A stretch of 64,000 bases of DNA. It comes from Acidobacteriota bacterium (GTDB lineage: Bacteria; Acidobacteriota; Blastocatellia; UBA7656). This document shows positions 1 through 64,000 of the stretch, in pieces. Position numbers and translations under genes: made by a program. Numbering within the stretch: the first letter of the stretch is position 1; each line of letters opens with the position of its first letter. The notes under the pieces were generated by a model. That model was not told where the DNA came from. It saw only the letters and a list, made by a program, of their open reading frames with translations, and ran no database searches. Location: contig JACQDB010000090.1 of NCBI GenBank assembly GCA_016201275.1, forward strand, positions 1 through 64,000. The letters run 5' to 3'.

Positions 1-71
1 TCGCCTTTGATGGCGGCAAGGGCGACCTTCGCTTTGAAGTCCGCGCTATAATTTTTTCGCTGCTTCATCAT
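1..71 (-). CDS. IS3-family transposase OrfA, N-terminal part (cut by window edge)
   Basis: Reading the minus strand from an ATG at 71 gives 23 codons running off the window edge. They begin MMKQRKNYSADFKAKVALAA, the usual opening of IS3-family OrfA proteins, whose N-terminal helix-turn-helix binds the element's ends. OrfA normally runs about 90-100 residues and is followed by OrfB with the DDE catalytic domain, so most of the element would lie to the left of the window. The family call rests on this short but characteristic start. Whether the copy is intact cannot be judged here. Confidence 0.75.
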   Translation of the reverse strand, partial: MMKQRKNYSADFKAKVALAAIKG

Positions 72-137
72 CGTGATTCCTCGTTTCTGAGCAGCGATTT
101 TACCACCTTAACCAGTGGTCCTAATATTGGGGAGTAT
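1..137 (-). mobile_element. Outer end of an IS3-like insertion sequence
   Basis: The region upstream of the transposase start (72-137) is short and non-coding, as expected between an IS terminal repeat and orfA. Read on the minus strand it begins TACTCCCCAATATTAGGACC, which resembles the terminal repeats of some IS3 elements by general look. The partner repeat and any target duplication lie outside the window, so the exact end is a guess. Confidence 0.4.
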
Positions 138-215
138 TATATCTCAAAATACTACCAACAATGTTATTGAAAATAAGACATTTTCAAGGAAGGAGGAAAC
201 ATTTTCTTGCCGGAA

Positions 216-1598
216 TTATTCAAGCTCAAGTTCTTTGATGCGCGTCAGCAGAGTTTTATAACTCACCCCCAAACGCTCGGCGACGCGGGATTTGTTATAG
301 CCGCATTCTTTTAAGGTCGCTTCGATTTTGCGGCGCTCGACCAGGCGCTGGGCGCGGGCGCTGACTTCGGCCAAAGAGCCGCGCATATCAAAGCCTTCCA
401 GCAAACCATCCGACTCTTTCGATTTGTAATCGGCAGGCGGCGCAAGATTCAAATCCACTGGTTTGATTTCACTGCCGGTAGCCAGTATGCAAGCGCGTTC
501 GATGCAGTTTTCCAACTCGCGCACATTGCCCGGCCAGTCGTATTCTTCCAGCGCCAGCAACGATTCCAGCACCAACTTCAACGATTGCCGACGCAATTCA
601 CGGCTGTATTTCGCCGCGAAAAATTCGGCCAACTCGCGTATGTCTGAACGGCGTTCGCGCAACGCCGGTATCTGCACCGGAAAGACCGCCAGGCGAAAAT
701 ACAAATCTTCGCGGAATTGTTTAGTCGCCACCGTCGCTTTCAAATCTCTGTTGGTAGCCGCCACGACGCGCACATCAATATCTATATCGGCGGAACCGCC
801 GAGCCGCGTCACTTTGCGCTCTTCGAGAACGCGCAATAATTTGGCCTGCACGGCGGGGGCGACCTCGCTGATTTCATCAAGGAAAATCGTGCCTCTGGCG
901 GCCAGTTCAAATTTGCCTACGCGCCGTTGATCTGCACCTGTGTAAGCGCCTTTTTCGTGACCGAACAATTCGTTTTCAATAAGCGAGTCGGGGATGGCGG
1001 CGCAGTTGATGGCCACAAAAGGGCCGGTGCGGCGTGGGCTGAGATGATGCACGGCGCGGGCGAATAATTCTTTGCCGGTTCCCGATTCGCCCATCAACAA
1101 AACGCTCGTCGGCGTCGCCGCTACTTGTTGAATTTCGCGCCCAACTTTCTGCATGGCCGGTGAATCGCCAATGATGCGCGGGAAGCCGTAGCGCCGCGAG
1201 TATTCTTCGCGCAATAAAATATTTTCGGCTCGCAAGCGCGCTTCTTCCGTAGCGCGTTGCACCAGCAACAACAGATGGCGGCTGTCCACGGGCTTTTGCA
1301 GAAATTCATACGCACCATCTTTCATGGCTTGCACCGCTTCGTCAATGGTGCCGTAAGCGGTCAACAAAATCACCGTGTTGTCGGGGTCGGCGCTCTTGGC
1401 GGCGCGCAATACTTCCAGACCATCGGCGCGTGGCATCTTCAAATCGGTGATGATCAGATTGTAGCGCGCATCGTTGAGTTTGCGGCGCGCTTCCGCGCCA
1501 TCGCAAGCTTCGTCAACCGTGTAGCCCGCGCTTTGCAACGTCAAACGCAGCATCTGGCGCAGGCTCTCTTTATCTTCCACTAAAAGTATATCGGCCAT
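216..1598 (-). CDS. Sigma-54-dependent NtrC-family response regulator
   Basis: This cytoplasmic regulator activates transcription from sigma-54 promoters when phosphorylated by a sensor kinase. From the start chosen (MADILLVEDKES) the order is a receiver domain (about 1-120, phospho-acceptor Asp52 in the TDLKMP stretch), an AAA+ ATPase (Walker A GESGTGKE, GAYTGA loop that contacts sigma-54, Walker B GTIFLDEI), and a C-terminal Fis-type helix-turn-helix (NKSRVAERLGVSYKTLLTRI). A start nine codons upstream (1625) is possible, but the receiver begins naturally at this Met. No histidine kinase is adjacent, so the partner and target genes are unknown. The GAYTGA motif is intact, so real sigma-54 contact is expected. 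Confidence 0.93.
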   Translation of the reverse strand: MADILLVEDKESLRQMLRLTLQSAGYTVDEACDGAEARRKLNDARYNLIITDLKMPRADGLEVLRAAKSADPDNTVILLTAYGTIDEAVQAMKDGAYEFLQKPVDSRHLLLLVQRATEEARLRAENILLREEYSRRYGFPRIIGDSPAMQKVGREIQQVAATPTSVLLMGESGTGKELFARAVHHLSPRRTGPFVAINCAAIPDSLIENELFGHEKGAYTGADQRRVGKFELAARGTIFLDEISEVAPAVQAKLLRVLEERKVTRLGGSADIDIDVRVVAATNRDLKATVATKQFREDLYFRLAVFPVQIPALRERRSDIRELAEFFAAKYSRELRRQSLKLVLESLLALEEYDWPGNVRELENCIERACILATGSEIKPVDLNLAPPADYKSKESDGLLEGFDMRGSLAEVSARAQRLVERRKIEATLKECGYNKSRVAERLGVSYKTLLTRIKELELE

Positions 1599-2037
1599 CG
1601 GTATCCAAACCGGGTAGCGGCTCAATGATGTGAGGAAGGTAAAAGTTTCGTCGTCCCGTCTTCAAGTCAACGACATTCAGTTAAAAAAATCCGTACTGAG
1701 CGCGTGGACATCCTTTGTCCGCATGATTGCGAATCCCTGTGGACAGTGGGTCCGTGCGCTCCGGTTATACTGAAGGCGGGATAACGAAACGTCTCTCCTC
1801 ATTGACCCATCACCCAAAATTTTGTTCAGTTAAAAAATTGGTCGTGTGAGGACAAAGCCTGGAGAAAGACCTTACCCTGAACTTTGGGAGAAACTCTGGG
1901 GAACTCGTTTACGAAAGCGAATCGGTAACCGCGAATGACAAAGGTTCTCAAAAATGCTCAAGCGCTTCGACCGCAAGCGACAACGTAGCGAAGCCTGTTG
2001 GGCTTCATCAAACCCCGAAGGCACGATGCACCGGCGC
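1599..2037. other. Intergenic stretch with a hairpin-prone segment
   Basis: About 440 bases without a convincing gene separate the regulator from the next minus-strand gene. Around 1697-1757 the sequence can fold, with GAGCGCGTGGAC opposite GTCCGTGCGCTC. Such arms are common in dispersed intergenic repeats. Short open frames crossing 1872-2081 and 1954-2529 lack ribosome sites or recognisable proteins. Confidence 0.4.
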
Positions 2038-2898
2038 TTACCGAAACACTCCCGGCGGAATACCTGCGGCACGCGCTTCATTCATCAACTTATCGAGATC
2101 GGCCTGAGCTTTGTCGTAAGCGGTGCGCGCTTCCTCAACTTTCTGTTGCGCCTCATCGCGGTCTTGTTGCAGTTGCGCGCCGGAAAAGCGATCCCGATTG
2201 GGATTGGTAATCATCTCGTTCAAACTGCGAACCCGGTTTTCATACAATTGCACTCGCCGCTGGGCGTCGTTCAAGGCTTGCTGCAATTTGGCGTAGCGCG
2301 CTTTGTAATAGTCAGCGTTGGCCTTGCCATCGTTGGTCGTAGCCTTGGGGCCGGAAGCTTCGGTGAACTCTTTATCGCGGCCTTCTTCCAACAGTTTTTG
2401 CAATTCGGCTTTGGCCGCACGCGCCTGATTTTTCAACTCCGCCAATTGCTTGCCCGCTCTGTCCATCTCTTCAGCAAGCGCGTTATGCGATTTGGCATCC
2501 TGTCCGGACACGCTCAACGAATTGCGTAGCTCGGTAATGCGAAGTTCCGCTTCTTCGGCAGCGCGCTCCGTGGCCTCGGCGCGTTCCCGCGCTCTGGCAA
2601 TCTGTTCGCGCCAGACTTTTTCCGCCGCGTTATTTTTTTCAGGAACCTCTTGTCCGTCCGCGCCTACTTTGGCATCGCCTTTCGGATTCGCCGACTTCAC
2701 CGCATCGCCAGCCTTTTTGGAAGGCTCATCAACGGTGTTCACCGGCGTTTCCGTAGTCTTGCTGGTGCGCGTCGTCACCACATCTTCTGTAGTCAATCTG
2801 GGCGTCCGCTTGCGTACTTCGGTTTGCTGCGCGCTGACCGCAAAAGCGCACCAACATAAAGCCAGCGCCAAGGAAATATAACGACAAAAGCCTTTCAT
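2038..2898 (-). CDS. Secreted coiled-coil protein of unknown function
   Basis: The 286-residue product starts with a clear signal peptide (about 1-24, ending AVSAQQ), so it is exported to the periplasm. Residues 30-85 are polar and low complexity (Thr, Lys, Asp). From about 90 to 275 the sequence is rich in Glu, Lys, Ala, Gln and Arg with heptad spacing, which predicts a long coiled coil. No catalytic motif is visible. The DRFSGAQLQQDRDEAQQKVE region resembles linker helices of periplasmic structural proteins, but I do not recognise a family. It stands alone, with a hairpin repeat upstream. Confidence 0.75.
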   Translation of the reverse strand: MKGFCRYISLALALCWCAFAVSAQQTEVRKRTPRLTTEDVVTTRTSKTTETPVNTVDEPSKKAGDAVKSANPKGDAKVGADGQEVPEKNNAAEKVWREQIARARERAEATERAAEEAELRITELRNSLSVSGQDAKSHNALAEEMDRAGKQLAELKNQARAAKAELQKLLEEGRDKEFTEASGPKATTNDGKANADYYKARYAKLQQALNDAQRRVQLYENRVRSLNEMITNPNRDRFSGAQLQQDRDEAQQKVEEARTAYDKAQADLDKLMNEARAAGIPPGVFR

Positions 2899-3119
2899 AA
2901 CGATACTCCAACATTGAACTGATTAAAGGTTTGTAGAGGAGGGGCTGAACGCTTCCAGAATACCTTAGCCCAAGGCCTATCGCAAGAGTTATGCAAACTA
3001 CGGAAGTCTAAAGTCCGGGGGCCGGGGGCCGGCCTCAAGCCGTAGAAAATCACCTTGGCGATAGATTCAACAAGACTGGTGAGCCTGACTGCCGGTTGAT
3101 TGCCGCTCTGCATACCTGA

Positions 3120-3231
3120 TAGCGAATTTCATTGGCCCACGACCATGACACCTGTTGAGAAGCGGTCTGTGACCACCGTGCGGCGGTCACAGACCGCCTC
3201 TCAACCATCGCACACCTCTGCAAGCCGCTAG
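3120..3231. repeat. Intergenic cruciform element, copy 1
   Basis: The segment is bounded by TAGCG and CGCTA and contains a near-perfect stem: TTGAGAAGCGGTCTGTGACC (3155-3174) opposite GGTCACAGACCGCCTCTCAA (3185-3204). A reverse-oriented copy with the same outer sequence, including TCGCACACCTCTGCAAGCCG, lies at 29231-29326. The shared length is about 100 bases, and the loop differs between copies. It lies in the 420-base gap between the coiled-coil gene and the acyltransferase gene. That gap also has a GTCCGG-rich stretch near 3010-3040. Confidence 0.75.
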
Positions 3232-3319
3232 ATAGGAAATCTCGAACCGCTTTGGCAAGTGGACGCCGGACTCTGGACTTCTCTTTGACAGTCCGAAAGC
3301 AGCGTGCTAGTTTGAGCGC

Positions 3320-4294
3320 GTGTCTAAGAGAAGCACCCTTCGCAACTGGGTAGAGTTTCTGCCCGCTTATCTGTTGCTCAAAGCGTTAGGCCTATTGCCA
3401 CGTCGGACGGCCATTTCCGTCAGCCAGTTCATTGCTCGACTGATCTTCAAAATTCACAAAAGACTGCGGCAAACCGGCTATCGAAACCTGGAACTGGCGC
3501 TGCCGGAAGTAGCGCTTCAAGAGCGCGAAAAAATTCTCCTTGGCGTCTTTGACAATCTCGGCAGAATGCTTGGCGAGTTTTCCCAGTTTCTGAAAATCAG
3601 CCGCGACAATATCGGCGAGGTGGTGCGCTATGAAGGCTTTGAACATTACGCGCAGGCCAAAGCAAAAGGCAAAGGCGTGTTGATGCTGACCGGACACTTG
3701 GGCGCTTGGGAATTGTGCGCTTTTGCTCACGGCGTCTATGGTCACCCGCTCCGTTTTCTAGCGCGTCCGCTGGATAATCCGTTGCTGGAAACATTAATCA
3801 ATCGCTATCGTGCGCTTTCGCAAAACCTGCCGATTGATAAAAACAACTCGGTGCGCGAAGTCTTGAAGACGCTTCGCAGCGGCAACGATGTAGGCTTGTT
3901 GATAGATGCCAACACGCTCGCCAACGAAGGCGTGTTCTGCGATTTCTTCGGCATTCCCGCCTGTTCGACCACCGGGCTTGCGGTGTTTGCCTTGCGTGCG
4001 GATGCGCCCGTAGTGCCGGGCTTTTTAATTTGGGACGAAGGCTTGCACCAACACGTTCTACATTTCGCGCCGGAAATTCCCTTGATTCGCACCGGTGATT
4101 TCAAAGAAGAGGTAGCCCTCAACACCGCACGCTTTACCCAAGTCATAGAAGAGTGGGTACGGCGTCATCCGCCGCAATGGTTGTGGATTCATCGGCGCTG
4201 GCGCACTCGTCCCGCTGGCGAACCAGATCTCTACGCCCACCCTCCAACTCGTTCGACCACGCCGACGCCGGCCAAACTCAACATGGAAGTTTAG
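3320..4294 (+). CDS. LpxL/HtrB-like lysophospholipid acyltransferase
   Basis: Members of this family add a secondary acyl chain to lipid A precursors at the inner membrane, using acyl-ACP. The 324-residue protein has an N-terminal hydrophobic anchor (about 12-40) and the acyltransferase H-x4-E motif at His126 and Glu131 (TGHLGAWE). Conserved blocks follow, such as GLLIDANTLANEGVFCDFFG and a C-terminal PPQWLWIHRRWRTRP. The start is GTG at 3320. The last 20 or so residues are Pro/Thr-rich and beyond the usual domain. It is alone here. Assignment to lipid A over another acceptor is by family only. Confidence 0.88.
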   Translation: MSKRSTLRNWVEFLPAYLLLKALGLLPRRTAISVSQFIARLIFKIHKRLRQTGYRNLELALPEVALQEREKILLGVFDNLGRMLGEFSQFLKISRDNIGEVVRYEGFEHYAQAKAKGKGVLMLTGHLGAWELCAFAHGVYGHPLRFLARPLDNPLLETLINRYRALSQNLPIDKNNSVREVLKTLRSGNDVGLLIDANTLANEGVFCDFFGIPACSTTGLAVFALRADAPVVPGFLIWDEGLHQHVLHFAPEIPLIRTGDFKEEVALNTARFTQVIEEWVRRHPPQWLWIHRRWRTRPAGEPDLYAHPPTRSTTPTPAKLNMEV

Positions 4295-4345
4295 TCTGCC
4301 GGTGGCTGGAAAAGTCGCGCCACCTTTTGTCGGCTCTCGCCGCAA

Positions 4346-4708
4346 TCACGAAGCGACGCGCTGATAATCATCTTCATAGCGTTTGATGTCGTCTTCGCCC
4401 AGATAAGAACCGCATTGCACTTCGATGAAGACCAACATCTCGGTGCCGGGATTGGCAACTCGGTGTCGGGTCTGTGCGGGAATAAACACCGCTTCATTGG
4501 CGCGCCGCTGTAGTTGCTGGTCGCCGACGGTAACCAGCGCTTCGCCGCTGACAATCACCCAATGTTCACTGCGGTTTTCGTGACTCTGCAAACTCAGGCG
4601 TTGCCCGGGCTTGACCTCAATGCGTTTGACCTTGAAGGTCTGGCCTTCATCCAGAACTTCATACATTCCCCACGGTCGTTGATCTCTTTCCATAGCCATA
4701 ATGAGCAT
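4346..4708 (-). CDS. Cupin protein like the C-terminal domain of type II phosphomannose isomerase
   Basis: This 120-residue protein is a single cupin barrel closely resembling the C-terminal sugar-isomerase part of mannose-1-phosphate guanylyltransferase/mannose-6-phosphate isomerase. The blocks RPWGMYEVL, PGQRLSLQSHENRSEHWVIV, and IPAQTRHRVANPG contain the metal-binding His and Glu positions. Stand-alone versions are common near sugar-nucleotide genes, and their activity is often unproven. It converges on the acyltransferase gene. Three in-frame ATGs (4708, 4699, 4693) leave the start open. The last, MERDQRPWG, fits the domain edge best. Confidence 0.85.
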   Translation of the reverse strand: MLIMAMERDQRPWGMYEVLDEGQTFKVKRIEVKPGQRLSLQSHENRSEHWVIVSGEALVTVGDQQLQRRANEAVFIPAQTRHRVANPGTEMLVFIEVQCGSYLGEDDIKRYEDDYQRVAS

Positions 4709-4789
4709 CAGTGTAGCGAAAAAAATTTGCTAAGGGTATGGTTTTTTGCCCAGCGCAGTTGGCGGGTGGCGGCGACTACAGCGCAACGC

Positions 4790-4821
4790 AAAAAAGAAAA
4801 AGGGGATGGTTGCCCATCCCC
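4790..4821 (-). terminator. Intrinsic terminator after the Lys/Ala-rich gene
   Basis: On the minus strand GGGGATGG and CCATCCCC pair around a 4-base loop, followed directly by a T-rich run (TTTTTCTTTTTT). It lies about 40 bases past the stop of the small histone-like gene. Confidence 0.85.
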
Positions 4822-4863
4822 ACGTTCTCACACAGAGAACCCCCGTTTTGTGTGGCGGCTAAA

Positions 4864-4986
4864 TTAGCGCTTCTTTGCGCCCGCCTTTTTCGCCGGTGCT
4901 TTCGCAGCAGCCTTCTTTGCTGGTGCTTTTGCAGCAGCCTTCTTTGCCGGTGCTTTCTTAGCAGCAGCTTTCTTTGCAGTTGCCAT
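4864..4986 (-). CDS. Small histone H1-like Lys/Ala-rich protein (40 aa)
   Basis: The gene encodes 40 residues made almost only of Lys, Ala and Pro, in repeats of the type KKAPAKKAAAKAP, ending AGAKKR. Such sequences resemble the C-terminal tail of histone H1 and of bacterial AlaLys-rich DNA-binding proteins, so a role in coating or compacting DNA is likely, by family likeness only. The start ATG has a strong upstream AGGAGAAG. A clear terminator follows at 4790-4821 and a promoter-like region with a palindrome lies upstream at 5019-5053. Its promoter, ribosome site and terminator make it a self-contained unit despite the tiny size. Confidence 0.85.
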   Translation of the reverse strand: MATAKKAAAKKAPAKKAAAKAPAKKAAAKAPAKKAGAKKR

Positions 4987-5018
4987 GGTTTGCTTCTCCT
5001 TTCATAAGATTTTTCTAA

Positions 5019-5053
5019 TACACAAGATACTGTAGTTTATTTACTCTTGTGTA
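5019..5053 (-). promoter_or_regulatory. Palindromic operator candidate upstream of the histone-like gene
   Basis: A 9-bp perfect inverted repeat, TACACAAGA (5019-5027) and TCTTGTGTA (5045-5053), sits 33 bases upstream of the small gene's start in an AT-rich stretch. The position suits a promoter-overlapping operator. No protein that binds it can be named. Confidence 0.45.
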
Positions 5054-5154
5054 CTAGAGTTAATGCCATACAACATATTGTTGTATATATGGGCTTTGCG
5101 CTTTCTTGTCAACTTTTTTTTTTGCTGGAATGTTCAAGCTCAATTTTTTTTATG

Positions 5155-5201
5155 GGCAATGCCCTGAAACTGGCTACAGGAGCCACTTTCAGGGCATTGC
5201 C
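5155..5201. repeat. REP-like palindrome, copy A
   Basis: The core CTGGCTACAGGAGCCAC lies within arms GGCAATGCCCTGAAA and TTTCAGGGCATTGCC. The core is shared with copies at 5281-5362, 30682-30728 and 39193-39222, while the outer arms differ from copy to copy yet stay self-complementary. Confidence 0.8.
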
Positions 5202-5280
5202 GAGTTCTGCAACCAAGACCATCGGGCAGTCAACGGCGTACATAAGCAAAACTTGAAGCGGCTCGCGTTTCTTAATATTG

Positions 5281-5362
5281 AAACCCTGAAAGTGGCTCCT
5301 GTAGCCACTTTCAGGGTTCACGCCTTGAAAGTGGCTACAGGAGCCACTTTCAGGGTTCGCCT
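5281..5362. repeat. REP-like palindromes, copies B and C in opposite orientation
   Basis: Copy B (5281-5318) reads AAACCCTGAAAGTGGCTCCT and onward, while copy C (5321-5362) reads GCCTTGAAAGTGGCTACAGG and onward. They carry the same core in opposite directions only two bases apart. With copy A they form a cluster in the 620-base gap between the histone-like gene and the aldolase gene. Paired opposite copies are the typical arrangement of bacterial REP/BIME elements. Confidence 0.82.
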
Positions 5363-5606
5363 ATAAGATTACCTCGCGCCTTCTGACCGTGAACATTTTC
5401 AGGCGAAGGCCCGTCACGCAATAGCGCTGACGCTCTTCTCGTGCGGCGCAAGATGCTGCGGCTTTCGGCAAGGCAAAGCGATTTTCATCGGCACAAAAAT
5501 CAAGCCCTCGCGTTTGCCATTTCTGAAGCGGCGCAAGATCGCAAGTCGCAGTGCGGCACGATTGAAATTGACAAGTGACCCGGTTTTGTAGTCATCTTAC
5601 TTTTCT

Positions 5607-6506
5607 ATGATAGCGAATGAAAGAAACATCGAAGAGTTAGTGGCGCAGATAACCGACGTGATTTTGTCGCGCCTGGGATCGCCTGCGATTGGCAACGAGT
5701 GTGCGCTGTGCCACGATGAATGTTTTGTGAAATGCCCGGATCGTATGCACTCGCTGCTTGCCGGAGGCGGCGTGCGGTTTGGCGTCACGGGGGCGGAAAG
5801 CGCAGCGGCGCACCAGGTCGCGCTTTACATTGATCACACTTTGTTGAAACCGGAAGCCACTCGCGATGACATTTTGAAAATCTGCGAAGAAGGGGCGCGT
5901 TACGGTTTCGCTTCGGTCTGCATCAATCCGATCTGGGTGAAAGAAGCGGCCTGCGCCTTACGCGGCAGCGGCGTCAAGGTCTGCACGGTGATCGGCTTTC
6001 CCTTGGGGGCGAACAATCCCGATACCAAAGCCTATGAAGCGCGGCGTGCAATCTTTGACGGTGCAAGCGAACTCGACATGGTTATTAATGTAGGAGCATT
6101 GAAATCCGGCGATGATGAATTGGTGCTGCGCGACATTCGTGGCGTCGTCGAAGTGGCGCGTGAAGCCGGGGGTTTATGCAAAGTGATTATTGAAACCGCG
6201 TTGCTCACAGATGAAGAAAAAGTGAAAGCCTGTCTGTTATCGAAACAGGCGGGGGCCGATTTTGTGAAGACTTCGACGGGCTTCAGCAAAGGCGGCGCGA
6301 CGGTCGCCGACATCGCTTTGATGCGACGCGCAGTGGGCGGCGAGATGGGCGTCAAAGCTTCCGGCGGCGTCAAAGATTTACAGCAGGCGCAGGAGATGAT
6401 TCGCGCTGGCGCAACGCGTATCGGTGCCAGCGTCGGCGTTAAAATTTTCCAGGAAGCCTCCGGCAATCTGGCCGCTGCCAGCGCCCCGACGACAACAAAT
6501 TATTAA
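5607..6506 (+). CDS. deoC: Deoxyribose-phosphate aldolase with N-terminal extension
   Basis: DeoC cleaves 2-deoxyribose-5-phosphate to glyceraldehyde-3-phosphate and acetaldehyde in nucleoside breakdown. The aldolase barrel spans about 70-290 and has the catalytic set: Asp76 region ([12 protein letters not shown]), Asp157 (ELDMVIN), Schiff-base Lys221 (FVKTSTGFS) and Lys250 (GVKASGG). The protein is about 70 residues longer than usual at the N-terminus. That part holds an amphipathic helix (about 8-23, [16 protein letters not shown]) and a Cys cluster (Cys32, 35, 39, 43). The helix looks like encapsulation peptides of bacterial microcompartment enzymes, but no shell gene is in the window. The start lacks a strong ribosome site. 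Confidence 0.92.
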
Positions 6507-6633
6507 TGCGCTCATCATAATTTGATTCGCGTTTGAAGAATCCTAGGATACGAGTTGCGAAGCTCCATATAGCGAATTCCATTGCTGTAGAAACACAAAA
6601 AATCGCCCGGTTTTATTGGCTATTTTAGCCGAC

Positions 6634-6671
6634 AAAGAAAAAGGGGCTAGCTTATTAAGCCCGCCCCTTTT
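6634..6671 (-). terminator. Intrinsic terminator, probably bidirectional
   Basis: AAAAGGGGC (6639-6647) pairs with GCCCCTTTT (6663-6671). On the minus strand the stem is followed by a T-rich run, placing it about 70 bases past the TonB receptor's stop. On the plus strand it also ends in TTTT and could serve deoC. Confidence 0.75.
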
Positions 6672-6739
6672 CAGGGCTGATGGTGCGCCTTTTCCAAATT
6701 CTGCGACCACCATTTTTTTATCACGCTACGGCAACGCGA

Positions 6740-9700
6740 TTAAAAAATAATCTTCGCTGCGAGTTGAACGATGCGCGGTTCGGTTGTCGAAGTCGGTTTG
6801 CCAAAGGCCGCATTCTTGACCAGTGAAGCGCTCGTGCCGCTGCCGGAAAGGCTGTAGAACGTAGTGTTCACACTGGTGAAGTTGACGCGGTTGAAGGCAT
6901 TGAAGGCTTCGGCAATCAATTGAATGCGGAAGCGTTCGGCAAAACGAATCTCGCGGGTGATGCGCGGGTCAAAGCTGGAAAAGCCCGGCCCGACAAACGT
7001 ATTGCGTCCCACTCCCGGCACGCGGTCGGTGAAACGATTGCCATCGTTGTTGAGGTCGCCGCCGACGAGGGCGGTGTAAGGTCTGCCGTCTTCAGCGGTG
7101 AAGATAGCGCTCAAACTCCAACCTGACAGGAGCGCCCGCGTCACATCGTTTTGAATGCCTTTGGCATAGCCGCCGACATCCCACACGCCGCTGATGATAA
7201 AACGATTTCTCACGTCAGTAATTGAGGAGGCGCGATCATCTCTAATGTTCAAAGAATTCTGCACGATCTTGGAATCATCACCGGCATTGCCCGGCACGAC
7301 CGAAGTGGCATCGGGCGCGTCGTCTATAACGTGCGAGTAGGTGTAAGAGGCCAGCATCTGGAAATTCTGCGCGAAGCGTTTGGTCACTTGCACCGTTAAG
7401 CCGTTATAGATGGAATTGGCGGTTGATTCAAATTGCGAGATGCGTCCGAAATTGGTGAAGCGCCGCGTTCCAAAGCGTTGATAGCTGAAGTTGTTGCGTG
7501 CGTCATCACTAATCGTTGCGGTCGTTGGCGGATTCAAATTGATGTCGCGGGTGCGCCCCAGATGTGTGCCTTTGACGCCCAGATAACTGACCGCCACCGA
7601 CAAATCTTTGAAGAGTTCGTACTCGGTTCCCAGACTCCATTGCTGCGTGTACGGCTCAACATAATCGGACGCGAAAACATAAATGCTGGGCGCGGGCAAC
7701 GTCACGCCAGAAGGAATCGCCGCAAAGCGCGACGGGTAGGCCGGTATCGCCGCGCCGGAAAACGTCAGGTTGACCACCTGTATGCCGTTTTGCGAATGCG
7801 CCGTGCCGAGCAGAATCGCCGGAGTGCGACCGAAGAAGATGCCGTAGCCGCCGCGCACCACCAGTTTTTTGGAAGCCAGCGGACTGTAGGCAAAGCCCAG
7901 ACGCGGGCCGAAATTATTTTTGTCGAGCTTGACGCGCCCGGTGTTAATGTTGGCTGCGGCCAACGTCGCATCGGGGTTTTGAATTTTCGGCGATGCCAGT
8001 TTCTGTAGGTCGTAACGCAAACCGGCGTTGATGGTGAGCTTTTGACTGATGCGCCAATCGTCCTGCACGAAGGCGGAAAATTCGCGTATGTTTGGATTGG
8101 TGGTGCCGCCTGTGGTTCCCGGGCCGGCAAACGCCTGCACGTAACGCGCCGGTCGGCGATTGGCAAAATCGGCTAAGGAATTGAAGGTGTATTGACCGCT
8201 GAATAGACCCGGAAAGAAATTAAAAATGTTTTCGATGTTCACATCCACGCCGGTCTTCAAAGCGTGTTTGCCAATGTTGTAGCTGACGTTGTCTATGAAT
8301 TGATGACGGCGCAAAGTGGTTTCGCGAGGGCTGAAATTGTTACGCCCCAAGGCCACCACGGTGACCCCGCCTTGCAGTATGATGGTCTCCGGCTCTTCGG
8401 AATTGGCGGTGCCGGGTTCGCGGTCGCGGCCATAGTTGTAGCGAAATTCATTCAACAGACGATTGCTCAACACCGACGATAAAGACAGCGTCAAGGTGGT
8501 GGTGCGGACGTTGGAATTGCCGGTGTGTTCAAAGGTAGAGGTCGTGGAGGGGATGCCCGGAGGCGCAGAATTTTCCAACGACACGCCAGCGAATTTCTGA
8601 TAGTTATAGCGGGCGCTCAAGCGATTGGCGTTGCTGATCTGCCAGTCGCCTTTTGCCAGATAAACATCCTGATTGAACTGGCGCGGATAGCCCTGAGCGC
8701 GCGGCGTAATGAGCGCCAGCGCCGCTTGTTGCGCCGCAAAATTCGGGTCGCTGGATGGCACACGCGAACCTTGCAAAATCACGTCCACCGGATCGCGGCG
8801 ACGTTGGCCGTCATAATCGAAAAAGAAGAAAGCCTTGTTTTTAATGATCGGGCCGCCGACATTGCCGCCGAATTGGTTGACGTGCAAAGCCGGACGCGGA
8901 CGTTTCAATGAGTTGTTGAAAAAGGTATTGGCGTTGAGCGATTTGTCGCGATAAAACTCGAACAGAGTGCCGTGAAATTCATTGGTTCCCGATTTGGTGA
9001 CCACGTTGACGACGGCTCCGGCGGCGCGTCCAAACTCGGCGGAATAGCCGTTGGAGTTGACTTGAAATTCCTGCACGGCATCCTGAGAAAACTGATACGG
9101 GGCGCGGCCTGAGCCGGTGCGTCCCAGCGATTGCCCGAAGAAGGTGTTGTTATTGTCTGCACCATCTATCTGCAAGCTGTTGAGCGTGCCGCGCTGTCCG
9201 CCAAACGAGATGTCGCCGGTGCGAACATCGCGGGTGACGCCTGGGGTCAACAACACAAAGTCTATGAAGTTGCGCCCGTTGGTCGGCAAGTTGGCCACGG
9301 CGCGATCATCAACGGTGGTGGAGACTTGGGTGCGCGTGGTTTCCACGATGGGCGCTTCCGAAGTCACATTGAGGGATTCCGAAGCGCCTGCCGCGCCCAT
9401 TTCAATGTCCAGTGGAACCTTCTGCCCGACCTGCACTTTGACGGCTTCGCGTTTGATGATCGCAAAGCCCTGCTTTTCAATGGTCACGTTATAGTCACCA
9501 ACCGGCAACAATAACAAGCGGTACAAGCCCTCGCCGTTGCTGGTCACGGTGCGCGTCAAGCCGGTCTGTATATTGATTGCCGTCACTTTGGCGTCCGGCA
9601 CTACGGCTCCGGTAGTATCGGTAATCGTGCCTTCGATAGAGCCGCTCGAAGCCTGCGATTGCGCCCACGTCGGCAAAGTAAATTGCGCCAACAGAATCAA

Positions 9701-9748
9701 GGTGATCGCAAGGTGAGAAAGCCATTTGAACAATGAGTTCCGTTTCAT
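6740..9748 (-). CDS. TonB-dependent receptor with carboxypeptidase regulatory-like domain (Oar-like)
   Basis: This outer-membrane protein of about 1002 residues begins with a signal peptide ending TWAQSQ. A beta-sandwich regulatory domain follows (about 32-115, GSIEGTITDTTGAVVPDAKV). A plug region with GRNFIDFVLLTPGV and a FHGTLFEFYRD motif comes next, then a long beta-barrel ending in Phe (AAKIIF). Oar-like receptors are expanded in Acidobacteriota and are thought to take up large substrates such as glycans or peptides using TonB energy. The substrate is unknown. The Met at 9748 is preferred because AAGGAGA precedes it, whereas the upstream ATG at 9766 would place that ribosome site inside the gene. 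Confidence 0.93.
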   Translation of the reverse strand: MKRNSLFKWLSHLAITLILLAQFTLPTWAQSQASSGSIEGTITDTTGAVVPDAKVTAINIQTGLTRTVTSNGEGLYRLLLLPVGDYNVTIEKQGFAIIKREAVKVQVGQKVPLDIEMGAAGASESLNVTSEAPIVETTRTQVSTTVDDRAVANLPTNGRNFIDFVLLTPGVTRDVRTGDISFGGQRGTLNSLQIDGADNNNTFFGQSLGRTGSGRAPYQFSQDAVQEFQVNSNGYSAEFGRAAGAVVNVVTKSGTNEFHGTLFEFYRDKSLNANTFFNNSLKRPRPALHVNQFGGNVGGPIIKNKAFFFFDYDGQRRRDPVDVILQGSRVPSSDPNFAAQQAALALITPRAQGYPRQFNQDVYLAKGDWQISNANRLSARYNYQKFAGVSLENSAPPGIPSTTSTFEHTGNSNVRTTTLTLSLSSVLSNRLLNEFRYNYGRDREPGTANSEEPETIILQGGVTVVALGRNNFSPRETTLRRHQFIDNVSYNIGKHALKTGVDVNIENIFNFFPGLFSGQYTFNSLADFANRRPARYVQAFAGPGTTGGTTNPNIREFSAFVQDDWRISQKLTINAGLRYDLQKLASPKIQNPDATLAAANINTGRVKLDKNNFGPRLGFAYSPLASKKLVVRGGYGIFFGRTPAILLGTAHSQNGIQVVNLTFSGAAIPAYPSRFAAIPSGVTLPAPSIYVFASDYVEPYTQQWSLGTEYELFKDLSVAVSYLGVKGTHLGRTRDINLNPPTTATISDDARNNFSYQRFGTRRFTNFGRISQFESTANSIYNGLTVQVTKRFAQNFQMLASYTYSHVIDDAPDATSVVPGNAGDDSKIVQNSLNIRDDRASSITDVRNRFIISGVWDVGGYAKGIQNDVTRALLSGWSLSAIFTAEDGRPYTALVGGDLNNDGNRFTDRVPGVGRNTFVGPGFSSFDPRITREIRFAERFRIQLIAEAFNAFNRVNFTSVNTTFYSLSGSGTSASLVKNAAFGKPTSTTEPRIVQLAAKIIF

Positions 9749-10121
9749 GAAATGTCTCCTTAGCATTTTTTTAGTTCGTCAATGCTCATACGCCTACATT
9801 GTATGAGTCGTCTTGGTCGTCCCGTTTTTCCGCAACCCTCTAGGATCATGGCTGCGACAAAGAAGGCGAATCACAATATAAAATCCCCTCCAACAGTGCT
9901 GACAGGCGATGCTATGTCACAAGCCTTGCGAGTGTCAAATCAAGTTTCCTTGAAATTATTTTCAATGGTAGAAAGTGAGGTGGGCAAAGGAATCTGGTTT
10001 GTTGCTTTTGTTACAAAGAATGTTTGCAATCTGTAGGGCGGTTTTGAGCCAACAGCAAAAGCACAATGTTTGCTATTGATGTTGGCTCAAGCAGAGGGTG
10101 ATTGATAATTCAATCGTCTTG
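9749..10121. other. Intergenic stretch with an inverted repeat
   Basis: The gap of about 370 bases contains the presumed promoter of the TonB receptor. TTGAGCCAAC (10044-10053) and GTTGGCTCAA (10081-10090) form a perfect 10-bp inverted repeat just past the stop of the next minus-strand gene. It lacks a following T-run. No gene was found. Confidence 0.5.
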
Positions 10122-11234
10122 CTACTTCGCGCTGATTGAGATGCACACGTTGTCAAAGTAATACAACTGAACTCCTTGTTGGCTGGCAAAGATGCCGATG
10201 ACCACATACAGCGTCGAACTTTTTTTGGACTTCGCAGTGAATTGATACTGTTTGCGTTTCCAGGGCGAACCCGGTTTTCCGGTGTCTTCCTGATAGAACA
10301 ATTCCAAATCCGCTGCGCTTTCAGGGCGATCCCGCAACACGCCGGTTATCAAGGTCGAGTTGCGAACATCCAATTGGCTGAAAAAGCCATACTCCACGTT
10401 GACACGATATTTTCTTCCCGGTTCAACCGTGAAGGCTCGTTCAATCCAGACCTTTGCTTTGCCGTTAGAACTGTTGATCTCAAATTGCGCGGAGTTCTTG
10501 CCATCTTGAAAGAATTGTTGAGAGCGGGTAACAGACCAAGGCAGCGTGGTGCCTTGAGCTTCGACATCAATAGCCTTTGGTGTCCAACCTTCCAATTCAT
10601 TCTCAAAGGAAAAGAATTCGCAAGGAACTGATCTTCGAGCGATTTTAATATGAATGTTATCGAAGAAATAAGGTCTGCCAAACTCACCTGCACCGATGCC
10701 TATAAGAACGTATAGCTTTCCTTGCTCATCTGTATGTGCTGCAAATTCATATCTTTTTTTATACCATTTGTATTCGCCCGAAGTATTATTGTCATCACCT
10801 GTCGGTCCTTGACCAGTAAATCCAAGTTGTTCTCTTTTTGTTGGATCTGGACTGAGCCTGGAGACGCCCGTTAAAAGTGCCAAACTATTGGCACTGCAAC
10901 AATCTCTGGAGGCGAAATCATAATCAACTATAACGTCATAACTCTGGGTGGCCTCGACGGTATAGACTTTTTCTACCCAAACAATCTGAAAGGGGATACG
11001 CCGCCCTTCTACAATTCTCAATGAGGTTACTCCATCAGTCGCTCGTTCTTGACTGCGAGTTACAGGCGGCGGTAGGTCTGGCTCAAATTCCGTAGCACGT
11101 ATCCCCCATCCTTCAAAATCATTTTCAAACGAATAGGTTTCATCTATTGCCGGTGACTGATAGCCAAGCGAAGGATTGGCAAAAACTGTAGGCACGAACA
11201 GCAAGCCAATCATTAGGTATGCAATATATTTCAT
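10122..11234 (-). CDS. Secreted protein with two repeated beta-sandwich modules
   Basis: The 370-residue product has an N-terminal signal peptide (about 1-19, ending VFANP) and two homologous modules, roughly 33-200 and 205-370. Each opens with SFEN-x-x-EGW, continues with a VTRSQ stretch, and ends with a YVxIGI-x(n)-YFDNxxI block. This layout is that of jelly-roll carbohydrate-binding-like modules, so the protein may bind polysaccharide or the cell surface. No catalytic domain is present. It is next to the remnant of a secreted protease and likely belongs to the same exported set. The family was not recognised by name. Confidence 0.75.
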   Translation of the reverse strand: MKYIAYLMIGLLFVPTVFANPSLGYQSPAIDETYSFENDFEGWGIRATEFEPDLPPPVTRSQERATDGVTSLRIVEGRRIPFQIVWVEKVYTVEATQSYDVIVDYDFASRDCCSANSLALLTGVSRLSPDPTKREQLGFTGQGPTGDDNNTSGEYKWYKKRYEFAAHTDEQGKLYVLIGIGAGEFGRPYFFDNIHIKIARRSVPCEFFSFENELEGWTPKAIDVEAQGTTLPWSVTRSQQFFQDGKNSAQFEINSSNGKAKVWIERAFTVEPGRKYRVNVEYGFFSQLDVRNSTLITGVLRDRPESAADLELFYQEDTGKPGSPWKRKQYQFTAKSKKSSTLYVVIGIFASQQGVQLYYFDNVCISISAK

Positions 11235-11323
11235 CGTTCAACCTCCTTAGCGATTGCTGCTGACGATGAGCAACAATCGCTATGCAAAATCATTATTAAC
11301 TTCAAAATTAACTTCAAACTGAC

Positions 11324-12288
11324 TTATGGCACAGTCGTTGAGAAAGCGGTGCTTCCGATGAGCGATCCGTTATTCATATCCGCGCAATCTTGAGCGTTTT
11401 GCCCGTCAAAGCGCCATAAACCTTTGGTTTCTGCTATGCCTGTGACTCGGTTCTGGGGAGTAAAGTTACTGTTGTAGAGAGGATTGGCAGTTACTCTTAC
11501 TTCATCTATCAGACCGCTAAAATAGATTGAACTGGTAGCAGCACGACCAATATAGACAGGGCTTGTGCCTGTACCGGGCGCAAAAGTAGAAGATTTCGAG
11601 CCGTCAAGCACACCGTTCACATAAACTTTTAGAGTCAGTCCGCTCCACTGCCCGACTACGTGATACCACACGCCGGAGGAGAGAATTGTACTGCCGGTCA
11701 CAGAATCAAAGCTGGAGGCATTAGTAATGCGAATCAAGAGTTGAAAATTGTCCGTGTTGAAATCAAAGGATTTATAAACAGCTTTTGGGTTTTTGCCCAG
11801 ATGTCGCCTGTAAATCGTTGATTCTTTATTGCTGATTTCAACTCTTGATTCGCATAAGTAGTATTGGTCTAAGCGATCAAGATGCCAAGCATCGTATGCC
11901 GCCACCGGAGGGCCACCTATAGGTTGAGTGTTTGCTGTTTGACCTACAGCATTTTCTTCGACGAAATCAACTCTAGGGTCGCGGCTGATGGCAATCGCTG
12001 CGGCTTCAGGGATATCGTGAATCGAAAATCCTTTGATTGAGTGTCGGTAGGTAGCTTGCACTTTGCCGCTGCGCTGAATGCTGGCTAAGTTGGTTGTCAA
12101 CAAATCAATATCCTTATCAGCAACGCCATCGTTGAACACCACGATGTATTGATTGGGGATAGGTTTCTCTACTCTACGAAACTTATCCAAAGTGATTTGG
12201 TCTTGGCTTTTCACAGGCAACGATGCAATTGCAAAAAAACAAGAGTTGCGGTAACAAATAGAACTGTAGCTTTAAATCTCAAGGTCAT
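11324..12288 (-). pseudogene. Subtilase propeptide fused to LamG domain, catalytic domain missing, frameshifted signal peptide
   Basis: An ATG at 12288 with AAAGGA upstream starts a signal peptide that goes out of frame at a run of seven A (12233-12239) and stops soon after. One extra base there would join it smoothly to the downstream frame (reading AIASLPVKSQDQ). The downstream frame, open from a TTG at 12220, encodes an inhibitor I9-type propeptide (PNQYIVVFNDGVADKD to DPRVDFVEENAV), then the usual entry to a subtilisin domain (AYDAWHLDRLDQ). It then jumps to a LamG/concanavalin-like domain (GVWYHVVGQWSGLTLKVYV) with no Asp-His-Ser protease domain between. It is most likely a decayed S8 protease. 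An alternative for the frameshift alone is a homopolymer sequencing error. Confidence 0.75.
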
Positions 12289-12588
12289 TTTCCTTTTGAA
12301 ATCACATCTGTATCGGTGAGGAAATACAGTTTATGAACGATCTGATAACGTGGAGACGGTGCGCGTCAGAAAGTATGCAGAAAATAAAAATAATTTACCA
12401 GCCTGATTAGCTTCCTGGATTTATCTCGCCTGACCAAGTAAAGACAAAAAAAGCCATCAACGATAAGAGTGATTACTATGACGGTAGATTTAGTGGCTAA
12501 TTGCACGATTAAGAATGAAGGAACTTAGCATACAGGTTAAGCGGCAATGTGTACCGTCTCTCAATCTTTCATTCATATGATGAAACCT
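12289..12588. other. Intergenic stretch, nothing recognised
   Basis: About 300 AT-rich bases lie between the protease remnant and the cofE stop. No gene, repeat or clear terminator was seen in it. Confidence 0.5.
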
Positions 12589-13344
12589 TCAACGGAACAG
12601 ATCATTTTCCGTAGGGCGAATTAATTCGCTCGCCGAAGCGTCGCGCTGTTCGTAAGCCAGGCCGCGCACGATGGCAACCGGAACATTGTCGCTTTTATTC
12701 ATCACCAGTTCCGTCGCCGAAGCGATTTCATCGGCCACCGCCACCATCGTCACGCGCAGCACTTGCCCGTAAGAATCTCTTTGTCCGCGATAATCAATCA
12801 ACGGCGCTATGCCGGCTACGCCTAACGCTACGTTGACCAAGCCTTCACGCCAAGGGCGACCGAAGGTATCCGATACGATGACGGCGAGGCCAACGCCGAA
12901 CGCCTGTTCGAGAGCCGCTTGCAGGCGGCGCGCCGAAGCGTCTGGGTCTTCGGGCAGCAACACCACGAAGCCCGGTGCGATGTTGGAATGGTCAACTCCG
13001 GCATTGGCGCATATGAAGCCATGATGCGTTTCGCAAATCATCACGCCGCGTTCCTGACGGACGATGCGCCTTGATTCACGCAGCACCACTTCGACGATGC
13101 GCGCATCTTTATCAAATTCTTCCGCCCACACGCGGGCTTGCGGCGAAGGCTCTACGGTGTTGAGTTCGACGATGCGCCCTTCGGCCTTCGATACCACTTT
13201 TTGCGCTACGACGAACACATCGCGCCGGTGAATTTCAAACTTGGATTGACGTGCAGCCGCCACGATGAACGCCGACAGATCATCGCCCGCGACCACTTCG
13301 GGGATGCCGGTTAAACCGATTACGCTGATTTGTGGAAGCATCAT
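12589..13344 (-). CDS. cofE: Coenzyme F420:L-glutamate ligase
   Basis: CofE adds glutamates to F420-0 in a GTP-dependent reaction, making the polyglutamate tail of the deazaflavin cofactor. The 251-residue protein matches the family's normal length and has its blocks: VFVVAQKVVSKAEGRIVEL near the N-terminus, CETHHGFICANAGVDHSN for nucleotide/metal binding, and VSDTFGRPWREGLVNVALG. It is only the ligase. The nitroreductase domain found in actinobacterial FbiB is absent. It is last in a five-gene minus-strand operon, 22 bases after cofC. Confidence 0.93.
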   Translation of the reverse strand: MMLPQISVIGLTGIPEVVAGDDLSAFIVAAARQSKFEIHRRDVFVVAQKVVSKAEGRIVELNTVEPSPQARVWAEEFDKDARIVEVVLRESRRIVRQERGVMICETHHGFICANAGVDHSNIAPGFVVLLPEDPDASARRLQAALEQAFGVGLAVIVSDTFGRPWREGLVNVALGVAGIAPLIDYRGQRDSYGQVLRVTMVAVADEIASATELVMNKSDNVPVAIVRGLAYEQRDASASELIRPTENDLFR

Positions 13345-13366
13345 TCTTTTATACCTGTGTCATCGC

Positions 13367-14041
13367 TCAAGACGCGAGGCCGTGCAAAGCGGCAAGCCGT
13401 TCGTGAATCTTTATCGCTTCAAGCAGGCGAAAAGTTTGCGTCTTGTGGCCTACGGATAAAAACCGTTGCAGGTCTTGCGGCTCATCAATATCGAGCGCTA
13501 TGCGTGGGTTGTGGATAATCAAACACTCAACTTCAACACGCAAGGCTTCCTCTTTATGCAGCCGCAGCGAATCGGGACCAAAGCGCGAAGGAAATAAATC
13601 GGCGGGGGTGCGAATGATGGCGTTCGTGCCGCTGCCTTCCAGCGAAGGAACCAGCAACGCTGCAGGCTGGTTTAACTCAATCGCCAGCAACGCATCAAGA
13701 TCTTCGGCCTGCACCAAAGGCAGATCGGCAGGCAAGCGCATCACCGCATCAAAGCCGCGTTCGTGCAACCGCCGCGACGCCCAATCCACCGAAGCGCTTT
13801 CGGACTCCTGCTCATCTTCAAGCAAAACCTGCCAGCCGTATAAACGGGCGTAGGCGGCGGCCTGCTGAAAATTGGTAACCAGAAAAACCTCTGCGGCTTT
13901 GCTGGATGCGGCCACGGCCTGGCACACATCTTCAAACATCGCCCAGACCAATTGTCGCCGCTCTTCAAGCGTCAGCAACTTCGCCAGTCGCGTCTTGGCG
14001 CGTGCCGGTTCTTTGATTGGAATCAACAGAGCTTTTTTCAT
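13367..14041 (-). CDS. cofC: 2-phospho-L-lactate guanylyltransferase (or PEP guanylyltransferase)
   Basis: This enzyme activates a three-carbon phosphate with GTP for the F420 side chain. The 224-residue protein opens with ALLIPIKEPARAKTRLA, the nucleotide-binding loop of the family, and has the RLPADLPLV metal/nucleotide motif and a late NPRIALDIDEPQDL segment. Whether it uses 2-phospholactate, phosphoenolpyruvate or 3-phosphoglycerate cannot be told by eye. Its start overlaps the cofD stop by four bases (ATGA), showing translational coupling. Confidence 0.92.
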   Translation of the reverse strand: MKKALLIPIKEPARAKTRLAKLLTLEERRQLVWAMFEDVCQAVAASSKAAEVFLVTNFQQAAAYARLYGWQVLLEDEQESESASVDWASRRLHERGFDAVMRLPADLPLVQAEDLDALLAIELNQPAALLVPSLEGSGTNAIIRTPADLFPSRFGPDSLRLHKEEALRVEVECLIIHNPRIALDIDEPQDLQRFLSVGHKTQTFRLLEAIKIHERLAALHGLAS

Positions 14042-15024
14042 GCCATCAATGCGAGGACTCGTCGCGCTAACTGCTCTTTGTCTGCGAGCGTTTTCATCAA
14101 GGTATTCATGACAGCGACCTGCATTCCGAAAGCGGCGATGGAGGATTGCAAGGCGGCGTCCGCTTCATCCAACACGAAGAGGTTCACAAAGTCTTGATAC
14201 ATTGCCGCTACGCCACGCGCCGAAACTTCGTGTCCCAAGTCGCGCAGCATATCGGCGGCGGGGCCTTTCAACGCCTGCCCCGCAATAATGGGTGTGATGG
14301 CGATAACCTGGGCAGCGGTCTGTTGCAGCGCCTTGCGGATTCCCGGCACAGCGAGAATCGGGCTAATACTGATGAACGGATTGCTCGGACAAATCACCAC
14401 GGCATCGGCATCGCCTATCGCTGCGAGAACGCCGTGTGCAGGCTTTGCCGTGGCGATGTTGTCAAAACGAATCTCTAAAACCTGCGGCTCGCAACGACGA
14501 CGCACGAAGTATTCCTGAAAGTGCAACTCGCCTTCATCGGTCTGCACTCGCGTAGGCGTATAAGCATCGCTCATCGGCAAAATTGTTGAACGCACGCCTA
14601 GCGATGCACTGATGTGTCGAGTCACGTCGCTTAACGTCTTGCCTTGTTTGAGCGCGTTGGTGCGATAGATGTGCGTGGCAAAATCTTTGTCGCCGAGATT
14701 GAACCAAGTCGCTTCGTCGTAACGCGCCAGCCATTGCAGACATTCAAAGCTATCATCGGCAAGCCCCCAGCCGGTCGCTTCGTTGATGACTCCGGCCAGA
14801 GTATAAGTCACGGTGTCTATATCGGGCGAGATGCGAAGCCCGAAATGTTCGACATCATCGCCGGTGTTGGCAATGATGGTCAGGTTTTCCGGCGGCATCA
14901 CTCGCGTCAGTCCCAATAAAAATTTCGCCGCGCCGACGCCCCCCGCCAGCGCAGTGATTTTTTGTCCGTTGCCCGTTGTCCGTTGCCCTTTGTCCTTCGG
15001 CGTTTGTTGGTCAGTATCACGCAT
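14038..15024 (-). CDS. cofD: 2-phospho-L-lactate transferase
   Basis: CofD/FbiA joins the activated three-carbon unit to the deazaflavin Fo, producing F420-0 or its dehydro form. The domain begins ITALAGGVGAAKFLLGL, followed by IIANTGDDVEHFGLRISPDIDTVTY and the downstream ICPSNPFISISPILAVPG block, all characteristic. The N-terminus before residue 22 is Gln/Lys-rich and not part of the domain. An upstream start at 15072 would add 16 residues overlapping the preceding small gene's end, so the Met at 15024 is preferred. It is coupled to cofC. Confidence 0.93.
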   Translation of the reverse strand: MRDTDQQTPKDKGQRTTGNGQKITALAGGVGAAKFLLGLTRVMPPENLTIIANTGDDVEHFGLRISPDIDTVTYTLAGVINEATGWGLADDSFECLQWLARYDEATWFNLGDKDFATHIYRTNALKQGKTLSDVTRHISASLGVRSTILPMSDAYTPTRVQTDEGELHFQEYFVRRRCEPQVLEIRFDNIATAKPAHGVLAAIGDADAVVICPSNPFISISPILAVPGIRKALQQTAAQVIAITPIIAGQALKGPAADMLRDLGHEVSARGVAAMYQDFVNLFVLDEADAALQSSIAAFGMQVAVMNTLMKTLADKEQLARRVLALMA

Positions 15025-15049
15025 GGTTATGGTTGAACGAATGCAGAAA

Positions 15050-15397
15050 TTACTTGGAATACTTGCCTGCACGATGAGAAGATTTGCGGTCTTTTGATTC
15101 CGGCTGCTTGCGAATCTCCCGCCAGTATTCTTCTTTCACGTCATCGTCAATTTCTACTGTGGTTGCATACAACGCATCCGTGCCATCTTTTTTGCAGCCC
15201 GAAATCCAATATTCTTCTCCGGTTTCAGCATCTCTGTAATTGGCTTTGAACCCCCTACCTCTAAGCGATTGAAATCGGCGTCCTCGATAATCTATGGACT
15301 TGCCCGACTTCGAGAATGTGACTCTGCCTATTCGAGCGGGTCCGACGATGGCATCGCCCTTATATTCAATGTACATGATTCTTGATTTCTGTGGCAT
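15050..15397 (-). CDS. Conserved small protein inside the F420 operon
   Basis: From the Met at 15397 the product is 115 residues: MPQKSRIMYIEYKGDAIVGP, then RIGRVTFSKSGKSIDYRGRR and a GFKANYRDAETGEEYWISGC block. I recognise this as a conserved bacterial family of unknown function that databases sometimes misname. The sequence has no enzyme motif, one exposed Cys, and a basic C-terminal tail. Earlier in-frame starts would overlap the upstream gene. It begins 5 bases after the npdG stop and ends 25 bases before cofD, so it is co-transcribed with F420 genes. Whether it has any role there is not known. Confidence 0.85.
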   Translation of the reverse strand: MPQKSRIMYIEYKGDAIVGPARIGRVTFSKSGKSIDYRGRRFQSLRGRGFKANYRDAETGEEYWISGCKKDGTDALYATTVEIDDDVKEEYWREIRKQPESKDRKSSHRAGKYSK

Positions 15398-15402
15398 AAG
15401 TT

Positions 15403-16080
15403 TTACTCCGACAAACCCAGAATACGAAAGCGTCCGTCTTTGATTTTGTTGCGACGATTGATGCCAATCAACAGAATCGTCATGCGTTCCAGACAACGGG
15501 CGCTGTACAACACCCCCGCGTCAACCGGCCTTAATCCGTTGATAAATTTTATCGCTTCGATCACGCGAGCTTTCGCCGCTTTGTTATCGCTGGCTACCAA
15601 GGTATCGCAATCCAGTTCGGCCTGTGGGTCAAGCAACAGATGCGCCGGTTCAGTTTTGAAGGCGGCTACCAGGGGAATATTTTCCGGCAAGAGAGTTTTC
15701 AGATGTTCGCTGGCCGAACCTTCCGCAGGCTCTACGTAACGCACGCGCCCTTGCTCGAAAGAGACCGGCACTGTGATGTCTATCAATACGGCGTCGGCGC
15801 GCCAATGACCGTGCAAAGATTCCAGCGTCGCGCTCGCATAAGCGAACGGCACGGTGAGCAGCACAAACTCAGAACCGGCTACGGCAGCCTCATTCGTGCC
15901 ATAGCGGATTTTTGCTTCGCCCAATAATTGATTCAATTCGTCTGCCGCTTCTTTAGCGCGCTCGGCGACGCGTGAACCGATGACGACTTGCGCTCCGGCC
16001 ATCGCCCAACGCAAAGCCAGACCGCGCCCTTCTTCGCCGGTGCCGCCAATGAGTCCTACAGTTAAATCGTTGATGTTCAT
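15403..16080 (-). CDS. npdG: NADPH-dependent F420 reductase
   Basis: This cytoplasmic enzyme exchanges hydride between NADPH and F420 and supplies reduced cofactor to F420 oxidoreductases. The 225-residue product starts with a dinucleotide-binding fold (VGLIGGTGEEGRGLALRWAM), with the GSR loop that selects NADPH (VVIGSRVAER). Family blocks VLLTVPFAYA, AAFKTEPAHLL and the late GLRPVDAGVLYSARCLERM follow. It heads the operon npdG, small gene, cofD, cofC, cofE. The divergent luciferase-like gene at 16472 is a likely user of the reduced cofactor. Confidence 0.92.
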   Translation of the reverse strand: MNINDLTVGLIGGTGEEGRGLALRWAMAGAQVVIGSRVAERAKEAADELNQLLGEAKIRYGTNEAAVAGSEFVLLTVPFAYASATLESLHGHWRADAVLIDITVPVSFEQGRVRYVEPAEGSASEHLKTLLPENIPLVAAFKTEPAHLLLDPQAELDCDTLVASDNKAAKARVIEAIKFINGLRPVDAGVLYSARCLERMTILLIGINRRNKIKDGRFRILGLSE

Positions 16081-16471
16081 TTTTCTCGCTCTCGCTTTCG
16101 TTATTCAGCACTCTGTGCCTCTTGCCCGTTGCCGTCAACTTCGGTCCTCTCTCACCCGTGCTGCGGCGAGGTGAAAGAGAAAGCTTGGCGAATCTTAGCG
16201 ACTCAGCGCGAAGGAGCTTTTGTCCGCGAACCTTTTTTCTCGCACCAAGTTGCCAAGTCCGCAACCTTATTCTTTACGCGCAGCAAATTTGCAACACGAC
16301 TTGCAAGGCAACATTTGGCAAGGCTCAAGGTTGCCATTCGGCAAAGCGTGTGTCAATCCAGCTCTCCGCCAAGCGGCGTTGACTTCGCGGCGGAAACTTT
16401 TTACTTTGAAACAGGCGACGCAAATTTTTGCGGCCTTATCTTTCACATCACGCAACCGAGGAGGATGACAC
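16081..16471. other. Divergent intergenic region between npdG and the LLM oxidoreductase
   Basis: The 390 bases between the two divergent F420 genes must hold both promoters. An imperfect hairpin (CTCTCTCACC opposite GGTGAAAGAG) lies near 16148-16182. An AGGAGG ribosome site precedes the plus-strand start. Open frames crossing this region on both strands look like non-coding shadows. No riboswitch was recognised. Confidence 0.45.
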
Positions 16472-17413
16472 ATGACAAAAGCGCTGCGCTTCGGCGTGCA
16501 AACGCCGCCGCAAAACACTTCGTGGCAAGAACTGCTCGACACCTGGAAATTGATTGAGGAAGCGGGCTATGACACGGCTTGGACCTTCGACCATTTCTTT
16601 CCGATTTTCGCCGACCCGTCGGGAAGTTGTTTTGAAGGTTGGACAATACTGACAGCCTTGGCTGCCGCCACTGGTCGCATTGAAGTCGGCGCGCTGGTCA
16701 CCGGCAACACTTATCGCCATCCGGCGGTGCTGGCCAATATGGGCGCAACCCTGGATCACACCTGCGGCGGACGTTTAATCATGGGCATAGGCGCGGCGTG
16801 GTTCGAGTTGGAACACAATGCCTACGGCATCCCTTTTCACACGGTCGGCGAACGCATACGCCGTCTGGATGAAGCCTGCGAAATCATCAAGCGTTTGTGG
16901 TCGCAACCACAGACGACCTTCGCTGGGCGCTACTACAAAATCACCGATGCTTATTGCGAACCCAAACCACTGCGGCAGCCGCGTCCGCCGTTGATGATTG
17001 GCGGCGCGGGTGAAAAACTGATGCTGCGCGTCGTCGCCAAACACGCCGACCAGTGGAACACTTTTGGTTCGCCCGAAGTTTTCAAACACAAGATTGCCCT
17101 GTTGCAAGAGCATTGCCAGGCCATCAATCGCAACGCCGACGAGATTGAAGTTTCGTGGTCTGGCACGGTGCATTTGACTGCTTCACAGGAAGAGAAAGAA
17201 GCGGTCATTTCCGGCGTCAGCACCGCGATGCACCTCTCTATGGAGGAGGCCGCGCAGCGCGTGATGGTCGGTGCAGTCGCCGAAGTCAGCGAGCGCCTGC
17301 AACAATACGTAGAGGCCGGGGTGACGCACTTCATCTTGAGCATGATGCCGCCCTTTCACCGTCCGACGATTCAGCAATTTGCCGAACAGGTGATGCCGCA
17401 ATTTCGCCGGTAA
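16472..17413 (+). CDS. Luciferase-like (LLM class) F420-dependent oxidoreductase
   Basis: These TIM-barrel enzymes oxidise or reduce small substrates with F420, sometimes FMN. The 313-residue protein has the N-terminal YDTAWTFDHFFPIF motif with the conserved His. The barrel blocks IEVGALVTGNTYRHPAVLA, GGRLIMGIGAAWFELEH and PRPPLMIGGAGEK, and the C-terminal VTHFILSMMPPF follow. Divergent placement against the F420 biosynthesis and reductase genes supports F420 use. The substrate is unknown. The start has an ideal GAGGAGG ribosome site. Confidence 0.92.
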   Translation: MTKALRFGVQTPPQNTSWQELLDTWKLIEEAGYDTAWTFDHFFPIFADPSGSCFEGWTILTALAAATGRIEVGALVTGNTYRHPAVLANMGATLDHTCGGRLIMGIGAAWFELEHNAYGIPFHTVGERIRRLDEACEIIKRLWSQPQTTFAGRYYKITDAYCEPKPLRQPRPPLMIGGAGEKLMLRVVAKHADQWNTFGSPEVFKHKIALLQEHCQAINRNADEIEVSWSGTVHLTASQEEKEAVISGVSTAMHLSMEEAAQRVMVGAVAEVSERLQQYVEAGVTHFILSMMPPFHRPTIQQFAEQVMPQFRR

Positions 17414-17446
17414 CGCCTTCGGCGCATCGCCGGTTGACTTTCCTTT

Positions 17447-17482
17447 GTGGCGGCGTTCTTGTGGTGAGAACGCCGCCGCCAC
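17447..17482 (+). terminator. Strong GC-rich hairpin after the LLM gene
   Basis: GTGGCGGCGTTCT pairs with AGAACGCCGCC, with extra GCC bulging before AC, about 35 bases past the stop. No T-run follows, so it is either a factor-dependent end or a structural repeat. Confidence 0.45.
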
Positions 17483-17547
17483 TTCCTGAGCTTCAGTTCA
17501 ACAGCAACACATCTCTATCCGCCTAGGGGATGCTGAGGAGCGATGCA

Positions 17548-17871
17548 ATGCAATGGATTTATCTGGTTCTGGCTATCGTGTTGGAAGTCTCCGGCACCAC
17601 CTGCATGAAACTTTCCACGGGTTTTACCAAAGCTCTGCCATCGGTCTTGATGTTCGTTTTCTATGCCGCAAGTTTCAGCCTCTTGACCTTGGCCTTGAAA
17701 AAAATAGATGTCAGTCTGGCTTATGCCGTGTGGTCAGGAATGGGCACGGCGCTGATTGCCACCATCGGCGTGTTGTGGTTCAACGAGCCGTTGACCGCCG
17801 TAAAACTGATTTCGCTGGCGTTGATTATCACTGGCGTCATCGGCCTGAACTTGAGCGGCGGCGCGCATTAA
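17548..17871 (+). CDS. Small multidrug resistance (SMR) family transporter
   Basis: The 107-residue protein has four hydrophobic helices and the SMR signature: WIYLVLAIVLEVSGTTCMKL with the essential Glu in helix 1, then KKIDVSLAYAVWSGMGTALI in helix 3. SMR proteins dimerise in the inner membrane and exchange protons for cationic drugs or guanidinium-like waste. The Met at 17548 is chosen because GAGGAGC lies just before it, while the upstream ATG at 17530 has none. A tandem repeat begins five bases past the stop. Substrate is undetermined. Confidence 0.92.
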   Translation: MQWIYLVLAIVLEVSGTTCMKLSTGFTKALPSVLMFVFYAASFSLLTLALKKIDVSLAYAVWSGMGTALIATIGVLWFNEPLTAVKLISLALIITGVIGLNLSGGAH

Positions 17872-17875
17872 AGCC

Positions 17876-17945
17876 AACGAAGTTTCGTCAATGAAGTTTC
17901 GTCAACGAAGTTTCGTCAACGAAGTTTCGTCAACGAAGTTTCGTC
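17876..17945. repeat. Tandem repeat: five copies of a 14-bp palindromic unit
   Basis: The unit AACGAAGTTTCGTC repeats five times without gaps (the second copy has one change, C to T). Each unit is itself an inverted repeat, ACGAA-GT-TTCGT. It begins right after the SMR stop. Confidence 0.9.
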
Positions 17946-17950
17946 GTCCG

Positions 17951-17996
17951 GCCTGTAGGCGAAAGTCTCTGACTTCGACCGCTTCCGCCTACAGGC
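17951..17996. repeat. Inverted repeat GCCTGTAGGCG
   Basis: GCCTGTAGGCG (17951-17961) pairs with CGCCTACAGGC (17986-17996). It is directly downstream of the 14-bp tandem array, which ends in similar TTTCGT sequence, so the two may form one composite structure. Confidence 0.75.
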
Positions 17997-18057
17997 GAGA
18001 CTACGAAATCCTTTCTTTTCTCACTCCGTTCAATCACTACTTAGCTCGACTTGGTAC

Positions 18058-18299
18058 ATTTTTCAGAGGCGAGCCAGTCTTGCTAATCCCACCGATGGCA
18101 GTCGGTGGATGGTTAAAGTCCAACCTACGAAACGCCGCGCAACATCTACCAATCCCGCCAACTGCCATTGGAGGGATTGAAAAAAGCTTGCTGGCTTGGT
18201 GTGTAGGTTGGATTTTAACCATCCCCAACTGCCGTTGGCGGGATTGAGGCGAATTGCTTAACCGCCTCGGCTCTGCGTTGCTGGATTTTTCAGAGGCGA
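18058..18299. repeat. Palindromic element between 15-bp direct repeats
   Basis: ATTTTTCAGAGGCGA occurs at 18058-18072 and again at 18285-18299. Between them, a left arm (18085-18126) and right arm (18203-18245) are near reverse complements over about 42 bases, sharing GGTTAAA/TTTAACC and CCAACCTAC/GTAGGTTGG. A third hairpin with the same AATCCC...GGGATT ends lies in the middle (18149-18179). The remaining 18300-18622 holds no gene I can support. Confidence 0.75.
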
Positions 18300-18622
18300 A
18301 ACAACCTGATTTCATTGGCTTTTTCAATCCCTGGAATGATTGAACCTCAGCTTGTTGCGGTTCGCGCCTGGTGCAAGCAACGCCTTTCGACTACTTGTGC
18401 AGGGGTCGCTCCATCATTCCGCAACCCATCCTTATTAGACCGCGCCGACCGCCCTTCGCGGCACAAGCTGACGGCGGCGCTATCGGCGGCGCTACTTCAC
18501 TTGCGGTGCCAGGGTTTTCTCTAACGATTTCGCAGAGTTCATCGGTAGTTACTGGGGCTTTTTTGAAAATGCACTGCCGGTTGGTTGAATGGCACATTTC
18601 TTTACCGCCCAGCTTTCGCCGC

Positions 18623-18651
18623 TTTCCATCAATTGAGCCTTTTCGTATAAT
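18623..18651 (+). promoter_or_regulatory. Sigma-70-like promoter of the FHA gene
   Basis: TTTCCA (18623-18628), a 17-base spacer and a perfect TATAAT (18646-18651) lie 36 bases upstream of the FHA start. The -10 is ideal and the -35 weak. Confidence 0.5.
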
Positions 18652-18686
18652 GTCGCCGAAGTCATCTTACAGGGAGCGAGCTAACC

Positions 18687-19697
18687 ATGATGCTAACTTG
18701 TCCGAATTGCGGCGCGGAGAACAAAGAAGGGTCGCCGTTTTGCCGTATGTGCGCGGCCTCTTTAGACAATGCCAATCTCAAAGGCGGCGCGGCCAATGCG
18801 TATTATCAATCGCCGCCGCTCGAAGTCTCGACGCAAATTTCCTGCCCGGCGTGCAAAACCTTGAATGATGCGGACTGGGCGTTTTGTCAGGAGTGCGGTT
18901 ATAAATTGTCGGCAGCCCGACCGCGAACCGAACCCGTGCAAACGCCAGCCTCGCCGCCGCCCTTTGCTCAAGAGACCGTCATCGTTGACGATATGAAGAC
19001 CGTTGCGGTCAACAAAATCACCACGCCGAATCCGGCTTCGACGATTGCCGAATCGCGGCCTGTGCAGGAAGCGTCGCCAGTTTCCTTCGAGCCAAGACCT
19101 GCGCCGCTGGCCAAGACCGTGGTACACGTTGCGCCCAAAGATTTGCCGCCGCCGCCAGCCGAACCTCCGGCGAAGCCGGTTGCGCCCCTGCCGCCGCCTG
19201 AATTAATTACCGCGCCCGATATACACGCCGCGCCGCTCGATTACGGCGCGACCATTATAGACACCGGCTCGCAACTCGCCTCACAATTACACGGCAATGA
19301 AATCGCCTGCCCCAAGTGCGCCCACAAAAGCGCCGCCGGTTCGCAGTTCTGCGCCAATTGCGGCGCGCCGGTTTCGGTCTCTGCCACCATCGTGATGTCT
19401 TCTATGCCTGCCACTCCCAAAGGTCGCCTGCATCTGGTGATGGAAGGCGGTCAGCCCGGCGAGGTGTACGATTTGAAAGACGAAACCGCCATCGGCAGAA
19501 CGCTGGGCGACATCGCGTTCCCGCACGATGGTTATATGTCCAGCCGTCACGCTCGCATTATGCGGCGCGGCGAGGACTTCGTGTTGGTGGATGAAGGCAG
19601 TCGCAACGGCACCTTTATACGCATTAAAAATGAAGTCAAATTGGAATCGGGCGATATGATTCTCATTGGCAAACAGCTCTTTCGATTTGAAAAGTAA
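18687..19697 (+). CDS. Zinc-ribbon and FHA-domain protein
   Basis: The 336-residue protein has three short zinc ribbons of the CxxC...CxxC type: about 5-24, 52-75 (CPACKTLND...CQECG) and 205-225 (CPKCAHKS...CANCG). They are separated by Pro/Ala/Thr-rich linkers. The C-terminus (about 245-336) is a forkhead-associated domain with the phospho-threonine-binding blocks AIGRT, SSRHARI and DEGSRNGTFI. FHA domains bind phospho-threonine, so it should read the output of a Ser/Thr kinase. The PP2C phosphatase gene next to it would reverse that mark. No signal peptide or membrane segment was seen. No kinase gene is in the window. Confidence 0.9.
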   Translation: MMLTCPNCGAENKEGSPFCRMCAASLDNANLKGGAANAYYQSPPLEVSTQISCPACKTLNDADWAFCQECGYKLSAARPRTEPVQTPASPPPFAQETVIVDDMKTVAVNKITTPNPASTIAESRPVQEASPVSFEPRPAPLAKTVVHVAPKDLPPPPAEPPAKPVAPLPPPELITAPDIHAAPLDYGATIIDTGSQLASQLHGNEIACPKCAHKSAAGSQFCANCGAPVSVSATIVMSSMPATPKGRLHLVMEGGQPGEVYDLKDETAIGRTLGDIAFPHDGYMSSRHARIMRRGEDFVLVDEGSRNGTFIRIKNEVKLESGDMILIGKQLFRFEK

Positions 19698-19778
19698 TGG
19701 CGCAGCAGGCCGCGCCGATTCTTGCGAAAGCGATGGGCGGGATGCCGCTTCGCCCTTCGCTTTCTCAGAGGACAATTC

Positions 19779-20999
19779 ATGAACGAGGTTTCCATTTCCC
19801 TGTTTGCAGATACCGACATAGGGATGCGCCGCGCCGTCAACGAAGATTCGGTGCTGATCGCCGATCTGGCCAACCGCAATCGCACCGAAGCGGACGAGAC
19901 GATTTCGCAAGCGCTGGGCGAACGCGGCTACCTGATGGTGGTATCGGATGGCATGGGCGGCGCGGCGGCGGGTGAAGTCGCCAGCGATTTCGCCGTCAAC
20001 ACGCTGCTGGAAATCCTCGCCAACTCTTCGCATGAAAAAGCCTTGTCCGAAGAATTGAAAGTCGCCGCCGAGCGCGCCAACGAGCGCATATGGAATTACG
20101 CCCAGGAGAATCCGGCGATGATGGGTATGGGCGCGACGCTGACCGCAGCGCTGGCTTGCGGCGCGACCTTGCACATCGCTCAGGTCGGCGATTCCCGCGC
20201 CTATTTGATACGCGATGGCAAGATTGAACAACTCACCCGCGACCAGTCGTTGGCGCAGGCGTTGGTAGATTCGGGCATGATTTCCGCCGACCAGGCGCAT
20301 TTAATTCCGCAAAATGTCATCATACAGGCGCTGGGAACGCAACCATCTCTGAATGTTGTGATGTCGGAAATCGAGCTTTGCCGCCACGACACGCTGGTGA
20401 TTTGCAGCGACGGCTTATCCAACAAAGTCAAACCGCAGGAGATGATCGAAGCGCTCAACGAGACAGCGGACTTGAAAGCCGCCGCCCGCTGGTTGATTGA
20501 CAAAGCCAACGAGCGCGGCGGCGAAGACAACATCACGCTCATCATTTCGCGTTTTGATGGCGACGGGTTGCAGGAAAAACCGCAAGGCCGACGCATCACC
20601 GGCAACTTCAATGCCTTTGACCAGAACATCTCTTACGAAGAAGCCGCCTTCATCGCCAGCAAGTATGTGCCAACTGCACCCGGCGAAGCGGAGAGCGCCG
20701 AGGACGAAGATGAAGCCAACAGTTTTCAAGTAACCGGCGTGTTGCGTATGCCGGTGAATTTGACGGACGAGGTGATAGCCGAAAGCGAAGCAACAACGGC
20801 AAGCGACAGCGCTGTGGCCGAGCGGGAATTATTCGAGAAACGTCCGGCCTTCAATGAACGCCGAACCTTGATGGTGATGTGGATCATTGCGGTGATTTCG
20901 TTATTGCTGTTGGGCATCGTCGGCTACTATATGTTGAAGCCGAAACCGCAGCCACCACCACAGGTAGAGCAACCGGCGGACGCCACCGCGAACGAATGA
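19779..20999 (+). CDS. PP2C-family Ser/Thr protein phosphatase with C-terminal membrane anchor
   Basis: The catalytic part (about 1-245) has the PP2C metal-binding motifs: DIGMRRAVNEDS, VVSDGMGGAAAGEVAS, MGATLTAAL-like MGMGATLTAA, and the late CSDGLSNKV and GGEDNITLI. It removes phosphate from Ser/Thr in proteins using two Mn or Mg ions. An acidic linker (about 275-360) leads to one membrane helix (about 372-392, MWIIAVISLLLLGIVGYYML) and a short Pro-rich tail. This is the Stp-like layout seen beside Ser/Thr kinases. Start 19779 follows GAGGA. The ATG at 19722 would add 19 residues outside the domain. Confidence 0.92.
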   Translation: MNEVSISLFADTDIGMRRAVNEDSVLIADLANRNRTEADETISQALGERGYLMVVSDGMGGAAAGEVASDFAVNTLLEILANSSHEKALSEELKVAAERANERIWNYAQENPAMMGMGATLTAALACGATLHIAQVGDSRAYLIRDGKIEQLTRDQSLAQALVDSGMISADQAHLIPQNVIIQALGTQPSLNVVMSEIELCRHDTLVICSDGLSNKVKPQEMIEALNETADLKAAARWLIDKANERGGEDNITLIISRFDGDGLQEKPQGRRITGNFNAFDQNISYEEAAFIASKYVPTAPGEAESAEDEDEANSFQVTGVLRMPVNLTDEVIAESEATTASDSAVAERELFEKRPAFNERRTLMVMWIIAVISLLLLGIVGYYMLKPKPQPPPQVEQPADATANE

Positions 21000-21207
21000 C
21001 AGCAAGTTCAGACGAGGAGCGCGCACTTTCCTGTCCACCTGAGGGCGAATATATGCGGACCGGGAAGCGCGCTCTCGCCAAGGATTTCTCCTTAACGTAA
21101 TGCCATTGGCCTGAAGGCAGGACGACGGAATCTTTGCCTGGTTCACCCGGTTGCACCACTCTCCTGCGTTCAGGGTTATTCAAACCGTTTGCAACGAAAG
21201 ATTTGCC

Positions 21208-22026
21208 ATGCCGAAAAAAATTCAACTGGTTATCTCGGATATTGACGGCACGCTGATTACTTCCAATCATGAAGTCACCGACGCGACCAAACAAGCGGCA
21301 GCGGCGTTGTATGCCGCAGGGGTTTGGTTGTCGCTTTCCAGTTCGCGTCCGCCGCGCAGCATCGTGCCGCTGGCCAGGGAGTTGAATCTGCGTTCGCCTT
21401 TTGCCTCCTTCAATGGCGCGCTCGTCACGACGCTGGATGGTGACATCAAACTCCGCAGCGTCATCGCGCCGGAAATTATCGCGCAACTGAAAACCATCGC
21501 CGACGATTATCAGCTTGGCGTCTGGCTCTACGATGAACTGGGCTGGTGGGCAGCCCAGCGCGATGCTTTTGTCGAACGCGAAGCGCACACTTCGGGGTTC
21601 GAGCCGGATTTGCAAGGCTACGCCGAGCGCTTGAAAGCCAGCGTCGTTAAACTCACCATCGTCGGCAATCCGGAATTCGTAGCGCAAGCCGAAAAGCGCG
21701 TCTTGACGGAATTGCGCGATCAAGTGTCGGCGTCGCGCTCCAAGCCGCGCTTTCTGGACGTGACGCCTTATGGTTTTCATAAAGGCTCTGTGGTCGAACA
21801 TCTGGCGCAAGTCTTTGGCGTAACGAAAGACGAGATTGCCGTCATCGGCGACGGGCCGAACGACATAGAGATGTTCAAAGAGGCTGGCACCAGCATCGCT
21901 ATGGGGCAAGGAGTGGACGAGGTTATCAACGCGGCTACGTTTATCACCAGTTCCAACGATGATGAAGGTTGGTCGCGGGGCATCGAAAAATATGTCTTGA
22001 AAGTCAGGCAAGGAAATGGCGCTTAG
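21208..22026 (+). CDS. HAD-superfamily Cof-type phosphatase
   Basis: These cytoplasmic phosphatases remove phosphate from sugar phosphates or cofactors. Motif I is ISDIDGTLI (nucleophile Asp near residue 10), motif II LSSSRPPRS, motif III Lys in the HKGSVVEHL stretch, and motif IV GDGPNDIEMFKEAG. The C2-type cap domain lies between. The length of 272 residues is normal. Start 21208 (MPKKIQLVIS) is used because the upstream extension to 21151 does not match the family. Its stop codon lies inside the left arm of a 130-base hairpin. The substrate is unknown. Confidence 0.9.
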   Translation: MPKKIQLVISDIDGTLITSNHEVTDATKQAAAALYAAGVWLSLSSSRPPRSIVPLARELNLRSPFASFNGALVTTLDGDIKLRSVIAPEIIAQLKTIADDYQLGVWLYDELGWWAAQRDAFVEREAHTSGFEPDLQGYAERLKASVVKLTIVGNPEFVAQAEKRVLTELRDQVSASRSKPRFLDVTPYGFHKGSVVEHLAQVFGVTKDEIAVIGDGPNDIEMFKEAGTSIAMGQGVDEVINAATFITSSNDDEGWSRGIEKYVLKVRQGNGA

Positions 22027-22153
22027 GATGGTGGATGAAATAAGACGCAGTTTTTGAGGTTCAGAGGTACGCCTTTAGGCGTGAGTTGACGCAGACGCTT
22101 CACGCCTAAAGGCATAACTCTGAACTTGCACTTGATTTCATCCACCATCCTTA
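22023..22153. repeat. Large hairpin element overlapping the HAD gene stop
   Basis: TTAGGATGGTGGATGAAAT (22023-22041) pairs with ATTTCATCCACCATCCTTA (22135-22153), 18 of 19 positions. A second stem lies inside: GTTCAGAGGTACGCCTTTAG opposite CTAAAGGCATAACTCTGAAC. The left arm contains the TAG stop of the phosphatase gene. Confidence 0.85.
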
Positions 22154-22280
22154 ATGCCGTGTTGAGGCCGTTGATTTGTGGCTTCACCGAGTGACCTGAA
22201 TTTTCGCGTTCGACGATTGCCGGAGCGCCAGTAAAGCGCGGTTTCAGGTTTGCCTTGTACATCAGTTTTGGGAGGAAGGA

Positions 22281-23066
22281 ATGCCGAATAGGATTTTGGA
22301 AAAAGACGGCGCGCAGATTCGCGTTTATCAGAACAGCGAAGAACTGGCTTTGAAAGCCGCTCGTCGCTTCGCCCGTCTCGCCGATCAATATGTCATCGGT
22401 TGTGGCCGCTTCACGGTGGCGCTGTCGGGTGGTTCTACGCCGAAGGCCATGTTTCAGCGGCTCGCGGAATCGCCTTTTGTCGAAACCGTGCCGTGGTCGT
22501 CCATCTATTTTTTCTGGGGCGATGAACGCTGTGTGCCGCCCGATCACGCCGACAGCAATTATCGTATGACCGCTGAAACGCTGCTCGCCAAAGTGCCGGT
22601 GCCTGCGGAAAATATTTTCCGCATCCCTGCCGAACTCGCCGACGCCCATCAAGCAGCGCAACAGTATGCCGACACTCTGCTCAATTTTTTCCTCAAGACC
22701 TTAGACCCCAAAACCACCGCGCCGTTATCGAACGTGCCGCGCTTCGATTTAATTTTTTTAGGCATGGGCGCGGACGGACATACGGCATCGTTGTTTCCAC
22801 ACAGCGCCGCTTTGCACAACGACACGGACATAGTCGTTGCCAACTACGTCGAAAAATTCAGCGCGCACCGCATCACCTTGACAGCGCGCACTCTCAACAA
22901 TGCGCGCCATGTGACGTTTTTAGTCGCCGGACAAGACAAGGCCGAATCCTTGCAACAGGTCTTGACCGGCGAGCGCCATATCGAAACCTATCCGGCGCAG
23001 ATGATTCAGCCAACCAAAGGCACCTTGTTATGGCTGACCGATGAAGCAGCGGCGAGTCTGCTTTGA
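22281..23066 (+). CDS. pgl: 6-phosphogluconolactonase
   Basis: This enzyme hydrolyses 6-phosphogluconolactone in the oxidative pentose-phosphate pathway. The 261-residue product has the DevB/Pgl family blocks: FTVALSGGSTPKAMFQRLAE, FFWGDERCVPPDHADSNYRM and the IFLGMGADGHTASLFPHSAA signature. A late VTFLVAGQDKAESLQQVL region completes the fold. GGGAGGAAGG just before the ATG supports the start. Glucose-6-phosphate dehydrogenase is not in the window. Confidence 0.95.
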   Translation: MPNRILEKDGAQIRVYQNSEELALKAARRFARLADQYVIGCGRFTVALSGGSTPKAMFQRLAESPFVETVPWSSIYFFWGDERCVPPDHADSNYRMTAETLLAKVPVPAENIFRIPAELADAHQAAQQYADTLLNFFLKTLDPKTTAPLSNVPRFDLIFLGMGADGHTASLFPHSAALHNDTDIVVANYVEKFSAHRITLTARTLNNARHVTFLVAGQDKAESLQQVLTGERHIETYPAQMIQPTKGTLLWLTDEAAASLL

Positions 23067-23105
23067 AGAACACGGCAACGCCTAAGGGGATAACATCTCA
23101 TTCAG

Positions 23106-23627
23106 ATGCAGGTAGCAATCATGTTAAAAAGACCAATGTTTATAGCCTTTTTTGCAATCATACTGGTCGCCGTCAGCAGCGCCTTGTCCACGCCTACAGC
23201 AGCAACGCAAAGCGCCCGAACGCTGGCGGGTGAATGGCTGGTGCGTTCGACGCCGCTCAATGGCGAGACCACTTCGCGGCTGGGCAACACTCTGGGCTTT
23301 CCCGACCGCGATATGTTTTTTCAGGAGAACGGCGCGATTCGCACAGGGCTGGTCAACCGCGAAGACGCTGGCACCGATGTCAAACCGCTCGGCGTGTGGC
23401 GCATCAACGGCAATCAATTCAGCGCGACCTTTCAATTATGGTGTCCGAATGCGGAAACTCCTTGTGGCTCGGTGGTGATGCGCGGCGAATTTCTCAGCGA
23501 CACTCAGATACGCGGCGTGATGACGGCCTTCTTCGATGTTGCCGATAGCACGCGAGAGACCGGCTACGACACTTGGCCGTTCAATTTCACCGGCGACCGC
23601 ATCGCTGCGGGAGGACAAAGCCAATGA
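23106..23627 (+). CDS. Secreted protein of unknown function, first of a related pair
   Basis: The 173-residue product has a signal peptide best read from the second Met at 23121 (MLKRPMFIAFFAIILVAVSS). The mature part contains GEWLVRSTPLNGE, a QENGAIRTGL strand and a CPNAETPCGSVVMRGEF block with two Cys. The same kind of block, CTTTTPCASLVMLG, occurs in the next gene, so the two look like diverged duplicates with a small beta-barrel, lipocalin-like plan. The stop overlaps the next start (ATGA), so they are co-translated. Confidence 0.8.
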   Translation: MQVAIMLKRPMFIAFFAIILVAVSSALSTPTAATQSARTLAGEWLVRSTPLNGETTSRLGNTLGFPDRDMFFQENGAIRTGLVNREDAGTDVKPLGVWRINGNQFSATFQLWCPNAETPCGSVVMRGEFLSDTQIRGVMTAFFDVADSTRETGYDTWPFNFTGDRIAAGGQSQ

Positions 23628-24097
23628 GCAAAGGTAAACGCCTACGACGCCTCGGCTGGCTCGGCTCGCTTGCCGTCTGTCTGAGTTTATTGGCCGCGCC
23701 GGTGTTCGGCGCAGGCAAAGCCTTTGACGGCAAGTGGCGCTTGACCATCACCATTCCGGTTGCGCCCAACAGCAGCGAAACGCGCAGCTTCACGGTTGAG
23801 GTCGAGGCCGCGCCGCGTGGCGAAAGTTTGCACGGGCGAATGACTATTACGGATGCTGAAACCCGCACCGTCGGCGGCGTCTGGCGACAGGTAGGCAAGC
23901 GCGTTTCGATTGCTTACGAATTGCCCTGCACGACCACCACGCCGTGCGCTTCGCTGGTGATGCTGGGCAAGATCAAAGGCGAAAATACGCGCATCAAAGG
24001 CGGCAATGTGGTCGTCATGTGGGACACTCCGAACCCCAACAACCACGCGCAGTACGACACCTCCGTAGGCAACTTCACAGCGACACGAGTCGAATGA
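23624..24097 (+). CDS. Secreted protein of unknown function, second of a related pair
   Basis: The 157-residue protein has a signal peptide (about 1-30, basic start SKGKRLRR then SLAVCLSLLAAPVFG) and a small beta-rich mature region: FDGKWRLTITIPVAP, LHGRMTITDAETRTVGGVW, and a two-Cys segment CTTTTPCASLVMLG. The layout of extract-and-compare strands matches the preceding gene. Function is not known. A ligand-binding or lipocalin-like role is only a guess from the strand pattern. The start is fixed by the four-base overlap with the preceding stop. Confidence 0.8.
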   Translation: MSKGKRLRRLGWLGSLAVCLSLLAAPVFGAGKAFDGKWRLTITIPVAPNSSETRSFTVEVEAAPRGESLHGRMTITDAETRTVGGVWRQVGKRVSIAYELPCTTTTPCASLVMLGKIKGENTRIKGGNVVVMWDTPNPNNHAQYDTSVGNFTATRVE

Positions 24098-24142
24098 AAC
24101 CGCCTACAGTTTGTCGTCATCCAGCCTGAAACCTTAGAAAAG

Positions 24143-24228
24143 CTTTTTCACCGCAGAGGACACAGAGGACACAGAGGACACGCAGAGGATATGACAATAT
24201 TCCTCTGCGTGTCCTCTGCGGTGAAAAG
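24143..24228. repeat. Hairpin repeat of the CACCGCAGAGGACAC type
   Basis: CTTTTTCACCGCAGAGGACA (24143-24162) pairs with TGTCCTCTGCGGTGAAAAG (about 24210-24228), with an inner CGCAGAGGA/TCCTCTGCG stem and a short direct repeat ACAGAGGAC. Similar sequences are scattered in many environmental genomes. It fills much of the 290-base gap before polA. Confidence 0.8.
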
Positions 24229-24389
24229 TTGATTGAGTAGTTTACCTGCAAAAACGCCCGTAAAATCAGGTTTTTTTGAAATCGGTTGACAAGGTAAAGA
24301 CGCCTCATGGCAAAAAGAATTTGCCGCCATTGCCGTTCTTCTTCAAATCAATTCACCCAAAGCGCTGTGGTTGGCTTCGTGAAATCGCT

Positions 24390-27158
24390 TTACGGTTTGG
24401 CCGCCATCCAATTTTTGCCTGCGTGAACTTCGACGATCAGCGGCACACTCAATTTATAAACCGCTTCCATCTCTGCTTTGACCAACTCGCGCACGCGGGC
24501 AATCTCCGTTTCCGGCACTTCCAATAACAACTCGTCGTGGACTTGCAGAACCACTTGCGCCTTCATGCCTTCGCGCTCCAGACGGTCGTGAACTTTCAAC
24601 ATCGCCATCTTCATCAGGTCGGCGGCAGAAGCTTGCAAAGGCGCGTTGATGGCTTCGCGTTCGGCTCTGGCGCGCAAGGCGTGATTCTTGTTGTTGATGT
24701 CGGGGATTGGTCGGCGACGCCCGAATATACTTTTGACAAAACCCGTCTCGCGGACTTGTTCGGGAACCGTTTCCATGTAGCGCCGCACGCCTTTATAAGT
24801 GGCGTAATAATCATCAATCGCTTTCTTGGCTTCGGCGCGTGACAGCGTTGTGCGTTGCGCCAGACCAAAGGCCGCGACCGCATACGGAATGGCGAAGTTG
24901 ACAATCTTGGCCAGCCTTCGCAAATCGTGTTCTTCCTGTTTGGTCTTCGCGCCAAAAACTTCACGCGCCGTTTTCGCATGAATGTCTTCGCCTTTTTGAA
25001 ATGCTTCGGTCATCAACTCGTCGCCGGTCAGATGGGCGAACAGGCGCAACTCAATTTGCGAATAATCGGCGGACATCAACACATAACCCGGCGACGGCAC
25101 AAAGGCGGCGCGTATGCGGCGGCCAAGCTCTGTGCGAACCGGAATGTTTTGCAGATTCGGATTGGTGCTGCTCAATCTTCCGGTTGCCGCTACCGCCTGA
25201 TTCAAGGTCGTGTGAACGCGCCCTGTACGCGGGTTGATGAGTTTCGGCAAGGCGTCAACATAAGTGTTTTTCAGTTTGGCAATCTCGCGGTATTCGATAA
25301 TTAATTTCGGCAGTTCGTACTTCGTTGCCAGTTCTTCCAAGACATCGTTCGAGGTAGAAATTTTGCCGGTCTTGGTGCGGCGGCTCACTTCAAAATTCAA
25401 GCGCTCGAAGAGGTCGCCAAGTTGCGTAGGCGAATTGATATTGAATTCGCAACCGGCGAGCGCGTAAATCTCTTTGGTCAACCGCGTCAGTTCTTTTTCC
25501 ATTTCGCCACCGGCTTTTTCCAGCGCCGCAAAATCTATGCGGACGCCGACGCGCTCCATTTCAAACAACACTTCAACCAACGGCAATTCGATTTCGGTGT
25601 AAATGTTTTCCAACTCTTTGGCCTGCAATTGCGCTCGCAACACCTCGGCGAGTTGAAACGTCAAATCGGCGTTTTGCAGAGCGCGCAATTCATCGGCCTC
25701 GAAACCATCCAGCGCAGCGGGCAAGGTCAAGCCCAAATATTCGCGAGCGATTTCCGGCAACGGATAATTGCTGCGATTCGGGTCTAACAAATAAGCCGCA
25801 AGCAAGGTATCGTTTACCACATTTTCGAGGTGAATCGCCGGGCTGAATTTTTGAATCGCGCCGTCCGAAGTTTCTTTCTTAGGTTGCGTCGAAGCAAACA
25901 GCGGCGAAGCTTCGAGTTGGTTGACTTCATCCGTCGCGGCCTGAGTTTCGACGTAGTTGTGCAGCAACGTCAGTGTAGTTTTCCAATCGTGAACAGACTT
26001 GGCGAGCAAGCCGTTTTCTAAAACTTCTTGTATTTTTGCGAACGCCGCCGCGCCGTTTTTGAACTTCTCGAAATCAATCAAAGCCGCTTTTGCAGGAGCC
26101 GTTGAAATCGCCAGGCCAAATACTGCGCCGCCTCTTTCGGCAAGCGCCACAGCGAAGCCTTCGCCCGACCACAGAGATTTAATCAACTCGTCGAGCGCCG
26201 CCGGTTTGGTGATCAGGGAATATTTCGGGGTTCCGACTTTGCGCGCCGCAACGGCAGCGATGGTTTGCAGATTAGCGGCGTCGGTGAATTCTCTGGTCAG
26301 CGTGTTGAATTCCAATTCAGCAAATAATTCATAAGCGAGGCGGCGATCCGGCTCTTCATAAATCAAGGTTTTGAGGTCGAGTTCAATCGGCATATCGCAA
26401 ACGATGCGCGCCAGTTCCCGCGATTGGCGAATTAAATCGGCGTTGTTTTGCAGGCTCTCGCGATAGACTTTACGGCTGATTTCATCGGCGTGCGCGATGG
26501 CGTTTTCGATGTCGCCGTATTGCTGTATGAGCGCTTTTGCGCCCTTTTCGCCAATGCCGGGAGCGCCCGGTATATTGTCCGAAGCATCGCCCCAAAGCCC
26601 CAGCAAATCCACGATCTGATCGGGGCGCACGCTGAATTTTTCTTCGACGCCTTTGGCATCCATCCAGCGCAAATCGCCGCTCTGTTCGGTACGGAGAATT
26701 TTCACCTGGTCGGTGATAAGCTGGCACAAATCTTTATCGTTGGAGACGATGGCAACGTCTAATCCGGCGGCTTCGGCTTTGCAGGCGAGCGTGCCAATAA
26801 TGTCGTCGGCTTCAAAACCGGCAAGGCGAATCAGCGGCACGCGCAAGGCTTGGCAGACGCGCTCAACATAAGGCAGTTGCGACACCAGATCATCGGGCAT
26901 AGCGGCGCGATGCGCTTTGTACTTGTCAAACTGTTCATGGCGAAACGTCGGCTCTGGCGAATCGAAGGCGACGCCCAGATAATCGGGCTTTTCGTGATTG
27001 ATGAGACGCCGCAGCATCATAGTGAAGCCGTAGATGGCATTGGTCGCTTGGCCGCCGGAAGTTGACAGACTGCGAATGGCGTAATAAGCGCGATAGAGTT
27101 GCGACATTCCGTCAATCAGGAAGAGGCGTTGATTTTGTGTTGGAGCCATGCCCTTCAT
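24390..27158 (-). CDS. polA: DNA polymerase I
   Basis: PolA fills gaps and removes RNA primers. The 922-residue protein has the 5'-3' exonuclease (about 1-300, FLIDGMSQLYRAYYA, FEADDIIGTLA, ASDNIPGAPGIGEKGA). A 3'-5' exonuclease-like fold follows (about 310-510), then the polymerase domain with DYSQIELR (motif A), RRLAKIVNFAIPYAVAAFGL (motif B) and VLQVHDELLLEVP (motif C). The exonuclease fold has VALAE where active enzymes have FDTET, so proofreading is probably lost, as in Taq polymerase. In motif B both Gly flanking the usual NFG...YG are Ala, which is unusual. Start may be the Met at 27149. Confidence 0.95.
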   Translation of the reverse strand: MKGMAPTQNQRLFLIDGMSQLYRAYYAIRSLSTSGGQATNAIYGFTMMLRRLINHEKPDYLGVAFDSPEPTFRHEQFDKYKAHRAAMPDDLVSQLPYVERVCQALRVPLIRLAGFEADDIIGTLACKAEAAGLDVAIVSNDKDLCQLITDQVKILRTEQSGDLRWMDAKGVEEKFSVRPDQIVDLLGLWGDASDNIPGAPGIGEKGAKALIQQYGDIENAIAHADEISRKVYRESLQNNADLIRQSRELARIVCDMPIELDLKTLIYEEPDRRLAYELFAELEFNTLTREFTDAANLQTIAAVAARKVGTPKYSLITKPAALDELIKSLWSGEGFAVALAERGGAVFGLAISTAPAKAALIDFEKFKNGAAAFAKIQEVLENGLLAKSVHDWKTTLTLLHNYVETQAATDEVNQLEASPLFASTQPKKETSDGAIQKFSPAIHLENVVNDTLLAAYLLDPNRSNYPLPEIAREYLGLTLPAALDGFEADELRALQNADLTFQLAEVLRAQLQAKELENIYTEIELPLVEVLFEMERVGVRIDFAALEKAGGEMEKELTRLTKEIYALAGCEFNINSPTQLGDLFERLNFEVSRRTKTGKISTSNDVLEELATKYELPKLIIEYREIAKLKNTYVDALPKLINPRTGRVHTTLNQAVAATGRLSSTNPNLQNIPVRTELGRRIRAAFVPSPGYVLMSADYSQIELRLFAHLTGDELMTEAFQKGEDIHAKTAREVFGAKTKQEEHDLRRLAKIVNFAIPYAVAAFGLAQRTTLSRAEAKKAIDDYYATYKGVRRYMETVPEQVRETGFVKSIFGRRRPIPDINNKNHALRARAEREAINAPLQASAADLMKMAMLKVHDRLEREGMKAQVVLQVHDELLLEVPETEIARVRELVKAEMEAVYKLSVPLIVEVHAGKNWMAAKP

Positions 27159-27315
27159 ACTAAGAGCCGCGATTTCCGAGTGTCAACGCCACGCCGCGTG
27201 AAAGTTTTTCTGTGCTGTGATTTCTTTACGACAAAGGAAGCTTGCATGATTTTTCCCGGCAACGCTTCGGCAGAAAAATCTGTATCGCGCACCGGCAGTT
27301 GGCTGCATACCAATA

Positions 27316-27340
27316 AAAAAGCAGCCCTCGCGGACTGCCT
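27316..27340 (-). terminator. Intrinsic terminator after the coiled-coil gene
   Basis: On the minus strand GCAGTCC and GGGCTGC pair (one G-T wobble), with the loop GCGA, followed by TTTTTTATT. It lies 31 bases past the stop at 27371. Confidence 0.75.
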
Positions 27341-27370
27341 CTGGAATTTTATTGGTGATGCGATGGAGGA

Positions 27371-27748
27371 CTACAAGGCCTTTCGTTCAAGGTCATCAAC
27401 GCGGTCTTCCAGGTCATGATTCGCGCCTTGAAGTTTCAGCAAATCTTCATGAAAGATGCGCTGATTGCGCTTCATCTCGCGGACTTCAACGGTCAGCGTA
27501 TCCAGTTTCGTCTTGACCTGATCGAACTTTCCATTGACCTGATCGAACTTTCCATTGACCTGATTGAACTTTTCATTGACCTGATCGAACTTTTCATTGA
27601 CCTCATCACGAAAGGCATGAAAGGCATCGCTCAAATCAACAACGCGAGCCAGAATCGCTTCGAGCATCGGATGGGTAGTCGGCGCTTTTTGAATCGCAGG
27701 GCTGTCCTCCGACTCTTCCTTAAGAATTTTGGTTTCATCTTCACTCAT
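27371..27748 (-). CDS. Small coiled-coil protein with exact heptad repeats
   Basis: The 125-residue protein has an acidic N-terminus (1-30) and a long predicted coiled coil from about 35 to 122. In it the heptad NEKFDQV or NGKFDQV occurs four times in a row, encoded by 21-bp DNA repeats. No membrane segment is visible. Sequences of this kind occur in many small cytoplasmic proteins, some phage-tail or toxin-linked, but no partner is next to it. A clear terminator follows at 27316-27340. I do not assign a function. Confidence 0.75.
   Translation of the reverse strand: MSEDETKILKEESEDSPAIQKAPTTHPMLEAILARVVDLSDAFHAFRDEVNEKFDQVNEKFNQVNGKFDQVNGKFDQVKTKLDTLTVEVREMKRNQRIFHEDLLKLQGANHDLEDRVDDLERKAL
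27515..27598. repeat. Four 21-bp coding repeats
   Basis: GACCTGATCGAACTTTCCAT plus one T repeats four times in frame with few changes, encoding the heptads of the coiled-coil protein. Copy number could vary between strains. Confidence 0.85.
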
Positions 27749-28076
27749 GAGCCGAAGTGTAAGGGAGTTCGCTTGAGAAGATCAAGTATTTTTCTTGACC
27801 ACAAAGCGAACGACTATTTGACAATATCACCAGACATTTTCTAGAGACGACGTATCGCTAACCAAGGCGAAGCAGGCAAAGGAGTCAACGCTATCAGGGC
27901 TGAGAAGCCTGAGACTTGCAGACATTCGTCGGATGTTTACTGCGTCGGCAACTTTCCCGCTTTGCCTAGCGCTTCATAAATCCCCTTATTTTTCGGGCTT
28001 TTTTCCACCCTCTTACTGTGGCATCGGCTTTGCACTGGCTCTCTCTGCGTGAAGTTTTTCGTGGAGGTATCAAGCG
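27749..28076. other. Divergent intergenic region with an inverted repeat
   Basis: About 330 bases lie between the coiled-coil gene and the CDP-alcohol transferase gene. GTTCGCTT (27767-27774) and AAGCGAAC (27804-27811) are perfect inverted repeats enclosing a TCAAG/CTTGA stem, about 20 bases upstream of the minus-strand start. It could be an operator. A GGAGG site precedes the plus-strand start. Nothing else was recognised. Confidence 0.45.
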
Positions 28077-28760
28077 ATGGCCGAATCCCTGCTCAATGCG
28101 AATTTCAAAGCGGCGGTGCGCGAGCAAAAAAGTTTCATAGCACCTTTGGAGCGGCTTTGTCTGAATCAACTGGCGCGCCGTTCTCCGCAATGGCTCAAGC
28201 CTGACCATCTGACGTTGTTAGGTTTTGCGGCGATGTTTCTGGCTGGCGTTTCCTATGCGGCGGCGCATTACTGGTCGCCTGCTTTGTTGCTGGTAAATCT
28301 ATGGCTGGCGGTGAACTGGTATGGCGACAGTTTGGACGGCACGTTGGCGCGCTATCGCGATAAACAACGACCGCGCTACGGCTTTTATGTTGACCACATC
28401 GTTGATGCGATTGGCTCCTTATTTCTGTTTTGCGGCTTGGCGGCTTCCGGTTTTATTACGCCGATGATTGCGCTGTTGTCGCTCATCGCCTATCTATTGT
28501 TGATGATGGATTCGTTTCTGGCGACTTATACCATCGGCACGTTTCGCATATCGGTCTTCAAATTCAGCCCCACGGAATTGCGTCTGCTGCTGGCAATCGG
28601 CAATACCTATGCTTTCTTCAAACCCAACGTGCATCTGTTCGGCGCAATCCATCGCTTCTTCGATGTCGCCTGCATAGTCGCCATGATTTGTATGACCGGG
28701 GTGTTGATTGCTTCGGTAGCGCGCAACACCATCACCTTGTACCGCGCCGAAAGGGTGTAA
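28077..28760 (+). CDS. CDP-alcohol phosphatidyltransferase family membrane enzyme
   Basis: These inner-membrane enzymes transfer a phospho-group from CDP-linked donors to an alcohol in phospholipid synthesis. The 227-residue protein has the complete metal-binding signature D-x2-DG-x2-AR-x8-G-x3-D-x3-D (DSLDGTLARYRD to GFYVDHIVD). About five or six hydrophobic helices follow. Which lipid is made cannot be read from the sequence. A GtrA gene follows after 3 bases, which suggests a combined role in membrane glycolipid or polyprenyl-linked metabolism. GTGGAGG supports the start. Confidence 0.9.
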   Translation: MAESLLNANFKAAVREQKSFIAPLERLCLNQLARRSPQWLKPDHLTLLGFAAMFLAGVSYAAAHYWSPALLLVNLWLAVNWYGDSLDGTLARYRDKQRPRYGFYVDHIVDAIGSLFLFCGLAASGFITPMIALLSLIAYLLLMMDSFLATYTIGTFRISVFKFSPTELRLLLAIGNTYAFFKPNVHLFGAIHRFFDVACIVAMICMTGVLIASVARNTITLYRAERV

Positions 28761-28763
28761 GCG

Positions 28764-29171
28764 ATGGAGGAATCATTGTCGAATAAAACCTCGCTGTTGC
28801 AACGCTGGTTGAAATTCAGCGCTGTCGGCTGCACAGGCATCGCCGTGCAACTCATCACGCTCAATCTGTTGTTGCGCCTTACCGGGCTGCATTACTTACT
28901 GGCAACGGCGCTGGCGGTGGAATTGAGCGTGCTGCACAATTTCGCCTGGCACAGTCGCTGGACTTGGGCGGATCGCCAATCCGTCAGCAGAGGCGCGATG
29001 TTGTTGCGCTTCAATCTGACCAACGGGGCGCTGTCCATTTTCGGCAATCTGTTTTTCATGTGGCTGCTGGTCGGCGGCGCGGGGATGGAAGCACGGGTGG
29101 CGAATGTCTTGACGATAGCGATTTGCGCGCTGGCCAATTTCATCTTGTCCGACCTGCTGGTTTTCACTTGA
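28764..29171 (+). CDS. GtrA family membrane protein
   Basis: The 135-residue protein has four hydrophobic helices with the family's blocks: LKFSAVGCTGIAVQLITLNL near the start, LSVLHNFAWHSRWTWADR in the middle and NFILSDLLVF at the end. GtrA proteins help move lipid-linked sugars across the inner membrane or assist glycosyltransferases. It starts 3 bases after the CDP-alcohol transferase, so they form an operon. A copy of the dispersed cruciform element follows 60 bases downstream. Confidence 0.9.
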   Translation: MEESLSNKTSLLQRWLKFSAVGCTGIAVQLITLNLLLRLTGLHYLLATALAVELSVLHNFAWHSRWTWADRQSVSRGAMLLRFNLTNGALSIFGNLFFMWLLVGGAGMEARVANVLTIAICALANFILSDLLVFT

Positions 29172-29230
29172 AACCTGGAACCGCTGGCGACTCAACCTAG
29201 CGCCACACACGCGGCGGCATTTAACATTCT

Positions 29231-29326
29231 TATAGCGGCTTGCAGAGGTGTGCGATATGTTGAGAGGCGGTCTGCGACCGCCTCTCAACAAGGTGTCGTA
29301 GTCGCGGACAAATGAAATTCACTATA
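29231..29326. repeat. Intergenic cruciform element, copy 2 (inverted)
   Basis: TATAGCGGCTTGCAGAGGTG opens the element, and its core stem is TTGAGAGGCGGTC/GACCGCCTCTCAA (29260-29288). The far end (TGAAATTCACTATA) matches, in reverse, the start of copy 1 at 3120. The remaining 29327-29505 holds the promoter side of the protease gene. Confidence 0.75.
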
Positions 29327-29505
29327 ACCACTCCTTTTCTCTTCCCGAAAAATCATCAGGCGGCGCACGGGCTGCGTCCTGTCATCTTATAAAACTCTGC
29401 AACCTGTTATCCGGCTCAAGCGTTCAAGGTGACGGCGTAATTGAGTTTCGATTTAGCCATGATTTTTTTAGAATAATAGAGAGTGATTCAAGGAGGAAAA
29501 GTGAT

Positions 29506-30651
29506 ATGTATAAAGTTTCGGGCAGGCAGTTAATTTTGCTCGCGGTAGTTTCGGCAGTCCTGGCAGGCGTCATTGTTGCCTGCGCGCAAAAAGTTTGGAA
29601 CAATCAAAACATCAGTCTGGAACGTCCGGTGGTCGCTGATCCTTCGGTTGCTACCGATGAACAAAACAACATCGAAGTCTATCGCGCCGTCAGCCCCGGC
29701 GTGGTCTTCATCACCAGCAAAAGTTATGTGGAAACCTGGTATGGCGTCTATCCGCAAGAGGGCAGCGGCTCCGGTTCCATCATTGATGATCAGGGTCACA
29801 TTCTGACCAATTATCATGTAGTGCAAGGGGCGACGCAACTCGAAGTGCAGATCGGCCAGGACAAATATGCGGGCTCCATCGTCGGCACTGACCGCGATAA
29901 CGACCTTGCGATTATCAAAGTTGATGCACCGCGTGATCGTTTGACGGTCGTTCGTCTGGGCGCATCGAAAGGGCTTGCCGTAGGGCAAAAGGTTCTTGCC
30001 ATCGGCAATCCTTTCGGCCTGCAGCAGACCTTGACCACGGGCGTCATCAGCGGCCTCGAACGCCCTTTGCGCGATCCCGCCTCGCGGCGCATTATTGAAG
30101 GCGCGATTCAAACCGATGCCTCCATCAATCCCGGCAATTCGGGCGGCCCGTTGCTGAACGCACGCGGCGAAATGATTGGCATCAACACCATGATTTACAG
30201 TCCCAACGGCGGCGGTTCCGTAGGCATAGGCTTTGCTGTGCCGGTGGACGCGGCGAAAAAAATCATCCCCGAATTGATTGCCAAAGGCCACATCGCACGC
30301 CCGTGGATGGGCGTTTCCTTGATGCCTTTGAACCCGCGTTCGGCGCGGCAACTTGGTCTGGCGGTTGATAAAGGCTTGATTGTCGGCAATGTGTATCGCG
30401 GCAGCGGCGCAGCCCAAGCCGGATTGCGCGCCTCGGTGGTGCAGGACACGGCTTGGGGCAACACGGTGTTGCAGCAACTCGGCGACGTGATTCTTACTGT
30501 CAACGGCCAAACCGTCGCCAGCACCGATGATCTGCAAACCGCTTTGAAAGATAAACGTCCGGGGCAAACGGTTGAAGTGGAAATCCTGCGCCAGAACCGC
30601 CGCATCAACCTCACCCTCACCTTGAGCGAATTGCCCCAGGAATATCGTTGA
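29506..30651 (+). CDS. HtrA/DegP-like serine protease with PDZ domain
   Basis: S1C proteases degrade or refold damaged proteins outside the cytoplasm. The 381-residue product has a membrane or lipoprotein signal (about 8-26; IVAC could be a lipobox). A trypsin-like domain with the triad His104 (TNYHVV), Asp133 (DNDLAII) and Ser212 (GNSGGPLL) comes next, and one PDZ domain (about 280-370). All three catalytic residues are present, so activity is expected. AAGGAGG precedes the start. A REP-like palindrome lies just past the stop, between this gene and the convergent mltG. Confidence 0.93.
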   Translation: MYKVSGRQLILLAVVSAVLAGVIVACAQKVWNNQNISLERPVVADPSVATDEQNNIEVYRAVSPGVVFITSKSYVETWYGVYPQEGSGSGSIIDDQGHILTNYHVVQGATQLEVQIGQDKYAGSIVGTDRDNDLAIIKVDAPRDRLTVVRLGASKGLAVGQKVLAIGNPFGLQQTLTTGVISGLERPLRDPASRRIIEGAIQTDASINPGNSGGPLLNARGEMIGINTMIYSPNGGGSVGIGFAVPVDAAKKIIPELIAKGHIARPWMGVSLMPLNPRSARQLGLAVDKGLIVGNVYRGSGAAQAGLRASVVQDTAWGNTVLQQLGDVILTVNGQTVASTDDLQTALKDKRPGQTVEVEILRQNRRINLTLTLSELPQEYR

Positions 30652-30681
30652 AGTCCCTAGTCCTTCGTCCTCAGCTTTTTA

Positions 30682-30728
30682 GTTATCGCCTTGAAACTGG
30701 CTACAGGAGCCGATTTCAAGGCGATAAC
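30682..30728. repeat. REP-like palindrome, copy D
   Basis: The core CTGGCTACAGGAGCC is flanked by GTTATCGCCTTGAAA and TTTCAAGGCGATAAC, which are perfect inverted arms. It sits in the gap between two convergent genes, a typical REP location. Confidence 0.8.
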
Positions 30729-30772
30729 ACCAATCAACTAAGGACTAGGAACTAGGGACAAAGGACTAAACT

Positions 30773-32017
30773 TTATCGCTGTTGTCGCAGATTCCGGCGA
30801 TACTCGGCAACCGCTGCTTCGTGTTCGGCAACGGTGCTAGAAAAGATGTGGCGACCGTCAATGCCGTTGGCGACGAAATAGAGATAGTCGGTGTCGGGCG
30901 GGTACAACGCGGCTTCCAGTGAAGCGCGGCTCGGTGAAGCGATAGGGCCGGGCGGCAAGCCCGCATAGATATAAGTGTTGTACGGCGAGAGGCGTTGTCG
31001 GTGGCGCGGTTGATTCGGATTGCCATCATAATCGCCTGCCAGAATCGCCGCATAAATAAAGGTCGGGTCACAAGCCAAAGGCATTCTCGCCTTCAAACGA
31101 TTCTTAATCACTGAAGAAATCTTTGGACGGTCTTCTTCGACTCGCGCCTCTTTTTCAATAATCGAAGCATAAGTGACGATCTGATGCACGGTCATTCCAA
31201 GTTGGCTGGCGCGTGCCGACCACTCCGGCGTAAAGACCTCTTTGAAACGATTGACCATCAATTGAATCAACTCTTCGGCGCTCGTGCCAGCGTTATAGTT
31301 ATAGGTGTCAGCAAACAGATAGCCCTCCAAGTTGCGCGCTTGCGGCGCAAACTTGGCGATAGGGCGAGTATCATTCATCAAGCGTAAAAATTCCTGCTCG
31401 CTGGCTTTGCCGGTTACTTTGGCAAGGGTTCTGGCAATATCGAAACGGTTGTAGCCTTCCGGTATAGTGACGCGCTCGTAGGTGACTTCGCCGCGCAGCA
31501 TTTTTTCGATGGCTTGCATAGGCGAAATTGGCGAATCGAATTTATAGACCCCGGCTTTCAAGTGTCCGCTGCGTCGCAAGGCGCGCACATACAACGCAAA
31601 GACCGTGGGATTTTTAACGATGCCGATTTGCTGTAGCTTGCCGATGATGGCTTGCGTACTCATGCCTTGTTGCACAATGATGGTCTGATTTTCATCGTGG
31701 ACGACGGGTTGATAAAAATTCGTCCGCACCCAAAAGCCTGCGCCGATGCCGGTGATAATCAGCAGCAACAACAGGACGCCGATAAACTTAAAAAACGGGT
31801 GGCGGCGTTTCGTTGGTGGCTCGATGAGAGGCGTGGCGGAAAACTCTTTTTTGAGTTCGGCATCCAACCGCGCTTCCAATTGAGCATCGCTTGAGGCCGG
31901 TAAATCCGCTTTGATTAATTCGGAAAGCTCTGCGAATCCCGTATCGTTATGGGTTGCCGCCGACGCAGTATTGGGCGTCGCCTCTGGTAAATCCTTCATC
32001 TGATCTGTCATCGTCAA
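30773..32017 (-). CDS. mltG: Endolytic murein transglycosylase
   Basis: MltG cuts nascent peptidoglycan strands and so sets glycan length. The 414-residue protein has a cytoplasmic acidic N-terminus (about 1-75), one membrane helix (FFKFIGVLLLLLIITGIGAG), a LysM-like YceG N-terminal part, and the catalytic region. The catalytic Glu lies in ASIIEKEARVEEDRP, and LEGYLFADTYNY and PYNTYIYAGLPPGPI are family blocks. It starts 3 bases after ruvX on the same strand, the usual pairing of these genes in many phyla. Confidence 0.93.
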   Translation of the reverse strand: MTMTDQMKDLPEATPNTASAATHNDTGFAELSELIKADLPASSDAQLEARLDAELKKEFSATPLIEPPTKRRHPFFKFIGVLLLLLIITGIGAGFWVRTNFYQPVVHDENQTIIVQQGMSTQAIIGKLQQIGIVKNPTVFALYVRALRRSGHLKAGVYKFDSPISPMQAIEKMLRGEVTYERVTIPEGYNRFDIARTLAKVTGKASEQEFLRLMNDTRPIAKFAPQARNLEGYLFADTYNYNAGTSAEELIQLMVNRFKEVFTPEWSARASQLGMTVHQIVTYASIIEKEARVEEDRPKISSVIKNRLKARMPLACDPTFIYAAILAGDYDGNPNQPRHRQRLSPYNTYIYAGLPPGPIASPSRASLEAALYPPDTDYLYFVANGIDGRHIFSSTVAEHEAAVAEYRRNLRQQR

Positions 32018-32020
32018 TCA

Positions 32021-32434
32021 TCAATCGGGCAAGCCCGATAAATAGTCCCGTAAAATAATCGTCGCGGCCACTTCATCCGAATGCCTGCGCCGGGCCGAGC
32101 GCGTCAAACCCTGCGCCATCATCCACTGTTCCGCTTCGTAGCTGGTCAAGCGTTCATCCTGCGTCAAGACTGGAATCGCCAGTTCGCCGCGCAAGCGTTC
32201 CACAAAACGTAGCGTCTTTGCGGCGGCCTCGCCCATCGTGCCATCCATTCGCAGCGGCAAGCCGACCACCACGGCTTCAACTTCGAGGTCTTCGACTAAA
32301 AATTTCAAGCGCGCCAGGTCTTTATCTAACGATGACCGGCGAATGGTTTCAACCGGTCGCACGGTGATGCCGAGCGCATCCGATACCGCAATGCCAATGT
32401 TTTTGGAGCCGAAGTCAACGGCAATCACCCGCAT
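32021..32434 (-). CDS. ruvX: Holliday junction resolvase-like RNase (YqgF/RuvX)
   Basis: RuvX acts on ribosomal RNA ends and perhaps Holliday junctions. The 137-residue RNase H-like protein has the active-site Asp in VIAVDFGSKNIGIAVSDALG, the middle Glu in VEAVVVGLPLRMDG, and the late DERLTSYEAE block. The chosen Met at 32434 starts exactly at the fold. An extension to 32494 would add 20 unrelated residues. It is first in a two-gene operon with mltG. Confidence 0.92.
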   Translation of the reverse strand: MRVIAVDFGSKNIGIAVSDALGITVRPVETIRRSSLDKDLARLKFLVEDLEVEAVVVGLPLRMDGTMGEAAAKTLRFVERLRGELAIPVLTQDERLTSYEAEQWMMAQGLTRSARRRHSDEVAATIILRDYLSGLPD

Positions 32435-32520
32435 AAAGTTTGAGTATAGGTAGCCACAGGAAAGCGTGTCAACGAGCGCGCTTCCCCGCCGCAACGGTAC
32501 AGCGTCTGAAGTTCCGCATC

Positions 32521-32740
32521 CTGAAGTCTAAAGTCCGGCGTCCGGTGTCCTGGAGTCTGAAGTCTGGTGCCCTGAAGTCTAAAGTCTGGAGTCCTGAAGT
32601 CTAAAGTCTGGAGTCCGGCGTCCGGTGTCTTTTGATTTGATTTCGCTTTGCGGTGCTTTCTGCTTTCAGAAGCGATTCATCAATTTGTTCGGGCGCGGAC
32701 GCCGGACGCCAGACTCTCAGACTCTCAGACTCTCAGAAGC
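32521..32740. repeat. GTCCGGCGTCCGG-type repeat cluster with inverted right end
   Basis: The left part (32521-32628) has CTGAAGTCTAAAGTC three times plus AGTCCGGCGTCCGG. The right end (about 32697-32740) carries the reverse complement GGACGCCGGACGCC and CTCAGACTCTCAGACTCTCA. A related pair of arms is at 51171-51396. Fragments also occur near 3005 and 3261. It lies just upstream of the S41 gene's promoter. Confidence 0.7.
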
Positions 32741-32746
32741 TTATCC

Positions 32747-32776
32747 TTGCCTATCGCGTTTTAAACAGGTTATGAT
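32747..32776 (+). promoter_or_regulatory. Sigma-70-like promoter of the S41 gene
   Basis: TTGCCT (32747-32752) and TATGAT (32771-32776) are 18 bases apart, 32 bases upstream of the ATG. An AAGGAG ribosome site lies between them and the start. Confidence 0.45.
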
Positions 32777-32807
32777 GAAGTGAGCTTAACAGAAGGAGTC
32801 TTCACGA

Positions 32808-34121
32808 ATGCAGTTTAAAACCAAGATTGCCATCGTTGTGTTTTCTACGATTGTTGCCTGTTATGCGATAATCGGCAGTTTCATGTCACGGTCTAGTCAG
32901 GCCGTCGCACGCGGCACCCAATATGCCCAGAGCGGCATTTTTGATGATGTGTTGAAACACATTGTTGAAGATTATGTCGAAGAGCCGGACTTGGAAAAAG
33001 TCCGCTTGGGAAGTTTGCGCGGACTGGCCGAAGGACTCGACCCGTACAGCGCTTATCTGACTCCGGACCAAGCCAAGCAATACAATCCTAAAACCGCGCA
33101 GGGCGAAACCGGTCTGATAGTTTCCAAAGTCGCAGGCTTTGCCTATGTGGTGGCAGTGTTGAAAGGTTCGCCTGCCGAACAGTCGGGCATCCACGAAGGC
33201 GATTTCATCGAATACATCGGCAAGCTGCCGTCGCGTGATTTAAGCCTTTACGAAACCCAACAACTTATCAACGGCGCGGTCGGCTCGACGGTTGAATTAA
33301 AAGTTCTGCATCGCGGCCAATCGCGCAAAGTCACCGTCACCCGTGGCAAAGTCGCCCAACCGGCCATCGAAGCACGCCTTGAAGAACCCGGCATCGGTTA
33401 TTTGAAAATCACCAGCCTGGTTGATGGCAAAGCCAACGAAATCAAAACGCAATTGAGCGAGTTGCTGAACAAAGGGGCGCAGAAAATTGTCTTAGATTTG
33501 CGCGGCGCGGCCAATGGTACGCTGGATGAAGGCGTTGCGGTGGCCAATTATTTCGTCGGCAACGGCACCTTGGCGCGCATCATCGGCAAAGGCGGCAAAG
33601 AAACCAAGACCTATACGGCAGACGCCAAAAAAGTTCTCTTTAACGGACCGTTGGCGGTGTTAATAGACAGCAGCACGGCAGGCGCAGCCGAAGTGATTGC
33701 GGCGGCGGTGCGCGACCAGAAACGCGGCGACCTGGTTGGCCTGAAAACTTTTGGCATCGGCAGCGAACAGCAACTCTTTTCGTTATCGGATGGCGGCGCG
33801 TTGTTGATTACCGTAGCGAAATACGCGCCCGGCAACGGCAAGCCGTTTATGGATGAGCCGATCAATCCCACTGAAAAGGTCGAACGCTTGGCCGAACCCG
33901 AAGTGGTGTTGCCTGATGGCGATGATGATAACGAGACCACCGAGCCATCACAACCGCAGACCGCGCCAAAGCCGGAAGCGCCGCCTGAAGATGTGCAGTT
34001 GAAGAAGGCCGTAGAAATCTTGAAACGCACTGCCGCCAAAGCACAGAGCGCAACAAAAACCGCCTTATTAAAAGCGCCGGTATCCAATCGCCGCGTCTCC
34101 GTTGAATCAACGATGATGTAA
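32808..34121 (+). CDS. S41-family (CtpA-like) protein lacking catalytic Ser and Lys
   Basis: CtpA-like proteins are exported C-terminal processing proteases. This 437-residue product has a signal or membrane segment (about 5-26), a tail-specific-protease N-terminal part, one PDZ domain (about 100-180) and the S41 core (about 190-340). By alignment to CtpA/CtpB by eye, the catalytic Ser of S-A-S-E is Gly292 (TAGAAE) and the catalytic Lys of FGKG is Ile317 (FGIG), with the expected 25-residue spacing. It is therefore probably an inactive scaffold or adaptor. A Pro/Glu-rich linker and a Lys-rich tail follow. It is unpaired with any other gene, and a terminator follows. Confidence 0.9.
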   Translation: MQFKTKIAIVVFSTIVACYAIIGSFMSRSSQAVARGTQYAQSGIFDDVLKHIVEDYVEEPDLEKVRLGSLRGLAEGLDPYSAYLTPDQAKQYNPKTAQGETGLIVSKVAGFAYVVAVLKGSPAEQSGIHEGDFIEYIGKLPSRDLSLYETQQLINGAVGSTVELKVLHRGQSRKVTVTRGKVAQPAIEARLEEPGIGYLKITSLVDGKANEIKTQLSELLNKGAQKIVLDLRGAANGTLDEGVAVANYFVGNGTLARIIGKGGKETKTYTADAKKVLFNGPLAVLIDSSTAGAAEVIAAAVRDQKRGDLVGLKTFGIGSEQQLFSLSDGGALLITVAKYAPGNGKPFMDEPINPTEKVERLAEPEVVLPDGDDDNETTEPSQPQTAPKPEAPPEDVQLKKAVEILKRTAAKAQSATKTALLKAPVSNRRVSVESTMM

Positions 34122-34151
34122 AGAACCTATTGAACCTTTAAGTTTTCGGTC

Positions 34152-34194
34152 AAAGCCAAAGCCCGTTTCCCTTAACGCCGGCTTTGGCTTTTTT
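34152..34194 (+). terminator. Intrinsic terminator of the S41 gene
   Basis: AAAGCCAAAGCC (34152-34163) pairs with GGCTTTGGCTTT (34180-34191), running into a T-run. Confidence 0.9.
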
Positions 34195-34245
34195 ATTGCC
34201 GTTGGCGCAGCGCACTTCATAGCCATTACCGGCAAGCGCGTGCCG

Positions 34246-34440
34246 TAAATTGCCTCAGGGCAAACGCATCTAATTTTCTAGGAAAATAAGGATTTTAGTT
34301 TCAAGGGCTTACCAAGCCGGATACGACAAAGGGCAAATTTCCTCGGCTTTTGACAGAAACCTGAATTGGCGAAATTGCTCGAAAAATCGAAACCCTCGAT
34401 TTTATTGGGAATTTAGATGCGCTCGCCCTATAAATTGCCT
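34246..34440. mobile_element. MITE-like element with terminal inverted repeats and 10-bp direct repeats
   Basis: TAAATTGCCT occurs at 34246-34255 and 34431-34440. Just inside are imperfect inverted ends, AGGGCAAACGCATCTAA (34257-34273) opposite TTAGATGCGCTCGCCCT (34413-34429). Inverted ends between direct repeats are the signature of a small non-autonomous transposon. No transposase is encoded in the 175-base body. Confidence 0.6.
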
Positions 34441-34449
34441 CTATCCCTA

Positions 34450-34477
34450 TTGCACGCTAAAGGAAATCTGTTACTAT
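34450..34477 (+). promoter_or_regulatory. Promoter candidate for a small RNA
   Basis: TTGCAC (34450-34455), a 16-base spacer and TACTAT (34472-34477) lie directly upstream of two hairpins, the second of which is a clear terminator. Confidence 0.5.
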
Positions 34478-34483
34478 TTACAC

Positions 34484-34565
34484 GGCAGCAACGAACTGCC
34501 GATCTTCTCCAAGAGTGAGCGGAATGGTAGAGGGCGAGACGACAAAACGGCTCGCCCTCATTTTT
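34484..34565 (+). ncRNA. Candidate small RNA of about 80 nt
   Basis: A short transcript from the promoter above would contain a hairpin CGGCAG/CTGCCG (34483-34501), a single-stranded middle, and a terminator stem GAGGGCGAG/CTCGCCCTC (34530-34559) followed by ATTTTTATT. No open frame of note lies within. It could be a free-standing small RNA or the attenuated leader of the large gene beginning 280 bases downstream. I do not recognise a known RNA family. Confidence 0.45.
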
Positions 34566-34847
34566 ATTCATTCATCCCCAAAACTTTTCGACTTGCCCGA
34601 AACCGCAAAGCATTTTACAATCGTCCACGTTGTTTCTCTATTCATTGGAACAACCCGGCGTGAGGTGAGCTTTACCACCTATCCGCGTCAACGCTTGCAA
34701 GTTGAACAACGTAGCAAGAATCCAGAACTCTTGAAAGCACCTGCGTCTCAGGCCGCTCCATTGAACACGGCAAAAGCGGATTGTCGGGCAAGACATTCTC
34801 TATCTTCTGTGGCTGGCTGAATCCACAATCAGTCAGGTATTGCGCTT

Positions 34848-37800
34848 ATGCTGCTTACCGGATGTCAAAATTTGCTTGATGTAGAAAAGCGTCTGCGAAA
34901 CGAGGTTCGTCATGTGACACTGCTTGGACAATTGTTCACGGAACAAGACGCGTCGATTTTGCAGGGTATGGTTTTAGAGAAATTCCTGAATGATTTTTCG
35001 GAACTAGAACGGCTGGGAGAATTAACCTTCTCCTGTTTTTTAGTGGCCATGGGAATTGGCGAATATAATCAAGGCACCTACTGGGCAAAAATAGAAAACC
35101 ATTTAAAAAAATCCGGCGGCAACTGGCAGCACCGCTGGGGCGAGCTATTCCTAAAGACCATCCGTAAGTACCACCTTACAGACTTTCCTCATGCCAAAGG
35201 GCATAAATATGTTACGCCGATTCTTTTGCATGGCGGCATTCCTGATAATTGTTTACAGGATTTCTTCAGTAAAGTTTTATACCCGATAGTCAGTGGGAAG
35301 TTGGATATTGATTCCCACAACCCTGAAGAAATTGTTGTGGAATGGAAGAATAAGGCTTCATATTATGCAACGACGGACAAGCCTGTGCGCCGTTTTCTTG
35401 AAGAAGGCGGCAAGCCTGCGGCTGATTTTTTGAGTCGTTGTCTGGAGATGGTTCGCGCCGCTCATTACGAAACACAATTTTTATCAGGTGAAGAATTGGG
35501 TATTCCCCATCGCGTTGCCGAACGCTTCAAACAATGGTGGAAAAATTATCTTCAGCCTACCTTGACCGAAAGTCACATCGCACTACGTCGTCCGCGCATT
35601 GAGTTCATCTCGCGCTACGGCGAAGTGCGCTGCACCATAATGGAGCAAACGCTTGCCAGCAACTCCAACGCGCCCGTTTCCCTACACGCCTTCGCAGATG
35701 GCACACGCCTTCTCTCTCAAGAACTGGATTGCTACAGGCGCTCAACATCAACCCTCACCGAGCCTGTAGAATTCCTCTTGCCGCCTGCTCATGACTACAA
35801 AATCAAGATACAGCAAGCTCCGCATATTTCGCGAGAATGGATTTTCAAAGGACTTGATGAGAATGCTTGGTTAGCCTTCGATGATAAAGATAATCTCATT
35901 TGTGCAAGCGAATTGCCGCACGCTTGCTTCTGGTTGATTCTGCACAAAGATGTGAAGTTCGCGTCCAATATTCGCATTATCGAACAAACGGAAGGCGCGG
36001 ATGCTTGGCGTGATTACCAAGGCTTTTTCATTGACGCATTGGAAGCCGAATCGCTGGCAATTCTCAAAGATAAGCAAACGATTCCTCTACCGTTGGCGAA
36101 AGATAAAGAGGCACAACTGTGCGGAAAAATCCTTGAAGGTTGCAGCGTTAATGATGTGCCGATTTATTCAGGGCAATTGCCCGTGCTGCAAATTCCCATA
36201 GCTTCTTGGAGTGATATTGATAGCTGGTACGTAGTGGTTGAAGAATTGTCGCATCGTTGGTTATCAAGAAAGCAAGTTGCTCTCAGCGAAGCCTTGCACA
36301 AAGCCGCAGACGGGAAAGCCATTCTGCATCTCGAACATCCAAAATTATTAGGCAATACGACATTGGGCGAGTTTCGCCTAAAGCTGCGCTCACGCGGTGC
36401 GTTGGGACGCGACAAACAATTTCAATTTGCGTTCATTCGAGATGTTGACTTTGAGTTTACCCGCGCCTTCTATCTGGCAAAGCAAACGCCAAAACTCACC
36501 CTCCTGACATCTTCAACCATCAAAGTTCTGTCGGAAGATGTCTCAACCATAATCCTCGGCAGCGCAGGCTCTTTTGAGATAACCAACAAATCCCAAGCTC
36601 GACAATTCACCTTGAACTTACAAAGCGAAGACCATCGAAAATTGCCGATTACCTTTAAGATTCCGCGACTGCGTTGGGCATTAAAAGATTTCGCCCACCA
36701 ACTCTCTACAGGTTGGCTTGATAAACCGCGAGAAGTTTCGTTTGACGATTTTGCGGCAAGCGACGAAGCCGTTTTAGTCATTGAATCGCCTTTGAAAGAT
36801 GGGACTATTGGCGTACTCGAATTGGAAGGCGCAGATCATCTGAGCGAGCAAAAAATTCGCCGAGGCGAAGCGCGGTTTGACTTGAGCCGCTTCAATGATT
36901 CGCTGCGTAGTTTGGCAAAATCGCTGGCGAAATTTCGGCTTTCATTTGTTGTTGGCTCGAACCATTTGCCTGCCGTCTATCCATTGTCTGTGCGTACTCG
37001 TTGGCTTGTCGAAAGCTTGGAGTGCCGCGACATTCGCACGGTGTCTCTCCAATGGAAAGATGCGGGGCATTTCAACAATCGCAAGCTGCGACTGTGGGAT
37101 TTGCGCCGTGTATGGCAACCGCCTAAAGAATATCGCATCCCTGATGGCGTATCCGAATTGACCATTCAAGAAGATGCTGCGTCGCTTCCCGCAGGACGCT
37201 ATCGCGCAGAGTTATTTTTAGAGAGCCAATACGCAACCGCACCGCCCGCTTTGCCGCCGCGAAAAAACGGCAAAGATATTTTTGATCTAGCGATTGGGCG
37301 CGAAGAGATAGACAGCTATTTGCTGGTCGCGCCCTTTTCGTTTCGGCGTTATCTGACTAGCAAACTCGCCGGATGCGAAGAGACCTTTGATTGGCATACC
37401 TCAACCATTGCCGATGAATTTATGCGCTATTCTTTGACCAGCGAAGAAATGGACACACTGTTTTACACGCTGCTCTTTCTGGCGCAAAATAACCAGGCAG
37501 CCATCGCCAAAACCATCTGGTTCACAGACCTGCATCAGCAAGCCAAACAGGAAAGCCTTAGAGACGCTTTGCGAGAACGCATCAAGCAATTTGCTCAACG
37601 TGGCGACGACACCACAAAGGCAGAACTCCGAAAGCTCTGTCAAACTATCGGCGTTGCGGTCAACGCGCTGATGCCTTTCGCTATTGAGTCGAAAGTGAAT
37701 TTCGACAATAAAATCGCGCTCTATAAAGGCATTCGGAAATGGACAGCAAGCAACTCCAGAAATCTCAAAGAAGAACCTTGGGATTTAATTTCTCTCGGCT

Positions 37801-37889
37801 ATGTGAACTCACAGTCTCGAATCGTTCATCTGTCTTTCCTTGATAAGATGGAGAAAGCGCCGGATGACGCGCCTTTGAGCGGCTATTGA
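34848..37889 (+). CDS. Large uncharacterised protein paired with a DUF1998 helicase (DruH-like candidate)
   Basis: The 1013-residue protein has no signal peptide or membrane helix, so it is cytoplasmic. The N-terminal 250 residues are alpha-helical, with a conserved-looking KYVTPILLHGGIPDNCLQDF. The middle and C-terminal parts are beta-rich. No enzyme motif is visible. It is 24 bases upstream of a 1627-residue helicase, in the same direction. That two-gene layout matches Druantia type III (DruH, DruE), and the N-terminal block resembles the STY4851/ECs_5259 family as I recall it. By analogy it would be part of an anti-phage complex. Codon use looks more AT-rich than in neighbours, at least to 35500, in line with transfer. 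Confidence 0.85.
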   Translation: MLLTGCQNLLDVEKRLRNEVRHVTLLGQLFTEQDASILQGMVLEKFLNDFSELERLGELTFSCFLVAMGIGEYNQGTYWAKIENHLKKSGGNWQHRWGELFLKTIRKYHLTDFPHAKGHKYVTPILLHGGIPDNCLQDFFSKVLYPIVSGKLDIDSHNPEEIVVEWKNKASYYATTDKPVRRFLEEGGKPAADFLSRCLEMVRAAHYETQFLSGEELGIPHRVAERFKQWWKNYLQPTLTESHIALRRPRIEFISRYGEVRCTIMEQTLASNSNAPVSLHAFADGTRLLSQELDCYRRSTSTLTEPVEFLLPPAHDYKIKIQQAPHISREWIFKGLDENAWLAFDDKDNLICASELPHACFWLILHKDVKFASNIRIIEQTEGADAWRDYQGFFIDALEAESLAILKDKQTIPLPLAKDKEAQLCGKILEGCSVNDVPIYSGQLPVLQIPIASWSDIDSWYVVVEELSHRWLSRKQVALSEALHKAADGKAILHLEHPKLLGNTTLGEFRLKLRSRGALGRDKQFQFAFIRDVDFEFTRAFYLAKQTPKLTLLTSSTIKVLSEDVSTIILGSAGSFEITNKSQARQFTLNLQSEDHRKLPITFKIPRLRWALKDFAHQLSTGWLDKPREVSFDDFAASDEAVLVIESPLKDGTIGVLELEGADHLSEQKIRRGEARFDLSRFNDSLRSLAKSLAKFRLSFVVGSNHLPAVYPLSVRTRWLVESLECRDIRTVSLQWKDAGHFNNRKLRLWDLRRVWQPPKEYRIPDGVSELTIQEDAASLPAGRYRAELFLESQYATAPPALPPRKNGKDIFDLAIGREEIDSYLLVAPFSFRRYLTSKLAGCEETFDWHTSTIADEFMRYSLTSEEMDTLFYTLLFLAQNNQAAIAKTIWFTDLHQQAKQESLRDALRERIKQFAQRGDDTTKAELRKLCQTIGVAVNALMPFAIESKVNFDNKIALYKGIRKWTASNSRNLKEEPWDLISLGYVNSQSRIVHLSFLDKMEKAPDDAPLSGY

Positions 37890-37913
37890 CACCCCAAAAA
37901 TAGCGGAGGTTTC

Positions 37914-40900
37914 ATGCAACAACTCAATCCTATTCTTGCGACTCAACGCATTCACCAATCCTACGCCAGATATTTGCAGACGCTTTATCCAATTGCTGAC
38001 GCTGAATTGCAACAACAGTTCAGGCAAATGCTTGCCGACAAACAAAAGCTTGTTAAAGGTCCTTATCTCGAAGCCACGCCGCCTTACCAAACAACCGGCA
38101 ACATCCATGACTTGATGAAGCAAGGTGTTCTTTCGCCGCTTTTTTCTGCGTTGCAGCACGGCAGCCTATCTCTTGAACGACCGCTCTACAAACATCAGGA
38201 ACAAGCCGTTCGCAAACTTGTCAACAATCGCAATCTGATCGTTGCCACAGGAACGGGCAGCGGCAAGACGGAAACTTTTTTGATCCCGATTCTTCATCAT
38301 CTGCTGGAAGAAAAACGTCGCGGCACCTTGTCAAAAGGGGTTCGCGCGCTCTTGCTTTATCCCATGAATGCGCTCGCCAATGACCAGATGAAACGGCTAC
38401 GCGCAATTTTGCAGGGCTGCGAATTTATCACCTTTGGTCGCTACACGGGCGACACCAAACAAAAAAAAGAAGACGCCGAAAAAGACTTTCAAGAAAACAG
38501 CAAAGGCGAACCGCGCATAAAAAATGAATTGCTCTCGCGTGCAGAGATGCAAGCCGCGCCGCCGCACATCTTGCTGACGAACTATGCCATGCTCGAATAC
38601 CTTTTGCTGCGCCCTGACGATTCGATTTTCTTTGATGGCGAGGAGGCGCGCCATTGGCGCTTCATCGTGATGGACGAAGTTCATACCTACGATGGCGCGA
38701 AAGGCATTGAAACGGCTATGCTGCTGCGACGGCTCAAAGACCGCATCGCGCAAAGCGAGCAGGGGCGCATTCAGTGCATAGGCACAAGCGCAACTTTGGG
38801 CGGTGGCAGAAAAGACTTTCGCGATGTAGCACGATTTGGCAAACAACTCTTTGACGAACAATTTGAATGGCTTGAAGACGACACCAACCGACAAGATGTC
38901 GTGGAAGCCTCACGCTTGATGCTCAAGCAAGATAGCGTTTGGGGCGTTCCGCAGCCGCAGTTTTATCAAGCCGCGCAAGATTTGCTTGACTCTACGGCTG
39001 CCAATATCGCCAAGCTTTCCATGCTTGCTCGCGCCTGTGGCGTACCGCATGAGGTGATTGAAAAAGCCGCGTTGTCTTGCAACGACGCAATACAACATTT
39101 TTTGTACAACCTGCTTTCAGGAGACGAAAATCTTGTACGACTGCGCCAGTTGCTGCGCGGCGACGCAACCCAAAGCAATAAGCCCATGTTGCTGAAAGAG
39201 GCTACAGGAGCCATTTTCAAGGCAGATACGAATGCTGAGATAAGCTTGACGGCGTTGGTCAATCTCGCAGTACAGGCGAAACCGGAAGGCGAACATGCGC
39301 CGCTTCTGCCTGCTCGTTACCATCTTTTCGCTAAGGCTTTGGAAGGCGGCTTCGTGGCTTTTGGCGCAACCAAACGACTGTTTTTGAATCGTCGCAAACA
39401 GACGGATGACCAAGAGCCTTTCGCCGTATTTGAAATGGCAACCTGCAAGCGTTGCGGCGCGATTCATGTTGTCGGAGTTATCGAAAAAGATGCCAAACGC
39501 TTGCTGCAATCACAAAAGATTAGCGAAGACAATTACGAACGAGCGCAGTTCTTTTTGCTGAAAGAAAATCCTCTCGACGAGCTTGATGAAGATGAAGAGG
39601 TTGCCGAACCCGATAGCGAAAGCGAAGACCAAGAGGAGGCGCACAAGCTCTGCGTCAAGTGCGCGGCGATTGATAGAGTCGGCGCGATGAAGACGCTTTG
39701 CGCTTGCGGCAGAAAGTGGGAGCGCACAGTTATCAAAATTTCAAATGAGAAAGGCGTGGCCACGCATTGCCGTTCGTGCGGTTCACGCAGTCCAAATTTA
39801 GTCATGCGATTTTTGACAGGGCAAGACGCCCCGGCAAGCGTTCTTGCGACGGCGTTGTATCAGGAAATCCCTGAGCGCGAAGTTCAACAGGCGACCGCAA
39901 ACGACGAAGATGACGAATATGGGCAAGCATTGGATGAAGTAAAGTTGGCGCGGCGACTGCTCATTTTTTCAGACAGCCGACAGAATGCCGCGTACTTTGC
40001 GCCGTATTTGGGCGACATCACTTATCTGCCGATTCTCTGGCGACGATTGATTATTCGCGCCCTGCAAAAACATGAGCGGGAGTTTATCAAAGGGCATTGG
40101 CAGGTCGAAGACTTAATTGAGCCGTTGCGAAAAGAAGCGCAAGAGTGCGGCATCTTTGACACTAAAATCAGCCGACGCGGACAAGAGCGCGAAGTGTGGA
40201 AATGGGTAATGCTTGAGCTAATGGCGCAAGACAGGCGCAACAGTTTGGAAGGTCTAGGACTGGTGCAATTCTCCATTGCCAAACCGCAAAATTGGCTTGC
40301 CGGTAAAACGCTTCAAGCGTTGCTGTTGCCGTATAATTTCAGCGATGCCGAAGTATGGCAACTCTTTGAAATTCTGCTGAACAGCTTTCGTTTGCAAGGC
40401 GTGATTCTGTTTCCCGATCAGGTGTCGCCCGATGACGAGATATTCAAACCGCGCAACCGCGCTTACTACTTTCGCAATCAAGGCGCGGTGAAAAATAAAC
40501 AGGTTTACAGTTGGTCGTCACCTGCAAAAAGGCGGCTCAATCGCCGACTTGATTTCGTGCAAAAGCTGTTGCAGCAAGGCGCGACCAACGAGGATATTCA
40601 AGAATTAGCGAAACAAATTTTGCATCAGGTTTGGCAGAATCTAACCGACTCGCCTTTTTGGAAAAATCATTTCAGCGACACACCGATTCAAGGTGAAGGC
40701 AGAGCTTACCAACTTCGTCACGATTGCTGGGAGATAGCGCCAACATTCGATGCCTCACAAAACATCTGGCACGAGTGCGATACTTGCGGCAATCTTTTCA
40801 ATCATAACTTGCGCGGCGTTTGTCCGACCTACAGATGTGAAGGGACGTTGCGCTCGTGCAATCCCGAAGAAACCAAGCGCGACAATCATTATCGCTATCT

Positions 40901-42797
40901 CTATTTGAACTTGTTGCCGATGCGGATGATTTGCAAAGAACACACGGCGCAACTCACGGGCGATGCCGCAAGCATACTGCAAAATCAATTCATTCGCGGC
41001 GCAGTCAACGTCATCAGTTGTTCGACTACTTTTGAACTTGGTGTAGATGTCGGTTCACTTGAATCTGTGTTGATGCGAAACGTGCCGCCATCGCCTGCCA
41101 ACTATATTCAACGCGCCGGTCGCGCTGGTCGGCGCACCGATTCGACTGCCTTCGCGCTGACTTTTTGCCAGCGTCGTTCACACGACCTGACCTATTTTCA
41201 AACGCCTGAGCGGATGATTGCCGGAACCATTCGCCCACCTGCTTTTGAAGTGCGAAACAAAAAAATCATTCAGCGGCACATTCATTCGGTTGCGCTAGCG
41301 ATGTTTTGGAAAGAACACAAGGCGCTCTTCAACAAAGTGAAAGATTTTTTCTTTGCCGTTGAAGGCAGCGAGATAAAAAACCGCGAAGCGTTTTTTGCAA
41401 CGCACCCGCTGAGAGAATTTCTTGAACGCAAACCGCCGCTGCTGCTTGAAGCATTGAAGCGCATACTCAAAGAGCAACACGTGGATTTTAAGATAGAGAG
41501 TTGGGAGTGGCTTGACGAGTTCTTCTTTTCAAAAGATTCTCCTTTGCAGAAAGCCGCAGATGAATTGTACGGCGATGTGGCGGACATGGAATCTTATTGC
41601 AAGGAGTTAATCGCCGAGGGCAGCCGTGATTCTCTTTTCAGAGCAATTAAAATTGGCGACACGATCAAAACCATTCAGAGCAAGCCGATTATTAATTTCC
41701 TTTCGACACGCGGCGTGTTGCCTAAGTATGGCTTCCCTGTGGATGTGGTTGAGTTGCAATTGCTGCATCACGGCGACGAGGCAAAATTTTTAGAGTTGCA
41801 ACGCGACCTTCGCATTGCGCTTGCCGAATACGCGCCGGAAAGCCAAGTCATAGCGGGTGGCAAACTCTGGACAAGCTACGCCATCAAGAAAGTCCCGAAA
41901 CGCGAATGGCGAAAATTCAAGTATGCGATTTGTAATCATTGCAATTGCTATCAGCGTGTTGCAGAGGCGACGGGCAAAGCGATTGAGGTTTGCCAAAGTT
42001 GCGACCAAAGGATTGACGGCAGAAACGCCAAAGGCACTTTCATCATTCCTGAATTCGGCTTTGTCTCAAGCCGGTTTCAACCTCCTGTGCAACCGACTTC
42101 GGCAAGACCCGAAAGAAGCTACCTCACGCCACAGATTTTTTACACAGGCGAATTTTTCAGAGAAGAAAAAAACGTAACGATGACCATCGGCGATCTTCCC
42201 ATTGCCGCGCAAGCCTTGTCAGACGGGCGCTTCGCCATGTTGAATCGCGCAGGGTTCCAAGTCTGTTTTCACTGCGGTTATGCAGAGAGAGAAAAACTTG
42301 AGAGGAAGAAGAAAACCCCGCATAAAATCTCGCATAAAACCCCGCAAGGCAAAGAGTGTCTTGGCGCTTTACAGCACACCGATTTAGGACACGAATTTCA
42401 AACCGACCTCTTGCGGCTTGAGATTGGCGACCATCGCTACTCTAGTGACTTCTGGTTGTCCTTGCTCTTTGCGTTGCTTGAAGGCGCGAGCGAATCGCTT
42501 TCTGTCATACGCACAGACATAGACGGTTGCCTCTATCCGTACAAAGGCAGTTCGTCGCCTTCGTTGGTCTTATTTGATAATGTGCCGGGCGGCGCAGGTC
42601 ACGTTAGACGGCTCGTTGAAGGTGAGCAACCCATCAAAGCTATGCTGCTTGCGGCAAGAGATAAAGTAAATGGGAAATGTGGGTGCAAAGAAGACACAAG
42701 CTGCTACGGGTGTTTGCAAAACTACGGCAATCAACGCCATCACGACGACCTCAAACGCGGACAGGTTTTCAACTTCCTGCAAAGTTTGCCTGGTTAA
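37914..42797 (+). CDS. DEAD/DEAH helicase with DUF1998/MZB C-terminus (DruE-like candidate)
   Basis: The 1627-residue protein is a superfamily 2 helicase. RecA1 carries ATGTGSGKTETFL (motif I), LLLYPMNALANDQ (Ia), the DEVH box in MDEVHTYDGAKG, and GTSATLGGG (III). RecA2 is about 650 residues later, with STTFELGVDVGSLESVLMRN (V) and YIQRAGRAGRR (VI). The long insert has Cys-rich zinc sites, including CKRCGAIH and HECDTCGNLF. The C-terminus is the DUF1998/MZB region, with DNVPGGAGHVRRLVEG and the CGCKEDTSCYGCLQNYGNQ cysteines. Large helicases of this layout include DruE of Druantia and DISARM or Hrq1-like proteins. The neighbour favours Druantia III. A REP-like repeat lies within the gene at 39193-39222. 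Confidence 0.92.
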   Translation: MQQLNPILATQRIHQSYARYLQTLYPIADAELQQQFRQMLADKQKLVKGPYLEATPPYQTTGNIHDLMKQGVLSPLFSALQHGSLSLERPLYKHQEQAVRKLVNNRNLIVATGTGSGKTETFLIPILHHLLEEKRRGTLSKGVRALLLYPMNALANDQMKRLRAILQGCEFITFGRYTGDTKQKKEDAEKDFQENSKGEPRIKNELLSRAEMQAAPPHILLTNYAMLEYLLLRPDDSIFFDGEEARHWRFIVMDEVHTYDGAKGIETAMLLRRLKDRIAQSEQGRIQCIGTSATLGGGRKDFRDVARFGKQLFDEQFEWLEDDTNRQDVVEASRLMLKQDSVWGVPQPQFYQAAQDLLDSTAANIAKLSMLARACGVPHEVIEKAALSCNDAIQHFLYNLLSGDENLVRLRQLLRGDATQSNKPMLLKEATGAIFKADTNAEISLTALVNLAVQAKPEGEHAPLLPARYHLFAKALEGGFVAFGATKRLFLNRRKQTDDQEPFAVFEMATCKRCGAIHVVGVIEKDAKRLLQSQKISEDNYERAQFFLLKENPLDELDEDEEVAEPDSESEDQEEAHKLCVKCAAIDRVGAMKTLCACGRKWERTVIKISNEKGVATHCRSCGSRSPNLVMRFLTGQDAPASVLATALYQEIPEREVQQATANDEDDEYGQALDEVKLARRLLIFSDSRQNAAYFAPYLGDITYLPILWRRLIIRALQKHEREFIKGHWQVEDLIEPLRKEAQECGIFDTKISRRGQEREVWKWVMLELMAQDRRNSLEGLGLVQFSIAKPQNWLAGKTLQALLLPYNFSDAEVWQLFEILLNSFRLQGVILFPDQVSPDDEIFKPRNRAYYFRNQGAVKNKQVYSWSSPAKRRLNRRLDFVQKLLQQGATNEDIQELAKQILHQVWQNLTDSPFWKNHFSDTPIQGEGRAYQLRHDCWEIAPTFDASQNIWHECDTCGNLFNHNLRGVCPTYRCEGTLRSCNPEETKRDNHYRYLYLNLLPMRMICKEHTAQLTGDAASILQNQFIRGAVNVISCSTTFELGVDVGSLESVLMRNVPPSPANYIQRAGRAGRRTDSTAFALTFCQRRSHDLTYFQTPERMIAGTIRPPAFEVRNKKIIQRHIHSVALAMFWKEHKALFNKVKDFFFAVEGSEIKNREAFFATHPLREFLERKPPLLLEALKRILKEQHVDFKIESWEWLDEFFFSKDSPLQKAADELYGDVADMESYCKELIAEGSRDSLFRAIKIGDTIKTIQSKPIINFLSTRGVLPKYGFPVDVVELQLLHHGDEAKFLELQRDLRIALAEYAPESQVIAGGKLWTSYAIKKVPKREWRKFKYAICNHCNCYQRVAEATGKAIEVCQSCDQRIDGRNAKGTFIIPEFGFVSSRFQPPVQPTSARPERSYLTPQIFYTGEFFREEKNVTMTIGDLPIAAQALSDGRFAMLNRAGFQVCFHCGYAEREKLERKKKTPHKISHKTPQGKECLGALQHTDLGHEFQTDLLRLEIGDHRYSSDFWLSLLFALLEGASESLSVIRTDIDGCLYPYKGSSSPSLVLFDNVPGGAGHVRRLVEGEQPIKAMLLAARDKVNGKCGCKEDTSCYGCLQNYGNQRHHDDLKRGQVFNFLQSLPG
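39193..39222 (+). repeat. REP-like palindrome inside the helicase coding sequence
   Basis: TGAAAGAGGCTACAGGAGCC followed by ATTTTCAAGG matches the intergenic repeat core (copies at 5155, 5281-5362 and 30682) with only a few differences. It is in frame, encoding about ten residues (LKEATGAIFKA), and the gene stays open. Confidence 0.7.
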
Positions 42798-42952
42798 AAT
42801 CGAACCCGATGCAATGAATAGATAAAACGACAGCAGCAAGCAAAGTTCAGTAATCACACTTCAGTTGCCGCTGTAAAAAGCAGATAAGCGAAAACCTGAA
42901 TTTTGAACTTCGACGCTGCCTCCATCTTGCGCGATGCGATTTCGTTTACGCT

Positions 42953-45900
42953 TCACAATTTAATCTGCGGCAGATTGGCTTGGCGCAGTTGGTCATTCAA
43001 GGCTTTCCCCTCCTTCTCTTTCAACTCTTGCCAACGGGCTAACAAAGTCGCGAGCGTTTTTTGCGCTTCACGAAATGCCGCTACTGCCTGCGTGGTCGGC
43101 TGCACGTCTGCGCCTTCAACCAAATTCATCAAGGCGCTCAACTCGCTGCTCACTCGTGTGAAATTCGCTTCGCCACTTCCTGGTGCGTTGCCACCACCGC
43201 CGCCGCGCAAGCCGTTGCCAACTGCGCCTTCAAGCGCTGCCGCTTTTTTATCGAATGCCGCTATCGCCTCAGCTATCGCGCTCTGGCCTGCGTCGGCTTT
43301 GAGGGCGGAGAGTTGATTTCTGAGTTGGCGAATTTGCTCCTGCGCCACGCGGCTTTGCGCCATGCCTGCATACGATTTGAAGGCAATCTCGAATTGCTGC
43401 GCCAGACCTTCCACAGGCGTCTTCACTCGCGGGTCCATTTTAATCGTCAACGGTTGCGTGTAGCTCTTGCCACCGGCGGTCAATGTCACCGTGTAGTCAC
43501 CGGGCAACACTGTAGGCCCATTCGGTTCGCTCGGCGTGTCTCGATAAATCGCCGTCATCGGATACGAGCGACGCACGCCTTCCGGCGGCGCGTAGCGCAA
43601 ATCCCAGGTCCAGCGCTGCATACCGGCTGTTGCCGACAACACACGCGGCGGACGGAACCAGTAGGCCGGATACGCTTGAGAATTTTCATCAATCAGTTCG
43701 GGCTGGTCGGCGCTCGAAAAGCGCCGCACCAGTTTATTCGCCTTGTCGAAAATCTCCAGCACCACGGGCTGCGTCGCATCGGCTTGCAAATAATAATTGA
43801 GGATCGCGCCATCGGGCGGATTCTGTCCCATAGGTTCTTCGGGCGGAATCGGCGTGTCAGTGTTGACGCTGCGGCGCACACGATAAGTCAATTGTGGTTT
43901 AAACAGAAACGCCGCCGATGAAGCTACCGGCTGACTCATCTGGCGCAATGGCGTGATGTCGTCAAGTATCCAGAAACTGCGCCCGTGCGTGCCGACTACC
44001 ACATCATCATTATGTATAACCAGATCGCGTATCGAAGTCGCAGGCATATTGAGTCTCAACGACTGCCAGTTATCGCCGTCATCAAACGACACATAAACCG
44101 CCTGTTCAGTGCCCGCGTACAACAAGCCTTTTCGCACAGGGTCTTCGCGCACCACGTTGACGATGCCGCCGTTGGGAAGGCCTCTAGTAATCTCTTTCCA
44201 ACTTTTGCCGCCATCATGTGTGCGATAGATGTGCGGACGCAGGTCATCGAGTCGAAAGGTATTAATCGCCGCATAAGCCGTGTCGTTGTCGAAATGCGAA
44301 GCCTCCATCAAAGAGACTTTCGCCCACGCTTGCAAAGCGGACGGCGTGATGTTCGTCCAGTTTTTGCCGCCATCGCGGGTGAGGTGAATCAAGCCGTCAT
44401 CCGTGCCTGCCCAAATCGTGTTCACGTCTGTGAAGGACGGAGCGACAGTATAAATCACGCCGCGTCTGGGCATCGTCTCCATGTCGGGCGAGCGATAGAT
44501 GCCGACGTTTTTCGGCACGTCCCATTTATCGCGGCTTAAATCGGGGCTGATGACTTCCCAGCTATTGCCGCCATTGGTGGTCTTGAACAATACATTACCA
44601 GCGTAATATAAAACCTTCGGGTCAACGTGCGAGAAGATGACCGGCGCGGTTCTTAGAAAACGATACTTGCCGGAGCGCACCGCTTCGGGAGCGATGTTCT
44701 GGGTTTGCCCTGTAGTCTTGTCAAAGCGCGTGATCTTGCCGCCGTAAATAATATTGGGGTTCAGTGGATCGGGCGCAACATAGCCGTATTCTTCCGCGCC
44801 TACGGTTTGCCAGTCGCGCCAGGTGATCGCGCCGTAATCGCCACGCGAAGCCACGCCCGCCGAACCGCTCTCCTGTTGTCCGCTATAGACCCAATAAGGA
44901 AATTGATTATCAGTGATGACGTGATAAAACTGCGCCGTCGGTTGATTGTACCAACTGCTCCAGGTGTCGCCGCCGTTGACGGTGATGGTCGCGCCCTGAT
45001 CGCTGGCAAATAACATGATGTCCGGGTTGTCTGGGTTGATCCATATACGGTGATAATCGTCGCCGCCGGGTGCGCCCTTAAAACCTTTCCAGGTCTTGCC
45101 GCCGTCGGTGGATTTGTACGAAGCGGTGTTGGCGACGTAAACGATTTCGGGATTTTTCGGGTCGGGGCGAATTTCAGCAAAGTCCGAACCGCGTCCCCAC
45201 AATCTTTGGTCATCGCTGATTTTTCGCCAGCTTGCGCCGGCATCGTCCGAGCGATAGAGGCCGCCGGTTTGCGCGTTGGCGTCCACCGTCGCGTAAATAA
45301 TTTTCGGATTGCTGCGCGATATGCCTATGCCTATGCGGCCTAAGCCTTGGGCGAAAGTAGGCAAGCCTGTGGTTAATTTTTTCCAAGTGGTGCCGCCGTC
45401 GGTGGATTTGAAGAGGCCGCTTTCGGGGCCTTGCCACGCGCCGTTTTCCCAAGGGCCTTGCCGCCCTGCCCACAAATCGGCGTAGAGGATTTGCGAATCG
45501 GTGGGATCAAATTCCACTTGAATCGCGCCGGTGTTTTCGTCTTTGTACAACACCTTCTGCCAGCTTTGGCCGCCATCGGTTGAGCGATACACGCCGCGCT
45601 CTTCGTTTGGCCCGTAAGGATGACCGAGCGCCGCGACAAAAACGCGATTGGCGTCTTGCGGGTCAACGATGATCGAACCCATTTGCTGCGTATCGCGGAG
45701 TCCGAGGTTGCGCCAAGTCTTGCCGCCATCAGTGGATTTATAAACGCCGTCGCCGGTTGCCAGATCGGGGCGTTGCAAGCCTTCGCCGCTGCTGACGTAA
45801 ATGATATTCGGATTGGACGGGGCAACCGCGAGGTCGCCGATAGAGCCGGTCGGCTGGTCATCAAAGATCGGTTTCCAGGTGCGTCCGTAATCGTTGCTCT

Positions 45901-46120
45901 TCCAGACGCCGCCGTTGTTGACGCCTATGTAAAAGAGGTTGGGTTGACCGACCACGCCGGTGGCACCAACCGTGCGTCCGGCGCGAAAGGGGCCAATGCA
46001 ACGCCAGCGAAGGTTTTGATAAAACTTCTGCTCGTATGATTGCGCTCTGGTCAAAGAAGTCAAAAGCACCAACAGCAAAAAGCCTATCAAAGCGAATGCG
46101 AATCTGCGCGACACCATCAT
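42953..46120 (-). CDS. Secreted sortilin/VPS10-like BNR-repeat beta-propeller protein
   Basis: The product of about 1055 residues has a signal peptide (ending LTRAQS) and many BNR/Asp-box repeats of the type YKSTDGGKTWR, giving one or two large beta-propellers (about 25-730). A C-terminal part (about 730-1055) has a beta-sandwich and an alpha-helical region ending in QLRQANLPQIKL. Such proteins are common in Acidobacteriota and are usually annotated as glycosyl hydrolases without proof. None of the glycosidase active-site residues stands out. The ATG at 46120 is preferred because GGAGG precedes it by 6 bases. A TTG at 46126 would be out of place. Confidence 0.9.
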   Translation of the reverse strand: MMVSRRFAFALIGFLLLVLLTSLTRAQSYEQKFYQNLRWRCIGPFRAGRTVGATGVVGQPNLFYIGVNNGGVWKSNDYGRTWKPIFDDQPTGSIGDLAVAPSNPNIIYVSSGEGLQRPDLATGDGVYKSTDGGKTWRNLGLRDTQQMGSIIVDPQDANRVFVAALGHPYGPNEERGVYRSTDGGQSWQKVLYKDENTGAIQVEFDPTDSQILYADLWAGRQGPWENGAWQGPESGLFKSTDGGTTWKKLTTGLPTFAQGLGRIGIGISRSNPKIIYATVDANAQTGGLYRSDDAGASWRKISDDQRLWGRGSDFAEIRPDPKNPEIVYVANTASYKSTDGGKTWKGFKGAPGGDDYHRIWINPDNPDIMLFASDQGATITVNGGDTWSSWYNQPTAQFYHVITDNQFPYWVYSGQQESGSAGVASRGDYGAITWRDWQTVGAEEYGYVAPDPLNPNIIYGGKITRFDKTTGQTQNIAPEAVRSGKYRFLRTAPVIFSHVDPKVLYYAGNVLFKTTNGGNSWEVISPDLSRDKWDVPKNVGIYRSPDMETMPRRGVIYTVAPSFTDVNTIWAGTDDGLIHLTRDGGKNWTNITPSALQAWAKVSLMEASHFDNDTAYAAINTFRLDDLRPHIYRTHDGGKSWKEITRGLPNGGIVNVVREDPVRKGLLYAGTEQAVYVSFDDGDNWQSLRLNMPATSIRDLVIHNDDVVVGTHGRSFWILDDITPLRQMSQPVASSAAFLFKPQLTYRVRRSVNTDTPIPPEEPMGQNPPDGAILNYYLQADATQPVVLEIFDKANKLVRRFSSADQPELIDENSQAYPAYWFRPPRVLSATAGMQRWTWDLRYAPPEGVRRSYPMTAIYRDTPSEPNGPTVLPGDYTVTLTAGGKSYTQPLTIKMDPRVKTPVEGLAQQFEIAFKSYAGMAQSRVAQEQIRQLRNQLSALKADAGQSAIAEAIAAFDKKAAALEGAVGNGLRGGGGGNAPGSGEANFTRVSSELSALMNLVEGADVQPTTQAVAAFREAQKTLATLLARWQELKEKEGKALNDQLRQANLPQIKL

Positions 46121-46468
46121 GCTCAACCTCCGAAGAAAAATTTTTTGAAAAAGCTACTTGACCTGACGCGACCAGTCTTTGGTTTCAACACCAGTTTCCA
46201 TAGCGTTATTTTTCATTGCATAAAGATGCATAGAAATCCCTGCGCGGTGGCGACAACGACAAGGGAAACGCCACCGGGAAGCAAGCTTTATAGCACAGCG
46301 CGACGAATCTGCCTACTGACGAAATGAACTCTTTCAAGCGCGCCGAAGGAGCGCAAAAAGACCAATAAATCTACACTATTTTCACTAACAGGCCGAAGGA
46401 ATTCAGAGCAGAGAAAATCAGCTATAGAAATCATGAAATTGTTTTCCGGGGAACTGAACAGCAGCCTT

Positions 46469-46545
46469 GTAGAGGCGACCTTCTGTGGTCGCTCCTACTG
46501 GAAATTCTTTAGAGATTTGAGAAGGGGCAACCACGGAGGGTCGCC
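46469..46545. repeat. Two hairpins of the GGGCGACC/GGTCGCCC type
   Basis: GTAGAGGCGACC pairs with GGTCGCTCCTAC (46469-46498), and GGGGCAACC with GGGTCGCCC (46523-46545). Both are versions of one hairpin, in the 700-base gap before the HPr-kinase-like gene. The rest of that gap shows nothing I can name. Confidence 0.65.
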
Positions 46546-46824
46546 CGTACAGGTCGTCCCAATACTGTAGTTTGCCGAAATTTTTTTCTTGAAGGCTATA
46601 GAAAGCAAAAGAGCGATTCCGGAATCCTTGATTTCGTAGAAGCCAGTGGTCTGCGAAACTGCCGAAACTCTAGCGCTGTGACGTGGCGCACACGCGGCCT
46701 GGCGACCGGCGCTCTTGAGCCGCGACAACACGAGTGGCGCGGCTTCAGGCAATCGGTATATAGTGTCCGCCATCTTTTCACAACCAGCAATGAAAGCATA
46801 AATAGATTCGGTCAAGGAGTGGGC

Positions 46825-47697
46825 GTGGTTCAATTGAAGAGGCCGCAAGGACAAGTGGCGGCGGCAGAGCGCAACGAGTTCGATCACCTGGATTGGGTAG
46901 CGGGATTTTCCTTTCTCGCTTACGGCGTTCGCATAGGGGTGCGAACCAATGACGCGCCGGTTATCGAAAAACTATTGCCGCATTTGCCGCCAGGATGGAA
47001 AATTACCGAGGCTGCCGTTGCGCGACGGTATTCGATTGTTACAAGAAGTTCGAGCCAGCGCCATGCGGACAGCTTGCACGAGTTGTATGCCAACGCTGAA
47101 AAGCTTGGCGGCAATGCCAGGCTTGCGCCGTTGCTTGATTTTTTTGAGTCCGACGTGCAGCTATATATTGCCGAACACGCGCCGCGTCGGGTCTTCGTTC
47201 ATGCCGGAGTCGTTGGTTGGCAAGGCAAGGCCATCGTCATACCGGGACGCAGTTACACCGGCAAGACCACTTTGGTCGCGGCGTTGGTAAAAGCCGGAGC
47301 CACGTATTATTCGGACGAGTATGCCGTTTTCGATAAGCGCGGGATGGTGCATCCGTATGCGCGCAGGCTGGGCATTCGTAGCGGACGCACCAGAGTCCGC
47401 ACACAGAAGTATGCAGTGGAAGAATTGGGCGGCAAATCCGGCAGCACAGCCTTGCCTGTCGGTTTGGTCATGGTGAGCAAATATCGGGAAGGGGCGCGCT
47501 TCAAACCGCTAGAGATTTCCGCAGGCGCGAGCGTTCTGGCGTTATTACAGAACACGGTGTCCGCACGACGAAATCCGCAGATGGTATTGCCGACATTGAA
47601 AAATGCCCTTGCCACGGCGCGTTCGTTCAAGAGTGTACGCGGCGACGCCGGGGAGTGCGTTGAGGCAATTTTCCGAGCTTGTGCTTGGCCAGATTGA
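46825..47697 (+). CDS. HPr kinase-like (HprK-related) ATP-binding protein
   Basis: The protein of about 290 residues resembles the C-terminal P-loop part of HPr kinase/phosphorylase: VFVHAGVVGWQGKAIVIPG leads into GRSYTGKTTLVAAL (Walker A, about 141-150), then TYYSDEYAVFDKRGMVHPY. Homologues form a system with a PqqD-domain protein and a nucleotidyltransferase beside exopolysaccharide genes, as here. They are probably protein kinases, but no substrate is known. AAGGAG lies just before a GTG at 46825. An upstream GTG at 46678 would add 49 unrelated residues. Start confidence is moderate. Confidence 0.85.
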   Translation: MVQLKRPQGQVAAAERNEFDHLDWVAGFSFLAYGVRIGVRTNDAPVIEKLLPHLPPGWKITEAAVARRYSIVTRSSSQRHADSLHELYANAEKLGGNARLAPLLDFFESDVQLYIAEHAPRRVFVHAGVVGWQGKAIVIPGRSYTGKTTLVAALVKAGATYYSDEYAVFDKRGMVHPYARRLGIRSGRTRVRTQKYAVEELGGKSGSTALPVGLVMVSKYREGARFKPLEISAGASVLALLQNTVSARRNPQMVLPTLKNALATARSFKSVRGDAGECVEAIFRACAWPD

Positions 47698-47796
47698 GCC
47701 ATATTAATTTGACACTGAATGAAGAAACAAGGTAAGAAACAAAGCGAACGGACGACTAGCCCTTCGCCACATTCAGTGCCTCGTTGAGGAGAATGC

Positions 47797-48294
47797 ATGA
47801 CAACAGAAGAAATAAAACCCCAAGCGCGAAGCGAAGGCTTGGTCATTCAAGAGTTAGCCGATGAAGTCTTGGTGTATGATTTGCAACGTGACAAAGCCCA
47901 TTGCTTGAATCGCACGGCGGCGCTGGTCTGGCAGCATAGCGATGGCCAAAACAGCATCGCGGAGATCGCGGCGCAGGTCGGCCAAAAAACCGGCGCTGCG
48001 GTTGATGAAGCGCTGGTCTGGTTGGCGCTTGAGCAATTAAGCAAAGCCCACTTGTTGCCCGCTATCGTCAAAGCGGAAGTTGGTAAAAAGTCTTTGACGC
48101 GCCGCGAAGTTATTCGTCGCCTCGGCATCGGCGCGGCAGTCGCAATCCCCATCGTCACCAGCATCGTCGCGCCGCTGGCGGTGCAAGCGGCGACTTGTCT
48201 GGGGGCCGGATCACCCTGCTCCTCTGGCGCTGAATGCTGTAGCGGCTTATGCTCCGGCACCTGCGTGGGAGGCCGCCCCGGAGGCAATATTTAA
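47797..48294 (+). CDS. PqqD-domain protein with Tat-like segment and knottin-like C-terminus
   Basis: Residues about 10-92 are a PqqD winged-helix domain, the peptide-binding fold used in ribosomal peptide modification (ELADEVLVYDLQ, HCLNRTAALVW). Then comes a TRREVIRR motif (Arg102, Arg103) like a twin-arginine signal and a hydrophobic stretch (109-131) ending in AVQAA, a likely cleavage site. Last is a 30-residue tail with six Cys (134, 141, 147, 148, 152, 156) in the pattern C-x6-C-x5-CC-x3-C-x3-C, which is the inhibitor cystine knot plan. It lies between the HPr-kinase-like and nucleotidyltransferase genes. The fusion suggests the PqqD part stays inside while the knot is exported. This is inference. 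Confidence 0.88.
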   Translation: MTTEEIKPQARSEGLVIQELADEVLVYDLQRDKAHCLNRTAALVWQHSDGQNSIAEIAAQVGQKTGAAVDEALVWLALEQLSKAHLLPAIVKAEVGKKSLTRREVIRRLGIGAAVAIPIVTSIVAPLAVQAATCLGAGSPCSSGAECCSGLCSGTCVGGRPGGNI

Positions 48295-48373
48295 GGAGAA
48301 TGCCCGTAGGATTGTCCGGCTGCTGGCAGCGCGTAAAGTGAAACGGACAACCTCTTGAAGCGAGTGATTTGCC

Positions 48374-49444
48374 TTGCCCAATGGTCCACAACCAATGCGC
48401 GCCAGTCAGTTGATGGCTCAGTTTCTTTGCGGTTGCTGGCGTTCTTCTGCGTCTGCCAGTGACCTTACCGAAGCCGAATTAAATTTCATTCAACCGCTGC
48501 TGCAAAGTTCCGGGGCGGGGGGGCTGGCGTGGTGGCAAATCCGCCACTCGCCGCTTCACACCGCGCCGGTCGGCAACGCCTTGCAACAAACCTTTCGCCT
48601 GCAAACCCTGCTGGCCGCAAAACACGAAATGGAGATTCAAAACCTCTTCCGGCTCATGCGCGAAGCCAACCTCGAGCCGCTGCTGGTCAAAGGCTGGGCG
48701 ATTGCCCAGCGCTATCCCGCCAAAGGCTTGCGCCCGTATGGCGATATTGATTTGATTCTTCGCCCACGCGATAGAGCGCAGGCCGAAGCGTTGTTGAACC
48801 GTCTTGCCGACAAAACCTTTCGAGTAGATTTTGAACACGAAGAATTGGAAGACTTCGAGGACCAGCGCTATGAAGATTTGCTGGCGCATTCGCAACTGGT
48901 CAAACTGGGCGACAGCGACATTCGCGTAATGAGCGAAGAAGACCATCTGCGCTTTCTGTGCATTCATCTGTTGCGCCACGGCGCGTGGCGACCGCTGTGG
49001 TTGTGCGACATCGCCGTTGCGGTTGAAGCGCGTCCGGCGGCTTTCGATTGGCAACGCTGTTTAGGCGACGACCCGACGCAGGCCGGTTGGGTGTTGAGTA
49101 CGATTCGCCTGGCGGCAGAATTACTGGGCGCACAGATTGACCACACGCCTGCGGCCAAACATCGTTTGCCGAAATGGTTGATGCCTATGGTGCTGAAACA
49201 ATGGGAGCATCCCGGCTCTGCCGATCACGCGCCGCCCGAACTGATTATGACTTCGTTGCGCCATCCTTCGCACCTTGCGAAAGCACTGGCCGCGCGCTGG
49301 CCGGATGCGATTTCCGCTTCCATACGAATGCGTGCGCCGTTCAATGAAAAACCGCGCTGGCCGTTTCAGTTGGCCAACTACGTCAGGCGCGTCACCGACT
49401 TCGGCAAACGTCTGGCAAGCCTGGCGGTCAAACATAATCTTTGA
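48374..49444 (+). CDS. Nucleotidyltransferase family protein (HPr-kinase/PqqD system)
   Basis: The 356-residue protein has a nucleotidyltransferase core: LVKGWAIAQRYPAKGLRPYG followed by DIDLILRPRD, where the two Asp bind metal. Helical domains follow. It matches the uncharacterised NTP_transf_5 family. Together with the HPr-kinase-like and PqqD genes just upstream it forms a three-gene cassette. The substrate is unknown. The start is TTG at 48374 or ATG at 48395. There is a short gap of about 80 bases to the PqqD gene. Confidence 0.85.
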   Translation: MPNGPQPMRASQLMAQFLCGCWRSSASASDLTEAELNFIQPLLQSSGAGGLAWWQIRHSPLHTAPVGNALQQTFRLQTLLAAKHEMEIQNLFRLMREANLEPLLVKGWAIAQRYPAKGLRPYGDIDLILRPRDRAQAEALLNRLADKTFRVDFEHEELEDFEDQRYEDLLAHSQLVKLGDSDIRVMSEEDHLRFLCIHLLRHGAWRPLWLCDIAVAVEARPAAFDWQRCLGDDPTQAGWVLSTIRLAAELLGAQIDHTPAAKHRLPKWLMPMVLKQWEHPGSADHAPPELIMTSLRHPSHLAKALAARWPDAISASIRMRAPFNEKPRWPFQLANYVRRVTDFGKRLASLAVKHNL

Positions 49445-49890
49445 CAAATGGTAGTGGCTCAAGGAAGAGAGCGGTTTCCGCGTCGCGCAACCGACGACCG
49501 GCACCCCATCTTTATCTTGACGATTCGGCCAGCCACTATTACTCTTCCCCTTGCCTACCGGTATCCATTATTATTGAGAACGGTTGTTGAAGTACGAAGA
49601 ATGGGTAGTAGAATTGCGTTTTTGAAGCTTTATCATACAAGCTGAAAACACGAAGAACTGAGCGGTCACGTCATTCCCCCCTACATCATTTCCCCCCCAA
49701 AAAGCGCTCTCGAAATTGGTTCGACGCTTTCCTGGGATGTAGTAATTCTTGACCTTCGCAAAGCCCTGCGCCTGCGCCCACATCCGGCGCAGACGATATT
49801 CAAAATTTATTTGTCGCGGCAGCGATTTCCCGCAAGGGTTTACCCAACATCGGGCGAAGCCTGCCCACAGGGAAAGACGAAAGCACACTG
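49445..49890. other. Intergenic stretch before the exopolysaccharide cluster
   Basis: About 446 bases with no convincing gene. It contains several runs of C (near 49676-49693) and probably the promoter of the exopolysaccharide operon. No clear hairpin or recognised site was seen. Confidence 0.45.
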
Positions 49891-51168
49891 ATGACCATCA
49901 ATCTGCCAATGAAAAATCTGCCTTTGCGTTTGGGGTTTCTGGCGCTCGCTTTGGCGTTGTGCGCCTGGTTGACGATGATCGTGATTTACCACTTCATCAC
50001 CGGCACGCTGGCCGACGAACGCATACCGGTTGAACGCGAACGACTGGCGGCTTCCGTAGAATCGTTTCCCGATTCGGCGCGTCTGAATGCGCGCTACGCG
50101 CAAGCCGAAATGTCGAGCATTGACCGCGATCTGGATAAAGTGATGCGTCACGCTCAACACGCTGTCAATCTGTCGCCGTACAATTTTGAGTATCGGCTGC
50201 TGCTGGCCTCGGCGCAGGAATTAAAAGGCGACCGCGCCGCCGCCGAAAAGACTTTGCAACGCGCTATTCAACTGGCACCCGCCGATCCAGACCCGCACTG
50301 GCAGATGGCCAATGTCCGCTTGCGACAAGGCAAACTGGCGGCGGCATTGCCGGAATTCAAAGCCGCGACCACCGCACGCAGTACCTTTTTACCGGCGACC
50401 CTGGATTTAATCTGGCGCGCTTCGGGCGGCAACGTCGAAGCGGTTGCTGCCGTAACCGGCGATGATACTCGCGCAAAACTTACGCTGGCCAATTTCCTCA
50501 TCAAACAAACGCGCCTCAACGAAGCCGTGCAGGTCTTCAATCAGATAGACCGCAACCAACGCTTACAGTTGGAAGACAGCAGCCGATTAATCAGCGCCTT
50601 TATCGACAGAGGCGCGCTGTCCGTAGCGCGTGAATTGTGGGTCGGACTGGTCAGCAATCCCGGCGATAATCAAAAGGCTTTGTTGTGGAACGGCAGTTTT
50701 GAAAACGACGCGGTGAAAAATTTCACGCAGTTCGATTGGAATCTCAGCCGCAGCGACTATGCCAAATTGAGCGTGGATTCCGGCATCGCGCATAGCGGCG
50801 CACGCGCCTTGAAAATCGAATTCCTCGGCAAGGATACCACCCGCCTCGACAGCGAAATCAAACAACTGCTGGCGCTGGAGTCGGGGCAAAAATACCGTCT
50901 GGAATATTATGTGAAGACCGACAAATTTTCTGCGCCGGAAGGCTTGCGCGTGGTCTTGACCGATATAAAAAGCGCCACCCGAATCGCGGCTACGGAGCCG
51001 CTGGCTTCCGGCACTGCGGATTGGCAACGGGTGACGCTGGATTTCACGACGCCGCCGCAAAGCGTCAGCGGTCTAACCGTCACCATCAAGCGCACCCCGA
51101 AATATAGTTATGACGAACCGACACGCGGCATCGTCTGGTTCGATGATTTCACCGTCACCAAACTCTGA
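49891..51168 (+). CDS. Membrane-anchored TPR protein of the exopolysaccharide cluster
   Basis: The 425-residue protein has one N-terminal membrane helix (about 12-38, LGFLALALALCAWLTMIVIY). A set of TPR-like helical repeats (about 60-235, such as AEKTLQRAIQLAPADPDPHW) comes next, then a C-terminal beta-sandwich (about 260-425, ALLWNGSFEND to WFDDFTVTKL) of a carbohydrate-binding-module type. The periplasmic face is inferred from the single N-terminal anchor. Proteins of this plan often serve as assembly factors in polymer secretion. It precedes the ligase/polymerase, exporter and kinase genes and is probably co-transcribed with them. Confidence 0.85.
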   Translation: MTINLPMKNLPLRLGFLALALALCAWLTMIVIYHFITGTLADERIPVERERLAASVESFPDSARLNARYAQAEMSSIDRDLDKVMRHAQHAVNLSPYNFEYRLLLASAQELKGDRAAAEKTLQRAIQLAPADPDPHWQMANVRLRQGKLAAALPEFKAATTARSTFLPATLDLIWRASGGNVEAVAAVTGDDTRAKLTLANFLIKQTRLNEAVQVFNQIDRNQRLQLEDSSRLISAFIDRGALSVARELWVGLVSNPGDNQKALLWNGSFENDAVKNFTQFDWNLSRSDYAKLSVDSGIAHSGARALKIEFLGKDTTRLDSEIKQLLALESGQKYRLEYYVKTDKFSAPEGLRVVLTDIKSATRIAATEPLASGTADWQRVTLDFTTPPQSVSGLTVTIKRTPKYSYDEPTRGIVWFDDFTVTKL

Positions 51169-51170
51169 GC

Positions 51171-51396
51171 GTCTGAAGGTACGAAGTCCGGCGTCCGGCG
51201 TTTGAACGAATTTTTACGAAGGTGCGAACCTAAAAAAATGCCCGGTTTTATTGGCGTTTTTACAAACTTCGCCGAGTTCGCAGTCAAATCACCTACACCA
51301 TCAAAGCGCAAAACCTTGAGCCGAAACCTGAGTTTCACATCAAAGCTGAACCAGCAAGAGACCGGACGCCGGACGCCGAACTCTCAGACTTCAGAC
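51171..51396. repeat. Inverted-repeat element between the TPR and ligase genes
   Basis: GTCTGAAG (51171-51178) and CTTCAGAC (51389-51396) are outer ends. GTCCGGCGTCCGGCGTT (51186-51202) faces CCGGACGCCGGACGCCGAA (51362-51380). It belongs to the same family as 32521-32740. The body has an open frame joined to the ligase gene, but it is not part of the protein. Confidence 0.7.
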
Positions 51397-51408
51397 TCGC
51401 AACATTTC

Positions 51409-52770
51409 ATGAGCAAAGTTATCGCCAACGGTTTCATTCTGGTCATCGTCTTTACAGCGCTGGCACACGGCGCTGTGGAAGCCTGGTCGGTGGCGAGTTT
51501 CGCCTTGCTCATCATCCTGTTGCTGGGCTTGTGGGCGGTCAAGGCGTTGCTAGACCAACGACTGGAGTTGACCTTGCCGACCTTGCTGTGGCCAATGCTG
51601 GCGCTCCTGCTTTACGGGGTGGCGCAAAGCATCACGGTCACGCGCCAGGACGGGCAGTTGGCGAGCCTGTCAATGGACGTGGAAGCGACGCGCCACGCTT
51701 TGCCAGTGATCTTTTTTTTGCTCGTGAGTTTTGTGCTGGCGGCAAATTTTTTCAACACGGCAGAACGCTGGCGCACGTTGCTCACCTTCATGATGTTTTT
51801 CGGTTTTGCGCTGGCGTTGTTTGCGCTCATTCAAAACTTCACCTGGAACGGCAAACTCTACTGGCTGCGGACGACGCCGTATGCGGCAGTCGGCCCTTTT
51901 GTCAATCGCAATCATTACGCCGGTTTCATGGAGATGCTGGTGCCGCTGCCGCTGGCCTTTCTGGCCACACGCGCCGCACGCAAAGAGTTGTGGATGCTCT
52001 ATATTTTCGTGACCGTAGTGATGGCGTTGTCGGTAGTCTTGTCGTTATCGCGTGGCGGCGTTGTCAGTATGTTGGCAAGCGTAGTGTTTTTGGTTCTGGC
52101 CAATGCTCGCCGCAAAAGCAAAATCACGCCGCGACGCAACGCCAGCGAACCGCAAACCCGCTGGCGTTGGCTGAAAGGCGCGGCAGGCGTTGCGGCATTG
52201 GCCATGATATTGGGAGTCGGCCTCATCTGGCTCGGCGCAGAACCGTTCTTGAATCGCGTCGCTGAATCGCTGAAGCAGACGACGGGTTCGCAAACACCGC
52301 GCAACGATCTCAGCCGCGAATGGATTTGGCGCAACACCTTAACCATGATTGGCGCGCATAAAGTGTTTGGCGTCGGGCTGGGCGCTTATGAAACCGCCTT
52401 CCCCGCTTATCGTTCCAGCGACGCCGAAGAGATTGTCATGCAGTCGCATAATGACTATTTACAAATCGTAGCCGATTGCGGAATGATAGGCGCAGGCATA
52501 GCTGTATGGTTTCTGGTGTTGCTCTGCCGCGCCATCTGGCGGGGCATTCACTCGCCGGATGCCGCGCTTGCCGCTGTGGCGTTGGGAAGCAGCGCCGGGA
52601 TTTTTGCTATGTTGATTCACAGCTTCTTCGATTTTAATTTACAGATTCCGTCAAATGCTTTGTGGTTTTTGACGCTCTGCGCGCTGGTGTCGCGCCTCGC
52701 TATGGTCAAGCGCTCGACGGAAAAAAGTTTGCCTAAGTATGCGCCTGGGGAGTTAGCCAAGATCGCGTAA
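51409..52770 (+). CDS. O-antigen ligase/polymerase family membrane protein
   Basis: The 453-residue protein has ten to twelve membrane helices and the Wzy_C/WaaL-type loop: PFVNRNHYAGFMEMLVPL near the middle and the late motif HKVFGVGLGAYETAFPAY followed by SHNDYLQIVADCG. Members join or polymerise lipid-linked glycans on the periplasmic side. The extension upstream to 51202 comes from an intergenic repeat, so the Met at 51409 (MSKVIANGF) is the likely start. Whether it polymerises the exopolysaccharide or ligates it cannot be told. It is 13 bases ahead of the exporter gene. Confidence 0.9.
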   Translation: MSKVIANGFILVIVFTALAHGAVEAWSVASFALLIILLLGLWAVKALLDQRLELTLPTLLWPMLALLLYGVAQSITVTRQDGQLASLSMDVEATRHALPVIFFLLVSFVLAANFFNTAERWRTLLTFMMFFGFALALFALIQNFTWNGKLYWLRTTPYAAVGPFVNRNHYAGFMEMLVPLPLAFLATRAARKELWMLYIFVTVVMALSVVLSLSRGGVVSMLASVVFLVLANARRKSKITPRRNASEPQTRWRWLKGAAGVAALAMILGVGLIWLGAEPFLNRVAESLKQTTGSQTPRNDLSREWIWRNTLTMIGAHKVFGVGLGAYETAFPAYRSSDAEEIVMQSHNDYLQIVADCGMIGAGIAVWFLVLLCRAIWRGIHSPDAALAAVALGSSAGIFAMLIHSFFDFNLQIPSNALWFLTLCALVSRLAMVKRSTEKSLPKYAPGELAKIA

Positions 52771-52783
52771 AGGAGTAAGGGTT

Positions 52784-53884
52784 ATGCAGTGGAAGACACA
52801 AAAGATGCGCCGTTATATTGCCTGGATGAGCGCCTTTGCAGTGGCGCTGACGTTGGGTTTATGCAGCGCTGCAAGCATGGCGCAGGAACGCCATCAAGCG
52901 CCCACTAAACCGACCAGCCCACGGACTGACAGCGTCGCCGCCAATGTTCTGGTAGATGCCGAAGAAGATTACCGCATCGGCGTCAGCGATGTCATAGAGA
53001 TAAAAGTGGAAGACGCCAAGGCTTTGGACGGCACGTTTCGCATCGGCGCTTCCGGCATCATCACCATGAATTATTTGAAGCGCCTGACGGTAATCAACAA
53101 AACCACCGAAGAGGTGGAAAAGATGATTGCCGACGGTTTGCGCGGCAGGTATTTGAAAGACCCGCAAGTTCACGTCACCGTCGTACAGGTCAACAGTCGG
53201 GCGTTTTTTATACAGGGCGCAGTGAAGCATCCGGGCGTCTATCAAATCGAAGGGCGCACGTCGCTGTTGAAATTAATCAATGTCGCCGGTGGCTTGGCCG
53301 ACAACAGCGGCTCGACCGCTTACATCCTGCGGGAAAACAAATCTCTGACTCAGGAAAACGAACCGAGCAGCGCGGCAACTTCGACCCCGCAACCGCAAGC
53401 CGTGGCCACCACAAATCAGTCGGTAGCGCCGCCTCCTGAATCGGCAACCGACCCGGAGTATGCACTGCTGACCGTCAGCCTCAGCCGCTTTCGTCGCGGC
53501 CAGGTTCCCCCGAATATCGCGCTGCAACCCGGCGATGTGGTGACCATTCCGATAGCCGATGTCTTCTTTGTTGCCGGAGAAGTGAACCAACCCGGCGAGT
53601 TTACTTTGAAGGAAGGCACGACCTTGCGGCAAGCCTTGTCGCTGGCACGCGGCACGACCTTTGAAGCCAAAGCCTCGCAATCCATGATTGTTCGCGAAGA
53701 CCCGACGACCGGCAAACGTCAGGAGATCATGGTAGATGTAGGTGCCGTGATGAGCGCCAAAAAAAGTGATGTGGCGATCATGCCAAACGACATCATCATC
53801 GTTCCCAACAGTCGTTTGAAAACGATAGGCGGCGCGTTATTGAAAACCTTTGGCACCAACGCCGCCCGTTTGCCGATTCGCTAA
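52784..53884 (+). CDS. Wza-like polysaccharide export protein
   Basis: This outer-membrane channel component of 366 residues has a signal peptide (about 1-37, ending SMAQE), then the export domain with the DYRIGVSDVIEIKVEDAKAL opening, and a KTTEEVEKMIADGLRGRYL segment. Two SLBB ligand-binding domains follow (about 140-200, ending at a Ser/Pro/Gln linker, and about 255-330). No lipobox Cys is apparent, unlike E. coli Wza. AAAGGAG supports the start. It lies between the ligase and the Wzc-like kinase, the standard order in exopolysaccharide loci. Confidence 0.92.
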   Translation: MQWKTQKMRRYIAWMSAFAVALTLGLCSAASMAQERHQAPTKPTSPRTDSVAANVLVDAEEDYRIGVSDVIEIKVEDAKALDGTFRIGASGIITMNYLKRLTVINKTTEEVEKMIADGLRGRYLKDPQVHVTVVQVNSRAFFIQGAVKHPGVYQIEGRTSLLKLINVAGGLADNSGSTAYILRENKSLTQENEPSSAATSTPQPQAVATTNQSVAPPPESATDPEYALLTVSLSRFRRGQVPPNIALQPGDVVTIPIADVFFVAGEVNQPGEFTLKEGTTLRQALSLARGTTFEAKASQSMIVREDPTTGKRQEIMVDVGAVMSAKKSDVAIMPNDIIIVPNSRLKTIGGALLKTFGTNAARLPIR

Positions 53885-54021
53885 ACAGCCGGAGACTGCA
53901 AACACCCGGCCTCAGTTCCCTACGGTTTAATCACGCACGCGGCGCAGAAGGTAGCAACCACAAGAATTTGTAGTTGTGGAAGCCTTCGGATACCGCATAT
54001 TGGGCTCCAGACCTGGAGGTT

Positions 54022-56472
54022 ATGATGTCTGACGAAAAACTAGAAATCGAAAAAGTACCGCCAACCGAACTCGTGCAGGAAGAGACGCCGGAATACAACC
54101 CGCGTTATCCCGCCCTGGCCGGTAATACCACGGCGGGCGCTTACGGCTATGGCAACTATGGCAACGAGCCGGATAAAGTACAACTCCGCGAAGTGTCGCG
54201 CATTCTGCGCCGCCGCAAATGGATGATTATCACCATCCTCTTGATTGTCACCACGCTAGTCGCCATAGAGATGTACCGCACGCCCTCGGTTTATGAAGCC
54301 TCCACGCTGGTTGAAGTCGGCAAAGAGAAAGCCTTTTTCAATCGCCCGGAAGTAATGGCTTATCAGGATGATTTCGACCCCTATTTTCAGATCAACATCA
54401 AAACCAAAATCTTGATTCTTCGCAGCCAGGCGTTGATGGAAGATGTCGTAGTCCGGCATAAGCTTTACAATGAACCGGCGTTGATTCATTCGGGCGGCAA
54501 AAAATCCATCTCGCAGGCGTTGCAATTAATCACCTCTCGACTGACCGGCAAAAACTTGCAGGACGCGCCGCCTGTGGAAACTGTCGCCCTGTCGCCGCTG
54601 GATGATTTTCACTACACCGGCTCGGTCGAAGATAGCCAGAAGCTCAGTCCCTATGTCAGCGCAGTGCAAGGCGGTCTGGATATTCAAATCATGAAAGATA
54701 CCCGCGCCATTAAAATCTCTTACACGCACACCGATGCGAAGATCGCCAGGTTGGTCGCCGATGCGGTGACCGATAGTTTTCTCAAGAAAAATTTTGAGAA
54801 TAAAACGGAGAAGTTCGAGGAGACTGCCGGTTGGCTGGAGACTTCCATGCGCGAGTTGAAGGCTAAAGTCCAGCGATCCGAAGGGGACTTGGCCAAATAC
54901 ACCCGCGACCATGAAATCTTTTCCACCGACGGCAAATCCACCTTGACCACCGATAAAATGGGGCGTTTGCACGAACAGTATTTGAAGGCCACCAGCGACC
55001 GCATGATCCGACAATCTTTGCTTGAGGAGGTGAAGGCCGGTCGCGTCAAAGAATTGCCGGAAGCCTTTGCCGATTTAGCCAATCGCTCCGGCTTGAAGGT
55101 TGCCGAACTGCAAAAACAACTTGCCGACCTGGAAGCCAAGAAGAGCGTTTTGGATGACAAATACGGGCCGGAGTATCCAGAGGTGAAAGAGACTTTGCGG
55201 CAAATCGAAGCCGTCCAAAGTCAAATCACCAACAATAACCGCAGCCTGGAACAGTCCATTCAAATCGCCTATGATCGCGCCGTGCGTGAAGAGCAGGCCA
55301 TCAAGCAACAGTTGGATTTGGCCAAAGCTGACGCCGTGCAACAAAATCAGGACACCATAGGCTATAACATTCTCAAATCGGAAGTGGATATTAGCCGCAG
55401 GCTCTATCAAGACTTTCTGGATAAAACCAATCAGGCCAAGTTGCAGGTGGCCGAGCAGGAGAACAATCTGCACTTGATTCAAGGGGCGCAACTGCCGGGC
55501 GCGCCCGCCGGGCCCAATCGCTATCGTTCGATTATGATTGGCATGATGATCAGTTTGGTGGGCGGCATCGCGTTGGCCTTCTTGCTGGAATACATGGACA
55601 ACACCATCAAGAGCGTCGAAGACGTGATGCGCTATACGCAGTTGCCGGCCTTGAGCGTCATTCCGGCAACTCTGGCACCTGCATCGCGGCTGTCGCTGGT
55701 AAAAAAGAAATCCAAAGCCCTCAAGGGCAGCAAGCTGCAAACCGCCTCGACCAGCAACGCGCTGGCGGTGCGCGCCGCGCAATTGACCGCGCTGGACACG
55801 CGCTCGTCCTCTGCCGAAGCTTATCGCGTGTTACGCACTTCGGTGTTGCTTTCGACCGCCGGGCGTCCGCCGAAATTGATGCTCATCACCAGCGGCCAAC
55901 CCGGTGAAGGCAAAACCACCACGGCGGCCAACACGGCCATCTCGTTGTCACAACTCGGCGCTTCCGTTCTGATTATAGATTGCGATATGCGGCGTCCTTC
56001 GCTGCACAAGCTTTTCGGCCTCGACCCGCTGGTAGGGCTTTCGACCTATCTTTCCAGAAACACCAATCTCGACGCCCTTATACAAAAGACCGACATTGCC
56101 AACGTCTCGGTTTTGCCGAGCGGTTCGATACCGCCGAACCCTGCCGAATTAATCAGTTCCGAAAAGATGAAAGAGATGTTGCAGTTGTTAGGCGAACGCT
56201 ACGACCACATCTTGATAGATTCGCCGCCGCTCATCAATGTCACCGACCCGGTGATTCTTTCGACGCTGGTGGATGGCGTGATTCTGGTGGTGCAGGGTAA
56301 CAAGACTTCGCGTGAAGTGGTGCGACGCACACGCCAGGAACTCGCCGCTGTCGGCGCGAAAGTCTTCGGCGTGGTCTTGAACAATGTGGATTTGCGCCGC
56401 GACGGGTACAGCGATTATTACTACTATCGCTACTACTCCAACTACGGCCAAGGCGAAGCCACCGGCGATTAA
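54022..56472 (+). CDS. Wzc-like polysaccharide co-polymerase and tyrosine autokinase
   Basis: The 816-residue inner-membrane protein joins a Wzz/PCP domain, with two membrane helices (about 70-90 and 510-530) and a long periplasmic coiled coil, to a cytoplasmic BY-kinase. The kinase has Walker A GQPGEGKTTTAANTA, Walker A' VLIIDCDMRRPSLHKLFG, and Walker B HILIDSPPL. Its C-terminal Tyr cluster (YSDYYYYRYYSNYG) is the autophosphorylation tail. It controls polymer length and export. The ATG at 54022 follows GGAGG. The frame to 53974 lies before a good site. Confidence 0.93.
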   Translation: MMSDEKLEIEKVPPTELVQEETPEYNPRYPALAGNTTAGAYGYGNYGNEPDKVQLREVSRILRRRKWMIITILLIVTTLVAIEMYRTPSVYEASTLVEVGKEKAFFNRPEVMAYQDDFDPYFQINIKTKILILRSQALMEDVVVRHKLYNEPALIHSGGKKSISQALQLITSRLTGKNLQDAPPVETVALSPLDDFHYTGSVEDSQKLSPYVSAVQGGLDIQIMKDTRAIKISYTHTDAKIARLVADAVTDSFLKKNFENKTEKFEETAGWLETSMRELKAKVQRSEGDLAKYTRDHEIFSTDGKSTLTTDKMGRLHEQYLKATSDRMIRQSLLEEVKAGRVKELPEAFADLANRSGLKVAELQKQLADLEAKKSVLDDKYGPEYPEVKETLRQIEAVQSQITNNNRSLEQSIQIAYDRAVREEQAIKQQLDLAKADAVQQNQDTIGYNILKSEVDISRRLYQDFLDKTNQAKLQVAEQENNLHLIQGAQLPGAPAGPNRYRSIMIGMMISLVGGIALAFLLEYMDNTIKSVEDVMRYTQLPALSVIPATLAPASRLSLVKKKSKALKGSKLQTASTSNALAVRAAQLTALDTRSSSAEAYRVLRTSVLLSTAGRPPKLMLITSGQPGEGKTTTAANTAISLSQLGASVLIIDCDMRRPSLHKLFGLDPLVGLSTYLSRNTNLDALIQKTDIANVSVLPSGSIPPNPAELISSEKMKEMLQLLGERYDHILIDSPPLINVTDPVILSTLVDGVILVVQGNKTSREVVRRTRQELAAVGAKVFGVVLNNVDLRRDGYSDYYYYRYYSNYGQGEATGD

Positions 56473-56537
56473 GCGTGGACGCAGGCGCGCTCACCAATCA
56501 AAGCCTATAGCCAAGCTTAGAGCCTATGGCTGTAGAG

Positions 56538-56612
56538 GGTACGATAAGTTTCAGCGTGCCGCCGTGTGAAGGTTGAACAAATGGAAGTTTGTTCAACCTT
56601 CACGCCGTACCC
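56538..56612. repeat. Nested hairpin after the tyrosine kinase gene
   Basis: GTGAAGGTTGAACAA pairs perfectly with TTGTTCAACCTTCAC (56566-56603), enclosed by GGGTACG/CGTACCC outer arms. Confidence 0.75.
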
Positions 56613-56630
56613 CAATTACCCAGCGCTCTA

Positions 56631-56737
56631 GAGCGGTTTTCATATGGGTGTACGGAACCCCTTATCGTTGAGCGCCGGTCAGAGACCGCCGCTCAACGGG
56701 TTTGAGGTTACGGAAACCTCAAACACAAACCGCTCCA
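56631..56737. repeat. Branched inverted-repeat element before the flippase gene
   Basis: GAGCGGTTTT and AAACCGCTC close the element. Inside are two separate stems: GTTGAGCGCCGGTC/GACCGCCGCTCAAC (56668-56697) and TTTGAGGTT/AACCTCAAA (56701-56723). The first stem resembles the core of the cruciform element at 3120 and 29231. It adjoins the preceding hairpin and fills the 300-base gap. Confidence 0.7.
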
Positions 56738-56769
56738 GGCCGCAGCCGTGTTTTCTCAACCTCCGAGCA

Positions 56770-58119
56770 ATGGCGGCATCAATCGGTCAGCAACCTTTCG
56801 TGGAAAATCGCATTCCTCTTCCCAACCCCATCGCCGCGCCCAGTCTGTTGAGCCGCGTTCAATTGCTCAGTAGATTTGTCTCGGTGCAAGTAGTGGTGCA
56901 GGCCTTAACCGCCATTAGCGGCATTTTGCTGGTACGAATATTAAGCCAGCACGAATATGCCTATTTCACCATTGCCAACAGTATGTTGGGAACGATGGCC
57001 ATTCTTGCCGATTCCGGCATCGGCATCGGGCTGTCTTCCATAGGCGGCAAAGTCTGGCAGGATCGCCAGCGCTTCGGCACGCTCATCAGCACGGCGCTGC
57101 ATCTGCGGCGTTATCTGGCGCTCATCGCGGCCAGCGTCATCGCGCCGCTGCTGTGGTGGTTGTTAATCAGCAATGGCGCGCCCAAAACCTATGCCGCGCT
57201 CATCACGCTGGCGGTGTTGGTGGCCTTGAATTTTCAACTGCTGACCGGCGTGCTGGACATCGTGCCGCGCCTGCATTCGCAGATCAATCGCCTGCAAAAA
57301 CTCGATGTGATGATGGCCTTGTCGCGATTGCTGTTGCTGGCCATCGCTTATGTGATTTTTCTCAATGCCGGCATTGCCCTCTTGGCCAATATTTTTGGCA
57401 TCATCGCGCAGTATCATATACTGAAACGCTGGACGGCGGACAACATCGAACCGCACGCTCCGATCAACCGCGAAGACCGCAACACCATACTGAGCATTGT
57501 CAAACATCAAGCTCCGAACGCGGTGTTTTATTGTTTGCAGGGACAGTTGACCGTCTGGCTCATCAGCCTCTTTGGCAACACCCGGAACATTGCCGAAATC
57601 GGCGCGCTCGGTCGTTTAGGCATGGTCTTTTCCATCATCAGCGCCGTGATGACGAGCATCATTCTGCCGGGCTTTGCGCGTTGCCAGGAAGCGGCGTTGT
57701 TGCGCCGCCGTTACCGCCAAATCGTCGGCGGCTTTCTGTTGTTGGGGGCGGCGTTGATCACCGTCGCCGCCGTCTTCCCAGACCTCTTGTTATGGATACT
57801 GGGCGGCAAGTACGCGCACTTACGCAACGAAGTGGTGTTGATGATGAGTCTGTCGGCGACCACAGCACTGGTTGCCACCATGTGGTCGTTGAATGCCACG
57901 AAAGCGTGGATTCAATATTCGTGGCTGAATATACCAAGCGTCGTGATTACCCAGATTCTGTTGCTGATGGTGGTGGATATTGCAAACGTAAAGGGAGTGC
58001 TGGTATTCGGCATTTTGTCGCTCGCGCCGACCTTCCTGCTCAATTCGATATTAAGCTTCAGAGGCTTTGCCGCGTTGTCGCATTCCGAGCAGCCCCTTGC
58101 TCCAGAGTCACAGACGTAA
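56770..58119 (+). CDS. Wzx-like polysaccharide flippase
   Basis: The 449-residue inner-membrane protein has about twelve hydrophobic helices, starting LLSRFVSVQVVVQALTAISG. A helix with LSQHEYAYFTIANSMLG is typical of the MOP/PST flippase family, which moves lipid-linked glycan units to the periplasm. The middle region has VKHQAPNAVFYCLQGQLTVW. The Met at 56770 is chosen, since the earlier frame from 56644 lies in a repeat element. It precedes glycosyltransferase genes by a small gap. Confidence 0.88.
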   Translation: MAASIGQQPFVENRIPLPNPIAAPSLLSRVQLLSRFVSVQVVVQALTAISGILLVRILSQHEYAYFTIANSMLGTMAILADSGIGIGLSSIGGKVWQDRQRFGTLISTALHLRRYLALIAASVIAPLLWWLLISNGAPKTYAALITLAVLVALNFQLLTGVLDIVPRLHSQINRLQKLDVMMALSRLLLLAIAYVIFLNAGIALLANIFGIIAQYHILKRWTADNIEPHAPINREDRNTILSIVKHQAPNAVFYCLQGQLTVWLISLFGNTRNIAEIGALGRLGMVFSIISAVMTSIILPGFARCQEAALLRRRYRQIVGGFLLLGAALITVAAVFPDLLLWILGGKYAHLRNEVVLMMSLSATTALVATMWSLNATKAWIQYSWLNIPSVVITQILLLMVVDIANVKGVLVFGILSLAPTFLLNSILSFRGFAALSHSEQPLAPESQT

Positions 58120-58153
58120 AGCGCATGAGGGGCGCGAAAGTCCGGTTAGCCAG

Positions 58154-59245
58154 GTGAAAGTTGTCCACATTACGCCCACTTACTTTGACCAAGCGTCTAT
58201 CATCGGCGGCGGGGAACGCTATCCGACGGAACTGGCGTTGTGGATGTCTAGAGTCACCGACACCACGCTCGTCAGTTTTTCAGCACAGCGCCAAACCTAT
58301 AGGCAGGGCGACCTCAAGGTTGAAATTTACCCGGTCAACCATTTCATCCACGGCAACCGCGTCAACCCGTTGAGTTGGCGTTTCCTGCCCGCGCTGTGGC
58401 AGGCGGACGTGGTTCATGTTCATCACCTTCACACGCTGATTTCTGACTTGGCTTGTCTGCTCGCATACGCGCTTGGCAAAGCGGTATTTGTCACCGATTA
58501 TGGCGGCGGTGGCAGTTTCACACTCAATCGCCGATTGCCGGTCTTTGAAGGTTATCGCCAAGCCATTGCCTATTCGCAATTCGGTCTGGAGGCGCTGCCA
58601 ACGGCGTTGCAACAAAAAGCGGTCTTAATCAAAGGCGGCATAGACACCGACAAATTTTCTCCCGCTGCGGCGACCCTACGGGAGAAGAAAATTCTTTACG
58701 TCGGTCGCCTGCTGCCGCACAAAGGCATTGATTATCTGATCGAAGGCTTTCGCTTGCTGAAGCGTTCGGATTACCGTTTGCAAATCATCGGGCGCGTGTA
58801 CAGTCAGGACTATTACGCCTACCTCAAACAACTGGCGGCAGATTTAGCGATAGAGTTTGTTCACGATGCCGACGATCAACGCTTGATTCAGGAATATCGC
58901 ACCGCCATGTTGACGGTGCTGCCCTCGGTGCATACCAGCTATAACGGCAACTACACGCCGGTTCCTGAGTTGATGGGCTTCACCTTGCTGGAATCTCAAG
59001 CGTGCGGAACGCCGGTGATTTGCACCGATGCCGGAGCCATGGCCGAGTTTGTGAAGCACGGGCAAACCGGCTTGGTCGTCGCGCAAAATTCTGGAGACGC
59101 GCTGTGCCGCGCCTTGCAACAAATGCTCGACGCAGAAACTTCCAGCCAGCAAAAACGCTGTCAGGAATGGATTGCTCATCTGAACTGGTCAACGGTCGTC
59201 GCCAAACATTTGCAGACCTATAGCGCTGACGAAGCTTTGGCCTGA
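58154..59245 (+). CDS. Glycosyltransferase family 4
   Basis: The 363-residue cytoplasmic enzyme has a two-lobed GT-B fold. The N-terminal lobe has VVHITPTYFDQASIIGGGER, and the C-terminal lobe has ILYVGRLLPHKGIDYLIEGF. The nucleotide-sugar loop ELMGFTLLESQACGTPVICT carries the E-x7-E motif. It adds a sugar to a lipid-linked glycan, and the donor is unknown. The GTG at 58154 matches the domain start but lacks a strong ribosome site. The frame opens upstream to 58067, overlapping the flippase end. Confidence 0.9.
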   Translation: MKVVHITPTYFDQASIIGGGERYPTELALWMSRVTDTTLVSFSAQRQTYRQGDLKVEIYPVNHFIHGNRVNPLSWRFLPALWQADVVHVHHLHTLISDLACLLAYALGKAVFVTDYGGGGSFTLNRRLPVFEGYRQAIAYSQFGLEALPTALQQKAVLIKGGIDTDKFSPAAATLREKKILYVGRLLPHKGIDYLIEGFRLLKRSDYRLQIIGRVYSQDYYAYLKQLAADLAIEFVHDADDQRLIQEYRTAMLTVLPSVHTSYNGNYTPVPELMGFTLLESQACGTPVICTDAGAMAEFVKHGQTGLVVAQNSGDALCRALQQMLDAETSSQQKRCQEWIAHLNWSTVVAKHLQTYSADEALA

Positions 59246-59256
59246 AGCTTTTTATT

Positions 59257-60240
59257 ATGTCCACACCTCTTGAAGAATCGCATTTCCATAGCTCCGAAGA
59301 AGCGCCCTCGCGTTGTTGCATTTGCGATGGGAAGGTGATCAGTTTTTCGCCGTTTGCCAATGCCTCTACGGTGATCCATTGTCAAAACTGTCACACCGAA
59401 TCCATCCGACCGCTGCCGACGCCAGCGCAACTCGACGACTATTATGCCAATTATGTGGCGACCAAAACATCTGAAGAACAACTACAGTTTTTAATCTCTT
59501 TATCCATCAAAGCGTTGCGTTTTTATCTCCAGAAAACCGCTTTGTCCGAAGTTTCGCCGCCGCAGATACGTTTTCTGGAAATCGGCTTTGGCAATGGCGC
59601 GGGGCTGTTTGCCGGAGCGAAGTTGGGATGGCAAAGTTATGGCATTGACCTTGATCCGGTGTGTGTCGCCAACGCCAAAGTTTTTGCCAACAAGCATTCG
59701 CTGGAGGCCCAATGCTTGCACGGCGAAGTCGCCAGTCTGGTCAATCTGGAAACTCCGTTTGACTTGGTTAAGGCGTCTCAAGTTCTGGAACACGTTTTGA
59801 ACCCTGTAGAATTTTTATCCGCCATCGCACGCGCTCAACCAACGGGCGGCTATTTAATTATTGAAAGCCCCAACAATCAAGCGGCCTTTTGGCGACTCAA
59901 AAACCGCGTCCGCCAGCGCTTTGATCGAGCCAATTATTACAACTCCTTAAAATTGCAAGAGCATCTTTGGGGATACACGCGCAAAGGTTTGCCCTTGCTG
60001 TTGGAAAAGGCTGGCTATCGCACTCTCTTCGTGCGCGATTATGCGGCAGGAAATGCGATTTTCGAGCCGCAATCGGTGCTGTGGTATGCGACCTTGCGGA
60101 GTGGCATTCGCGCCGCCTGGAAGCACAGAGCCTTGCAACCGCTGCTCTATCCCAGCGTGCGGGCGTTTGATGCGCTGGCCTCGCGGCTGTTGCATCAAGG
60201 CACTGGCCTGGCCGCTTTATGTCAAAAAGTAGAAGCCTGA
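59257..60240 (+). CDS. SAM-dependent methyltransferase with N-terminal zinc ribbon
   Basis: The 327-residue protein has a four-Cys N-terminal site (CCICDGKVISF to CQNCHTES, about 21-48), then a short PLPTPAQLDDYYANY segment, and a class I methyltransferase domain with FLEIGFGNGAGLFAGAKLGW binding SAM and FDLVKASQVLEHVLNPVEFL. Such enzymes methylate sugars in exopolysaccharide clusters. No signal peptide is present. It is 11 bases after the glycosyltransferase gene. Confidence 0.88.
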   Translation: MSTPLEESHFHSSEEAPSRCCICDGKVISFSPFANASTVIHCQNCHTESIRPLPTPAQLDDYYANYVATKTSEEQLQFLISLSIKALRFYLQKTALSEVSPPQIRFLEIGFGNGAGLFAGAKLGWQSYGIDLDPVCVANAKVFANKHSLEAQCLHGEVASLVNLETPFDLVKASQVLEHVLNPVEFLSAIARAQPTGGYLIIESPNNQAAFWRLKNRVRQRFDRANYYNSLKLQEHLWGYTRKGLPLLLEKAGYRTLFVRDYAAGNAIFEPQSVLWYATLRSGIRAAWKHRALQPLLYPSVRAFDALASRLLHQGTGLAALCQKVEA

Positions 60241-60383
60241 TGGCGTAAGCGAAAAGCGCTGGCCTGAAATTTTTACCGCGCCGAAAGAGTGATGCCGCAG
60301 CAGACGCGTACCAAATAAAGAACGGCGACCGTTGCGCCAGAACTTCTGAATGCTGATGGCACGGCGGCAGTGTTTCCTACTCG

Positions 60384-61547
60384 ATGAAAATTCTTTTTTG
60401 TAGCCCGACCCAATTGAGCAAAGAGTTAGGCGCAGCAAAAGTGACGCTGGAACTAGCCGAAGAGATGGCGCGACTTGGCTGGCAATGCGAGTTCCTCTCG
60501 CCAACGGATTGTGCGCCCCAGACGGAACGCCACGAAAACAGTCGTTATCAGCGCTACCTGCGCGAGCAATTGCAAAAGCTTGCAGGGGAATTTGAGGTAG
60601 TCGAATACGACCACAGTCAACTGCCTTTTCCGCGCCGCGACTTTCCGGCGGCACCGCTTTTCGTCGCCCGCTCGGTTTTGTTAGCGCATCATTTTGCCAA
60701 CATCGCCATCCCGCACGACACCAGTATGAAGTCCAAATTTCATCAGCTTCTGCAAGGGCGACAGCAAGCTACACAGCGCCAGCAAGACCTGGCAGACGCG
60801 CACCGCACCGTAAGCGAAGCCGACCTTGTCAATGTCTTGAATGAAGACGATCAGGTGGAACTGGTGCGCTGTGGCATTCCGAAAGAAAAAATTGTGGTGC
60901 TACCCGGCGGCATCAGTCCAAATCGTAGAGCCTTGTTCGATGGCATCTCCAGTGAACTGCCGCCAGCCCCTGTCGTCGCGTTTATCGGCACCTTTGACAC
61001 TCGCAAAGGCGCAACCGATTTTCCGACTCTCGTACAAAGGATTTGCGCCGCCATTCCCAACGTCGGCTTTCGCTTGCTGGGAACCTACAAGGACGTGGCC
61101 ACCGTGCGCGCAGCATTTCCGAAACCTTTACGCCAGCGCCTCGACGTGGTGTCGCAATACCACCCGGACGAGTTGCCGGAACTGCTGGCTCCTTGTTCCG
61201 TGGGCCTTTTCCCTTCCTACATAGAAGGCTTTGGGTTGGGCGTTTTGGAAATGTTGGCCGCTTCAATCCCGGTCATCGCTTATCACACCCCCGGACCGCC
61301 GATGATGTTGCCAGCGCAATATCTGGTGCAGCGCGGCGATACCACCGCCATGAGCGACAAAGTGATTCAACTGTTACAAGACCGTGGGCAGTTGCAGTTG
61401 GCGCGGCGTTGGGCGAAACAGCGCTCGCAGGAATTTTGCTGGCAACGCATTGCCACACAGACCAGTGAAATCTACACGACCAGATGGCTGCAAAAAAATG
61501 TAGCCAACGGCAATCGCCAAACGACCTCGGAGTTCCTTGCCAAATGA
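60384..61547 (+). CDS. Glycosyltransferase family 4
   Basis: This GT-B enzyme of 387 residues has an N-terminal lobe starting KILFCSPTQLSKELGAAKV, a middle linker and a C-terminal lobe with VAFIGTFDTRKGATDFPTLV. The donor-binding loop EGFGLGVLEMLAASIPVIAY has the expected Glu positions. It is the second such enzyme in the cluster. The 143-base gap upstream may hold a small promoter. The next gene overlaps its stop by four bases, so they are translationally coupled. Confidence 0.9.
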   Translation: MKILFCSPTQLSKELGAAKVTLELAEEMARLGWQCEFLSPTDCAPQTERHENSRYQRYLREQLQKLAGEFEVVEYDHSQLPFPRRDFPAAPLFVARSVLLAHHFANIAIPHDTSMKSKFHQLLQGRQQATQRQQDLADAHRTVSEADLVNVLNEDDQVELVRCGIPKEKIVVLPGGISPNRRALFDGISSELPPAPVVAFIGTFDTRKGATDFPTLVQRICAAIPNVGFRLLGTYKDVATVRAAFPKPLRQRLDVVSQYHPDELPELLAPCSVGLFPSYIEGFGLGVLEMLAASIPVIAYHTPGPPMMLPAQYLVQRGDTTAMSDKVIQLLQDRGQLQLARRWAKQRSQEFCWQRIATQTSEIYTTRWLQKNVANGNRQTTSEFLAK

Positions 61548-62266
61548 CTTATCAATTTCGAGAGGCCACCCAGCCTTCCTATGAAACTGCGAAACGAATT
61601 GTCCCTGTGCTACTGAATTTGCTTGGCCTGCCGCAATCCGTCGTTGACCTGGGCGGCGGCGGCGGCGGCTGGTGCAAGGCCTTTAAGGAGAGCGGCGTAA
61701 AACGAATTCACTGCATTGATCACGTTTCCGTTCAGGCCAACGATTTACTGATTGATGAGGAAGAATTCATCCCCTGCAATTTCGAGGTCGAGACGCCCAC
61801 CCTTATCAAAGCGGAGTTGGCGATGAGCATCGAATTCGCCGAGCATATCAGCCGGAAACGCAGCGAAGCGATTGTCGAGTTTTTGACCGCTTCCGCGCCC
61901 ATCGTGCTATTTTCAGCCGCCATCCCGCGACAGGGAGGAGTCGGCCACATCAATGAACAGTGGCCGATTTTCTGGCGAAATCTTTTCGCCCAGAAACACT
62001 ACCAGATGGTTGATGCGATCCGACCGCAAATTCTCTTCGACACAGAGATTTTGCCTTGGGTTCGTCAAAACCTTTTCCTGTTTGTTGAGCAAGCCCAATT
62101 GGAAACGCTACCGGCTCTCAAGCATTGTCCGCCCTTTCTGCCCAATGAATTTGAACTGGTCGAGACCGGCATTTTATCAAGACCTTTAGGATTGCGCGAA
62201 ATCCTGTTGGAGTTACCCCGTGCGCTGACCCGCGCACTTTCCAGACGCTTTCCTCTCGATTCATGA
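61544..62266 (+). CDS. Class I methyltransferase-like protein
   Basis: The 240-residue product has the SAM-binding opening SVVDLGGGGGGWCKAFKESG, then an acidic segment GVKRIHCIDHVSV and a LAMSIEFAEHISRKRSEAIV region. The long Gly run is normal for such a loop. The sequence beyond, with AAIPRQGGVGHINEQWPIFW, resembles methyltransferases seen beside glycosyltransferase genes. Start 61544 is fixed by the ATGA overlap with the previous stop. The upstream frame to 61484 is inside that gene. The substrate is unknown. Confidence 0.85.
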   Translation: MTYQFREATQPSYETAKRIVPVLLNLLGLPQSVVDLGGGGGGWCKAFKESGVKRIHCIDHVSVQANDLLIDEEEFIPCNFEVETPTLIKAELAMSIEFAEHISRKRSEAIVEFLTASAPIVLFSAAIPRQGGVGHINEQWPIFWRNLFAQKHYQMVDAIRPQILFDTEILPWVRQNLFLFVEQAQLETLPALKHCPPFLPNEFELVETGILSRPLGLREILLELPRALTRALSRRFPLDS

Positions 62267-63249
62267 TTCCAAAAATTGTTGTCGTCACTCCGGTTAAAAA
62301 TGAGGCGTGGATACTGGAGCGATTCTTATCCGTGACCAGTCAGTTCGCCGACCTGATCTTGATCGCCGACCAAGGATCAACCGATGAAAGCGTTGCCCTG
62401 TGTCAGCGCTTTCCCAAAGCAACCGTGATCGAAAATCCCTCAGAAAAATACGATGAAGCCAGTCGGCAACAGTTGCTCATTAACCAAGCGCGAGACCGGG
62501 TTCCGGAACCCAAAATCATTCTCGCTTTGGATGCCGATGAAATCTTGGCCGCGAATGCCCTCACGACTTCCAGTTGGCAGGAGATGTTGCGCGCCAAGCC
62601 CGGCACAGTGCTGTGTTTTGAGAAGCCCGATTTGTATCTGACAACCGCGCAATGCATTCGCTACGCCAGGCCCTGGCCGCTCGGTTATGTGGATGATGGT
62701 GCCGCGCATCATCCCAGCAAAGTCCACAGCATCAGAATTCCAACGCCAGAGACCGCGCCCAAGCTGCACGTAAAAGAGGTGCAGATTCTGCACTACGCTC
62801 TGGTGCGTCTGGAAGCGCAACATTCCAAGCGACGGATGTATTGTGTCCTCGAGCATATTCTTCGCACCGCTCCGGTTTGGCGACGCCGACTGGGATACCG
62901 CTACCAGATGGATTGGCCTAGCCTGGGCAAACTGGAAGCCTCGCCGCACGAATGGTTCGCGCACTGGGAGCAGCTTGGCATTGATATGCACACGATTCAA
63001 ACCGAGCGCTATTACTGGCAGGACTATGAAGTGCTGCGGCACTTTTTCCAATATGGAGTCCGGCGATTTTGGGTGGATAATATTTGGGATTTCGATTGGG
63101 AGCAATGCCGGAGGTACGCTCAAGCTATAGGGATTTCCGAAATTCCCCCAACTAAAATTTCGCCGCCACCGCGATGGCTTACCGCCTGCCTGCCGCTTCT
63201 GGATCAAGCCTTGCTGATGCTGAACGCGATTCGGCGTCGTTTCAAATAA
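62263..63249 (+). CDS. Glycosyltransferase family 2
   Basis: The 328-residue GT-A enzyme opens with IVVVTPVKNEAWILERFLSV, followed by DLILIADQGSTDESV, and the metal-binding LALDADEIL (Asp-x-Asp). The later part is helical, with a basic and aromatic stretch (YRYQMDWPSLGKLEASPHEW). It likely adds a sugar to a growing chain. Its start overlaps the preceding stop by four bases. Confidence 0.9.
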   Translation: MIPKIVVVTPVKNEAWILERFLSVTSQFADLILIADQGSTDESVALCQRFPKATVIENPSEKYDEASRQQLLINQARDRVPEPKIILALDADEILAANALTTSSWQEMLRAKPGTVLCFEKPDLYLTTAQCIRYARPWPLGYVDDGAAHHPSKVHSIRIPTPETAPKLHVKEVQILHYALVRLEAQHSKRRMYCVLEHILRTAPVWRRRLGYRYQMDWPSLGKLEASPHEWFAHWEQLGIDMHTIQTERYYWQDYEVLRHFFQYGVRRFWVDNIWDFDWEQCRRYAQAIGISEIPPTKISPPPRWLTACLPLLDQALLMLNAIRRRFK

Positions 63250-63253
63250 TCAA

Positions 63254-64000
63254 ATGCAACTACAAACTCGACTCAAAAATTCGGTACGACTGCTGCAACG
63301 CTCCCGCTTTCATTATTACCGCATGGCGAATCTGCAAGCGCCGTTCTGGCTCGCGGTCAATGGGCAGACCTGTCGCATTGCGGCGGGCGAGAATCCCGGC
63401 GCGAGCAGTTGTTATGCCGAAGTCGTCATCGAAGATTGCTATGACATCTTCGCCTATGCCAAACGCGCCAAGCCGAAAGTCATCGTGGACATCGGAGCCA
63501 ATTTGGGCGTCTTCAGTAAACTCTGTTCGCTGCTGTTTCCCGAGGCGGATATTTACGCTTATGAACCGAATCCAACGGCGCTCGAATGGCTCAATAAAAA
63601 TGCCGAAGGCACACGCATACAGGTGTTCTCTGGCGCGGTCGGGCAAAATTCTGGCGTGGTGAATCTTGATACCGCCTGCGATTCGACCATCGGGCGCGTC
63701 ACCGAGGACGGCGACCTGCGGGTGCAATGCCTTGCGGCTGCCGAAGTCGCCGCAGGCCGTCCAATAGATTTTCTCAAGATGGATTGCGAAGGCTCGGAAT
63801 GGTCTATTCTGCAAGACCCGACCTTACTGGAACGCACGCAAGAGTGCGGACTGGAATATCATCTGCACGACGGTCACACGCTGGCAGAACTCCAAGGCTT
63901 AGTGGAACAAGCCGGTCATCGCGTGCAGGGAGTAGCCAATATCAAAGAGGAAGGCAAATACGGAGTGCTGCGTTCGATGCGGCAATCAAGCGCTGCGCGC
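63254..64000 (+). CDS. FkbM-family methyltransferase, cut by the window edge
   Basis: From the ATG at 63254, 249 codons run open to the end of the window. The FkbM fold is clear: VIVDIGANLGVFSKLCSLLF binds SAM, then IYAYEPNPTALEWLNKNA, and later FLKMDCEGSEWSIL. These enzymes O-methylate sugars and are common at the end of exopolysaccharide clusters. It starts 4 bases after the glycosyltransferase stop. A few residues may be missing at the C-terminus. Confidence 0.88.
   Translation, partial: MQLQTRLKNSVRLLQRSRFHYYRMANLQAPFWLAVNGQTCRIAAGENPGASSCYAEVVIEDCYDIFAYAKRAKPKVIVDIGANLGVFSKLCSLLFPEADIYAYEPNPTALEWLNKNAEGTRIQVFSGAVGQNSGVVNLDTACDSTIGRVTEDGDLRVQCLAAAEVAAGRPIDFLKMDCEGSEWSILQDPTLLERTQECGLEYHLHDGHTLAELQGLVEQAGHRVQGVANIKEEGKYGVLRSMRQSSAAR

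Follow-up and report, generated by a model that had tools for sequence, protein, structure and literature searches.

A divergent Druantia type III-like gene pair, probably an anti-phage system, in a relative of Pyrinomonas

Canonical Druantia type III, the DruH-DruE system, has been characterised from E. coli and M. smegmatis (Wu et al., PMC13192584; Li and He, PMC13316683). DruH is built in the order helical N-terminus, Ig-like domains, helical C-terminus (PMC13192584), and the partner is reported to diverge more than the helicase when DruH is compared with DruE (PMC13192584, PMC13316683). A "Druantia Type III-like" helicase branch, separate from canonical type III, was described by Bell et al. 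in 2025 (PMC12458937); according to the text of that paper its members mostly have no nuclease domain and occasionally have a PLD domain, and Figure 3 lists Druantia Type III-A and III-B as well. The main text of Bell et al. makes no mention of DruH and describes no partner for the "Type III-like" branch.

The window, a stretch of 64,000 nucleotides from an Acidobacteriota bacterium related to Pyrinomonas (Acidobacteria) (GCA_016201275.1, contig JACQDB010000090.1), contains two intact plus-strand genes at 34848-42797. P1 (34848..37889, 1013 aa), the DruH-like partner gene, is followed by P2 (37914..42797, 1627 aa), a DruE-like YprA-family SF2 helicase with an MZB domain; the TGA stop of P1 at 37887-37889 is separated by 24 bases from the P2 ATG at 37914, and a GGAGG at 37905-37909 lies shortly 5' of the P2 start. 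An earlier note on this DNA, made from the letters and their open reading frames, had reported two co-directional genes of these lengths and this spacing, bounded by unrelated housekeeping genes, and both the coordinates and the intactness of the genes were confirmed. Upstream are genes for HtrA, MltG/YceG, RuvX and an S41 peptidase, and downstream is a gene for a Sortilin/Vps10-BNR protein, so that the immediate neighbours of the pair in the window are indeed housekeeping genes. We consider it probable that P1 and P2 together make up a divergent anti-phage system of the Druantia type III-like kind, which probably reached this genome by horizontal transfer.

By its sequence, P2 is a Druantia-type helicase. 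Pfam identifies DEAD (1.9e-24), Helicase_C and MZB (1.4e-10) domains. Motifs I, II and III were assigned to RecA1 (DEAD, aa 93-296; 38190..38801, plus strand) and motifs V and VI to RecA2 (Helicase_C, aa 1006-1074; 40929..41135, plus strand). Motifs I, II (DEVH), III (TSAT), V and VI and the MZB cysteines are intact in P2 and kept in its relatives, in agreement with the helicase motifs and DUF1998/MZB C-terminus that had been noticed in the 1627-residue protein. A cysteine cluster region (aa 511-622; 39444..39779, plus strand), comprising C511, C514, C580, C583, C596, C598, C619 and C622, is conserved in the P2 clade, and C580, C583, C596 and C598 are missing in canonical DruE-III. The closest solved-structure sequence found by phmmer is 9tu7, a helicase of 2108 aa (2.5e-76). 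When P2 was scored with the PADLOC models, DruE1 gave 619 bits, DruE3 553 and DruE2 446.

In a maximum likelihood tree of 27 helicases, P2 falls in its own clade (support 100), the sister of which is formed by the helicases of cyanobacterial plasmids (98). Together they are placed inside the Druantia group (92), and outside canonical type III (100) and type I (100). The MZB/DUF1998 zinc-binding domain of P2 (aa 1520-1601; 42471..42716, plus strand) is close to the end of the protein: only 27 residues follow C1600, the last zinc cysteine, compared with 387-414 in three canonical DruE-III proteins. A basal member from the window's own family (L049) retains a tail of 366 residues with a weak PLD-like match; it is therefore possible that the window's lineage once had the tail and lost it.

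Neither PADLOC nor NCBIfam matches P1, and Pfam gives no match that passes its threshold. The AF2 model of P1 (pLDDT 75, pTM 0.43) predicts a helical N-terminus, a beta-rich Ig-like array and a helical C-terminus. The all-helical N-terminal domain (aa 1-240; 34848..35567, plus strand), with the motif YVTPILLHGGIP, is the most conserved part (47% to Pyrinomonas). The predicted tandem Ig-like/FnIII-like domains (aa 241-817; 35568..37298, plus strand) resemble Ig/FnIII arrays in Foldseek and VIA-align comparisons, with VIA Z values of 8.8 at most, barely above a level that models of this sort often reach without a clear match; the C-terminal helical domain (aa 818-945; 37299..37682, plus strand) is modelled with lower confidence. 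Comparison of P1 with solved-structure sequences gave nothing meaningful, and a fold search of the N-terminal domain against the PDB and viral models gave a best E of 1.3. The solved DruH (9tud) is not among the fold-search matches, an absence that is uninformative with a structure library that ends in April 2026. No P1 was found in plasmids and viral contigs, and a DruH search of viral contigs also found nothing.

DruH models match neither P1 nor its relatives, and a Chryseobacterium DruH used as the positive control scores 131 bits. Profile comparison by hhalign aligned the P1 family with the DruH N-terminus over 111 co-linear columns (E 0.00095, probability 22%), in the N-terminal domain only; the full-length profiles gave an E of 0.04. 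The N-terminal match scores 29, compared with 16 for the best unrelated window, it improves as relatives are added, and on both sides the aligned segment ends in a GG[IL]P motif. This suggests, short of proof, that the N-terminal domain of P1 is remotely homologous to that of DruH. All nine pairs compared show greater divergence in P1 than in P2. The earlier proposal of a Druantia type III-like pair, to be checked against DruH and DruE models, is therefore partly supported: the best matches of P2 are the DruE models, and P1 is unmatched by DruH, with P2 outside the canonical DruE-III clade and devoid of the nuclease tail. "Druantia III-like" is the right label for the pair, which does not amount to a Druantia III in the sense of the DruH and DruE models. 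Since PADLOC finds no DruH-type partner here, model-based annotation would probably miss both this pair and its relatives.

The lack of DruH model matches to P1 and its relatives, the weakness of the P1/DruH profile match, and the position of P2 in its own clade, with cysteine clusters missing in canonical DruE-III, would also fit a separate defence system that has only the helicase in common with Druantia. P1 would then be an unrelated sensor with convergent Ig-like domains, and the system would merit its own name, like ARMADA, BRIGADE and TALON. We regard this as unlikely, because the two-gene order and the helical/Ig/helical layout are as for DruH, and because the N-terminal match is co-linear, strengthens with added relatives and stands above the control windows.

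As a cassette of two genes, P1-P2 is conserved in both Acidobacteria and Clostridia, and defence islands are a frequent location. P1-like proteins of 835-1616 aa are encoded directly 5' of P2-like helicases in many other genomes, and the pairing is therefore not due to chance; carriers include Pyrinomonas methylaliphatogenes, MAG J014, MAG J119, the Clostridiales MAG DTU069 and several others. The distribution is sparse, the P1 profile matching 5 of 162 genomes searched in the class. Some relatives adjoin a type I RM system (L053, L054), DrmB (L056) or a type IIG RM-like gene (L016). In three others, the cassette is found inside a type I-G CRISPR-Cas operon: in P. methylaliphatogenes (L010:9744-19377) and a close MAG (L015:2962-12184) the end of the helicase gene and the start of cas4-cas1 share 4 bases, and in MAG J014 (L011:8012-19258) the pair is separated from csb2 before it by 38 bases and from cas4-cas1 after it by 98. 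These arrangements raise the question of whether P1-P2 is a CRISPR-Cas accessory module, in which the helicase makes or processes DNA for Cas4-Cas1 spacer uptake. This is very unlikely, because the window genome has no Cas4-Cas1 match, no P2 adjoins any other related cas4-cas1 locus retrieved from the class, and other relatives sit beside RM or DrmB genes instead; class-wide, only two of the genomes that have a close type I-G cas4-cas1 (G086, G315) match the P1 profile. The simplest reading is of P1-P2 as a mobile defence cassette whose insertion site is sometimes a CRISPR operon.

It is also very unlikely that P2 is a DNA-repair helicase of the MrfA/YprA kind beside an unrelated upstream gene, as the presence of an MZB/DUF1998 domain, the absence of a C-terminal nuclease and the failure to find a second MZB protein in the window genome would allow, given that solved MrfA/YprA matches P2 at 1.8e-14, weaker than 9tu7 by so many orders of magnitude that an MrfA identity was rejected, that the partner is conserved yet fast-evolving, and that the pair has a sporadic distribution, defence neighbourhoods and low GC.

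Variant forms of the pair were also encountered. The P1 homologues at L016:9989-13957 and L051:8759-13609 have long inserts, coiled-coil-like in appearance, after the N-terminal domain. At L055:8891-19675, a P1-like protein whose match to the family profile starts only at about profile position 177 is accompanied by its helicase, and downstream is a 707-aa UvrD/GajB-like helicase that resembles ARMADA ArmD. At L052:9637-12491, the N-terminal 455 aa of a P1-like protein precede a helicase of which only the C-terminal 484 aa are left, and this shortened copy is probably a decayed system.

Base composition and codon use, which the earlier note had suggested comparing with those of the flanking genes, are lower in GC for the pair: 47.7% for P1 and 50.0% for P2 against 52-56% for most neighbours, with GC3 of 0.49 and 0.54 against 0.59-0.71. 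The HtrA-MltG-RuvX-S41 block upstream of the pair is also present in a member of the same family (G259), and MltG-RuvX-S41 in G009. In G259 the upstream block is kept and the downstream Vps10-like gene is on another contig, and P1-P2 therefore lies at a junction in synteny, in keeping with horizontal acquisition though no proof of it. Elsewhere in the window, on the minus strand at 10122-12220, are two further low-GC genes (GC 0.45-0.46, GC3 0.44-0.45), one of which carries Laminin_G_3 and Inhibitor_I9 domains; this is possibly another acquired segment.

From the relatives, the neighbourhood and the architecture, we infer that a Druantia type III-like P1-P2 system would act in phage defence. 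The analogy with DruH-DruE suggests that P2 would load onto DNA whose 3' single strands are exposed, for example phage replication intermediates, and would use ATP to unwind or stall such DNA. Infection would be sensed by P1, whose fast-evolving Ig-like array may recognise a phage protein and license P2. Because P2 has no PLD nuclease, any destruction of DNA would have to come from P1, DruH having a dimer-dependent nuclease, or from host nucleases; alternatively, the P2 helicase might merely block phage replication. A more elaborate version, to which we give little credence, is a nuclease-free Druantia-type branch in which an Ig-like sensor licenses a helicase whose PLD nuclease was lost and which, in the Pyrinomonas relatives, has turned into a working part of a type I-G CRISPR-Cas operon, supplying DNA to Cas4-Cas1. 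The arrangement with cas4-cas1 in one operon hints at a connection, open to testing, between Druantia-type helicases and CRISPR adaptation. Whether Druantia III needs a nuclease of its own could naturally be tested on a clade such as this, in which the helicase is intact and the PLD nuclease absent.

Among named systems, DISARM was rejected as the identity of P2: DrmA scores only 59 bits against 619 for DruE, and the helicase parts that DISARM divides between drmA and drmB are both present in the single P2 protein. ARMADA type II (Bell et al. 2025, PMC12458937) shares a YprA-family helicase with cysteine clusters but requires BrxHII-like and PglX-like genes, neither of which adjoins P1-P2, and its helicases are distinct from P2 in the tree. 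The cyanobacterial plasmid systems (L005-L007) have a P1 homologue (hhalign 1.8e-12) upstream of the sister helicase; they differ by an extra gene of about 310 aa in between and a longer helicase tail (358-394 aa). One of them (L005:4373-14249) encodes an 898-aa P1 homologue, a 310-aa protein and a 2082-aa helicase, and PADLOC matched neither the P1 homologue nor the 310-aa protein.

With canonical Druantia type III, P1-P2 shares two adjacent co-directional genes with the partner upstream, a partner of about 1000 aa with helical ends around an Ig-like array (in P1 as predicted only), a YprA-family helicase with RecA domains and MZB, and a partner that diverges more than the helicase. It differs in that P1 is unmatched by DruH models, and in that P2 shares about 29% identity with E. 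coli DruE, belongs to another clade and lacks the C-terminal region of about 390-415 residues that bears the PLD domains of DruE. P2 and most of its relatives have no nuclease, and L049 has its weak PLD-like tail, as in the "Type III-like" branch of Bell et al., a correspondence of description rather than of the representatives' sequences. P1-P2 is consistent with that branch as the paper portrays it (PMC12458937), and its conserved pairing puts P1 forward as a possible partner of the "Type III-like" helicases.

Follow-up and report, generated by a model that had tools for sequence, protein, structure and literature searches.

A PqqD-type recognition element joined to a twin-arginine signal and a hypervariable Cys-rich tail: an apparently undescribed family of probably exported mini-proteins, in part knottin-like

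Why would a soil-type bacterium place an export signal and a small Cys-rich tail behind a domain for peptide recognition, all in one chain? The question is raised by a 165-aa ORF (47797–48294, + strand; ATG start, TAA stop), preceded by an RBS-like GAGGAGA read directly from the sequence at 47786–47792, in the 64,000-nt stretch of Acidobacteriota DNA that we analyzed and refer to as the window. A sequence-only reading had described this protein as a PqqD domain followed by a Tat-like motif, a hydrophobic stretch, a signal peptidase site and six cysteines in a knottin-like arrangement, and had proposed an unusual precursor-type fusion. Our analysis of the protein, its relatives and their neighbourhoods suggests that such RRE-Tat-Cys-tail proteins make up an apparently undescribed family of mini-proteins that are exported and stapled by disulfides, with a knottin-like subset.

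The N-terminal part (residues ~14–88, 47836–48060) is a PqqD or RiPP-recognition-element (RRE) domain, as judged from Pfam, AF2 modelling and a structural match to lasso B1 proteins. PF05402 (PqqD) matches the window protein at 26.9 bits, above the gathering cut-off of 23.4, and AF2 models residues 11–90 with a pLDDT of 93–97 as strands 15–19, 23–28 and 33–38 and helices 39–46, 54–65 and 71–83, a three-strand, three-helix winged fold like that of lasso B1. The best VIA match is the lasso B1 structure 6jx3_B (Z 10.1, rmsd 2.5, 83 aligned), which has a bound leader; further lasso B1 matches reach Z 9.6 (TbiB1) and 9.4, so that lasso B1 proteins stand above the other listed matches, PqqD itself scoring Z 7.3. 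These discrete RREs share the fold of the window domain but are free proteins that serve another chain, their precursor, in trans; the window RRE instead shares its chain with an export signal and a Cys-rich tail. In the full-length AF2 model a β strand forms at residues 120–124, inside the conserved P-x-[VI]-x-S-[IL]-x-A-P of the signal, and the alignment to 4wd9, the NisB–NisA leader complex, spans model residues 3–127; because of this strand and this alignment, the model hints that the signal segment may lie in the groove of the RRE in the manner of a leader, although AF2 may merely recall known complexes. Foldseek searches with the full model were dominated by the RRE and say little on the tail.

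The sequence-only reading had suggested looking for further PqqD-tail proteins. Profile searches of 396 genomes of the phylum and of genome contigs, plus neighbourhood fetches, gathered 110 distinct members in all. With 110 distinct proteins sharing it, the architecture of the window protein is neither chance nor oddity, and these homologues, together with the strong constraint on RRE and signal, led us to reject a chance or low-complexity ORF. In a protein search at E ≤ 0.001, members were present in 27 of 58 related genomes, often in several copies each. Most belong to Acidobacteriota (Blastocatellia, Pyrinomonadaceae, Chloracidobacteriaceae and one Vicinamibacteria MAG), and MAGs bearing the labels Gemmatimonadota, Methylomirabilota, Chloroflexota, Myxococcota and Pseudomonadota account for a few more, although binning errors are possible there. 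Cys-tailed forms occur in at least 2 of 200 Gemmatimonadota genomes (G423, G616), and a contig scan gave two further Gemmatimonadetes MAGs with members. A spread through Myxococcota was rejected, since only the seed genome carried the full form among the 189 genomes of that phylum sampled. The fusion is covered by no NCBIfam model; the nearest entries named there are PqqD equivalogs, far under their cut-off.

Downstream of the domain lies the twin-arginine motif T-R-R-E-V-I-R (residues 101–107, 48097–48117), delimited by column conservation and belonging to the TRREVIRR (residues 101–108) that had been pointed out from the sequence; a hydrophobic stretch follows at residues 109–131, with AVQA|A ahead of the tail. 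On the basis of conservation, dN and hydropathy, we assign residues 108–131 (48118–48189) to an h/c-region that closes with an AxA-type site after A131. Its mean KD hydropathy is 2.0 across 18 aa; P118 and P126 are found in all sequences of the aligned set and S122 in 87%. The consensus over the 110 members reads [S/T] (83%), R, R, x, hydrophobic, hydrophobic, [K/R] (94%), x, x, G (89%), where the RR column is partly enforced by the collection filter, just 2 of 114 hits being without RR (one with a broken frame, one cut off upstream). Tat signals are normally N-terminal, whereas this motif sits at residue 101, with ~100 residues of folded domain before it. In its other features, namely the Tat motif, a moderately hydrophobic h-region, a helix breaker and the AxA site, the family signal agrees with the published description of a Tat signal as an SRRxFLK consensus followed by an h-region, a helix breaker and an AxA site (PMC7317946). 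Internal Tat signals have been documented in dual Sec-Tat polytopic Rieske-type proteins (PMC5449189), and the window signal may therefore work like one of these, although theirs lie behind transmembrane helices and the window's lies behind a soluble domain. The window genome (G000) has genes for TatC (224 bits) and for a VKOR-type disulfide oxidase. We consider it quite likely that Tat is the export route.

The six-Cys pattern given by the sequence-only reading, C-x6-C-x5-CC-x3-C-x3-C, is present as described, with cysteines at C134, C141, C147, C148, C152 and C156 (residues 134–156, 48196–48264). Across the family, 106 of the 108 tails with cysteines carry an even number of them: 67 have six, 29 eight, five ten, three twelve and two four, the exceptions being one L099 copy, apparently truncated after three Cys, and L178 with seven. 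After clustering to below 70% similarity the number is even in 97 of 99 tails (two of these without Cys). With an unconstrained Cys number about half of the tails would be expected to be odd, a comparison for which the shared ancestry of the members precludes a p-value. Cysteines that stay even in number across many frameworks (86 spacing patterns among the 110 members) are therefore expected to be paired, which points to an oxidising compartment and hence to export; to judge from the sequences, export of the tail with formation of disulfides is strongly implied. With a mean net charge of −0.01 the tails are neutral; Gly, Ser, Pro and Thr abound in them and aromatics are scarce.

While the carrier is conserved, the tail changes rapidly. 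In 33 close pairs dN is 0.07 in the PqqD domain, 0.06 in the signal and 0.30 in the tail, about four times higher, which shows fast evolution of the tail and not positive selection; the latter could not be formally demonstrated in these pairs, as dS is saturated in the tail. Adjacent paralogues at L077 share 82% identity ahead of the tail and 33% within it, and the L066/L032 paralogues 52–64% and 26–30%, respectively. On a quick tree with many weakly supported branches, framework class requires 37 changes as against a shuffled mean of 62, suggesting that frameworks are inherited for a while yet often switched. Tandem copies with diverged tails were seen at L066:1674-3745, L099:4581-10033 and L077:5968-7250. 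In two proteins, L150:5950-6459 and L146:5854-6417, the RRE and the signal are kept and the Cys tail is lost, the L150 tail being His-Pro-rich instead (HPPQPPHPPNPP...).

How knottin-like is the tail? Its spacing, 6-5-0-3-3, falls within the knottin framework C-x(3-7)-C-x(4-6)-CC-x-C-x-C. A profile built from 17 ICK-type tails retrieved 75 PDB sequences at E ≤ 1 (best E 3.4e-6), and nearly all of the 60 matches listed of these 75 are ICK peptides, either knottin toxins or inhibitors; this bears out the framework proposed from the sequence, and a control profile of 15 CxC-type tails gave zero PDB matches. The L040 tail scores above the Pfam Omega-toxin cut-off (23.4 vs 22 bits), a result that speaks to framework and not to toxicity. 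AF2 gives the tail core a pLDDT of 83–84 when modelled alone and 82–89 in the full protein, the mean of the tail model being a moderate 70.7. With this model, all five Foldseek matches are cystine-knot or toxin peptides (best rmsd 0.9 over 24 columns, at E 1.9 or worse), and VIA reaches Z 2.6 at best. With these models and profiles, a knottin fold in the window tail is plausible and in our estimate fairly probable; its disulfides would then pair I–IV, II–V and III–VI. The strict 6-5-0-3-(3-5) framework is found in 9 members and a relaxed ICK-like one in 26, so the Cys pattern is kept in a subset of the homologues, its spacing being hypervariable over the whole family. Several disulfide frameworks occur on this hypervariable tail, the knottin one among them. 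The sequence-only reading is supported for domain, signal, cleavage site and framework; it does not hold for the knot as a family-defining feature, which we rejected because most relatives carry other frameworks, nor for the fusion as an isolated oddity. Nor is a single origin of the knottin class evident from the quick tree, which needs 17 changes of that label and has few well-supported branches.

The genes next to the family offer a clue to what the RRE might recruit. Counting genes on the same strand within 3 kb of the 81 members with enough flank, we found both an HprK-like kinase and an NTP_transf_5 protein beside 43, the kinase alone beside 9, the NTP_transf_5 protein alone beside 13 and neither beside 16, such that one or both adjoin 65 members. 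The usual gene order, kinase, PqqD-tail protein, NTP_transf_5, is also that of the window. There, the HprK-like kinase (46678–47697, +) was assigned from TIGR04352 (E 1.2e-13), from a P-loop, GRSYTGKT, at its own residues 190–197 and from its conserved upstream position; its start codon at 46678 is uncertain, relatives being ~270–300 aa long, and a PDB sequence search with this protein returned nothing useful. The nucleotidyltransferase-like protein (48374–49444, +) matches PF14907 at 91 bits and has a conserved downstream position. HPr-rel-A systems likewise place an HprK-type kinase (TIGR04352) beside a PqqD-family protein, whereas the window kinase, at 50.8 bits, lies far under the model cut-off of 200. 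A kinase and nucleotidyltransferase pair of this kind phosphorylates and glycosylates lasso peptides, the nucleotidyltransferase homologue attaching a hexose to the phospho-lasso peptide (PMC8498205), and the clusters concerned, such as those of paeninodin and pseudomycoidin, combine HprK-like kinase, RRE and nucleotidyltransferase as the window does (PMC8498205). Their kinase site, however, is a C-terminal Ser without counterpart in our family, where most tails end 0–2 residues past the last Cys without a conserved Ser (that of the window ends in Ile), and the window cargo is disulfide-rich and RRE-fused. We saw no lasso cyclase (Asn-synthetase-like) or B2 protease among the scanned window genes (46678–56472), and no such recurrent neighbour was noted beside relatives. 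A lasso peptide cluster was rejected, since neither cyclase nor B2 was seen among these genes and the tails lack a C-terminal Ser.

A different residue may be modified here. Directly before the first tail Cys, 83 of 108 members have Ser or Thr (Thr133, 48193–48195, in the window), more often so near the HprK-like kinase or NTP_transf_5 (50 of 62 vs 7 of 14; p 0.035, a value that ignores kinship). This enrichment makes the Thr133-type position a candidate modification site.

Based on these observations, we favour a precursor-like protein in which a hypervariable, disulfide-rich peptide, exported through Tat, is carried in cis by an RRE, a reading that we regard as on balance probable and that retains the earlier idea of a precursor-type fusion. 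In a single chain, the N-terminal RRE/PqqD domain leads through a variable linker to a Tat-type signal, behind which lies the small Cys-rich tail. The RRE would stay in the cytosol and serve its own chain in cis, docking the HprK-like kinase and the NTP_transf_5 protein, which may phosphorylate or glycosylate Ser/Thr of the tail; such tailoring comes close to an even call, falling slightly short of it. The RRE may in addition keep the hydrophobic signal covered as long as the chain is not ready, as the AF2 strand at 120–124 could suggest. The RR motif and the hydrophobic segment would then pass the chain to the Tat translocase, leaving the RRE inside, and the tail would cross the membrane, where its paired cysteines would be oxidised; both steps are strongly implied. 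Cleavage by signal peptidase I after A131 would presumably free a disulfide-stapled mini-protein, of ~34 aa and knottin-like in the window. Because the tails switch frameworks while everything upstream is strongly constrained, our guess is that the tail, roughly neutral, works beyond the producer cell as a competitive agent, a signal or a protease inhibitor. Speaking against this explanation are the domain ahead of the Tat motif, the 16 of 81 members without either enzyme, tails without a terminal Ser and, for the knottin part, the moderate tail model with its Foldseek E-values above 1.

The hydrophobic stretch could alternatively be an uncleaved anchor, the PqqD domain serving another peptide or polysaccharide assembly in trans and the Cys tail forming a periplasmic cap. 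Many loci, including the window, adjoin exopolysaccharide operons, and a strict AxA is found in only 76 of 110 members, both of which agree with an anchored accessory. Against it, position −1 is A in 84% and position −3 is A or V in 87% of the 110 members, a fixed interface would not be expected to change nearly as fast as the tail does, and no other small precursor gene recurs beside family members. We consider an anchor unlikely, and release through signal peptidase fairly likely.

The exopolysaccharide genes could also bear on the product itself. In the window, genes for a TPR-CBM protein, a Wzy/O-antigen ligase, Wza-type export and a Wzz/tyrosine autokinase (49891–56472, +), noted as context only, follow the operon, and glycan or exopolysaccharide genes are frequent beside relatives. 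The kinase and NTP_transf_5 protein might accordingly modify a tail Ser/Thr that primes or anchors the surface glycan of the adjacent operon, as the residue preference before the first Cys, its enrichment near the two enzymes and the hexose transfer to phospho-lasso peptide would allow. Several members, however, have no exopolysaccharide genes in view, and a glycan anchor needs no hypervariability; like the anchor, this linkage appears improbable to us.

Even less probable is that the knottin-type tails are inhibitors or substrates of secreted, gingipain-type C25 peptidases encoded nearby, which matches one regularity of the neighbourhoods. Of 70 members, 14 have a C25 gene within 5 kb, namely 9 of 19 with ICK-type tails and 5 of 51 others (p 0.001, again ignoring kinship), and the window genome has just 4 C25 genes in 6.8 Mb. 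Nevertheless, no C25 gene lies beside the window member, nor beside most non-ICK members, and knottins have many other activities. The tails may be inhibitors or substrates of the peptidase, or the two may be partners in processing. Gingipain-type C25 genes were seen within 5 kb at L041, L042, L044, L045, L046, L049, L074, L078, L079, L080, L093, L094 and L141, mostly with knottin-type tails. Finally, an internal start that would yield the PqqD and Tat-tail parts separately and make the fusion only apparent, as a TTG codon just ahead of the RR motif in the window might allow, was rejected as highly improbable, since no start codon is conserved there (Met in only 18% of members) and both parts share one open frame in the members collected.

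The favoured reading, a cis-RRE precursor with an exported tail, can be set against known small Cys-rich proteins. ICK mini-proteins (conotoxins, atracotoxins and plant knottins) share their Cys framework with the window tail and 25 relatives, whereas the window tail is bacterial, neutral, rich in Gly, Ser and Thr, and borne on a PqqD-Tat carrier; the likeness is probably convergent. Bacterial cis-defensins, one of them from Acidobacteria, are small secreted Cys-rich peptides, as proposed for our family, with the pattern CX2-18CX3CX2-12CX4-17CXC, ordinary N-terminal signal peptides and no RRE (PMC11561630); the 6-5-0-3-3 spacing of the window tail, without a CXC end, departs from this pattern. 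In two RRE surveys (PMC7470986, PMC12710340), RREs appear as discrete proteins or joined to enzymes and other domains, and in the passages found we saw none fused to an exported Cys-rich cargo. In the open-licence literature we found nothing linking PqqD with a Cys-rich or Tat-exported tail. We tentatively propose, with some doubt, a new class of peptide system, in which an RRE-Tat carrier would deliver hypervariable stapled, sometimes knottin, mini-proteins across the membrane after tailoring by kinase and nucleotidyltransferase, and which would be a bacterial analogue of the conserved-leader, hypervariable-core design of venom and defensin peptides. If so, stapled mini-proteins would be produced and exported by a new route, in which the RRE is joined to its own hypervariable cargo, the 86 spacing patterns in 110 sequences would form a large natural library of disulfide frameworks on one constant carrier, and a bacterial source of knottin-like scaffolds would be added. 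The family also opens to experiment the question of why PqqD proteins are accompanied by HprK-like kinases and NTP_transf_5 proteins.

Several other neighbours were observed. MauE-thioredoxin-redoxin fusions, likely a disulfide-handling module, lie beside members with tails of 10–12 Cys (L053:6806-8572, L068:7261-8811 and L111:3288-5057). A protein of ~450 aa without Pfam match, cupin-like by eye, recurs beside the family (L040:6514-7794, L043:4800-6113, L053:10267-11634, L066:293-1645, L099 and L149). At L057:9955-10799, three tandem paralogues of ~93 aa upstream of a member resemble EutN/CcmL-type microcompartment shell proteins by eye and are probably unrelated. Upstream of the window operon, on the opposite strand (42953–46126, −), a context gene encodes a 1057-aa secreted β-propeller-type protein, sortilin/VPS10-like through its clustering with L050.
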